From positions 1 through 34,545 of the IMG/VR virus record IMGVR_UViG_3300046004_000639: a stretch of DNA of 34,545 nucleotides. One strand, given 5' to 3'. Numbering within the stretch: position 1 is the stretch's first letter; each line of letters begins with the position of its first letter. Below, piece after piece: positions 1 through 34,545 of the stretch. This stretch comes from a virus. The notes under the pieces were generated by a model that was not told the origin of the DNA, searched no databases, and worked only from the letters and a program-made list of their open reading frames with translations. The translations under genes and the position numbers were made by a program.

Positions 1-35
1 CAATCTTCTTGTAATAAGTCTTTTGTGTGTCCCAT
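1..35 (-). CDS. 5' end of an unidentified protein (runs off window)
   Basis: An ATG on the minus strand at 33-35 opens a frame reading MGHTKDLLQED before the window edge. It sits directly downstream of the leftward gene ending at 41 and has the A-rich upstream context typical of the other leftward genes. Only eleven codons are visible, so no family can be named. The call rests on operon continuity. Confidence 0.5.
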   Translation of the reverse strand, partial: MGHTKDLLQED

Positions 36-40
36 AATTG

Positions 41-313
41 TTATTTACTTAATAATTTTTGTAATTCTAGTTTAGCATCAATTGTTTCAAGCTCTGATTC
101 TCCACCTATATGAAATTCAATTGTTTCATCCTTACTGATTCTTCTATATTCTTTCCAATCATATATAGTCACTTTATGACCACCTAATGTAAGATTGTAC
201 CAATCAAAGTTGGTTTTATCTCTACCATCGTTAGATTCTTCATCAGGATATCCTATCACTCTGATAAGATCTTTCACTGTTGTTTTTATTGTTGTTCCAT
301 GAAATGATGACAT
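41..313 (-). CDS. Small conserved phage protein, unknown function
   Basis: A 90-residue soluble protein starting MSSFHGTTIKTT. The frame is open further upstream, but a start at 364 would lie inside the intrinsic terminator of the preceding gene, so the ATG at 311-313, preceded by an AATTATT leader, is preferred. The C-terminal part (FHIGGESELETIDAKLELQ) resembles small conserved proteins I associate with Bacteroidetes phages, in which a short beta-rich region is followed by an alanine/leucine helix. No catalytic motif is visible. It belongs to the leftward block downstream of DNA polymerase. Confidence 0.7.
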   Translation of the reverse strand: MSSFHGTTIKTTVKDLIRVIGYPDEESNDGRDKTNFDWYNLTLGGHKVTIYDWKEYRRISKDETIEFHIGGESELETIDAKLELQKLLSK

Positions 314-332
314 AATAATTAATTTAGTTAGT

Positions 333-361
333 AAATAAAAAAGGGCTCCTTGTGAGAGCCC
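333..361 (-). terminator. Rho-independent terminator (leftward)
   Basis: Stem GGGCTC (343-348) and GAGCCC (356-361) with a 7-base loop, followed on the minus strand by a T run (complement of 337-342). It lies downstream of the 386-640 gene and upstream of the 41-313 gene, and it decides the start of the latter. Confidence 0.85.
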
Positions 362-385
362 CATTAATAATTGATTTGGTTAAAT

Positions 386-640
386 TTATAATATTCTAAG
401 TCCAAACATAAGATCAAACCAAGCGAATGTAGAATTTGCTTTTCCTGTAGTAAATTTAAACACCTTCTTTAATAAAGGAATTGCATATGCTTTAAATTCA
501 TCATGTTGTTCAGATGTCATTGTCCAAGTGTTAAACCAATTTGGATCCTTAAGAGCCTCTTGTACAGTTTTACCAATCATTTGAAGTTGATATTCTATCA
601 AATGATCACTAATTGTCATTCTGTTAATTTTTTTCTTCAT
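386..640 (-). CDS. Hypothetical protein (84 aa)
   Basis: A lysine- and tryptophan-containing soluble protein beginning MKKKINRMTISD, with segments such as DPNWFNTWTMTSEQHDEF that suggest a mostly helical fold. I do not recognise the family precisely. It starts ten bases after the DNA polymerase stop, has no promoter of its own and is followed by an intrinsic terminator, so it is probably the last gene of the polymerase transcript and may have a replication-linked role (inference from position only). Confidence 0.7.
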   Translation of the reverse strand: MKKKINRMTISDHLIEYQLQMIGKTVQEALKDPNWFNTWTMTSEQHDEFKAYAIPLLKKVFKFTTGKANSTFAWFDLMFGLRIL

Positions 641-650
641 AATTTATTAA

Positions 651-2606
651 TTAAAACATGCTAATTTGATTAGGTATCACTACCACCTTACGAAATTTTC
701 CACCTAATTGTATTTTACTAATGATATTCTCAGCTTTTTCTATATAATAACTATGATTGATATTATCAAGAGGCTGATCTTTGGGTAAATAATTACACAC
801 TGTACACAGCCATTCACCAGCTTCTATTTGACTTACAGCAGCAGCATTAGTTTCACATTCAGGATTCTTTATCTTTAATATCTTTTCTCCTTTAACAGAA
901 ACATAATAACGAATTAGCTTATTGTAAATATGTTTTCCTCCTTCTTTGCTGTGTCCTTCATAATGGAAGTTTCTACTTGCTTTTTGACGAAGAGCAAAAT
1001 CATAAATGTTTTTATGATGTTTAATTGTTTCTTCTACAGGCACACCATTAATAAACCATTGTTCTAAAGCAATTGGTACAATCCTAGCACTCTTGTTCTT
1101 ATGTAATTCAAAATCTGTAAGGAAATCACCTTTCTTCTTTATCTCTCCATTTGTCTTAATAGCTAGGTAATCATTCACTGTAGAGAATATAATCTTTGAA
1201 TAGTCTGTACGTTCTAGCTCATATGTAGTGAGTTGCATCCACCAATCATTAATTGCATTCATTAATTCCAGATGTGTTTTCTTTATTCTAACAGTGACAC
1301 CATCTGTATTAGCACTAATAACATGAATACCATTCAACTCATATTGTTCAATAAGCATCATCAAACTTAGTTCACCTGTAATAGTGGTGAACATAGTGAG
1401 TTGTCTATCATATATCCAATTCTGCATATCACTTGATTTACCATAAACACTATTAACAGCAAGCTTTAGTGCTCCTACAATACCAGCTATCTTCTTATCT
1501 GTTTTAGCTAGAGGTTTAAGCTCAAGTCTTTTGTCAAACATTTGCTTATACCCACGTAGGAATTCTTTACCTAAATGAGCAGGGTATTTACCATTATTAA
1601 TAATTATGGCTGGATAATAAGAACTAACATCCCAATCAATAATCTCATACTCATCATCAGCTTCAAATATCTTAGGCTTATTCTCTGTATGTAATCCACC
1701 CTTCATGAATGAATATGTATTATCATAGAAATGTATTTCTTCCTTAAAATCATCAGATATTGATAATGACATTTGTTTTATTTTATTTAAGAAAGCTTTA
1801 AGTTCAGGTGTTATGAATGTTACATATTTAGCTATGCAATTCTTCACCTTTACATCACTCCTAAACATTCCTTTCTTTGGAAGTTCATTGTATTTAATAT
1901 TCTTCTCCTGACAATAGTATTTCTTAATCATCTCATCACCTATCTTACTATCTGAATAGTTAAGACATGGAATACCAAACTCTGTTTCTATATTCTGTCT
2001 TAGTTCTATTTGATTATTTTCTTTGTATAAAGGATGTTCACATTCACCTATAGTGATTTTATAGAATTCATAAGTGGCAAGAACATCATGTTTACAATAC
2101 AATCTTGTGAGATGACGTTCTTGTTCTGTTAAATCTATCTTAGCATAATGAACAGGCATTTCTTCAATGTTATCAAGATCCATCTCAAACTCAAGTCTTT
2201 TTAAAGAGACCATTCGATTCTTATTATCGTAATGATGTATCTTGAATAAGTCTATTTGTTTTAGTGATAGTTGATCTTCTCTGTATTCAGGAAATACATC
2301 ATAATTTGCATCATGTATAACATCTTGAGCTTTAACTGAAATCTTTGTACAAATTTCTAATGCAGAATATTCATTCCAATTTTCATAATTCTTAATGATC
2401 CATTCTACCACTTGACTATCAAAGCGTAAGTTATTATAACCTACCCAATGATAATCTTGATGAGTCTCTGTAAATCTTATAAAAGAATCTAATTGATGGG
2501 CATATGCACTCACTTCAAACTCAAAATACATGTTTATTTCTGGATTGTATATACCAACTAAGAACATTTCTGCCATAGTTTCTATATCATATATTAGTAT
2601 CTTCAT
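651..2606 (-). CDS. Family B DNA polymerase with 3'-5' exonuclease
   Basis: Replicative DNA polymerase of the phage. The exonuclease domain shows Exo I YDIET (residues 6-10), Exo II with YNNLRFD (57-63) and Exo III YCKHD (170-174). The polymerase domain shows motif A DVSSYYP (326-332), motif B KLAVNSVYG (381-389) and motif C NTDG (433-436), the invariant metal-binding aspartates being D326 and D435. At 651 residues it is short for family B, comparable with compact phage polymerases, and some crAss-like phages carry family B rather than family A enzymes. The start at 2606 follows an A/T-rich leader. Upstream lies a 267-base repeat-rich gap with an inverted-repeat element ending 24 bases before the start codon, a likely control site. 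The downstream 84-aa gene appears co-transcribed. Confidence 0.95.
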   Translation of the reverse strand: MKILIYDIETMAEMFLVGIYNPEINMYFEFEVSAYAHQLDSFIRFTETHQDYHWVGYNNLRFDSQVVEWIIKNYENWNEYSALEICTKISVKAQDVIHDANYDVFPEYREDQLSLKQIDLFKIHHYDNKNRMVSLKRLEFEMDLDNIEEMPVHYAKIDLTEQERHLTRLYCKHDVLATYEFYKITIGECEHPLYKENNQIELRQNIETEFGIPCLNYSDSKIGDEMIKKYYCQEKNIKYNELPKKGMFRSDVKVKNCIAKYVTFITPELKAFLNKIKQMSLSISDDFKEEIHFYDNTYSFMKGGLHTENKPKIFEADDEYEIIDWDVSSYYPAIIINNGKYPAHLGKEFLRGYKQMFDKRLELKPLAKTDKKIAGIVGALKLAVNSVYGKSSDMQNWIYDRQLTMFTTITGELSLMMLIEQYELNGIHVISANTDGVTVRIKKTHLELMNAINDWWMQLTTYELERTDYSKIIFSTVNDYLAIKTNGEIKKKGDFLTDFELHKNKSARIVPIALEQWFINGVPVEETIKHHKNIYDFALRQKASRNFHYEGHSKEGGKHIYNKLIRYYVSVKGEKILKIKNPECETNAAAVSQIEAGEWLCTVCNYLPKDQPLDNINHSYYIEKAENIISKIQLGGKFRKVVVIPNQISMF

Positions 2607-2629
2607 AATTTTTATTTCTTAGTTTGTCA

Positions 2630-2680
2630 ATGGTGGATATTTTCTTCATTTCTTCTTATTTTGATGATAATATCCACCAT
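2630..2680. promoter_or_regulatory. 51-bp inverted-repeat element, copy 1
   Basis: Perfect 12-bp arms ATGGTGGATATT (2630-2641) and AATATCCACCAT (2669-2680) separated by 27 bases. It sits just upstream of the DNA polymerase start. A second copy with the same arm length and the same 27-base spacer is at 8686-8736, and a single arm is at 4368-4379. The fixed geometry suggests a bound operator or a phage promoter element; which one is not shown by the sequence. Confidence 0.6.
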
Positions 2681-2691
2681 AAAGTGCAATA

Positions 2692-2873
2692 TTTTGCACA
2701 ATTGTGCATAATATACCCTAATTAATATGCATTATTTAACAAAAAGTGTCATATAATGCACATTAATTCGAATTTTAGTAACAAATAGTAATTAAATATG
2801 TTACAAAAAATAAGTGCTTTACATAAATTATAGGTGCATTTAATTGTTTTACACAAATAATAAGCGTTTTACA
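2692..2873. other. Candidate replication origin: DnaA-box-like motifs, palindromes, direct repeats
   Basis: This gene-free stretch contains a 14-bp palindrome TGCACAATTGTGCA (2695-2708), an 8-bp inverted repeat TGCATTAT (2728-2735)/ATAATGCA (2753-2760), and a direct repeat AATAAGYGYTTTACA (2809-2823 and 2859-2873). Four 9-mers match the DnaA box TTATNCACA: one perfect on the minus strand (TGTGCATAA, 2703-2711) and three with one mismatch (2692-2700, 2754-2762, 2847-2855). It lies between the lysin-like gene and DNA polymerase, one operon away from a DnaA domain IV protein. Origin function is inferred; AT-rich DNA gives some such matches by chance. Confidence 0.4.
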
Positions 2874-3545
2874 TTATATTCTCTTTTTTATCTTACTAAT
2901 GTAATTAGGATCAGCTGCATAAGATCTTAACCTACGAAGATATTGATTAGTAGTGCTATATCTAGCACGCTTTCCTTGCCATAATGCATAATCAATAACA
3001 GATTCTCTCCAGTTTCTATATACAGCATGTCCTCTATTGATTCCTATTGCTGTAGTTTTTCTGTATTCAGGCATTTTCATACCAAATAAGTTATTGTTCT
3101 CTTTAAATATGTTTGATTTGAAATTTCCTGATTCAATTATAGCTTGTGCCATAACTATATCTGGATGAGCAATTTTTAAAGTATACATCAACCTCATCAT
3201 ATTTTCTTTTGAAAACAAATTAAATTGATTGGGTACCATTGTACCATTCTTTAATTCTCCTGTTACCATTAATAACAGGAGAAGCATTATTACCATTTTC
3301 TTCATATGTCTTTTTAAAATATTTAAAATATAAGATATAAAGGAGGTTTTCTTTGTATAAGCAGTATAATTTAGATTGTGTTTATTAGAATAGCATGAAT
3401 AACAGAATTGACCACATCCTTCAACATAACTTGTACGTGTATCAATTTCATCATTAAATCTATATGCTGTATCTGCACCACAATTTACACATTTCTCAAT
3501 TGAATTCTTGAGATAATCACGTTTTCTTCTTTTAAACAGTGCCAT
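2874..3545 (-). CDS. Zinc-ribbon / signal-anchor / glucosaminidase-like cell-wall hydrolase
   Basis: Residues 1-60 form a Cys-rich zinc-ribbon-like region (C19, C22, C44, C48, C51). Residues 81-97 (MKKMVIMLLLLLMVTG) look like a signal peptide or signal anchor. Residues 110-223 resemble glucosaminidase/FlgJ-type (GH73-like) domains, with MAQAIIESGNF containing the likely catalytic Glu138 and the typical NNLFGMK and YRNWRESVIDYA segments. The domain would cleave peptidoglycan glycan strands, so a lysis or entry role is likely. The cytosolic zinc ribbon placed before a secretion signal is odd. An internal ATG at 3303-3305 would give a 143-aa secreted hydrolase starting exactly at the signal sequence, so two products are possible. 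It is placed among replication genes rather than late genes. Confidence 0.75.
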   Translation of the reverse strand: MALFKRRKRDYLKNSIEKCVNCGADTAYRFNDEIDTRTSYVEGCGQFCYSCYSNKHNLNYTAYTKKTSFISYILNILKRHMKKMVIMLLLLLMVTGELKNGTMVPNQFNLFSKENMMRLMYTLKIAHPDIVMAQAIIESGNFKSNIFKENNNLFGMKMPEYRKTTAIGINRGHAVYRNWRESVIDYALWQGKRARYSTTNQYLRRLRSYAADPNYISKIKKRI

Positions 3546-3549
3546 AATT

Positions 3550-3882
3550 TTACATTTTTAAAATTGTTTCTATTTCAATTCTTTCTATTCTTCCTCCATA
3601 AACACCAGCATATTCTTCAGTGCCTTCATGTTTGTTCATAAAGTTTAATAATATAAATAAATAAGCAGCTTTATGATATTGTAAATCTGTACCAATTTTA
3701 TCATCAATAATATAACCATTTCCATCATTTGTTATTGTTAACACTGGATGATTTCTAACTTCATCACTCCATTCTACACCTATAGCAATTAATTCATATT
3801 TTGAACAATATTTTTCTAATTCTGTAACAATAATTTTAAACTCAGCCACTTCTGTGCTGTCATCTATCACTCTATATTCCAT
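3550..3882 (-). CDS. Hypothetical protein (110 aa)
   Basis: A small soluble protein, acidic in its first half (MEYRVIDDSTEVAEFKII), with alternating hydrophobic residues suggesting an alpha/beta fold. No family is recognised. Its start overlaps the stop of the DnaA-like gene by 11 bases and its stop is four bases from the start of the zinc-ribbon hydrolase gene, so it is translated from the same transcript as both. No membrane segment or signal peptide is visible. Confidence 0.7.
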   Translation of the reverse strand: MEYRVIDDSTEVAEFKIIVTELEKYCSKYELIAIGVEWSDEVRNHPVLTITNDGNGYIIDDKIGTDLQYHKAAYLFILLNFMNKHEGTEEYAGVYGGRIERIEIETILKM

Positions 3883-4180
3883 TTGTATAATGTTTTACGT
3901 TTAATACCTTTCCTCTAAACTCTTTATCTACTTTATATAGATCTCTGTATGTTCTCATACTATTAATCATTGTAGAATGAGATCTTCCTCCAAGCCTATA
4001 TCCCACTCTCTTTAATGTGTATCTAGTAAACCTATCTAATATTACCTCTGCAGCAATCATTCTAGCCTCTGTGTAGATTCGTTTTTGATTGGTTGATATA
4101 AGATCATCATGATTTATTTCTAACACCTTACAGACGATCTCTATAAGCTCATCAATTTTCTTTTCTTGTTCTTCTTCCAT
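3872..4180 (-). CDS. Stand-alone DnaA domain IV-like DNA-binding protein
   Basis: A 102-residue helical protein whose C-terminal half contains LGGRSHSTMINSMRTYRDL, close to the signature of DnaA domain IV (GGRDHSTV followed by a helix), which reads the DnaA box. No AAA+ ATPase domain is present, so this is only the double-stranded-DNA-binding module. The family fact is that domain IV uses this HTH and signature loop to bind TTATNCACA; the inference is that the protein recognises a phage origin, recruits the host initiator or competes with it. It heads a leftward group including the hydrolase and lies about 1 kb from a cluster of DnaA-box-like motifs. The start at 4180 follows a plain A/T leader just after the tRNA-like genes. 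Confidence 0.8.
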   Translation of the reverse strand: MEEEQEKKIDELIEIVCKVLEINHDDLISTNQKRIYTEARMIAAEVILDRFTRYTLKRVGYRLGGRSHSTMINSMRTYRDLYKVDKEFRGKVLNVKHYTNGI

Positions 4181-4197
4181 ATGTTTAATTTAATTAG

Positions 4198-4338
4198 CTG
4201 TAAGGGAAGGATTCGAACCTCCACAAGGTCTTTAGGAACAGAACAAAATCAATTTGTGGTCAACCCATATTCTGTCTTTATTAGATATTCCTCACCCTCG
4301 AGACAAGAGGGCATGTCTGCCAATTTCATCACCTTACA
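4198..4338 (-). tRNA. tRNA-like gene A, anticodon arm reads GTC, expanded variable region
   Basis: The acceptor stem TGTAAGG/CCTTACA is perfect, the D arm (ATGAAATTGGCAGACAT) is of the Leu/class II type, the anticodon stem CCCTC/GAGGG is perfect with a 7-base loop TTGTCTC, and the T arm has the canonical loop TTCGAAT. Read normally the anticodon is GTC (Asp); C38 and discriminator G also fit Asp identity, while the D arm does not. About 70 bases sit between the anticodon stem and the T arm, where a class II tRNA has 12-20. The insertion contains nested stems (4234-4238/4288-4292 and 4238-4243/4270-4275). Total 141 bases, no encoded CCA. Confidence 0.6.
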
Positions 4339-4342
4339 ATTG

Positions 4343-4504
4343 TAGTCAGGACAGGATCTGCCCCTGTATGGTGGATATTTTTCTTTATTGCAGAAGGTCA
4401 CATATATATTAAACCCCAATGCGTGGAACTATCCTATGCTTGCAAGACATATTTTAACCTTAAAACCAACAAGTATGCGTCTCTCATATTTTCGCCACCT
4501 GACT
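4343..4504 (-). tRNA. tRNA-like gene B, degenerate, expanded variable region
   Basis: The acceptor AGTCAGG/CCTGACT is perfect and identical to that of genes C and the one at 9980. The D stem GCG/CGC is kept, but the D loop lacks the GG pair. The T stem ACAGG/CCTGT is kept, but the loop reads GGCAGAT instead of TTCGAAT. An imperfect anticodon stem (one mismatch) leaves a loop TTGGTTT, giving GGT (Thr) if functional. Some 88 bases separate it from the T arm and include a 12-base arm (4368-4379) of the inverted-repeat element found upstream of DNA polymerase. It could be a decayed copy or a tRNA mimic. Confidence 0.45.
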
Positions 4505-4587
4505 ATATTGCTTGTCTTTCCAAGCTGTCAAGTAATTTCTCCAGATTAACGGACTGGATGCCATATAGGAAGATTACTATTTCTCCG
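4505..4587 (-). ncRNA. Structured spacer between tRNA-like genes
   Basis: The 83 bases between two tRNA-like genes hold three stems: 4510-4514/4521-4525, 4540-4544/4554-4558, and 4531-4536/4573-4578, the last enclosing the second. I could not fold it as a tRNA. It would be released as a separate RNA if the flanking tRNA-like elements are processed by RNase P and RNase Z. Confidence 0.35.
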
Positions 4588-4706
4588 TAGTCAGGACAAG
4601 ATTCGAACTTGCATCATATATTTTCTAGAAAAATATATAAACTTACGCTATTTTTATACAGTGGTATTGCCCCACAGTAGTGTCTAACCAATTTCACCAC
4701 CTGACT
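4588..4706 (-). tRNA. tRNA-like gene C, Leu-type, candidate anticodon CAA, expanded variable region
   Basis: Perfect acceptor AGTCAGG/CCTGACT, Leu-type D arm (GTGAAATTGGTTAGACAC), canonical T loop TTCGAAT and discriminator A. The central stem is unusually long, eight pairs with one T-T mismatch (4657-4664/4672-4679), and closes a 7-base loop GGCAATA, so CAA (Leu) is the natural reading but position 33 is G rather than the near-universal U. The variable region of about 46 bases holds a 9-bp AT hairpin (4616-4624/4630-4638). It is 119 bases long in total, with no encoded CCA. Confidence 0.55.
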
Positions 4707-4765
4707 ATTTAAAATGTATAAAGAACCTTATTAAAGCCCTTTATACAAATATAATTAAAATTTAA

Positions 4766-4999
4766 TTATTTTAAGAACTCAATTTCTATAGGAGTGCCAG
4801 TGAGTTTCTTATAGATGAGCTGAGTTTTAGCAGCATTAATTGCTACAGAATAAGCTTGAACAGCTCCTTGAGCCACCTTTAAATCCCCAGTGTGATAAAA
4901 TACTTCATTTAATGTATCACCAATATCTTGCACTGCTCTACAAACATCTGTAATATTATTTGTTACAAACACTTTCTTTGTTTTTGGTTTAGTTCCCAT
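4766..4999 (-). CDS. Hypothetical protein (77 aa)
   Basis: A small protein with a basic N terminus (MGTKPKTKKVF) and a helical body (DVCRAVQDIGDTLNEVF, AVQAYSVAINAAKTQLIYKK) of the kind seen in small phage adaptor or DNA-associated proteins. Resemblance to small Bacteroidetes-phage proteins is noticed, but no function is known to me. It overlaps the preceding zinc-ribbon gene by 11 bases, which indicates coupled translation, and it is followed by the tRNA-like cluster. Confidence 0.7.
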   Translation of the reverse strand: MGTKPKTKKVFVTNNITDVCRAVQDIGDTLNEVFYHTGDLKVAQGAVQAYSVAINAAKTQLIYKKLTGTPIEIEFLK

Positions 5000-5495
5000 T
5001 GTTTCTAATTGTTCTAGTTAATATTAATTGTTTTCTTTTTAATTCTATTAATTCTTGTGGTACATCAATTCTATTTATTTTATACTCTTTTAGTGAGTCC
5101 TTAATTTGTTTTTTAATATAATGATCTGTTAAAAGATATCTTCCTCTTTTTTCTGAAATTCTTTTTTGGTGTAAATCACTTTTTTTTCTACAAGCTATAC
5201 ATATTTCTTTACCATAAGGAATAACATCTGTATTACATCTTGAACAAATTCTTTTTCTAATAGTATTCTCTATTGTTTTTAATTTTTGAGATATTTTAAT
5301 GTGATTTACATTAGCTATTTCATTCATTTCCTGTGTAGGAAATTTATATAAACTATAAATTATACCATTTTTAGATTGACAAATTCTACATGTAGATACT
5401 CTGCTTCCTGAATGATGAGGTTTTCCTTTTTTATTAAACAAATCTCTATCTCTTTCTACTCCACATTTTTTACAAACTTTAGTTATTATAGTCAT
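4989..5495 (-). CDS. Double zinc-ribbon protein of homing-endonuclease-associated type
   Basis: Two zinc-binding modules are visible. The first is CKKCG (residues 8-12) with CRIC about 25 residues later. The second is CSRC with CIAC. A basic helical C terminus with a YIKKQIKDSL segment and ELIELKRKQLILTR follows. This architecture is typical of small phage proteins related to the DNA-binding parts of HNH/GIY-YIG homing endonucleases, yet no HNH or GIY-YIG catalytic motif is present, so it is more likely a DNA-binding protein or an eroded endonuclease. A transcription terminator follows the upstream HTH gene, which suggests that this gene is served by read-through or by its own promoter in the 5496-5520 leader. 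Confidence 0.65.
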   Translation of the reverse strand: MTIITKVCKKCGVERDRDLFNKKGKPHHSGSRVSTCRICQSKNGIIYSLYKFPTQEMNEIANVNHIKISQKLKTIENTIRKRICSRCNTDVIPYGKEICIACRKKSDLHQKRISEKRGRYLLTDHYIKKQIKDSLKEYKINRIDVPQELIELKRKQLILTRTIRNNGN

Positions 5496-5510
5496 ATTTT
5501 ATAAATATTT

Positions 5511-5551
5511 AATAATAAAAAAAGGAGAGACATTTACACACATCTCTCCTT
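5511..5551 (-). terminator. Rho-independent terminator (leftward)
   Basis: Stem AAGGAGAGA (5522-5530) and TCTCTCCTT (5543-5551), followed on the minus strand by a T-rich tail. It terminates the 5566-6165 gene. It is nearly identical in stem, loop start and T-tail to the terminator at 7115-7153. Confidence 0.85.
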
Positions 5552-5565
5552 ATTATGTAAATTAT

Positions 5566-6165
5566 TTATTTAATGATTGTGATATTACCATTCTCATGAA
5601 TCAACACTCCACTAATAAATGCTTTCTCTATTTGTATAGAGAATCCATCTGGGAAGTTGATAGTTCTGATTGTTGATATCTCTCCTTTAGGTGTAACAAT
5701 AGTTTTTACAGGGATGTTAGGTTTAGGAGAAGAAACAGTATTATTTAAATCTTTAAGACGAGACACTTTTACAGGAACATCAATAACACTTGAAGTTGTA
5801 AGAAAATCTCTACTTCTTTTAAGTCTAGTTAATATACCAGTAACTGATCCACTATTTGGAAGGTCGTACATTTTTGCAAGCTCTGTATTATTATATTTTT
5901 TGGATGCATGATCTTTATACAATTCATTTCTTTCATCTTTAGAAAGATGAACTTTATGTTCCTTTTTACCATCAAGCTTCTTTAATTTATCAGATTTATC
6001 CAAAAGTCCTTGTTTTTTCCACCAGTGAATTAAACCATGTAAACTAGCAGTGGAAGGATAGTTATACTTAACAGCTAAATCTTTAATGTTATAATTACCA
6101 GATTTAATGTCTTTAATTAAATTTTCTTTTTGTTTTTCTGTAATTTGATCTTTAATACTTTTCAT
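5566..6165 (-). CDS. Tandem HTH DNA-binding protein
   Basis: A 199-residue basic protein with two homeodomain-like HTH repeats: residues about 10-55 (LIKDIKSGNYNIKDLAVKYN, then a recognition-helix-like segment with HGLIHWWKK) and residues about 75-118 (ELYKDHASKKYNNTELAKMY, then GSVTGILTRLKR). A Pro/Thr linker leads to a beta-rich C-terminal segment (IRTINFPDGFSIQIEKAF). The repeats suggest binding to a direct-repeat or palindromic DNA site, so a phage regulator or DNA-organising protein is inferred. It carries its own terminator. No catalytic residues are visible. Confidence 0.7.
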   Translation of the reverse strand: MKSIKDQITEKQKENLIKDIKSGNYNIKDLAVKYNYPSTASLHGLIHWWKKQGLLDKSDKLKKLDGKKEHKVHLSKDERNELYKDHASKKYNNTELAKMYDLPNSGSVTGILTRLKRSRDFLTTSSVIDVPVKVSRLKDLNNTVSSPKPNIPVKTIVTPKGEISTIRTINFPDGFSIQIEKAFISGVLIHENGNITIIK

Positions 6166-6197
6166 GATTTCTTTGTTTTAATTTTTAATTGGGTTAA

Positions 6198-6806
6198 TTA
6201 ATAGGTTTTAAATACGAACATACACATTGGTGTAGAATTGTTTTTATTGTTTTTATACTTAATAAGATTGTCTAGTCTGAATTTGGGATGAGACAACTTA
6301 CCTAATCTAACTAATAAATTAGGAAAGAACTCAAATCTAAATTCTTTAGGTTCTTTACATCCATAAACTTCCATTATCTTATTTAATCCAAACTCTCTAC
6401 CAGCTGTAAATGTAAATGCTAGTATAGAATGAGATTTTAAAGTGTTTTGTATAACACTAATAAGATTGTTCATATTAGATAAAGATAGATTACCACATAA
6501 ATCTATCCATATAAGATCATACACTCCTGGATTTGCATGTGCTTTATCAAATACATCTAAGTACTCATAGTTATATTTATTAAGCTTATGAGTTTTAGCT
6601 TTTTCATAAACAGCCTTGTCATACTCTACACAATCTATTGAAGCACTATGGTATCTAGAGGATACTAAGTGCTCAAACAAAAAATTATTTGCTGGTAGTG
6701 TGAGTAGTTTAGGTTTGTATTTGTGCAATTCATGTAACTGATTGTATAAATACTCTCTAGTATTATGTTTAGCTAATGCTTGATCATCTTTAAATAATGC
6801 TTTCAT
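6198..6806 (-). CDS. Rossmann-fold, SAM-methyltransferase-like protein (degenerate motif I)
   Basis: A 202-residue protein with the order of elements seen in class I methyltransferases: a strand-loop-helix (LLTLPANNFLFEHL, residues about 34-48), an acidic strand end (SIDCVEYDKAVYEKAK) that would hold the ribose, and YDLIWIDLCG, equivalent to motif IV. The first loop lacks the glycine-rich GxGxG, so cofactor binding may be altered or lost. A methylation role on DNA, RNA or protein cannot be chosen from sequence. It lies 21 bases after the 6828-7073 gene in the same leftward transcript. Confidence 0.55.
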   Translation of the reverse strand: MKALFKDDQALAKHNTREYLYNQLHELHKYKPKLLTLPANNFLFEHLVSSRYHSASIDCVEYDKAVYEKAKTHKLNKYNYEYLDVFDKAHANPGVYDLIWIDLCGNLSLSNMNNLISVIQNTLKSHSILAFTFTAGREFGLNKIMEVYGCKEPKEFRFEFFPNLLVRLGKLSHPKFRLDNLIKYKNNKNNSTPMCMFVFKTY

Positions 6807-6827
6807 TGTTTTATATATTTATATTTA

Positions 6828-7073
6828 TCAGAACCATAAAGTTATATATGTTATATCTTCCTCATAAGAATAGGATATAAGTTCAACTTCTGCACAATCC
6901 AAATATGGAAATGGTTTATGTTGTTCATTATAAGTTTTTATTTCTTCATTAGTAGGAGTTTCTCCATATGTTACAAGTTCTCCCACTCTAGGTATAAATA
7001 ATGGATTATCTATTGTTAGAATAATTTCATCATCAGTTTCATATCCCTCAAATGCAAATTGTAATTTTACCAT
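6828..7073 (-). CDS. Hypothetical protein (81 aa)
   Basis: An acidic small protein beginning MVKLQFAFEGYETDDEI, beta-rich by its alternating hydrophobic pattern (IILTIDNPLFIPRVGELVTY). It may be a small barrel or SH3-like fold, but no family is recognised. It follows a strong terminator and a leader, so it probably begins a transcript that also includes the methyltransferase-like gene. Confidence 0.7.
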   Translation of the reverse strand: MVKLQFAFEGYETDDEIILTIDNPLFIPRVGELVTYGETPTNEEIKTYNEQHKPFPYLDCAEVELISYSYEEDITYITLWF

Positions 7074-7109
7074 AATACGTCAGTTTAATTGTTTAATTGA
7101 TTTCTTTGT

Positions 7110-7153
7110 TTAATAATAAAAAAAGGGAGAGGCATTTCTGCACATCTCCCTTT
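7110..7153 (-). terminator. Rho-independent terminator (leftward)
   Basis: Stem AAAGGGAGA (7122-7130) and TCTCCCTTT (7145-7153) with a T-rich minus-strand tail. It ends the 7178-8625 operon. It closely resembles the terminator at 5511-5551, which suggests a duplicated or exchanged terminator. Confidence 0.88.
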
Positions 7154-7178
7154 CACACACACACACACACACACACAC
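7154..7178. repeat. (CA)n dinucleotide repeat
   Basis: Twenty-five bases of uninterrupted alternating C and A directly between the stop codon of the 7178-7612 gene and the terminator stem. Simple repeats this long are uncommon in compact phage genomes. Slippage here would change the gap between stop codon and terminator, or the last codons of the gene. Confidence 0.9.
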
Positions 7179-7612
7179 TATTCTTCATTCTCTTCTACAT
7201 CTTCATATTCTTCTTCATCTGTAAGATATCTAAGCATCACTTTATTTTCTACTAATAGTGGATCATCATCCTCCAGATATATTTCCAACAATCCATCAAA
7301 TTGATTAATAATATTATTAATCTCCTCTATAGATATTTCTCTTAAATCATCTACATCATCACCATCATCCCACCAACCAATTTGTTCTGGTATAGCAAGA
7401 ATAATAGGTGTTGTTGAGAATGCATCAAAAACAACATATGGTTCCATAGGATAACCATGTGTCACTACAAATGTTTCTTCATCATCAGGTATTTCTTCCA
7501 GAATAAATAGTTCAACAACATCTGTTCTTGCTATTTTATTAACAAATAACATACCTTCTTCTAGTTTAAGAGGTTTATAACTCTTTAATACTAATTCTGC
7601 TTCATAATACAT
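7178..7612 (-). CDS. Highly acidic protein, unknown function (144 aa)
   Basis: The protein starts MYYEAELVLKSYKP. An in-frame ATG 51 bases further upstream exists but lies deeper inside the preceding gene, so the ATG at 7610-7612 (11-base overlap) is preferred. The C terminus is very acidic (DDGDDVDDLREISIEE and the final DEEEYEDVEENEE), with a strong net negative charge that is reminiscent of DNA-mimic or chaperone-like phage proteins; this is only a charge-based idea. It is the last gene of the 8625-to-7178 operon, followed by a CA repeat and a terminator. Confidence 0.7.
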   Translation of the reverse strand: MYYEAELVLKSYKPLKLEEGMLFVNKIARTDVVELFILEEIPDDEETFVVTHGYPMEPYVVFDAFSTTPIILAIPEQIGWWDDGDDVDDLREISIEEINNIINQFDGLLEIYLEDDDPLLVENKVMLRYLTDEEEYEDVEENEE

Positions 7613-7982
7613 GATTAATAGTTTTATATGATTTTTCTTCTGTAAAATTAGAACCTGTATCAATATTGATTTGTTTCTTTATAGAAGCTCTTTCATCATT
7701 AAGTGTGTACACCTGTATTGCAAGTGCAATAAAATAACTATCAAATCTTTTAGTAGATTCACATTCTCTTAATTCATCTTCCACTATCCATAAAGAATGA
7801 TTCACTTTTATTAAAGCTCTTCTTTGAAATTCCTCTATTTCTAATTCTTGTACAATAGGTGTTAAATAATCTAGTTCTTTTCTAACATTAAGTAATTTAG
7901 CTTCTTCTTTAATCATTTCAGCTTTAATGAGGAGGATAGTGTACTTATCCACTATCTCTCCATTTGACACTTCTATTTGCAT
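7602..7982 (-). CDS. DUF6165-like protein
   Basis: It begins MQIEVSNGEIVDKYTILLIK and continues with a helical body containing NHSLWIVEDELRECE, FDSYFIALAIQVYTLND and ERASIKKQINIDTGSNFTEEKSY. These segments match my memory of the DUF6165 family, whose members share the opening VSxGExVDKLTIL and the closing NDxRAxIKxxIN. The family has no assigned function and often lies near glycan or nucleotide-sugar genes in bacteria. Its start overlaps the 34-aa membrane protein gene by ten bases, and its stop overlaps the acidic protein gene, showing tight translational coupling. Confidence 0.75.
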   Translation of the reverse strand: MQIEVSNGEIVDKYTILLIKAEMIKEEAKLLNVRKELDYLTPIVQELEIEEFQRRALIKVNHSLWIVEDELRECESTKRFDSYFIALAIQVYTLNDERASIKKQINIDTGSNFTEEKSYKTINHVL

Positions 7983-8077
7983 AAAAATAATATCACTTCA
8001 ATGATTCCTATAATTATAAAACTAATAACTAATGTTATCATAAAAAAACCTGCTATATTCAATATAATATTTTTCAT
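7973..8077 (-). CDS. 34-aa single-pass membrane microprotein
   Basis: The frame begins MKNIILNIAGFFMITLVIS and continues with an isoleucine-rich hydrophobic run before ending in CK and a TAG stop. Almost the entire product is one transmembrane helix. Its ATG overlaps the TGA of the upstream gene (ATGA at 8074-8077) and its end overlaps the next gene by ten bases, which strongly suggests that it is translated. The function is unknown; small inner-membrane phage proteins may act in host-membrane modulation or exclusion (inference). Confidence 0.6.
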   Translation of the reverse strand: MKNIILNIAGFFMITLVISFIIIGIIEVILFLCK

Positions 8078-8322
8078 TGTTGTGATGGATTAAAGAAATT
8101 GTCTGTTCTTTCCAGTTCATCCATTCTCTTGTTAAAATTTTCAATACCTCCCACTTTATCAATAGCTGTCTTTAAAGAAAACATATGACAACTTATTTCA
8201 AGTTGTAATAAAGATGCTTCTTTTGATTCTGCAGATTTATATTCAAGTATATTATCAAACAATGCATTTATTAAAGTATCATAATCCATAATATCTGCTG
8301 TTAATGCCATTAATTTTTTCAT
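8074..8322 (-). CDS. Hypothetical helical protein (82 aa)
   Basis: A small protein beginning MKKLMALTADIMDYDTLINAL, mostly amphipathic helices with a Leu/Ser-rich middle (ASLLQLEISCHMFSLKTAID), ending in ERTDNFFNPSQQ. No family is recognised. The gene is flanked by ATGA overlaps on both sides, with the 37-aa gene upstream and the 34-aa membrane gene downstream, so it is part of a compact chain of coupled small genes. Confidence 0.7.
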   Translation of the reverse strand: MKKLMALTADIMDYDTLINALFDNILEYKSAESKEASLLQLEISCHMFSLKTAIDKVGGIENFNKRMDELERTDNFFNPSQQ

Positions 8323-8432
8323 AATTCTCTGTTTAAGGTTCTAATTAATTGTTTATGTTTAATTGATAGAATCTTGTGTTCTACACAAAATTTCAAATAT
8401 TCTTCTGGTGTATGTATAGATATATTATTCAT
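8319..8432 (-). CDS. 37-aa basic microprotein
   Basis: The frame reads MNNISIHTPEEYLKFC and ends in RTLNREL. The TGA stop overlaps the ATG of the next gene (ATGA at 8319-8322), and the start overlaps the end of the upstream zinc-ribbon gene by eight bases. The overlaps on both sides and the lack of any gap support translation. The second half (KHKQLIRTLNREL) is a basic helix. The function is unknown. Confidence 0.55.
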   Translation of the reverse strand: MNNISIHTPEEYLKFCVEHKILSIKHKQLIRTLNREL

Positions 8433-8625
8433 ATAATTGATGATTAATTGACCATTTCATCTCAGCTTGATGTTCATCATTACACTCACTACAAACTATT
8501 ATATTAACAATCTGTCCAATATACAACTCTGGAACTGTATAAGCATGTTCTTTACTCCTTATTGGAGATGCACATTTATTACAATAACAAATTTCTTTCT
8601 TTTTTAATTTTTCTTTTGATTTCAT
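8425..8625 (-). CDS. Zinc-ribbon protein (66 aa)
   Basis: A lysine-rich N terminus is followed by a CNKC pair (residues 15-18) and a CSEC pair (45-48) spaced as in a zinc ribbon. It is probably a small nucleic-acid or protein-binding adaptor; no catalytic residues are seen. It is the first gene of the 8625-to-7178 operon, preceded by a leader with the ATTCACACA motif shared by other leftward leaders and, further upstream, by the 51-bp inverted-repeat element. Confidence 0.7.
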   Translation of the reverse strand: MKSKEKLKKKEICYCNKCASPIRSKEHAYTVPELYIGQIVNIIVCSECNDEHQAEMKWSINHQLYE

Positions 8626-8685
8626 AGTTTTAAATTAAGTGTGTGAATCATTTCGTTGACCTGACCAGAGTGATACGTTTAATCA

Positions 8686-8736
8686 ATGGTGGATATTGTA
8701 CGCATTTGCGTTGATTATGAGGGAAATACTCACCAT
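8686..8736. promoter_or_regulatory. 51-bp inverted-repeat element, copy 2
   Basis: Left arm ATGGTGGATATT (8686-8697) is identical to copy 1, preceded as there by TCA. The right arm AATACTCACCAT (8725-8736) differs from a perfect arm at two bases. The 27-base spacer has the same length as copy 1 but mostly a different sequence. It lies upstream of the operon starting at 8625, so it probably controls that operon. Confidence 0.6.
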
Positions 8737-8739
8737 AAA

Positions 8740-8769
8740 TGTCCAGTTTTTATCGAAATAAACTGGACA
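8740..8769 (-). terminator. Strong hairpin, probable terminator after the outer-membrane protein gene
   Basis: Perfect 10-bp stem TGTCCAGTTT (8740-8749) and AAACTGGACA (8760-8769) with a 10-base loop, 33 bases after the stop of the leftward 8803-9252 gene. The T tract is short, so termination strength is uncertain; it may also insulate the next operon. Confidence 0.6.
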
Positions 8770-8802
8770 AATCTTTGGCACTTCTGTTAATTTACTGCCG
8801 TA

Positions 8803-9252
8803 TTATAGTCTAAATTTATACCCTAATTTCATTAATAGCCTATCCTCTGACCTTATTTTAGTCACAGGGTTATAATCCTCCATCTGATACCCTGCGTGTG
8901 CTGACAAGCCTTTAAATAGCCTGAATGCTAATCCTGCCGAGTTCTCCATGAATGAGGCATTATCCTGACTTGGTACTTTGGCAAATATGTCTGACTGGAT
9001 AAAAATAAACATTAAGTCATTCAGGTTTAGGTTTACATTGATTCTTATCCCTGCTCTGTGAGCCTTTCCGTAGTTCTTGTACAATAGTCCTGCATGAAAG
9101 CTATCATCCTGAAAGTTCGTAAAGCCTATCATCCCTGCATAGCTTTGACTTTTAAAATCGGTTGTGCCTATTTCGGTTAGGAATGAGGTGTGAGTTTGAG
9201 CCGATACTCCAATGCTACAAAGGAGTAGTATTATGGTTAGGTTAGTTTTCAT
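8803..9252 (-). CDS. Outer-membrane beta-barrel protein (phage moron)
   Basis: A classical signal peptide (MKTNLTIILLLCSIGVSA, cleavage before Q19) is followed by alternating short beta strands rich in aromatic and glycine residues (GMIGFTNFQDDSFHAGLLYKNYG). The final strand (LLMKLGYKFRL) is of the type that ends Bacteroidetes outer-membrane barrels. At about 130 mature residues it would form a small barrel of perhaps eight strands. Base composition is visibly richer in G+C and codon use differs from neighbours, which suggests recent gain from a host. Alteration of the host surface or superinfection exclusion is a reasonable inference; virion association is less likely. Confidence 0.75.
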   Translation of the reverse strand: MKTNLTIILLLCSIGVSAQTHTSFLTEIGTTDFKSQSYAGMIGFTNFQDDSFHAGLLYKNYGKAHRAGIRINVNLNLNDLMFIFIQSDIFAKVPSQDNASFMENSAGLAFRLFKGLSAHAGYQMEDYNPVTKIRSEDRLLMKLGYKFRL

Positions 9253-9298
9253 TTTTACAAGCCAATACGGCTTATGATTTTACATTTTTACAAGGCAA

Positions 9299-9523
9299 TT
9301 AATCTAAGATGATAGGGGTATTTTTTACCATCGTATTAAAATCAGAGGTATTTGTTCCATCGTAATACTCCCGAAGGATTCGTTTTCTATCCTTTTCAAT
9401 CTGTATTTGGGCGTATGTTTCCATTAAGTCTTTTAAATTGAAATAGTTTTCAGGTGCAGACTGGTCAATAACATACGTGCCTTCCCAAATCTTTTTACTG
9501 TTTAAATAATCTTTTGCTTTCAT
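9299..9523 (-). CDS. Hypothetical protein (74 aa)
   Basis: A soluble helical protein beginning MKAKDYLNSKKIWEGTYVID, with DLMETYAQIQIEKDRKR in the middle and a short TMVKNTPIILD end. The pattern resembles small proteins found in Bacteroidetes phages and prophages, with no known function. It shares the host-like composition of the neighbouring barrel gene, and the two leaders contain the related sequence TTGTAAAAATG, so they probably arrived together. Confidence 0.65.
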   Translation of the reverse strand: MKAKDYLNSKKIWEGTYVIDQSAPENYFNLKDLMETYAQIQIEKDRKRILREYYDGTNTSDFNTMVKNTPIILD

Positions 9524-9542
9524 CTTTCTTATTGTTTAGGGG

Positions 9543-9821
9543 TTATAACTTTTTTATTTCTTGTTTAACTTCTTGACAGTACCTAAAATCAGCATCCATA
9601 TTCTGTAATTCATATGATTGGTATTCAATACCTTGCTCTTTTAAATACTTTTCAGTTCTATTATCGTATTCGTATAATGCAGTTAGTATCTCATCTACTG
9701 CTATCAATGCACATTGTTTGGCTTGTTTATAAGACATTTTTCTACTTATATAATCATTGTCTTCAACCTCTGTCCAAAATATTTCTACCAACTCTTTCGC
9801 TTTTTCTTCGGATGTTATCAT
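9543..9821 (-). CDS. Conserved Bacteroidetes phage/prophage protein (92 aa)
   Basis: It contains the segment AKQCALIAVDEIL, which recurs in many small proteins of Bacteroidetes phages and prophages as I remember them, plus an acidic N-terminal helix (SEEKAKELVEIFWTEVED). The protein is fully helical by pattern. Its function is unknown. The start overlaps the stop of the 46-aa gene upstream by ATGA (9818-9821), indicating coupled translation. Confidence 0.7.
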   Translation of the reverse strand: MITSEEKAKELVEIFWTEVEDNDYISRKMSYKQAKQCALIAVDEILTALYEYDNRTEKYLKEQGIEYQSYELQNMDADFRYCQEVKQEIKKL

Positions 9822-9958
9822 TTCTTAATATTATTAGCCTTGTGAATAATTTTCATTACATCTTTAATCAATAGAATATTAACAGAGGATTCCAATTCGT
9901 AATTACCCCATCCCATTAATTTTAATTCTTTGATTATTTTAGCGGTGGTTAGTTTCAT
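9818..9958 (-). CDS. 46-aa basic microprotein
   Basis: The frame begins MKLTTAKIIKELKLMGWGNY and ends in HKANNIKK, overlapping the next ATG by ATGA. The leader ACGAATTAACATT is A/T-rich, as for other genes. The protein is lysine-rich and helical. It lies directly downstream of the tRNA-like gene at 9980-10112 and is the first gene of the acquired-looking cassette that extends to 8803. Confidence 0.55.
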   Translation of the reverse strand: MKLTTAKIIKELKLMGWGNYELESSVNILLIKDVMKIIHKANNIKK

Positions 9959-9979
9959 AATGTTAATTCGTTTAATTAG

Positions 9980-10112
9980 TAGTCAGGACAGGATTCGAAC
10001 CTGTATGTGAGTTATCTTTTCTGCTCCATTTCTCAGGATATATTAAGCAGAGCGTGTCAGTTACTCACTAAAACACAAATAGATTAGCGTCTACCAATTC
10101 CGCAACCTGACT
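9980..10112 (-). tRNA. tRNA-like gene E, Leu-type, expanded variable region, no normal anticodon arm
   Basis: The acceptor AGTCAGG/CCTGACT, the Leu-type D arm GCGGAATTGGTAGACGC, the T arm with TTCGAAT and the discriminator A are all textbook. The central region is not: the only anticodon-like stem is four pairs (CTAA/TTAG) closing a 12-base loop. The variable arm is closed by GTGAGT/ACTCAC (10007-10012/10063-10068) and extends for about 60 bases with a further stem 10021-10025/10046-10050. It shares its acceptor with genes B and C, so these are paralogues. No amino-acid assignment can be made. Confidence 0.5.
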
Positions 10113-10116
10113 ATAT

Positions 10117-10133
10117 ACAGGCTTTGCACCTGT
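10117..10133 (-). other. T-arm-like 5-bp/7-base hairpin
   Basis: Stem ACAGG/CCTGT with loop CTTTGCA lies directly 5' of the tRNA-like gene on the minus strand and after the 26-aa gene. A related hairpin with the same geometry and shared bases (ATAGG, CTTCCCA, CCTAT) is at 10825-10841. Whether these are T-arm relics or weak terminators is unclear. Confidence 0.35.
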
Positions 10134-10162
10134 TTGGGAGCATCTACATCCCTCCACTTTAT

Positions 10163-10243
10163 TTAAATTAATACAGATAATATAGCCATGAACAATATCA
10201 TGGCTAAAAATAATTTAATGCTATATTGTGCTGATCTTTCCAT
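10163..10243 (-). CDS. 26-aa membrane microprotein
   Basis: The frame begins MERSAQYSIKLFLAMILF and runs to SVLI and TAA: a charged N terminus followed by one hydrophobic helix. The leader is A/T-rich and the gene sits 14 bases after the stop-side start of the 73-aa membrane protein gene group. The function is unknown; it may belong to a set of small membrane proteins (10163-10671) made together. Confidence 0.4.
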   Translation of the reverse strand: MERSAQYSIKLFLAMILFMAILSVLI

Positions 10244-10257
10244 ATTCTTATAAATGT

Positions 10258-10479
10258 TTAAAATAGTTTATCAAAATATTTTTCATGTAATAAATAATAT
10301 TCTCTTGCTGGCAATATTGCCATCCACCATCCAACAAAGAATGAATACATCACTTGCCAAGCTGTACAATAAATAACAGCTTTATAAGAACCAATAAATA
10401 ACCATCCAGGAAAGGATGTTATTAAGAATATAGCAATGAATGAAGCAATATATATTGCTAATAATATTAGTGATTTCAT
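10258..10479 (-). CDS. Two-helix membrane protein (73 aa)
   Basis: It starts MKSLILLAIYIASFIAIFLI, a hydrophobic helix or signal anchor, followed by FPGWLFIGSYKAVIYCTAWQ and SFFVGWWMAILPA, a second membrane region, with a short charged tail (REYYLLHEKYFDKLF). This arrangement and size are compatible with a small inner-membrane protein such as a holin-like or exclusion protein. No holin family signature is recognised. It starts a few bases after the 61-aa membrane gene. Confidence 0.6.
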   Translation of the reverse strand: MKSLILLAIYIASFIAIFLITSFPGWLFIGSYKAVIYCTAWQVMYSFFVGWWMAILPAREYYLLHEKYFDKLF

Positions 10480-10485
10480 AATGAT

Positions 10486-10671
10486 TTAATTTAAATAATA
10501 AATAATAAAACCTAGCCATGATATACAAACTATTGTAAAAATAACTATAATTGCTATATCATTTTTAGTAAGAGAGAATATTCTAGCAAGATTATTAAGG
10601 ATAAAAACTATTAAGAAAATTGCACCAGACAACATCAATGCTATGTATAGCACCCATAAAAATGTAAACAT
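10486..10671 (-). CDS. Two-helix membrane protein (61 aa)
   Basis: It contains two transmembrane segments (residues about 3-27, LWVLYIALMLSGAIFLIVF, and 38-58, DIAIIVIFTIVCISWLGFII) joined by a short loop with NLARIFSLTKN. It is the upstream partner of the 73-aa membrane gene. Two adjacent small membrane genes are a common holin/spanin-type arrangement, but nothing specific identifies them as lysis genes. Confidence 0.6.
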   Translation of the reverse strand: MFTFLWVLYIALMLSGAIFLIVFILNNLARIFSLTKNDIAIIVIFTIVCISWLGFIIYYLN

Positions 10672-10699
10672 AATGATTTAGTTTAAATTGTGTATAATA

Positions 10700-10795
10700 T
10701 TAAAATTCTCTTATTACTAAATAATTCTGATATGCTTCTTCATATGTATTTGCCCATATTCTATAGCCATCAATAACAAATAATTGCTTCTCCAT
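10700..10795 (-). CDS. 31-aa microprotein
   Basis: The frame reads MEKQLFVIDGYRIWANTYEE and ends in LVIREF and TAA. The leader contains ATTCACACATTAAA and an A/T-rich stretch ending AATTAAATT before ATG, the same style as other real starts here. The sequence resembles the N-terminal part of the 64-aa protein just upstream (both end with a Tyr-containing helix after WxxxxYEEA or FDTHEDA), so they may be distant paralogues. Confidence 0.45.
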   Translation of the reverse strand: MEKQLFVIDGYRIWANTYEEAYQNYLVIREF

Positions 10796-10910
10796 AATTT
10801 AATTGTTTAATGTGTGAATAAAATATAGGCTTCCCACCTATTTGTATGTATCGTTAGTGAACATATAACCTGCATTGTTTCATCGCCTCTTATGCTAAGG
10901 TATTCTAAGT
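10796..10910 (-). promoter_or_regulatory. Leader with repeated motifs
   Basis: This 115-base gap upstream of the 31-aa gene contains the T-arm-like hairpin 10825-10841, the motif ATTCACACA about 20 bases before the start, and GTGAACATATAACC (10857-10870), which recurs as GCGAACATATAGCT (11137-11150) in the leader of the next gene. Shared order and orientation suggest related leftward promoters or leader RNAs. Confidence 0.4.
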
Positions 10911-11105
10911 TTAGTATTTATAATACATTTCAATTATTTGATAATTGTTTCCTAATTCATAAATGGTTGATAATGTATCTAGAGCATCTTCATGTGTATC
11001 AAAATACCAAAGTTTATTTTGATTGAAAACATTATCTTCCCAAAATCCACTACAACCTAACCACATATCTGTATACACATTTTTAATTATATATGTTTTG
11101 TTCAT
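10911..11105 (-). CDS. Hypothetical protein (64 aa)
   Basis: The start chosen is the ATG at 11103-11105 (MNKTYIIKNVYTDMWLGCSG), because the longer frame would include the conserved leader motif and because AAAAAGCAA precedes this ATG as in other small genes here. The product is a small aromatic-rich protein with an acidic helix (FDTHEDALDTLSTIYE), possibly a small adaptor. No family is recognised. Confidence 0.6.
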   Translation of the reverse strand: MNKTYIIKNVYTDMWLGCSGFWEDNVFNQNKLWYFDTHEDALDTLSTIYELGNNYQIIEMYYKY

Positions 11106-11485
11106 TTGCTTTTTAAGTTTAAATTGTGTGTTTATAGCGAACATATAGCTTAATGTTGCCTCAGCTTATATATTCTTATGTATGTCATATGCAACAATTC
11201 CCTCTGCACTCAGTTGTAACAAACCTCACAAGCGATTTTTACAAGGTCACGTTAACCTCAACTTGGTCTTGTTTATTACAACTGCTCATCCTTGGGAGAC
11301 TGATTAAGAACTACATGCATAATCTGTAGTATTATTTTCAAACTTAATCAGTGTGGTTTCACATCTTAGCCTGCAACTACTATCTTGCAATACATCGTAC
11401 TAAGAAGTCTTTATATCCACGTGAGAATGGTGCATTAATAAGCAGTTTAAACACATGCTTAGGTCTCAAACAAAGAAAACAACAT
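11106..11485 (-). ncRNA. Structured gene-free region, candidate ncRNA
   Basis: There is no convincing gene in 380 bases, but several inverted repeats nest or follow one another: TGTTGC/GCAACA (11154-11159/11191-11196); GTTGTAA/TTACAAC (11213-11219/11276-11282) enclosing ACAAG/CTTGT (11231-11235/11268-11272); and a perfect 10-bp stem (11299-11308/11343-11352) enclosing ACTACA/TGTAGT (11310-11315/11325-11330). A small rightward frame (11351-11557) across the region has no leader and looks accidental. The likely transcript is leftward, as for all neighbours. It could be a non-coding RNA or a long regulatory leader for the 64-aa gene. Confidence 0.45.
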
Positions 11486-11632
11486 TTAATAAACCACTCT
11501 AAAATGGCCATAGCCATTCTCAAACACTGCTGTATATACAGAGTATTTAGTCATTAAATATTCTTTAATCAATTGATATCTACTTTCTGTCTTACAGTGT
11601 AGATAGAATGTTTTACTTCTGTGCTTTTTCAT
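11486..11632 (-). CDS. Hypothetical basic protein (48 aa)
   Basis: The start chosen is the ATG at 11630-11632 (MKKHRSKTFYLHCKTESRYQ), which lies 14 bases after the stop of the upstream gene and has the AAAGCAAATG context; the longer frame runs back through that gene. The protein is basic at the N terminus and aromatic at the end (FENGYGHFRVVY), suggesting a small beta-alpha-beta fold. The function is unknown. Confidence 0.55.
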   Translation of the reverse strand: MKKHRSKTFYLHCKTESRYQLIKEYLMTKYSVYTAVFENGYGHFRVVY

Positions 11633-11645
11633 TTGCTTTCTTTGT

Positions 11646-12017
11646 TTAAATAATAAATGTATTTCTACTGTATGTTGGTTGATAGTTATTATAATAAGAA
11701 GCATGTGTACCCTTATAACTATCTTTATGTTGATAGTATAAATCTCCATTCTTATAGGCTAAATATATTATCTTACAAAATAGATTAGTATCAATATACT
11801 TAATCAATGTTTCAGGTTCTATCTCATATTCCATAGATGAACCACTTATTATAGGAATAAATACTTCTTTTTCACATAAACTATCACATTCTTCATCTAT
11901 ATAATCCATAAGAGTAAAATCTTCATCATCTTTATTTAATGAAAGGATAGTGTTAAAATAATTATTCTTATAGAGAATAAACTGATCCATATCAGCAGCA
12001 TTATTATATATTATCAT
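11646..12017 (-). CDS. Hypothetical protein (123 aa)
   Basis: An acidic, tyrosine- and asparagine-rich protein (MIIYNNAADMDQFILYKNN), with a Cys-containing acidic segment DEECDSLCEKEVF and a Tyr/Asn-rich tail (SYYNNYQPTYSRNTF). No family is recognised. It is preceded by the structured gene-free stretch 12018-12370 and is probably the first gene of a leftward transcript. Confidence 0.6.
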   Translation of the reverse strand: MIIYNNAADMDQFILYKNNYFNTILSLNKDDEDFTLMDYIDEECDSLCEKEVFIPIISGSSMEYEIEPETLIKYIDTNLFCKIIYLAYKNGDLYYQHKDSYKGTHASYYNNYQPTYSRNTFII

Positions 12018-12368
12018 GATTTGTTTAAAGCTATATGTATATTAATTAGTTAATTGATTTGCACTGTTTATAAAAGGAATATTACATGTATGAAGGGGTG
12101 ACGCATCATCTCTTTAACACCCTCATTCAAGCATATAATTCCTATTAGTAATTACAATGTTCGCAATAAAAGAACATATTTATTACAATATTTTTATACC
12201 CCTCACCGTAGCAATTTAAAACATTGCAACAAATACACCAATCTATTATGAACATTGTAATTCAAGACATTTGTATGACAATTATGTATAAATTATTGTA
12301 TACATATATATAAGGAGTGAAGAATGTAATAGCCCAACCCTGATAAGCACAAATCTCCCACCCATATA
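12018..12368 (-). ncRNA. Structured gene-free region with a 13-bp long-range stem
   Basis: No gene is seen in about 350 bases. AATTACAATGTTC (12150-12162) pairs perfectly with GAACATTGTAATT (12250-12262) across 87 bases. Inside lies GCAAT/ATTGC with a 7-base loop, much like an anticodon arm, and a competing hairpin ATGTTC/GAACAT next to the left arm. A further stem pairs GGGTG with CACCC (about 12095-12123). The alternative pairings suggest a switchable leader for the 123-aa gene or a free RNA. Confidence 0.4.
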
Positions 12369-12398
12369 TATAGACTATCCAATTAAGGATAGTCTATA
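12369..12398 (-). terminator. Terminator hairpin after the 131-aa gene
   Basis: Perfect 12-bp stem TATAGACTATCC/GGATAGTCTATA with a 6-base loop, nine bases after the stop of the leftward 12408-12803 gene. There is no long T tract on either side, so it may act as an mRNA-stabilising or Rho-assisted end. Confidence 0.7.
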
Positions 12399-12407
12399 AT
12401 TTAAGTA

Positions 12408-12803
12408 TTAGATTGATGCAGATAGTAACGCATGCATTTGGGTTTCTGTTAAACCACTTGCTGTAGCTGTTTTCTGTAAATCAAGCATTGCACCTAATTC
12501 AAGACGTTTGCTTGAGTTCTTTGCATTGTAAAGCTCTGCTTCAGTCTTGAAGATAGCTGTAGCCTGTAGACGCTTAGTTAGAGTGTCTGTTAACACGCCA
12601 TCAATGTCTCTTGTCTGAATTTCACGCTCAGTTACTAAAGCATAGAAAGGTTTGAAGTCTGCATCTGTTTTCATACCAAAGCCTTCCATTTGTGCTTTGT
12701 GAATGAAGATGCGTACACCCTCGCTATCATAGCCTGAGAAATTACCTTTAGAGCCTTCTGCCTTAGAAAAGTTGCCACTTAGAATTTGGATCATATTTGC
12801 CAT
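12408..12803 (-). CDS. Conserved phage protein, possible nucleic-acid-binding (131 aa)
   Basis: It begins MANMIQILSGNFSKAEGSKG and continues through beta-rich segments (GYDSEGVRIFIHKAQME, FKPFYALVTEREIQTRD) into a helical tail (SGLTETQMHALLSASI). The first 90 residues look like a small beta-barrel of the OB type, and a similar small protein is common in crAss-like phages as I recall, so an ssDNA-binding role is possible but unproved. Codon use includes CGT/CGC arginines as in the capsid gene, suggesting high expression. It has its own leader and a strong hairpin at its end, forming a single-gene unit next to the divergent region. Confidence 0.6.
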   Translation of the reverse strand: MANMIQILSGNFSKAEGSKGNFSGYDSEGVRIFIHKAQMEGFGMKTDADFKPFYALVTEREIQTRDIDGVLTDTLTKRLQATAIFKTEAELYNAKNSSKRLELGAMLDLQKTATASGLTETQMHALLSASI

Positions 12804-13084
12804 TGTGTTTTGTTGGTTGCCTGTACACCATAAGGTTTAAATTAATAAAATTATCCTACTGTCCAAAGGGTTTTTGGATGGACAAGATGTTGGGGGATAG
12901 ACCCAACCTCTCAATTTGTACTGGGGGTCTTAGGATGAAGTGGTCAACTCTCTCCCCAACATAAGACCCCCTACATTTTAGAAAAAAATTATTTTTAAAA
13001 AAATAAATTTGTTTATATGCTTTATCTTCCTCACCTTTGAGGGTGGAGGGTGGGATGTATAAAAAGCTCACAAACAAATAGGGT
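12804..13084. promoter_or_regulatory. Divergent intergenic region with G-rich stems
   Basis: This separates the leftward and rightward halves. It holds a hairpin GTTGGG/CCCAAC (12889-12894/12902-12907), a perfect 10-bp inverted repeat GGGGGTCTTA/TAAGACCCCC (12923-12932/12962-12971), a nested pair around 12860-12884 (TGTCC/GGACA), then a pure A/T stretch and a CACC/GGTGG hairpin near 13030. This part is far more G-rich than its surroundings. It should carry the divergent promoters. A leftward frame at 12856-13077 lacks coding character. Confidence 0.5.
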
Positions 13085-13333
13085 ATGTCTGGAATAGAAT
13101 TGTTACTGGGTGTAATGCTTATATTGATTGTGTCATCTGTATATTATGGAATCTATAAGAATAGAGGAATAGAGGTGATTGTTGAGATTAATATGTTAGA
13201 TAGTCCTTATTATAATTTAGGTGTTTCTTATGATAGGACATATGAAGATGGTATTAGATATACAGATCAATTGACAATTGGATTAGTGTTAATTAATTTT
13301 AATGTATTCTTTTATAAAGATATTAATGCATAA
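13085..13333 (+). CDS. Small membrane-anchored protein (82 aa)
   Basis: It starts MSGIELLLGVMLILIVSS, an N-terminal transmembrane helix, followed by a soluble beta-rich domain (GIEVIVEINMLDSPYYN) with a second hydrophobic segment (LTIGLVLINFNVFFY). It is the first gene of the rightward block, just after the divergent region. No family is recognised. A single-pass inner-membrane protein with a small domain is the best description. Confidence 0.6.
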   Translation: MSGIELLLGVMLILIVSSVYYGIYKNRGIEVIVEINMLDSPYYNLGVSYDRTYEDGIRYTDQLTIGLVLINFNVFFYKDINA

Positions 13334-13409
13334 TATAGCTATTGAGTAAATTATGTATTTGATTATACTACATAATGTTCTCATCTTTGTATTAATTACG
13401 TAATAGATT

Positions 13410-13772
13410 ATGGAACAAACCAAAAAAACAATTGTTCAAAAGCTTAAAGTGATAAGAGATGATAGTTTCCTGTTAGCAGAGAAGTATTATTCTATTCTTT
13501 CAGCTATTAACAATTTGAAGTTGACACAGAGAGAGATACAATTGATAGCTTTTACAGCTATTAGTGGTAATATGTCTTATAAGTATATACGAGAAGATTT
13601 CTGTAAGAAGCATGATACAACAAGTGCTACGATTAATAACATTATTTCTAAGTTGAAGAGGATGGGTGTGTTAGTTAAGGATGGAAGTAAGATTAAAGTG
13701 AATCCTGTTATTCTTTTGAATTTTAGTAATGATGTTATGTTAGAAATTAAGTTGTTTCATGGAGAGGCCTAA
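13410..13772 (+). CDS. Winged-helix / HTH regulator
   Basis: A 120-residue basic protein. Residues about 36-100 show the order of a winged-helix domain: LTQREIQLIAFTAISGNMSY, then a helix that includes YIREDFCKKH, then TSATINNIISKLKRMGVLVK, the recognition helix and wing, then KIKVNPVILLNF. It resembles phage transcription regulators that act at the head of structural operons. It overlaps the HU/IHF-like gene by 14 bases. Control of late transcription is inferred from position. Confidence 0.7.
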   Translation: MEQTKKTIVQKLKVIRDDSFLLAEKYYSILSAINNLKLTQREIQLIAFTAISGNMSYKYIREDFCKKHDTTSATINNIISKLKRMGVLVKDGSKIKVNPVILLNFSNDVMLEIKLFHGEA

Positions 13773-14211
13773 GAGTTTAACAATTAAAGACTTCCTCATT
13801 AGGAAAATGTCTGTAAAGATGTTAATTCCTGAGTTTACATTAGATGCTATTATTTCGCATCAGTTTCAATCTGCCAACCAAGCTATGACATCTACTAAGA
13901 GTGTAGAGATTTCTGGATTTGGTAAGTTTATATTTAATAATAAGAAGGCTATTAAGAAACTAGAAAAGCTTCTTTCACAAAAAGCATTGTTTGAAAAACT
14001 AATGAACGATGATTCTCTATCAGAACAAAGACGTAACAATGCAAGACTGAAATATGAAAGTGTTACATTGAATATAAGTGTATTAAAACCAAAAATAACT
14101 AACAATGAAATTAAATCAGATTTACGAGGGATGGAGGAACAAGCTTCTTCCACCAGCAGCATTGAAAGAGTTAATACAAAAGACATCTCTGGAGAGAATA
14201 TTGATATGTAA
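13759..14211 (+). CDS. HU/IHF-like DNA-bending protein
   Basis: The N-terminal 75 residues follow the HU/IHF plan: a helical dimerisation region (TIKDFLIRKMSVKMLIPE, then TLDAIISHQFQ), then SVEISGFGKFIFNNKKA, which carries the family GFGxF turn. The remainder is helical and basic, then acidic, and extends the protein beyond the 90-100 residues of typical HU proteins. Such proteins bend DNA and could assist packaging or transcription. It overlaps its neighbours on both sides, and the downstream Cys-rich gene starts 107 bases inside this one. Confidence 0.7.
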   Translation: MERPKSLTIKDFLIRKMSVKMLIPEFTLDAIISHQFQSANQAMTSTKSVEISGFGKFIFNNKKAIKKLEKLLSQKALFEKLMNDDSLSEQRRNNARLKYESVTLNISVLKPKITNNEIKSDLRGMEEQASSTSSIERVNTKDISGENIDM

Positions 14212-14458
14212 TAGATGTCCTTTACATTCAAAAAATCATAATACACCAATAAGACCAGATGATCATTGCACACATTGTGGATGTAACCTAGATGCTAAAA
14301 CAAAATGTCTATCTTGTGAATGTCCAATAGGTGAATGGAAGGGTTTAATTAGTTTAAAACAAGAACAAGAGATTCTTAAAGGAAAGGAACATGATGCAGA
14401 AAAAAATAATAACACTTCAAAAAATTCCAATAAAAAACTTAATGGAAATATTAAGTGA
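14105..14458 (+). CDS. Cys-rich zinc-binding protein (117 aa)
   Basis: It starts MKLNQIYEGWRNKLLPP. The central part holds eight cysteines and two histidines: CNRCPLH, HCTHCGC and CLSCEC, a pattern for two zinc sites. The tail is Lys/Asn-rich. I recall a conserved family with this exact opening and cysteine order in phages of several groups, lying just upstream of terminase. The 107-base overlap with the HU/IHF-like gene is unusually long, yet the conserved N terminus argues for the upstream start. Confidence 0.75.
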   Translation: MKLNQIYEGWRNKLLPPAALKELIQKTSLERILICNRCPLHSKNHNTPIRPDDHCTHCGCNLDAKTKCLSCECPIGEWKGLISLKQEQEILKGKEHDAEKNNNTSKNSNKKLNGNIK

Positions 14459-14627
14459 GCTGTATAATGATGGAGCCGATTATATAGATATTTCAGGAAT
14501 GCCTGATGAGGATCAAGATGTGATTTCTATTTTTGTTCGTGAAGAATACATGAATCAAGACGAGGAACATGATGAAGAGGAATGCAATGGCGATTTGTCT
14601 GATGATGATTTAAACCAATTAATATAA
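14391..14627 (+). CDS. Conserved small acidic phage protein (78 aa)
   Basis: It opens MMQKKIITLQKIPIKNLMEI, then LYNDGADYIDISG, followed by a very acidic tail (DQDEEHDEEECNGDLSDDD). The opening resembles a conserved family in phages, so the upstream start is kept despite the 68-base overlap with the Cys-rich gene; an ATG at 14442 would remove the conserved opening. The function is unknown. It sits in the pre-terminase group. Confidence 0.65.
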   Translation: MMQKKIITLQKIPIKNLMEILSELYNDGADYIDISGMPDEDQDVISIFVREEYMNQDEEHDEEECNGDLSDDDLNQLI

Positions 14628-14634
14628 ATATAAA

Positions 14635-14916
14635 ATGAGAATCAAAACAAACTATTACGCACAGATAATAGATTTGCTCAATGAGTTACATAATAGTTTT
14701 CCTACATATAATTTAGGAAAGCATTTATCAACAGCCCTTGATGGACAAGGAGATGTATGGGGAATATCAGATAAAGAATTATTATATATTCTTACAAAAT
14801 ACAAAACTGAATTAGAACTAGATGTACAACATTCTAATGATATTGAAGATATTATTAGAGATGGAATGAATTTAAATAACATCTTAGAAGAAGAAGATAA
14901 TGGCGAAAGCTACTAA
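14635..14916 (+). CDS. Conserved hypothetical protein (93 aa)
   Basis: A small helical protein: MRIKTNYYAQIIDLLNELHN, then YNLGKHLSTALDGQGDVWGI, then an acidic C terminus. The HLSTALDGQGDVWGISDKEL segment reads like a conserved phage motif I have seen near terminase genes, with no known activity. It begins seven bases after the previous stop, and its end overlaps the next gene by 17 bases. Confidence 0.65.
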   Translation: MRIKTNYYAQIIDLLNELHNSFPTYNLGKHLSTALDGQGDVWGISDKELLYILTKYKTELELDVQHSNDIEDIIRDGMNLNNILEEEDNGESY

Positions 14917-15235
14917 CAAAACTACATACATTAACACAGAGCTTGATTGGGCTGAAGAACAGCTTAGTTCATGGAAAGCTTATGTTGATGCCAATCCCCT
15001 AAATCTTATTAAAGATAGGATTGAGTGGAAGCCTACAGCTAGAGGTGGAACAATGCCTATGGTGATTGCGTCCATTGAAGCTCAAGGAAAGTTTATTCAA
15101 GAAACCATGAAAAATTATCTAGCCTTATTAGAAGTGGTAGATAAACTACGTAAAGTGGAAGAAGCTAAAATAGAAGTGAGGGGTAATGGTGAGATGTCTA
15201 CGATGGCTGAGAAGTGGTTAAAGAATAGAAAATAA
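14900..15235 (+). CDS. Putative small terminase subunit (TerS candidate)
   Basis: A 111-residue protein directly before TerL, ending where the TerL ATG begins. It has a charged N-terminal part (ELDWAEEQLSSWKAYVDANP), a middle with EWKPTARGGTMPMVIASIE, and a long helix (IQETMKNYLALLEVVDKLRKVEEAK) able to oligomerise. Size, position and the helix fit a small terminase that recognises packaging DNA, but no HTH is obvious and the family is not one I can name; crAss-like TerS proteins are poorly defined. Treat the name as a positional inference. Confidence 0.45.
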   Translation: MAKATNKTTYINTELDWAEEQLSSWKAYVDANPLNLIKDRIEWKPTARGGTMPMVIASIEAQGKFIQETMKNYLALLEVVDKLRKVEEAKIEVRGNGEMSTMAEKWLKNRK

Positions 15236-17256
15236 TGGATATAATAAGTATTGACTACAATGATTGGTTTATAAATCAAAAAAGAATTCCTGATAAAACC
15301 AGCAGTGAGTATAATGCTTTCTTTGAATTTCATAAAGAAATATGTCTAAATGGATGTATGATGGATGGTGTTTATATTAATCCATTTTTATATTGGCATT
15401 TAAATATATGGCACACAGAGGTGGATATTATAGATGATAGGGGAAGGATATCACAAAAATATGCCAATCCCTATTTACGTGATAATGAGTGGGTGATAAC
15501 TAATGAAATAGATAGAGCTCAAAATGAAAAGAAAGGACTAGTTATTCTAGGTATTAGACGTTTAGCTAAGTCTGTTATTGAAAGTTCCTATATTGCTTGG
15601 GGAGCTACATTTGATGAGAATAGTCAGAATATTATTGCTGGACTGAATGCTCCAGATATAAAGCTTATTACAGATAAGATAGATAAAGGACTCAACTTCA
15701 TCCCTGAAGCATGGAGATGGCAAAGAATTGAGGATAACTGGAAGAATCAAGTGACACTTGGTATCAAGACTAGGGCAGGAGAGAGAATCCCTTTCTCACA
15801 GATTCTTATTCGTAACTTAGATGAAGGAAACAATGAGGAAGCTATTGCAGGTACAAAACCTAGAAAGCTTATTATAGATGAGATAGGTAAGGGAAGTTTC
15901 TTAAGAGGACTACAAGCTGCCACTCCAGGATTTACAACACCATTTGGTTGGGGATGTAGTCCTATTCTTACAGGAACTGGTGGAGACATGAAGAGATTCA
16001 TGGATGCTAAGAGTTTAATGTTTGATGTAAACAATTTTAATTTCTTAGAATACACTAACGAAAAAGATACAACTAGAATACATGGCTTATTCATTTCTAA
16101 TAAATATAGAATGGAAGCCAAAGAAGAGAGTTCGTTAGGTGAGTATTTAAATGCTGGTGCTAAAAGTGATTTAAACAATGTAACTATGCTTGTTTCTAAT
16201 GAAGAAAAAGCTACAGAAATTGTTACATCTAATTTAGAAAGACTGAAGAAAGCAGGAGATAGGATGGCCTATCTAAAAGAAAAGATGTATTATCCAATTG
16301 AAGTGGATGATATATTCTTGAATGAAGATACCAACATCTTTGATATAGAAGCTGCTAAGAGACAAAAAACCAGACTATTACAAAATGAAAGAACAGGAAC
16401 ACCTGTTATATTATTTAGTGATGATGGAAATATCAAACACGAGTTTACAGATAAACTTCCTCTATCTAATTTTCCTTTAAAAAACTCAGATGAAAAAGAT
16501 GCTCCTATAGTTATATATGAGTTTCCTATGGAAGCCCCTCCTTATGGACTATATGTTGCAGGAGTGGATCCATATAGACAAGGTAAGTCTGCATATTCAA
16601 GTTCATTAGGATCTGTATACATATATAAAAGGATGCATGCTATATCTGGTGAGAAATATCAAGATATGTTTGTAGCATCTTATACAGCTAGACCAGATAA
16701 GAAAGAAATCTGGGAAGAACAAGCTAGACTCCTTATTAAGTATTACAATGCAAGGGCTCTATGTGAGAATGATGAAATATCCTTTATAGATTATATGATA
16801 GCTAAAGGAGATGCTCATTATCTAGAACGTCAACCAGATTGGTTAAAGGAAATAGTACCTAATACAACAGTGAGACGTGATTATGGTATACATAGATCTG
16901 CTGATAAGATTAGAAGTTTTCTGCATGGATGTTTAAAGAAATACACAGAAGATGTATTACATGTTGAGAAAGATGATGATGGGAATATCATTTCTGAAAC
17001 AAAGGGTATGGTGAAGATATTTGATCCTGTTCTATTAGAAGAAATGATACAGTATAATGAAATGGGTAACTTTGATAGAATCATTGCTGCAGAATTAGCT
17101 GTAGCATTAGCTATGAAAATGGATCCTATTATGGGAAAAATTGGATCAGCAGGAGATGGTAGAATTGAATCAATGTTTAATAACAAACAAAAGAATAGAT
17201 TATTCACAGAGAGTAGAGGAATGTTTCCTAAACGAAAAAATAAACTTTTTATATAA
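15235..17256 (+). CDS. terL: Terminase large subunit (TerL)
   Basis: This is the packaging motor ATPase and nuclease. Residues 106-113 (GIRRLAKS) form the Walker A-type loop, with the R-rich variant usual in crAss-like and related terminases; LIIDE (212-216) is Walker B, and a coupling-motif candidate follows (TGTGG, 246-250). The nuclease domain begins with VAGVDPYRQGK, giving metal ligand D445, with further acidic candidates at ENDE (511-514) and in the FDRIIAAE segment near the C terminus. At 673 residues the length is normal for crAss-like TerL. It is followed without gap by the portal gene. Confidence 0.95.
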   Translation: MDIISIDYNDWFINQKRIPDKTSSEYNAFFEFHKEICLNGCMMDGVYINPFLYWHLNIWHTEVDIIDDRGRISQKYANPYLRDNEWVITNEIDRAQNEKKGLVILGIRRLAKSVIESSYIAWGATFDENSQNIIAGLNAPDIKLITDKIDKGLNFIPEAWRWQRIEDNWKNQVTLGIKTRAGERIPFSQILIRNLDEGNNEEAIAGTKPRKLIIDEIGKGSFLRGLQAATPGFTTPFGWGCSPILTGTGGDMKRFMDAKSLMFDVNNFNFLEYTNEKDTTRIHGLFISNKYRMEAKEESSLGEYLNAGAKSDLNNVTMLVSNEEKATEIVTSNLERLKKAGDRMAYLKEKMYYPIEVDDIFLNEDTNIFDIEAAKRQKTRLLQNERTGTPVILFSDDGNIKHEFTDKLPLSNFPLKNSDEKDAPIVIYEFPMEAPPYGLYVAGVDPYRQGKSAYSSSLGSVYIYKRMHAISGEKYQDMFVASYTARPDKKEIWEEQARLLIKYYNARALCENDEISFIDYMIAKGDAHYLERQPDWLKEIVPNTTVRRDYGIHRSADKIRSFLHGCLKKYTEDVLHVEKDDDGNIISETKGMVKIFDPVLLEEMIQYNEMGNFDRIIAAELAVALAMKMDPIMGKIGSAGDGRIESMFNNKQKNRLFTESRGMFPKRKNKLFI

Positions 17257-19835
17257 TGGCAATAATAAGATATACTAAAGATGCTACAATTAGATATGCA
17301 TATCTAAACATCTTTCCTGATCAATTCAAAACTGACAAAGAAAAGCAGGATGAGAGTTGGATTAAGAATACAATGGATTATTTTGCAAACAAAGCATATT
17401 CTGAGTATATAAAAAATAGAGACACATTTGTTAAAAATTATGATTTGATGAAAGGAATTCTTCGTATGGAAGATTTCTATCAAGAAGAACAAGTGAAGAG
17501 CTTTACAGATATGCTTACAGCAGATCTTGGTTTACCAGCTTATGTAAAGATGTATTCCATCATCACCACACCAGTGAATGAGTTAGTGGGAGAGATAAGT
17601 AAACGTCCTGATACATTTAGGGTGAAAGCATTTGATGATGATTCTAAATCAGAAGAACTTGAATTCAAAACAGGCATTCTTCAAGAATATGTATTGCAGG
17701 AAGCTAAGAAGCAAATTCTTGAAAAGGTGGCTCTAGAAGGAGAAGAGATTGACGAAGAACAACTTCAACAAATGACAATGAATGAGGTGAAGGATGAATT
17801 AGATAGCTATACATCTGTTGCAGAGAAATGGGCTAATCACATCCTTACATGTCAGAAAGCTGAGTTTAATATGAAAGAAAAGAGTGAGGATGCCTTTAGA
17901 GACATGCTTATTTCTGGTAGAGAGTTCTATCATATATATGAAGATAATAGCAAGCTTGGTTTTAATATAGAAGTGGCTAATCCAAAGAACACTTGGTTCC
18001 TCACTACACCAGATAGAAAATATATATCAGATCCTACAGGTAGAGCACAGGGAGCATATGCTGCAGGTACAGTGCAAGTGATGGAACTATCTGAGATAAT
18101 TGAATCTGTTCCAGATCTTAGTAAAGAAGAAATAGATCACTTACGTAGTTCATTGCAAGATTATGGACTAATAAACGTTAGAGAATCTAATCTAGGTAAT
18201 CCTAGTGTTGCTCCTGGTATTGATTCTGTTACCTATGACACATACGATCCATTAGTGTTACAAACAAGAATGATGATTGAGAGTGAGATGAAAGAGAACA
18301 ATGATGGACTAAAAGACTTCTTAGGACTTACATCTAACGTATCTTCATTTGGTTATAAGTATGTTGTAGTGAGATGTTATTGGATATCTAAGAAAAAGAT
18401 TGGTAAGCTCATCTATACAGATGAAATGGGTAATGAACAATCTACACTTGTTGATGAAAACTATAAGAGTGGAACTATTCCTACACAAATCTCTTTAGAA
18501 TGGGGATGGATTAATCAATGGTATCAAGGAACTAAAATTGGTCCAGATATTTATCACATAAAACCTTATAAGCTACTTAGTTATTGTCCTATTATAGGAA
18601 TCACCTATGAAGTGAAGAACACTGAATCAAAATCACTAGTGGATTTGATGAAACCTTTCCAAGTGATATATAATGTTTGTATGAACCAATTATATAAGCT
18701 CCTTGAAAAAGAAGTGGGTAAGGTGCAACTTATGTCTATCAGACATATTCCTATTCCTAAAGATGGAGATGCACAGGATGCTCTTGACATCTGGGAAATG
18801 GAAGCTCGTAATAGAGGAGTGGTATTCATAGATGACTCTCCTGAAAACTTAAAATCTCCTAGTTCGTTTAATCAATTTACATCTCTTGATTTAACACGTA
18901 CACAAGAGATACAAGCACGCTATACACTAGCTCAACAAATAAAGAATGAGTGTTGGGAACTTGTAGGTATGTCTAGACAGCGTATGGGGTCTGTCTCAGC
19001 CTCTGAATCTGCTACAGGTACTAACACTGCCATGCAACAAAGTTATTCGCAGACAGAGCCTCTGTTCGTTGCTCATGAGTATGTGATGGGTCAAGTGTAT
19101 CAATCTATTATTGATGCAGCTCTTTATATTGAAAGTGCTAAACCACAGAGTACGCTATCATACGTTACATCTGAAGGAGAATCTGCATTTGTACAAGTGA
19201 ATGGATCAGATTTAAAATTCAGAGACTTAAAGGTGTTCTTAACTAATCGTCCTGAAGATAATAAGATGTTTGAGGAACTTAGACAACTTGCTCAACCATT
19301 GATGCAGAATGGTGGATCTTTATATGATGTTATTGAATTGTATTCTACTAAATCTGTAAGACAGATGAAGAAGGTGTTTAAATCTCTTAAAGATAAACAA
19401 GATGCAATGCAACAACAACAAGCACAACTTGAACAACAGAAGGTGGAACAGCAAGGACAAATTGCTCAAGCTCAAATTGCTCAAACTCAACAGATGAAAG
19501 ATCAAGAAGTGGCTAATGACAACTATCAAAATGAATTAGATAGAATCAATAAGAAAGAGATTGCTCTTATAGCTGCAGAATCTAAATCTGGACCATTGTC
19601 TGATGTAGACGTTAGTGGTGTTCCAGATGTATTAGAGATTGGTAAACTTGCTAATGACCAAACTAAAGCACTAAAGGATTACGAAATGAAAATGGCTCAA
19701 ATCAATTCTCAAAACCAACAAGCTTCTCAGAAATTACAAATTGAAAGAGAGAAACTACAAGTGGCTAGAGAGAATCAAGCAAACGATTTAGCAGTGGCTA
19801 AAGAGAATGCAAAAGGGAGATCAAAGAAAAAGTAA
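17256..19835 (+). CDS. Portal protein
   Basis: At 859 residues this is a large portal of the crAss-like type, identified from its position immediately after TerL, its size, and recognisable segments such as FADKAYSEYIKNRD-like helical openings, the central wing/stem region with DMLISGREFYHIYEDN, and YTLAQQIKNECWELVGMSR near the stem-to-crown turn. The last 150 residues are Gln-rich and alpha-helical (QQQQAQLEQQKVEQQGQIAQ) and form a coiled-coil or barrel crown, then a basic tail. Twelve copies would form the vertex ring to which terminase docks. A 139-base structured gap follows. Confidence 0.9.
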   Translation: MAIIRYTKDATIRYAYLNIFPDQFKTDKEKQDESWIKNTMDYFANKAYSEYIKNRDTFVKNYDLMKGILRMEDFYQEEQVKSFTDMLTADLGLPAYVKMYSIITTPVNELVGEISKRPDTFRVKAFDDDSKSEELEFKTGILQEYVLQEAKKQILEKVALEGEEIDEEQLQQMTMNEVKDELDSYTSVAEKWANHILTCQKAEFNMKEKSEDAFRDMLISGREFYHIYEDNSKLGFNIEVANPKNTWFLTTPDRKYISDPTGRAQGAYAAGTVQVMELSEIIESVPDLSKEEIDHLRSSLQDYGLINVRESNLGNPSVAPGIDSVTYDTYDPLVLQTRMMIESEMKENNDGLKDFLGLTSNVSSFGYKYVVVRCYWISKKKIGKLIYTDEMGNEQSTLVDENYKSGTIPTQISLEWGWINQWYQGTKIGPDIYHIKPYKLLSYCPIIGITYEVKNTESKSLVDLMKPFQVIYNVCMNQLYKLLEKEVGKVQLMSIRHIPIPKDGDAQDALDIWEMEARNRGVVFIDDSPENLKSPSSFNQFTSLDLTRTQEIQARYTLAQQIKNECWELVGMSRQRMGSVSASESATGTNTAMQQSYSQTEPLFVAHEYVMGQVYQSIIDAALYIESAKPQSTLSYVTSEGESAFVQVNGSDLKFRDLKVFLTNRPEDNKMFEELRQLAQPLMQNGGSLYDVIELYSTKSVRQMKKVFKSLKDKQDAMQQQQAQLEQQKVEQQGQIAQAQIAQTQQMKDQEVANDNYQNELDRINKKEIALIAAESKSGPLSDVDVSGVPDVLEIGKLANDQTKALKDYEMKMAQINSQNQQASQKLQIEREKLQVARENQANDLAVAKENAKGRSKKK

Positions 19836-19848
19836 ACATTTTTGATTA

Positions 19849-19919
19849 GAAATACAAAAACTTTAATGCTATATTATCCTGAATAAGTTGGTATATAGTA
19901 ATATAAGTCTTTGTATTTC
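19849..19919 (+). other. Long imperfect hairpin between portal and scaffold genes
   Basis: GAAATACAAAAACTT (19849-19863) pairs with AAGTCTTTGTATTTC (19905-19919), 14 of 15 positions paired. Inside, CTATAT and ATATAG form a second stem. It begins 14 bases after the portal stop. It lacks a T tail, so it is more likely an mRNA-processing or stabilising element than a terminator; it could separate strongly expressed capsid mRNA from portal mRNA. Confidence 0.55.
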
Positions 19920-19974
19920 CATAGATGTTACATAATTTTACGTTAATAAACCAAACATAATAAAAAAACTACAT

Positions 19975-21234
19975 ATGGCTGATAATTTAAATAGCCCTTC
20001 TTTCGAATTTAGTATTGAAAACACTATGGAAATGGGCATGGGAAACTCTGAATTACTAAGTGATTTATTCGAACCAGAAACTTCTACAAGTAGTCCTGAT
20101 GGTCTTGAAAGAATTGTAAAAGAAGTGGAAGATGCTGCTCCTGCAAAAACTAAACCTGCACCTGTAAAAAGTATAGGAGATGATGTTGTAGCTACTGAAG
20201 ATAAAGAAGAAGATACTAAAGCTAGCATCAGTGATTTCTTATCAGGAGGTGGTGATGATGATGAAGAAGAAGAGGAAACTAAAGCTCCTGTTGCAAAGAA
20301 AACATCAGAAGCTACTGCTGATGATGATGATGACGAATCATCTGCACCAGAAGTAAGTAGATTTGGTGCTCTAGCTAATGATTTATTTAAACTAGGTGTA
20401 TTCACCAAAGAAGATGATGAAGATGATGTAGAAATTAACACTCCTGAAGAATTCTTAGAAAAGTTTCAAGGAGAGAAAAAGAAAGGTGCTATTGAAGTTG
20501 TTAATAACTTCATTGGACAATTTGGTGAAGATTACCAACAAGCATTTGATGCCATATTTGTTAAAGGAGTTAATCCTAAAGAATACTTCGATACGTTTAA
20601 TACTATAGCTAATTTTTCTGATATGGACCTTTCACAGGAAAAGAATCAGATAGCAGTGATTAAACAAGCATTAACTGATCAAGGATTTGAACCAGAAGAT
20701 GTAGAGACTGAAGTGGAAAGATTACAAAACTATGGTGATCTTGAAAGTGTTGCTACTAAACATCATAAGGTGTTAGTTAAAAAAGAAGGACAAAAACTTC
20801 AACAACTAGAGCAAAACTCAGAAAGAGAATTACAACAAAAAGCAGCTATAAAGAATCAATATATAACTAACGTTCAAACGATTCTTCAAGATAAATTAAA
20901 AACAAAGGAGTTTGATGGTATTCCATTAAATCCTAAACTAGCAAGTGAACTACAGGATTTCTTATTGGTAGATAAGTATAAGACAACATCTGGTGAAACA
21001 CTTACTGATTTTGATCGTACTATTCTAGAAATGAAAAAACCTGAAAATCACCAAATGAAAGTGAAGGTGGCTTTGTTGTTAAAGATTCTAGAAAAAGATC
21101 CTACATTATCAACTATACAAAAAACAGGCATTACTAAAAAGTCAAATGACTTATTTGGTGAAGTGGCAAGACAAGTACAGAAAGGTGTAGTGAAAGGGAA
21201 TAAATCAGAAAAATCAGATTCATGGTTTTTATAA
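19975..21234 (+). CDS. Acidic scaffold-like head protein
   Basis: A 419-residue protein between portal and major capsid protein, the standard place for scaffold. The first 160 residues are low-complexity and strongly acidic (DDDEEEEETKAPVAKK, ADDDDDESSAPE), and the rest is helical with coiled-coil-like stretches (VKKEGQKLQQLEQNSERELQ). The acidic helical composition fits a scaffolding or inner-core protein, but no scaffold family motif is visible. An ATG with A/T leader starts it after a structured gap, and it is followed by the capsid gene after 30 bases. Confidence 0.65.
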   Translation: MADNLNSPSFEFSIENTMEMGMGNSELLSDLFEPETSTSSPDGLERIVKEVEDAAPAKTKPAPVKSIGDDVVATEDKEEDTKASISDFLSGGGDDDEEEEETKAPVAKKTSEATADDDDDESSAPEVSRFGALANDLFKLGVFTKEDDEDDVEINTPEEFLEKFQGEKKKGAIEVVNNFIGQFGEDYQQAFDAIFVKGVNPKEYFDTFNTIANFSDMDLSQEKNQIAVIKQALTDQGFEPEDVETEVERLQNYGDLESVATKHHKVLVKKEGQKLQQLEQNSERELQQKAAIKNQYITNVQTILQDKLKTKEFDGIPLNPKLASELQDFLLVDKYKTTSGETLTDFDRTILEMKKPENHQMKVKVALLLKILEKDPTLSTIQKTGITKKSNDLFGEVARQVQKGVVKGNKSEKSDSWFL

Positions 21235-21264
21235 TATATCAATAATAATTTAAAATAACAAAAA

Positions 21265-22818
21265 ATGGCAATTCAAACAATCCCAGGTTTAACTGGTTTT
21301 ACTTATGCGAGAGTAGCTTCAATGGACAAACGTGCTGTTGGCAAGCTTACTGATTCTAATCACTTAGAGTCTTTTCACTCAACTGAACCTGCAGATTATG
21401 ATAAAAAAATCATCAGTCTTTACACCCAGAGTTCATTGTACAGTAATGATTTCTTGGACATGATCAACAAGAGCACACCTTATTACATTGATAATAATAG
21501 TGATGCTTGGAAATGGGAAGTTCAAGTTCCTTACAAATTCCCTAAAATCATTGACATTCCTGCATCAACATTAGAGTTGAGCAAACCAGGTATTGATGGT
21601 CAAGAGTTTTCATTAGTAATAGATACTAACGAATTCTCTAAGAATGCTATCATCTCTGTAGGATCTCGTCAGTATGGTCCACGTTTCTACGTGATCAAAG
21701 ATCCTATTCCTTGGAATATGGGATATTTGTATTCTTTCACATTAGTGACTGATAACCCAACAGTAGACTTCGTAAGTTCAACCTTCTTAAAGACTGGTAT
21801 TGAGCTAGAATTAGTTGATGCTGCAATTGGTGAATTTGATCAAGACTTATTAGGATTACCTCGTTTAGGTGAGAAGATCACTATGTTTGAATCTTTAGGT
21901 TCTGCATATGGTTATGAGCACAAGATCACTGAATGGGCTGATGATAAAATGATGGTTGATGCTTCTGGTAAAGCTCTAGATATTCTAGTATATGCTCCAC
22001 AGAGACGTAATCAATTACCTCTTACTCGTAATGATGTTAAGTGGGAGCCATTCATTGAATTCTGGATGCGTAAGTCTATGCTTGAACTTAAGGTGAAGCG
22101 TATGATTTGGTCTAAGCCAGGTACAGTAAAGACCAATGGTTCTAAACAAGAACTTAAGCGTACCTCTGCAGGTGTATACCACAGAATGCGTAACAATGGT
22201 AACTTAGTACAATACAATCGTGGAGAATTTTCTGCTAACTTGATTCGTTCAGTATTTGGGGATTTATTCTATCGTCGTGTAGATGTTAAAGACAGACGTG
22301 TAAAAATGTACACTAACGAAGCTGGATTTGATGTATTCCAACAAGCACTTAAGGCTGATGCTTTAAATTCAGGCTTAACTTTCATGGCTGATTCTGGAAA
22401 CAGATACATGCAAGGAGAAGGACAACATATCACTTACAACTTTGCATTCGATGCAATGGTAACTCGTGAGACTGGTCGTGTTGAACTTATTCACTTGAAA
22501 GAACTTGATTTACCACAATCTAATCTAGAATTTGGACAAAACAAAAAGAGTACACCAGTATTTATGGTATTTGATGTATCTCCAATGTCTGATGGTTCTA
22601 TGATTAACAATATGCGTGAAGTGAGAATGAAGGGTGCACCTTCTATGACTTGGGGATATATTGATGGAACTCGTCATCACTTAGGATTTGCAAAATCTCA
22701 AGGTATGAGCTCTGCTAACAAATTCCCAGGATATGAAATCTGGATGAAGGATCGTTGTGATATCTTTATTGAAGATTTGTCTCGTACAGTTTTGATTGAA
22801 GAAATTCCTCAATTCTAA
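21265..22818 (+). CDS. Major capsid protein (crAss-like, HK97 fold)
   Basis: A 517-residue protein placed after portal and scaffold-like genes, with sequence features I associate with crAss-like MCPs: an N-terminal arm (MAIQTIPGLTGFTYARVASM), then EPADYDKKIISLYTQSS, MYTNEAGFDVFQQALKADAL and a conserved end EIWMKDRCDIFIEDLSRTVL. Codons such as CGT for arginine are strongly favoured compared with neighbouring genes, fitting very high expression. It would form the HK97-type shell. Identity is from position and pattern. It is followed by a terminator and a long hairpin. Confidence 0.9.
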   Translation: MAIQTIPGLTGFTYARVASMDKRAVGKLTDSNHLESFHSTEPADYDKKIISLYTQSSLYSNDFLDMINKSTPYYIDNNSDAWKWEVQVPYKFPKIIDIPASTLELSKPGIDGQEFSLVIDTNEFSKNAIISVGSRQYGPRFYVIKDPIPWNMGYLYSFTLVTDNPTVDFVSSTFLKTGIELELVDAAIGEFDQDLLGLPRLGEKITMFESLGSAYGYEHKITEWADDKMMVDASGKALDILVYAPQRRNQLPLTRNDVKWEPFIEFWMRKSMLELKVKRMIWSKPGTVKTNGSKQELKRTSAGVYHRMRNNGNLVQYNRGEFSANLIRSVFGDLFYRRVDVKDRRVKMYTNEAGFDVFQQALKADALNSGLTFMADSGNRYMQGEGQHITYNFAFDAMVTRETGRVELIHLKELDLPQSNLEFGQNKKSTPVFMVFDVSPMSDGSMINNMREVRMKGAPSMTWGYIDGTRHHLGFAKSQGMSSANKFPGYEIWMKDRCDIFIEDLSRTVLIEEIPQF

Positions 22819-22839
22819 TAACAATAATACGCCCCTCTG

Positions 22840-22878
22840 CCATCCCATAAGAACTGGTCGCTTAGGATGGGTTTTCTC
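22840..22878 (+). terminator. Probable terminator after the major capsid gene
   Basis: CCATCC (22840-22845) pairs with GGATGG (22865-22870), with TAAG/CTTA extending the stem beyond a two-base bulge, and GTTTTCTC follows. It lies 21 bases after the capsid stop. Confidence 0.75.
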
Positions 22879-22936
22879 TGAGAAGTAGGCTCCTTACATC
22901 CTCCCACCTGTGGGAGCCTACATTCTCTTTTCAGAG
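22876..22936 (+). other. Second, longer hairpin in the post-capsid gap
   Basis: Outer pairs CTCTGA/TCAGAG (22876-22881/22931-22936), inner TAGGCTCC/GGAGCCTA (22886-22893/22913-22920), and an alternative inner hairpin CTCCCA/TGGGAG. The 245-base gap to the next gene has further pairing, such as AGAGTG/CACTCT (22933-22938/22982-22987) competing with the outer stem. It could be a back-up terminator or a leader RNA for the head-completion genes. Confidence 0.6.
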
Positions 22937-23063
22937 TGATGACTGAGATTATATGTCTCTTTGCATTTCTTTCAATAGAAACACTCTGCAACAGTAATCA
23001 TTTGCTTACCATAAGAACAGCACTTGATTCATTTTACAAAAACCAAATAAATTAAACTACATT

Positions 23064-24032
23064 ATGGGCAAGATAGGGAAAATCGCTACTCTCAAGAGAG
23101 ACTACAATAACTCTCAATTACAAACAATGCAAGGAGGACTTTCTGCACAAGGTTTGACAAGAATTCCTGGAACTGGAGTATTCAAATATCCTTATAAGGA
23201 ATTGGATGGTCAATACAGAACAGGACTAGATGTTAATGCTGCATATATTCGCAGAATTCAAGATCCACTAGAAAAAGAATTGGAAACTGAACGTGTTAAA
23301 GCTCTTAAAGTAAAACTTGAAGAAGCTTTAGGTAGTGTTGATTTAGGACCACGTTCTTCTTTTTGGAACTATGGTTTATCAAGTTCTGCAGATGATGTAC
23401 TTCATGTACAAGCTGTTAAGTTACTAGATGGTGATAACTATTTCGATTTAAGTAATCCTTTTCAAGAATTAGCTTTTTCTTGGTTACGTGTTCATCCTAC
23501 TATTGCTTCTAGTTACCAAGCTTGGGAACGTGGAGAATATTCAGCTGACACTCAATTTTATGTAGCTGATGATGAGATAGAAAATGCTGTAATCTATAAG
23601 AAGAAACAATTGATCAACAAGGCTATTGTCAAATTTGATTCAATGAGTCCTGAGAAGAAAAGAAAAGTGGCACGTTTATTAGGATTACCTGTTACAGATG
23701 ATACTAAAGAAGAAGTGGTATATAACTTAGTAGATAATGTTCTTAAACAAACAGAGTTTGCTAATGGTAAATTCCAAGGATTAAATCCTGTTGAAGTGTT
23801 TGGCAGATTTGCTGACATGAAAGAAAACTTGCTCCATATTAAAGATCTTGTAAAACAAGCAGTGATCCATTCTGTATACAGATCAAAAGCTAATGGTAAA
23901 GTTTATGAAGGGGAGTTTGAAGTAGCAAAGGATGAAGAAGATTTAATCAAATTCCTTGCTGATGATGATAACCAAGATGAGTTAATCACTCTAGAACAAA
24001 AAGTTAAATCTAAAAAATTAGCATCTGTATGA
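23064..24032 (+). CDS. Head-associated protein downstream of MCP (322 aa)
   Basis: A basic N-terminal region (MGKIGKIATLKRDYNNSQLQ) is followed by a helical, charged body; one segment (GLPVTDDTKEEVVYNLVDNV) resembles a small helical DNA- or protein-binding module. The position (immediately after MCP) corresponds to the small structural gene that follows MCP in crAss-like genomes (the gene 75-type position). Its role, head completion or internal protein, is inferred. The end overlaps the next gene by four bases (ATGA). Confidence 0.6.
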   Translation: MGKIGKIATLKRDYNNSQLQTMQGGLSAQGLTRIPGTGVFKYPYKELDGQYRTGLDVNAAYIRRIQDPLEKELETERVKALKVKLEEALGSVDLGPRSSFWNYGLSSSADDVLHVQAVKLLDGDNYFDLSNPFQELAFSWLRVHPTIASSYQAWERGEYSADTQFYVADDEIENAVIYKKKQLINKAIVKFDSMSPEKKRKVARLLGLPVTDDTKEEVVYNLVDNVLKQTEFANGKFQGLNPVEVFGRFADMKENLLHIKDLVKQAVIHSVYRSKANGKVYEGEFEVAKDEEDLIKFLADDDNQDELITLEQKVKSKKLASV

Positions 24033-24760
24033 TACCAGTAGATAGTTTATTATATAAAATAGATCAAAAACTAAATAAGCTATCCACAAACGAACATCAG
24101 CAAATTAATCTTGAAGATAAAATTTTAGCATTAAATGAAGCTCAGATTAAGTTAATTAAGCAAAAGGTTGATGGATTTAGTACATCTAGTGGAATGGGAC
24201 TTGATTCTTTCAAGAAACGTTATGAAGATTTACAAAGTTTAGTTGAGGATTATAATCATCAACCACTTCCATTAACATTAGAAGATGTACAATTAAATCA
24301 ATGGAAAGCAGATGTAACCAGTCTATTACCAAAATACATGTTCTACTTAGATTGCTATGTAATAGCAAATAAGGGTAGATGTAAGGATAGAAAGATTTGG
24401 ATAAACAATGATTTAACTAAACATGGTGATTTACAGTTTCTTTTAAATAATGATCATTACAAACCATCATTTGAGTATCAAGAAACATTCAATTATCTTG
24501 CCACTGATGAGATGAGTATATTTACAGATGGAACGTTTACACCAACATCTATTAATATAATGTATATGCGATATCCTGTATACATTGATAAAGCAGGATA
24601 TATTGGATTTGATGGAAATCCATCAGTAAATAGAGATTGTGAACTTGAATTATATCTTGAAGATGAACTTCTAGATCTTACAGTTCAAAATCTTGCAATG
24701 TATACTGAGAATCAATCTGCTGTACAAAATGCAGCATACAGGATACAAACAAATGAATAA
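24029..24760 (+). CDS. Neck/head-completion structural protein (243 aa)
   Basis: A helical N-terminal half (LNKLSTNEHQQINLEDKILA, ALNEAQIKLIKQKVDGF) leads to a beta-rich second half with conserved-looking GRCKDRKIWINNDLTKHGDL and NIMYMRYPVYIDKAGYIGF. The order resembles the gene 74-type structural proteins that crAss-like phages keep after MCP; in other phages such proteins form the ring below the portal. The start is coupled to the previous gene by ATGA. Confidence 0.65.
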   Translation: MIPVDSLLYKIDQKLNKLSTNEHQQINLEDKILALNEAQIKLIKQKVDGFSTSSGMGLDSFKKRYEDLQSLVEDYNHQPLPLTLEDVQLNQWKADVTSLLPKYMFYLDCYVIANKGRCKDRKIWINNDLTKHGDLQFLLNNDHYKPSFEYQETFNYLATDEMSIFTDGTFTPTSINIMYMRYPVYIDKAGYIGFDGNPSVNRDCELELYLEDELLDLTVQNLAMYTENQSAVQNAAYRIQTNE

Positions 24761-24789
24761 AATTTTAAACAATTAAATTAATATAAAAA

Positions 24790-25965
24790 ATGGCTGATTT
24801 TTCATTAACCACGTTATTCGTGGTTCCAGTAGGACAGACTGCTCTTCCTAGCTCTGGTTCAACCCAAGACCTCACTGCAGGTCAAGTGGGTATTTTTAGA
24901 AGTGACTATACTTTAGCAACAGCTGCTAATATTGCTGCTTCTCCTTATTTCTATGTAGCTCAAGGTAGAGTTAACACTTACCTACAAGGATCTAAACGTT
25001 CTGATAAAATTAAAGGATGTCCATCAGGTTCTGGTTGCAATTCTAACGTAACTGAATGGTACACAGTAAAAGGATGTCCCACTGCTGCAACTCAAGTTAC
25101 TGATGTAACTAATTGGAATGTACAGTGTGGTGATGTAGTTACATTAACTCTTCGTGCACATTCTTCTTACATTGACACCTTGTATTTCAATGGTTTCACT
25201 CGTTCAGTAACTGTTCAAGCTCCTTGTTGTGCTTGTGATGCTAATCCTTGTGATAGTGTTGATATTCCTCAATTCATTGATAGCGTTATTGCTAAGTTAG
25301 AACAACAAGCTCCTGGTATCAACCCTGATAACATTAGCTTCAACACTTTCTACACATTTGAACGTTTAGGAAATGATGCTTCTGCAATCCTTCGTATTAC
25401 TGGAAAGCCTCTAACTGTATATGGTCAACCATGTGATGTTGCTGCATTCCCTTTTGAATATGATAGAATGTACTTTAGAACATTTGTTTTCAATGGTCCT
25501 GCTACTACTGCTGACTTTATTGTTGCTGACAATTGTGACATTGTTGCTGATCCAATCATCATTCAACGTGCTTCTTACCCTTCAGGTCAATCTGCTGAAA
25601 TTGCTCAACTAGAGAAAAATTTCTACAGCTACCAAGCAGGATACTTAAAGCATCTTTACAGAATGGCTGGATACAACGAGAACTTTGAGTCTTGGGTATC
25701 TTCAGGAGTGACTTATGATACTTATTACATTAAGTTCAATGAGTACAATAAAGCTGCTTATCAGTGGGGTGATTATATCATGGAAGATTCTATGGTGATC
25801 ATTGCTGCTCCTAATGCAGATGTAAGTGGAATTGCTGCTCTTATTGAAGCTGTATTGGAAGCTGGTCTTGGTACTGTGGTTAATGATAACACTTGTGTTA
25901 CAACCACTTCTACTACTACTACAATTTGGCCTACTACTACAACCACTTCCACTTTAATTCCATAA
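24790..25965 (+). CDS. Abundant structural protein with Thr-rich tail (391 aa)
   Basis: A Cys-rich, beta-rich protein (KGCPSGSGCNSNVTEWY, APCCACDANPCDSVDIPQF) with a helical middle (EIAQLEKNFYSYQAGYLKHL) and a C terminus made of Thr runs (TTTSTTTTIWPTTTTTSTL). Codon use is as biased as in the capsid gene, pointing to a virion protein made in large amounts, perhaps a head decoration, auxiliary capsid or tail-fibre subunit. Thr-rich linkers recur in the 106-aa and 170-aa proteins downstream. It is followed by a strong terminator. Confidence 0.65.
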   Translation: MADFSLTTLFVVPVGQTALPSSGSTQDLTAGQVGIFRSDYTLATAANIAASPYFYVAQGRVNTYLQGSKRSDKIKGCPSGSGCNSNVTEWYTVKGCPTAATQVTDVTNWNVQCGDVVTLTLRAHSSYIDTLYFNGFTRSVTVQAPCCACDANPCDSVDIPQFIDSVIAKLEQQAPGINPDNISFNTFYTFERLGNDASAILRITGKPLTVYGQPCDVAAFPFEYDRMYFRTFVFNGPATTADFIVADNCDIVADPIIIQRASYPSGQSAEIAQLEKNFYSYQAGYLKHLYRMAGYNENFESWVSSGVTYDTYYIKFNEYNKAAYQWGDYIMEDSMVIIAAPNADVSGIAALIEAVLEAGLGTVVNDNTCVTTTSTTTTIWPTTTTTSTLIP

Positions 25966-25998
25966 TTGGATAGTTGTAAAATAAATATCACATAACCT

Positions 25999-26037
25999 AT
26001 GCCAGAGGTGAGAGGACTCTCAGATCCTCTGGCATAT
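25999..26037 (+). terminator. Strong terminator after the Thr-tail structural gene
   Basis: ATGCCAGAGG (25999-26008) pairs perfectly with CCTCTGGCAT (26026-26035), and TGAGAG/CTCTCA extends the inner stem to 16 pairs. The tail ATTTATTT follows. The stem overlaps the long form of the next frame, so the next gene must start at 26053. Confidence 0.85.
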
Positions 26038-26052
26038 TTATTTAAACTAATT

Positions 26053-26619
26053 ATGCCAGCTTTAAATCTAGATATAATAGTAGTACCTACATATAGTACG
26101 TTAACATTAGGTGTGGCTGATGCATCAACATATCCTACCAATCCTCCTATTGTAACAGCTCCTACAATTGAAATAACTGTTCCATCATTAGGAATTGTAA
26201 TTCTTCCTTTTACACCTAATGATTTTAATATATTTACATCTACTTCATTAGGACTCACTCTTGTTGGAGAGCCTTTATTACCTATTCCTGATGGGATATA
26301 TACTCTTAGGTACACTGTTGCTCCTGCTTATGAAAACTTTGTTGAAAGAAGCATCATGAGAGTGGATAAGATTCAAGAAAAGTTTGATGGAGCATTCATG
26401 AAACTTGATATGATGGAATGTGACAGAGCTATAAAGACTCAACAGAAAGTTAATCTTACAAGTATATATTTCTTTATTCAAGGATCTATAGCTGCTGCAA
26501 ATAATTGTGCGATAGATGAAGCTAATAAACTTTATACTCAAGCAAACAATATGTTAGATAATTTTATTAGAAATAACTGTTATTGCTCTGGTAATAACTA
26601 TGTTGTAAACTTTAGATGA
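26053..26619 (+). CDS. Structural protein with beta domain and helical Cys end (188 aa)
   Basis: The start is the ATG at 26053 (MPALNLDIIVVPTYSTLTL), since an earlier ATG is within the terminator. Residues 1-95 look like an Ig-like beta domain; residues 96-188 are helical, with MMECDRAIKTQQKVNLTSIY and FIQGSIAAANNCAIDEANKLY, then NCYCSGNNY. This C-terminal half resembles a family I recall as conserved in crAss-like and other Bacteroidetes phages. It probably forms part of the tail or fibre base. The 41-aa Cys-rich gene starts two bases later. Confidence 0.7.
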   Translation: MPALNLDIIVVPTYSTLTLGVADASTYPTNPPIVTAPTIEITVPSLGIVILPFTPNDFNIFTSTSLGLTLVGEPLLPIPDGIYTLRYTVAPAYENFVERSIMRVDKIQEKFDGAFMKLDMMECDRAIKTQQKVNLTSIYFFIQGSIAAANNCAIDEANKLYTQANNMLDNFIRNNCYCSGNNYVVNFR

Positions 26620-26620
26620 T

Positions 26621-26746
26621 ATGGCTACTTGTAGAGGATGTAAAGGAAATTTTGGATGTGGTTGTCAATTAGTTAATGGTCTTTGTGCAATGTGTCGTGC
26701 AGCTGCTACAAAGTTTAAACAAGTTATAAAATATGTTAACTCCTAG
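26621..26746 (+). CDS. 41-aa Cys-rich microprotein
   Basis: The frame reads MATCRGCKGNFGCGCQLVNG and then LCAMCRAAA before a basic helix and TAG. Six cysteines (C4, C7, C13, C15, C22, C25) in 25 residues imply a zinc-binding knuckle. It begins two bases after the stop of the previous gene and overlaps the next by 14, so it is surely translated. I recall similar tiny Cys-rich proteins in this position in other Bacteroidetes phages; the function is unknown. Confidence 0.7.
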   Translation: MATCRGCKGNFGCGCQLVNGLCAMCRAAATKFKQVIKYVNS

Positions 26747-26999
26747 ACTTACTACTTATCCAGCATGTGCTACAGTTACAGCACTTTTAATTGATATAGA
26801 TTGCAGACTAACAGAACTAGCAAAAAATCTATATAATAATATTATCTATTCATTAAACCAACCTATACCAGCAGAAGCTATGATGGATCTTTTGAATTAT
26901 AAAAGAATACTAACGTATAAATTTTGTAATCCAGATTATGCTATTCCATTCACTGTAGAAATGATTGCTAGTAGAGTAAAACTTTTAAAATATAAATAA
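26733..26999 (+). CDS. Conserved hypothetical helical protein (88 aa)
   Basis: A helical protein beginning MLTPRLTTYPACATVTALLI, with CRLTELAKNLYNNIIYSLN and a central LLNYKRILTYKFCNPDYAI. The size and place in the fibre module suggest a fibre-assembly partner or small structural protein. No family name can be given. It ends three bases before the tail collar gene. Confidence 0.6.
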   Translation: MLTPRLTTYPACATVTALLIDIDCRLTELAKNLYNNIIYSLNQPIPAEAMMDLLNYKRILTYKFCNPDYAIPFTVEMIASRVKLLKYK

Positions 27000-27001
27000 A
27001 C

Positions 27002-28129
27002 ATGTCTTGTTCAAATTGCTATAATGGATGTACTGAGATTGTCTCAGATAAGTGTGTTAGATATACAGGAATAGATGTTCCTGTTTTAGGAATTCAAACT
27101 GGTGACTCTCTATCTTATGTAGAACAGGCTCTTATTGAATTTCTTACATCTACATTAGATGGTACAGGTATTAAACTAACTATAGATCCTACAATTATTT
27201 GTAATCTAGTTAATCAATATCTTCCTGATTGTGAAGACTTAAATGCTTTAAATCTTTTTACAGCATTGATTGAAGCAGCTTGTGATTTACAGGATCAAGT
27301 AGATGTAATTGTTGCAGAACTTGCAGCTCTTGAAAGTGATTATGCTATTGATTGTTTAACAGGTGTTGTTGCATCAAGTGGTACACATGATATTCTACAA
27401 GCTGTAATCACAAAACTTTGTGATGTGGATGCTGCATTAGTAGCTCTTGCTGTAGACGTAGATACAAACTATGTTAAACTTGCTGATCTAGATGCATTAA
27501 TACAAGCCTATCTAAATTCAATAGCTCCTATTGCACAACAGTATGTTAAAATGGTTCCATTCACTGCAGTGGAATACTATGGCACATTATCTAATTTCGA
27601 TGGTTCTGGAGCAGGTATTGCAGGCTTAGGATGGGATAAGATTTATATATGTAATGGATCTAATGGTACTCCTGATAAAAGGGGTAGAGTGGGTGTAGGT
27701 GTAACAACAGGTGTTCCTGGAGGAGCAATGTCTGCTGCAGTAGATCCAGCAGTTGCTGGTAATCCTACGTATACATTAAACTCAGTAAATGGTACAAACA
27801 ATGTACTTTTAACTACAACACAAATTCCTGCACATACACATACAAACACTGTAACAGTCACTCCTCATACGCATTTTATGTATACTACAGATGTAAATTC
27901 AACTGTTGGACAAATAGTGAATGCTACAAATAATGTTGCAAGAGCTAGAGCTGTTCCTGGATCAGATTTAGATTATGAGATGATGTTATCTACTATAACA
28001 CCAACTTTAGGTAAAAGTAGTTCTGCACAAGACACTGTTTCTGTATCTATACAAAATGCAGGAGGTGGTTTATCACATCCAAATTATCAGCCAGCTTTGG
28101 CAACAAATTATATTATATACATTCCTTAA
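27002..28129 (+). CDS. Tail collar-domain fibre protein
   Basis: The N-terminal 190 residues are helical with a Cys-rich opening (MSCSNCYNGC) and repeat-like segments (CDLQDQVDVIVAELAALESD), suitable for a trimeric fibre shaft. The C-terminal 190 residues are a phage tail collar domain of the microcystin-dependent-protein type, recognisable by PDKRGRVGVG, the TTQIPAHTHTNTVTVTPHTH histidine region and the final NYQPALATNYIIYIP. Such domains lie at fibre tips or collars and contact receptors. It follows the 88-aa gene and is followed by two Thr-linker proteins. Confidence 0.85.
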   Translation: MSCSNCYNGCTEIVSDKCVRYTGIDVPVLGIQTGDSLSYVEQALIEFLTSTLDGTGIKLTIDPTIICNLVNQYLPDCEDLNALNLFTALIEAACDLQDQVDVIVAELAALESDYAIDCLTGVVASSGTHDILQAVITKLCDVDAALVALAVDVDTNYVKLADLDALIQAYLNSIAPIAQQYVKMVPFTAVEYYGTLSNFDGSGAGIAGLGWDKIYICNGSNGTPDKRGRVGVGVTTGVPGGAMSAAVDPAVAGNPTYTLNSVNGTNNVLLTTTQIPAHTHTNTVTVTPHTHFMYTTDVNSTVGQIVNATNNVARARAVPGSDLDYEMMLSTITPTLGKSSSAQDTVSVSIQNAGGGLSHPNYQPALATNYIIYIP

Positions 28130-28138
28130 ATTTATACT

Positions 28139-28459
28139 ATGTCTTGCTTACCAGGAATGCCTTGTTATAATGATGCTTACAGAATTGCATTTCCATTTGC
28201 ATGTGGAGATCCTTGTGGATCTTTATGTCTTACAAGTGACAAGATTATATACAATGGACCTAATTTAGCTTGTACAGGAATTCAATCACAAGATAATCTA
28301 GAAGTGGCGTTACAGAAGATAGATAATAGAATGTGCTCTGATGAATTTATATCACATATTATAAACACTATTCAAAACACTCCTCTTCTTCAAGCGTATT
28401 TTTGTCAATTAGTAAATACATGTTCTGCAACAACTACCACTACTACAACAAGTTTATAA
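28139..28459 (+). CDS. Small Cys-rich protein with Thr tail (106 aa)
   Basis: The N-terminal half contains CLPGMPCYNDAYRIAFPFAC and LCLTSDKIIYNGPNLACTGI; the second half is helical (DNLEVALQKIDNRMCSDEFI) and ends with a Thr run (CSATTTTTTTSL). The TSDKIIYNGPNLACTGIQSQDNL segment resembles the fibre shaft start of the collar protein (both pair an 'x-y-TGI-Q' turn with a helix), so a shared ancestry as a small fibre or fibre-anchor protein is likely. It begins ten bases after the collar gene. Confidence 0.6.
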   Translation: MSCLPGMPCYNDAYRIAFPFACGDPCGSLCLTSDKIIYNGPNLACTGIQSQDNLEVALQKIDNRMCSDEFISHIINTIQNTPLLQAYFCQLVNTCSATTTTTTTSL

Positions 28460-28470
28460 ACCAATAAGAT

Positions 28471-28983
28471 ATGACAGTATTAATAACATTAACAATAGCA
28501 GGTTCTGATACAGGACCATTTGATTTGTATTCAGATGTGGATGGATTTGTAATTCCTTTTGAAATAAATGTACCTAAAGCTTCTTTAGTATCAGGATACA
28601 CTTCTTCTTTAGTTCCAAACGGAGCTATATTAATAAGAGTGAAATCTCAGTCAGCATGTACCAACTATATTGATTTAATCATTGGTACCACCACCACTAC
28701 CACTACTAGTAGCACTACCACTACAACAACTACCGCTATACCAGTGTATGCTTATACTGTAAGATTAAGTAATAATTCGGGAACTATATGTACAGACCCT
28801 ACAGATACAGTTTGGTCTACTAGTGTAATACTAACTACAGGTGACACTATATATTATTTTAGTGACCTTACAGGTCTTGTGACAGGATTTGATTATGTAG
28901 TTGATGATGCAGGTGCTCCTGATATTTATAACCTAGACCCTTCAAACGGTATTATTGGTGCAGACACAACACTTAATTGCTAA
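28471..28983 (+). CDS. Thr-linker two-domain structural protein (170 aa)
   Basis: Residues 1-72 form an Ig-like beta domain (MTVLITLTIAGSDTGPFDLY) that ends SQSACTNYIDLIIG. A Thr/Ser linker (TTTTTTSSTTTTTTT) leads to a second beta domain (AYTVRLSNNSGTICTDPTD to DTTLNC). Such Thr-linked modules are found in fibre proteins of environmental Bacteroidetes phages, as I recall. The protein probably extends from the virion surface. It is the last gene before a strong double hairpin. Confidence 0.6.
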   Translation: MTVLITLTIAGSDTGPFDLYSDVDGFVIPFEINVPKASLVSGYTSSLVPNGAILIRVKSQSACTNYIDLIIGTTTTTTTSSTTTTTTTAIPVYAYTVRLSNNSGTICTDPTDTVWSTSVILTTGDTIYYFSDLTGLVTGFDYVVDDAGAPDIYNLDPSNGIIGADTTLNC

Positions 28984-29026
28984 TTGTAATATGTTAAAAT
29001 GTCAATATAGTCAATAAGAAACCAAA

Positions 29027-29054
29027 AATCCTGTTTTGTTGGTTTTACAGGATT
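29027..29054 (+). other. Hairpin upstream of the main terminator
   Basis: AATCCTGT (29027-29034) pairs perfectly with ACAGGATT (29047-29054), directly abutting the stronger terminator. It probably assists termination or protects the mRNA 3' end. Confidence 0.6.
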
Positions 29055-29084
29055 CTCCTGAGATTAATTTCTCAGGAGTTTTTT
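29055..29084 (+). terminator. Rho-independent terminator of the fibre module
   Basis: Perfect 9-bp stem CTCCTGAGA (29055-29063) and TCTCAGGAG (29070-29078), followed by six T. It marks the end of the transcript that includes the collar and Thr-linker genes. Confidence 0.92.
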
Positions 29085-29132
29085 ATTTATAACTAAATTG
29101 ATTATAGACAATAACATAGTTAGTTTAAATTA

Positions 29133-29165
29133 TTTGGTATTTTAAAAAACTATTTTGTATCTTTA
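29133..29165 (+). promoter_or_regulatory. Possible Bacteroidetes-type promoter
   Basis: TTTG (29133-29136) and TATCTTTA (29158-29165) are separated by 21 bases, close to the Bacteroidetes primary-sigma pattern TTTG and TAnnTTTG, with one mismatch. It lies after the terminator and upstream of the 29194 gene. Matches of this kind are easy to find in AT-rich DNA. Confidence 0.35.
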
Positions 29166-29193
29166 CTAAATTTTTATCTAAACTCGACTATAT

Positions 29194-30393
29194 ATGTCTG
29201 AAAACCAAGAGCTTCTATATCAGTTAAAAAGATTATTGAAGCAAAAAGGAAGTAAAAGTTTTTATGCCAAAAAGCTTGGAATTAGTGAGATTGAAGTGAA
29301 TAATTTACTTAACCAGTTGAAAAACAATAATGTAGATTATCAATCAACTCGTAAAGTGAACAATGAAACAGGAACAATAGAAAGTACATTAATACTAAGC
29401 TATGAACCTAAAAATGATATTGAGTTAGCTAAATTACATAAGATTAATTTAGATAAATATATCATTACAAACTACTGGTCTAAACTACTTCCCAATGGAA
29501 AATTTACATCTTCAGTATTTTCTAAACTTAAAAAACCAAACGATTATACTGCTGAAGATTTTGCAAAGTTTTTAGAAAAATATAAATCTAACTATAAGGA
29601 ACAAAAACAACCTGAACTTAATTTTACTAATAGAACAGTTGATGTTGAAATATCCATATCTGATTTTCATTTAGCTAAAAATCATGTAGATGGAGATAAT
29701 TCTATTACTAGAAGATGTGAAAGATATTTTAAAGCAGCTACATCATTAGTATATGATGCAAAAGCAGTTTATGATATTGATACAATTATATTTCCAATAT
29801 CAAATGATTTTTTTCATACAGATAATTATCAAAATCAAACAACTAATGGTACACCACAAGATACTATTATTGATTATGCTAATGAGTATGAAGTAGGATT
29901 CTCTCTACTTGTAGAGACTATCACTATGATGAAAAGAGTTTCTAGTGAAGTGATTGTTGTGTTAGTACAAGGTAATCATGATAAGACTAAGTCTTATTAT
30001 CTAGCACATGCTTTAGAAGTTTACTTTGCAGCAGATCCTAACATCATCTTTAATAGAGGACATAGTGTAGTGAAAGCTGTTGTATTAGGTAACACTTTTA
30101 TTGGTTATCATCATGGTAACTGTAAGATAGAAGATCTTCCTTTATTGTTTGCAACACATCCTGAATATAGTCAAGCATTTGGTAATGCTACTTACAGAGA
30201 AGTGCATACAGGAGATAAGCATCACTACATGGCTAAAGAAATTAAAGGAGTGAGAATACAACAGATGCCCAGTTTATCTGGAACAGATAGATGGCATTTA
30301 GATAATAATTTTGTACATAGTATTAGAGCAGCTCTTGCTTTAGTTTATGATAAAGATTTAGGTAAAATAAGTGAATTCGAGCATCGTATATGA
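29194..30393 (+). CDS. Calcineurin-like metallophosphoesterase with N-terminal helical/HTH domain
   Basis: Residues 1-45 look like an HTH (KLGISEIEVNNLLNQLKNN). Residues 148-399 carry the metallophosphoesterase motif series: DFH (D157, H159), ND (204-205, as part of ISNDFFHTD), GNHD (260-263), a histidine cluster YHHG (305-308) and TGDKHH (339-344), which together bind two metals. It would hydrolyse phosphodiester bonds, perhaps as a DNA or RNA nuclease or phosphatase; SbcD-like relatives are the closest in style. The position in the tail module is unexpected; it may be a virion-associated enzyme or a late-expressed nuclease. It has its own candidate promoter. Confidence 0.85.
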   Translation: MSENQELLYQLKRLLKQKGSKSFYAKKLGISEIEVNNLLNQLKNNNVDYQSTRKVNNETGTIESTLILSYEPKNDIELAKLHKINLDKYIITNYWSKLLPNGKFTSSVFSKLKKPNDYTAEDFAKFLEKYKSNYKEQKQPELNFTNRTVDVEISISDFHLAKNHVDGDNSITRRCERYFKAATSLVYDAKAVYDIDTIIFPISNDFFHTDNYQNQTTNGTPQDTIIDYANEYEVGFSLLVETITMMKRVSSEVIVVLVQGNHDKTKSYYLAHALEVYFAADPNIIFNRGHSVVKAVVLGNTFIGYHHGNCKIEDLPLLFATHPEYSQAFGNATYREVHTGDKHHYMAKEIKGVRIQQMPSLSGTDRWHLDNNFVHSIRAALALVYDKDLGKISEFEHRI

Positions 30394-30453
30394 AAAAATA
30401 CAAACGGATATATTTGGTCTACAAATAATTCATTAAAATAAAGATTGTAAATA

Positions 30454-31182
30454 ATGGCAACATTAAGAAAGTTAGTTTCAGATATACGTTCTATGCATAA
30501 AATCCTATCAACAGATAGTTTGATTACAGACAGAGCTATTGCTTCTGAGGTTAGAAATAATAGTATCTTATTGATTAAGAGAGAGACTAACCTTAGAAAA
30601 CTTTGGGCTACCAGCACTCTATTCACTACTATTCCATGTCTTGAAATGATTGAGGTTCCTATTTCTGAATGTTGTGATTATCAAGATCCCTGCAATGTTG
30701 CTAGAACTAGATACAAAATTCCTCGTATATCTGAAGGAAACTATCAATATCTTATTCAAGGAGTTTATTCTATTAATGCTATGGGAGGCACAGGAACTAA
30801 ATTTAAAGAGATAACTATCAACAGATATACAAATCTAATAAAGCTTCCAATTATAAAGAAGGAAGAATACTATTGGATATTAAATGATTATCTATATGTA
30901 AATAATCCAATGCTTCAAGCAATTAGACTTGCTGCTTGTTTTGAACAAGAAGTGCCTAATGAAGTGATGTATCCTGAATCTGGATGTGGAGGTTGTGGAC
31001 CAACTGATGAAGATTGGTGTATGAATCCATTAGATAAACCATTTTCTCTTCCAGGATATTTAGAGAAGCAAGTATTAGATTTAACATCACAAAAACTTCT
31101 ATCTACCTTCTTCCAATTAAAAACTGATATTTCAGCAGATAATCTAGATGGTCAGGCTCCTAATGTACCACCAACAAGATAA
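30454..31182 (+). CDS. Ring/neck structural protein of crAss-like type (gene 55-like)
   Basis: It begins MATLRKLVSDIRSMHKILST, followed by a conserved-looking core RNNSILLIKRETNLRKLW and TIPCLEMIEVPISECCDY, and a Cys-rich tail (SGCGGCGPTDEDWCM). In crAss-like genomes such a protein precedes the IHF-like and tail-tubular genes, and structural work on this group places proteins of this region in the neck ring stack. The assignment here comes from order and appearance. Confidence 0.7.
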   Translation: MATLRKLVSDIRSMHKILSTDSLITDRAIASEVRNNSILLIKRETNLRKLWATSTLFTTIPCLEMIEVPISECCDYQDPCNVARTRYKIPRISEGNYQYLIQGVYSINAMGGTGTKFKEITINRYTNLIKLPIIKKEEYYWILNDYLYVNNPMLQAIRLAACFEQEVPNEVMYPESGCGGCGPTDEDWCMNPLDKPFSLPGYLEKQVLDLTSQKLLSTFFQLKTDISADNLDGQAPNVPPTR

Positions 31183-31191
31183 CATACATAC

Positions 31192-31668
31192 ATGCGTACC
31201 AAAGTTGATTGGAGAAGTTCTAGTAAAGATAATTATAACAACTTCTGTAAGAAACACAATTCTATAAAGATATCATTCGATGAATGGAAAGTTATAGTGT
31301 ATGCTTTTAATGAATCCTATAAAGAATACATTCTAGAAACTGGTGAGAGAGCAAAACTTCCTTTTGGTTTTGGAGAGTTCTCAATCAATAAGAAGAAGAG
31401 AAGAAAAACAAAAGGAATAAATGGCAAAGAGTTTGTTAATCTTCCTATAGATTGGCAAAAAACTAAAGAGAAGGGTAAAGTAATTTATAACTTCAACTAC
31501 CATACAGAAGGCTACTTCTTTGGATGGATGTGGTTTAAAGATACAGCTAGATTCAAACATCTAGAACTATGGTACTTTAAACCTTCAAGAGCTACATCAA
31601 GACTACTATCACATTTCCTTAAAATTGAGGATAAATATCAATATCTCTATCAAGAGTGGAAAAAATAA
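31192..31668 (+). CDS. IHF_54-like structural protein (158 aa)
   Basis: It begins MRTKVDWRSSSKDNYNNFCK. The LPFGFGEFSINKKKRRKTKG segment carries an HU/IHF-like GFGxF turn followed by a basic arm, the feature that led the equivalent crAss-like gene to be named an IHF subunit, and the end is rich in aromatic residues (YFFGWMWFKDTARFKHL). The conserved order between the ring protein and the tail tubular gene supports a neck or tail role in the virion rather than simple DNA bending. Confidence 0.7.
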   Translation: MRTKVDWRSSSKDNYNNFCKKHNSIKISFDEWKVIVYAFNESYKEYILETGERAKLPFGFGEFSINKKKRRKTKGINGKEFVNLPIDWQKTKEKGKVIYNFNYHTEGYFFGWMWFKDTARFKHLELWYFKPSRATSRLLSHFLKIEDKYQYLYQEWKK

Positions 31669-31677
31669 TTTAATATT

Positions 31678-32652
31678 ATGAGTTACTATTATAAATATAA
31701 TTTTGTTTCTCCTGAACCTGTTTACTCAACTGTAAAGGAAGAATTAAAAAGCTACTTTGATACAGGTGCTGTGGATGACTTAATGTTTCCCACCTATCTT
31801 GATAAGTGTCTTAGAAAACTAGGAAGAGCCACTTATGTTATAAGTGAGCAAGCTTTAGTGATTGAAGATTTTGAAGCTAGACTACCAGATAACTTTTTTG
31901 CTGTTAGAGAAGCTTGGATGTGTGCTGAAATCTCTATGAGACCATATCAAGATGCTAGTTCATTTTATTCTCAAGCTGCTTCAATCACCACTATTCAAGT
32001 GGCTCCTTTAACTATAGGAGGTACACCTTGTAACAGTCCCTCATGTCGTAATCCTGAGTGTGATGGTACTTGTATGCCTGAACTTATTCAAGCTGTTTAT
32101 AAAACTAATAGTTCTGTTCCAAGATCTTATCAAAAACAATATTTATTAAAACCAGGTAATATTTCTGCAAGACAAAACTGTAGTGTAGAGTATACCAATG
32201 CTTGGGCACTTACAGAAAATACATCTAATAGTAATAGAAACTTTACTCCAGGATCTTCTAGTTATGATTCATTTGATGTTAGAGATAATAAGTTTGTAAC
32301 TAATTTTAGAAATGGCATTGTACATTTAATTATGTATGCTATAGAATATGATGGTGGAGGTAATCAAATGATTCCTGATAACTATCGTATTAGAGAATTT
32401 GTTGAGGCATTTCTTAAATATAAAGTGTTTGAAACTTTATCTAATCAAATCAACGATGAAACATTTAATCAGATACAGCAAAAGATGCTTTATTATAAAC
32501 AACTTTGTGATGAGGCATTCATCATGGCTGATATTGAAATAAAGAAACAAGATGCTTGGACTAAACAGAGAAGAATTAAAAATGATCTGAATAGGTTTAA
32601 TATGTATGAACTTCCTAATAGAACTAATAGATTCGGAAGAAGAAATAACTAA
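31678..32652 (+). CDS. Tail tubular protein, P22 gp4-like (Ttub)
   Basis: A 324-residue protein starting MSYYYKYNFVSPEPVYSTVK, with a helical N-terminal part (LDKCLRKLGRATYVISEQAL), LPDNFFAVREAWMC, a Cys-rich insertion (NSPSCRNPECDGTCMPEL) and a helical end (FEAFLKYKVFETLSNQ-like region) rich in Lys/Arg. In crAss-like phages this position holds the P22 gp4-like adaptor that forms the first ring of the tail tube. The Cys-rich insert could bind zinc. It is followed after eight bases by the muzzle-type gene. Confidence 0.75.
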   Translation: MSYYYKYNFVSPEPVYSTVKEELKSYFDTGAVDDLMFPTYLDKCLRKLGRATYVISEQALVIEDFEARLPDNFFAVREAWMCAEISMRPYQDASSFYSQAASITTIQVAPLTIGGTPCNSPSCRNPECDGTCMPELIQAVYKTNSSVPRSYQKQYLLKPGNISARQNCSVEYTNAWALTENTSNSNRNFTPGSSSYDSFDVRDNKFVTNFRNGIVHLIMYAIEYDGGGNQMIPDNYRIREFVEAFLKYKVFETLSNQINDETFNQIQQKMLYYKQLCDEAFIMADIEIKKQDAWTKQRRIKNDLNRFNMYELPNRTNRFGRRNN

Positions 32653-32660
32653 ACTTAATC

Positions 32661-34545
32661 ATGGCAGAAGATAACAATAATATAGTTAGCAAAATAAAGA
32701 ACTTAGTTAGTCCTGATAGTAGTGCTGTTAATCAAGAATATAATAGTGCCACTGTTGGATTAAATTTAGATCAATCTATTAATCAGATTAATAAGGGTAG
32801 TCTTACGTATGCTTTAAATGCTGCTGTAGAAAACTTTGATGCAAATTCTGTCAATTATCAAAATGAACCAGGGAATGAACTTTGTTTTGATTTACCTGAA
32901 GGATATCAACTGATTGGTAGTCATTCTATATTTGAAAAAAATAAACATATATTCTTTATTGTAAATCCTGAAACAGGAGATTCTGAAATAGGATATATGG
33001 ATAACAATGATTGTGTATATCGCACTCTTGTTAATGCTAAATGTTTAAACTTTAACATTGATAATCCTATTCATAAATCAGTACATAAGATAACCAATTG
33101 TACTACAGAAATTTATTGGACTGATGGATTAAATCCTAGAAGATATCTAGATATAGATAAGATTCCTTATATTCAAACTTATTTTTCAGATTTATGTGAT
33201 CCACAATTTACTGAAGAACTTGACTGTAATCAATTATTACTTCAACCTAATTTTTCTATTCCTCAGTTAGAGGTGACTGACATTACTAGTGGTGGAGATT
33301 TAATTGCTGGTACATATCAATTTGCTATTCAATACTCAGATGCTATAGGATTTGGTTATTCTTCTTATTATTCAGTAACCAACCCCACACCTATTTCTGA
33401 TCCACAACTCACCACTCCTAATTTTAATTATCCAGTAGGTAGATCTATTGAACTTACTATATCTAATCTAGATGTAACAGGACAATGGCAATATTATAAC
33501 TTAGCTGTTATAAAAACTATTAACGCTATTACATCTGTAGAATTAGTTGGTACATATTTCATTGATGAACTTTCAACAATAATAACTTACACTGGACAAA
33601 ATCAAGAACAAATAAGACTTACAATTCAAGATATTTTTGAGAAGTTTCCATATTATGAAATAGCTCAAGATGTTACAATGGTGAGAGACATTCTTGTATG
33701 GGATCAATTAACATCTATAGATAAAGTTAATTACCAAAGAATAGCAAATCAAATAACTCTTCAATGGCAATCATATAGAATTCCTAACACAGAAACTTAT
33801 GCTGATGGACTTAACGCAACTAACCTTCGTGGATACATGCGTGATGAGGTGTATGCATTTGAAATTGTATTCTTATTAAAAAATGGTAAACAAACTGATG
33901 GTTTTCATATCCCAGGGAGAAGTGCAAGTGCTAATGATTTATCTCCTGTATCTCCTACTAATAATGATTTTATAGGAGATGTAGATCCTATCACAGGAAC
34001 TAGTCCTTGGTGGAAGATATACAATAGTGCCAGTTTAACAGGATTTTCTCCAGAGTATAATAATTCAACTAGCTATAAAGGTAATTACCAATATGGTGAA
34101 TTTGCTTATTGGGAATCAACAGAAACCTATCCTTGTAATGAATTAGTTTGGGGAGACTTATCAAACCAACCAATTAGACATCATAAGTTTCCAGATGCTC
34201 TTATAAGTCCTATTTATGAGTCAGCTATATTCTCCTCTCCAGGAGCAATGACTGTACAAAAGGATGCTATATATCCTATTGGTGTAAGTTTAAACTTATC
34301 ACAAATAACAGCATTGATTGGTCAATCAGGTCTTTCACAAACTGAGAAAGATAATATAGAAGGCTTTAAAATTGTAAGGGGAAATAGAAACACAAATAGA
34401 TCTATTGTTGCAAAAGGTATTCTTAGAAATGTTGGTAAGTATGATAGAGAAGGAACAGAATACTACTATCCAAACTATCCTTATAATGATCTCTCTACAG
34501 ATCCATTCTTACTAGCTCAGAATAACGCTTATACAGCAAATGCCC
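32661..34545 (+). CDS. Large tail protein, muzzle-type (5' part, runs off window)
   Basis: It starts MAEDNNNIVSKIKNLVSPDS and stays open for 628 codons to the window end. Sequence landmarks typical of the very large crAss-like tail protein (gp44-type muzzle/stabilisation protein) are NLRGYMRDEVYAFEIVFLL, followed by a GFHIPGR turn, and IEGFKIVRGNRNTNRSIVAK with YPNYPYNDLSTDPF. The protein is beta-rich and would form the tip of the short tail that gates genome ejection. The Cys pair near residue 175 (DLCDPQFTEELDCNQ) is also present. The rest of the gene lies outside. Confidence 0.85.
   Translation, partial: MAEDNNNIVSKIKNLVSPDSSAVNQEYNSATVGLNLDQSINQINKGSLTYALNAAVENFDANSVNYQNEPGNELCFDLPEGYQLIGSHSIFEKNKHIFFIVNPETGDSEIGYMDNNDCVYRTLVNAKCLNFNIDNPIHKSVHKITNCTTEIYWTDGLNPRRYLDIDKIPYIQTYFSDLCDPQFTEELDCNQLLLQPNFSIPQLEVTDITSGGDLIAGTYQFAIQYSDAIGFGYSSYYSVTNPTPISDPQLTTPNFNYPVGRSIELTISNLDVTGQWQYYNLAVIKTINAITSVELVGTYFIDELSTIITYTGQNQEQIRLTIQDIFEKFPYYEIAQDVTMVRDILVWDQLTSIDKVNYQRIANQITLQWQSYRIPNTETYADGLNATNLRGYMRDEVYAFEIVFLLKNGKQTDGFHIPGRSASANDLSPVSPTNNDFIGDVDPITGTSPWWKIYNSASLTGFSPEYNNSTSYKGNYQYGEFAYWESTETYPCNELVWGDLSNQPIRHHKFPDALISPIYESAIFSSPGAMTVQKDAIYPIGVSLNLSQITALIGQSGLSQTEKDNIEGFKIVRGNRNTNRSIVAKGILRNVGKYDREGTEYYYPNYPYNDLSTDPFLLAQNNAYTANA

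Follow-up and report, generated by a model that had tools for sequence, protein, structure and literature searches.

Phage tRNA-like elements with a variable structured domain, usually in place of the anticodon arm: a candidate class of non-decoding RNAs

Described systems closest to the elements

The tRNA genes of phages are commonly interpreted as codon supplements. Class II tRNAs (Leu, Ser, Tyr, Sec) share with the phage elements described here a Leu-like D arm (GGCG-AATTGGTAGA-CGC), U48, A73 (in 87%) and a variable-region helix that ends beside the T stem, but the phage elements either lack the anticodon arm or have it in altered form, the distance between their D and T stems is 40-110 nt, and ARAGORN calls only 28 of 293. 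Allo-tRNA and selC* tRNA-Cys, which come from metagenomes, have a non-canonical cloverleaf with a longer variable arm; their acceptor branch is 8/4 or 9/3, they possess an anticodon arm, and the allo-tRNA anticodons include GUC (PMC7609411). The phage elements differ from both in having a 7/5 branch (7-bp acceptor, 5-bp T stem) and mostly no anticodon arm.

tmRNA likewise has a tRNA-like acceptor and T arm, a large structured domain in place of the anticodon arm, and pseudoknots, but it is about 400 nt long with a tag-coding stretch, whereas most of the phage elements measure 85-180 nt and their D arm stays paired, and true tmRNA genes are present separately in relatives of these phages. Such genes were seen in DNA-polymerase relatives of the window phage (L083 4388-4799, L085 4522-4933, L124 978-1299) and in a phage with a tRNA array (L417, 2075-2566). 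A possible functional parallel is offered by type III antitoxin pseudoknots such as ToxI and their phage mimics, which are small phage-borne RNA pseudoknots directed against a host protein; RNAs of this type are not tRNA-shaped and are made as tandem repeats, and beside the phage elements described here no recurrent neighbouring gene was found.

Identification as a canonical tRNA, an allo-tRNA, a tmRNA or an intron-bearing tRNA breaks down in each case on a defining test. We found no earlier description of the class in open-access papers, a search of limited scope that does not prove priority, and the class is apparently undescribed until now. Our main reading, to which we give a probability of about 0.6, is that elements A, C and N of the window are members, with B a less certain one, of a large class of phage tRNA-like RNAs in which a scaffold processed like a tRNA would present a non-decoding domain.

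Four tRNA-like elements in the window

The window is the whole 34,545-nt stretch of IMG/VR record IMGVR_UViG_3300046004_000639. This 34.5-kb virus fragment is taken as crAss-like from its gene content and from the label in the original prediction, and its PHROGs include terminase, portal, major head protein and DNA polymerase. The tRNA-like elements all lie on the minus strand, C, B and A together and then N 5.5 kb off, which the original prediction had overlooked. P_B below denotes a 6-7 bp helix that tends to end exactly 2 nt before the T stem.

4589-4706, minus strand: element C, tRNA-like, 118 nt, with loop GGCAATA (G33) and a long hairpin in the variable arm
4614-4640, minus strand: variable hairpin of C, TTATATATTTTT-CTA-GAAAATATATGA, with CCCTATG/CATAGGG there in L436
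4510-4531, minus strand: conserved spacer 5 nt upstream of B, with TTGACA (a -35-like box) and the hairpin GCTTGGAAAGACAAGC
4344-4504, minus strand: element B, tRNA-like of the AGTCAGG type, 161 nt, stems intact
4199-4338, minus strand: element A, class-II-like tRNA gene, 140 nt, with a 72-nt structured variable region
4295-4311, minus strand: anticodon arm of A, CCCTC-TTGTCTC-GAGGG, with triplet GUC, U33 and U37
4254-4263, minus strand: conserved apical motif of the variable arm of A, TTGACCACAA
9981-10112, minus strand: element N, with an 82-nt insert replacing the anticodon arm
10007-10012, minus strand: 3' strand of helix P_B of N, ACTCAC, two nt before the T stem, with the 5' strand GTGAGT at 10063-10068

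A, B and C had been described as having perfect acceptor stems, with pairing also in the D and T stems, and a check of the stem sequences agreed. A has TGTAAGG/CCTTACA, ATG/CAT and GGAGG/CCTTC, C has AGTCAGG/CCTGACT and a GTG/CAC D stem, and B has a perfect acceptor with GCG/CGC and ACAGG/CCTGT in the D and T stems. A, C and N all have a 7-bp acceptor stem, a 5-bp T arm with a TTCRA loop and a D arm with GG. Under a strict tRNA-shape descriptor, which asks for 85-199 nt, a 7-bp acceptor, a 5-bp T arm whose loop is canonical and a D loop with GG, the real window held three elements (A, C, N) and 200 shuffled windows held a mean of 0.01, so the elements are not a product of chance.

ARAGORN found 0 tRNA genes and 0 tmRNA genes over the whole window, and Rfam, run over the window at the gathering score with fast filters, found no family, tmRNA included; in favour of the original prediction, no standard tRNA model with a normal variable arm covers A or C. 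ARAGORN with introns permitted gave only inconsistent calls, and that reading was dropped. Against the Rfam tRNA model, N scored 33.2 bits, above the cut-off of 29, and where the model has the 17 positions of its anticodon arm N has 68 nt that do not align; the same model also omits the anticodon arm of another element (L423 3322-3446). N has all three features of the proposed class, namely the tRNA elbow, an insert of at least 40 nt, and P_B 2 nt before the T stem; in A the linker is longer. A 5-bp anticodon stem with a 7-nt loop and U33 is present in A, while C has G33 and N is without the arm. The oversized variable region that had been proposed for these genes holds for A and C, which have a long variable arm, but not for N and most other members, in which the anticodon arm is lost. 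The thermodynamic fold z-scores, from a model that cannot score pseudoknots, were -2.1 for C, -1.8 for N, -1.4 for A and +0.62 for B, which means that the folds of the window elements are weak, and such folding is by itself uninformative.

In A, 72 nt separate the anticodon stem from the T stem, and the GUC triplet is seen on a body with a Leu-like D arm, as predicted, and with G73. Blastn gave a distant match in a huge phage of 636 kb (LR756504.1, L001), with 73% identity across all of the element and its insert. A pattern scan extracted 13 elements with nine distinct sequences, L416 being one more, and the anticodon loop [C/T]TGTCTC was invariant in 13/13 and in L416. Seven long forms of A were aligned (the window, L163, L165, L166, L409, L410, L416), and short forms have 92 nt (L405-L408 and L412, five identical contigs) or 103 nt (L411). 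The apical motif of the long variable arm is TTGACCAC, with the variant TAGACCAC in L416, and GACCAC within it is present in 7/7 aligned long forms. Covariation analysis of the seven long forms showed that six helices pair in 95.9% of cells and that all six are supported, with 12 pairs altered on both sides, a number equalled in 0/500 shuffles, and both variable-arm helices are among those supported. A further relative of A, at about 6376-6515 of L417, has its acceptor changed to TGTAGTG/CACTACA and still paired. Near this relative, between tRNA-Thr and tRNA-Leu, lies a GOLLD RNA (L417 5866-6283, Rfam 262 bits). A kissing interaction of the anticodon loop of A with its variable arm was considered and rejected, as L166 does not conserve it.

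In C, 47 nt lead up to the T stem and contain a 12-bp hairpin with 2 G.U pairs, whose end is 1-2 nt from the T stem. The anticodon stem had been described as eight-pair, but one T.T mismatch leaves 7/8 paired; the G33 of the same description is present. In three relatives of C (L278, L435, L436) the hairpin is retained, as are the stems of the D, anticodon and T arms, all with altered sequences, but they are nearly identical to one another, so the comparison is effectively between two lineages. From C to L436, the D stem changes from GTG/CAC to GCG/CGC, and both strands of the T stem differ as well. The anticodon-like stem of L436 has an A-T pair where C has its T.T mismatch, and a different 7-bp hairpin occupies the position of the 12-bp AT hairpin of C, which marks the hairpin noticed originally as a conserved part. 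Stem conservation in relatives thus holds for A and C, whose stems covary. Judged by these comparisons, A and C appear as separately conserved subfamilies that kept an anticodon-like arm and have a long covarying variable arm as their add-on.

Such arms raise the question of decoding by class II tRNAs whose variable arms are oversized, in which A would use the anticodon GUC and C the anticodon CAA. The 5-bp anticodon stem of A is perfect, its loop is invariant and U33 is present, and ARAGORN calls the 92-nt relatives of A tRNA-Asp(gtc), but C has G33, A combines U37 with the Leu-like D arm and G73, the L417 phage that has a relative of A already encodes a canonical tRNA-Asp(gtc), and most of the class has no anticodon arm. 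Decoding by A is possible, and one member outside the window (L423 3944-4046) scores 50 bits against Rfam tRNA and has a 5-bp, 7-nt anticodon hairpin, which suggests that part of the class might still decode; as an account of the elements in general, decoding is unlikely.

B was said to be without the D-loop GG and the T-loop TTC, and its sequence confirmed this. A homologue of its insert was looked for and none was found, and B has no helix of the P_B kind 2 nt before the T stem. B may be decaying, and it is placed in the class less surely than A, C and N. The motif of the spacer upstream of B, TTGACAGCTTGGAAAGACAAGC, occurs in ten loci (that of B and nine others), mostly near tRNA-like elements, and its usual place is after a tRNA-like 3' end and/or ahead of another element.

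The class across viral genomes

Degenerate scans with a Leu-like D arm and a T arm spaced 40-70 or 70-100 nt apart matched at least 120 viral contigs in each of the two insert-length classes, and control scans of shuffled loci and with the reversed pattern both gave 0. The scaffold-pattern scan of GTDB genomes gave eight matches, two of them false, and two of the true matches come from cultured Bacteroidota, in regions that carry phage-type genes. The pattern matches in Tenacibaculum (L399, L404) have unpaired acceptor ends and were rejected. In the cultured strain Dysgonomonas macrotermitis DSM 27370, one element (L400 1640-1785) sits in a prophage-like region, with a CI-like repressor and a phage endonuclease family close by, and the same insert is found in IMG/VR contig L361.

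The 405 loci gave 603 unique tRNA-shaped elements, 310 with a short centre and 293 with a centre of at least 38 nt, and the long ones fell into 228 insert-sequence clusters. ARAGORN called 297 of the short-centre elements against 28 of the long ones. The elbow of the class comprises the 7-bp acceptor (usually AGTCAGG/CCTGACT), the D and T arms, U8, A15-U48 and G18G19. Retention was 97% for U8, 95% for G9, 88% for U48 and 96% for the D-loop GG, in a collection gathered by scaffold patterns, so that scaffold frequencies are biased and uniformity is inflated; insert statistics and strand counts are not defined by the scan patterns. C74 was present in 253/265 class elements against 284/284 canonical tRNA genes of the same loci. 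The D-to-T interval of 40-110 nt is hugely variable and structured, the anticodon arm is missing in most members, and a 5-bp anticodon stem with a 7-nt loop and U33 was found in 5/208 inserts.

If the elements were precursors with introns at noncanonical places, their removal would give ordinary tRNAs, and both the intact tRNA scaffold and the varying length and sequence of the inserts fit this. But anticodon stems split at the canonical intron site numbered 6, against 6.0 expected from shuffles preserving base composition only, deletion of the stretch from D arm to T arm leaves no anticodon, and no intron family was among the best 150 Rfam matches in the arrays. An insert search gave 669 matches, 248 of them outside the de-duplicated element list, and among those listed, all insert matches elsewhere appear to lie in tRNA-like elements. 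The same result led us to reject the inserts as mobile sequences, for all 36 distinct loci among the matches listed seemed to be additional copies in tRNA-like elements; L051, among the listed matches, is a truncated copy. The suggestion of structured add-ons that are not canonical introns was thus upheld, that of noncanonical introns lost ground with the chance-level count, and an intron explanation is poorly supported and very improbable.

Inside the inserts, a strong P_B with a 2-nt linker occurred 29 times among 205 insert representatives against 2.7 expected, and at a looser threshold in 60/205 against 11.2 expected; at that threshold 3-nt linkers were also enriched and linkers of five to seven nt were near chance. 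The first stem, P_A, was weakly enriched (15 against 7.1 expected). These shuffles, too, preserve base composition only, and all the thresholds and linkers tried, which were several, are reported. Because an overlapping set had already shown the 2-nt linker, the later, wider linker scan is a restatement and not an independent test. Independent support comes from the covariation of A, of an aligned subfamily and of C. In the aligned subfamily, P_B has compensatory changes at three pairs, and one member (L427) has its acceptor stem swapped with compensation around the same insert. L204 and L196 also share an insert between quite different yet paired acceptor stems. The 5' strand of P_B often lies within the loop of P_A, which suggests an H-type pseudoknot, and one is likely in some members, e.g. 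L228, L271 and L327.

The same changes bear on the idea of decaying tRNA pseudogenes with acquired insertions. B, with its missing D-loop and T-loop contacts and an insert of no found homologue, would suit it, but in A, C and the family, though not in B, the acceptor, D and T stems are kept paired by compensatory changes across phages and the insert helices covary. Pseudogene decay is contradicted by this pairing for A, C and the class, but not for B; wholesale decay is poorly supported, and we regard it as extremely improbable.

Two further tRNA-like elements (L413 6982-7085 and L423 2884-2986) have an 8-bp covarying anticodon-like stem enclosing a hairpin, with TCTTACAT/ATGTAAGA in one and CTCTGTGT/ACACAGAG in the other. 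Very long candidates were L415 5499-5730 (232 nt) and L423 3599-3782 (184 nt), and the former contains GGTTCGAATCC and may hold a second tRNA-like fold.

The long elements are interleaved with ordinary tRNA genes in arrays that contain as many as 28 canonical tRNAs and as many as 10 elements. All 840 of 840 element-tRNA neighbour pairs were on the same strand, and 0 of the 76 loci with several elements were mixed in strand, which speaks for action as RNA, although phage strand bias weakens the argument. The largest protein family near the elements was found in just 12/192 loci and the top families resemble ordinary phage genes, so no partner gene is implied. The place among tRNA arrays, the missing anticodon loop and up to 10 copies per genome would also suit decoys for tRNA-targeting host defences, in which a nuclease is bound through the elbow of a tRNA shape without a cleavable anticodon loop. 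But a diverse covarying domain would be needless for a decoy and the neighbouring proteins give no link to a partner or defence gene, and we consider decoys quite improbable.

A proposed tRNA-processed scaffold and its possible role

The reading we prefer is a scaffold that presents a non-decoding domain: the code-reading arm is usually replaced by another structured piece, which points to some job that is probably not decoding. The elements would be co-transcribed with the neighbouring tRNAs, cleaved by the RNase P and RNase Z of the host and given CCA, and the outcome would be stable tRNA-shaped RNAs incapable of decoding. Processing by RNase P and RNase Z is plausible because the 3' ends share the C74 rule of ordinary phage tRNA genes. 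In A and C, as two subfamilies in which an anticodon-like arm is retained, the add-on would take the form of the long variable arm. Our guess is that the variable domain is the working part and may bind a host factor, which could be a defence or toxin protein, a nuclease or the translation machinery; resistance to anticodon nucleases, which had been put forward originally, is likewise a guess.

More tentatively, and at somewhat less than even odds, Bacteroidota phages may keep hypervariable effector RNAs disguised as tRNAs, in which one scaffold matured by the host would carry hundreds of pseudoknotted domains, swapped and diversified between phages in an arms race against host targets. Many loci skipped by tRNA finders appear to encode another molecule, with a tRNA elbow and a variable structured domain but no code-reading arm. 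If these domains act on host proteins, they would amount to a large and unexplored reservoir of RNA effectors in phages, and would help to explain the purpose of phage tRNA arrays.
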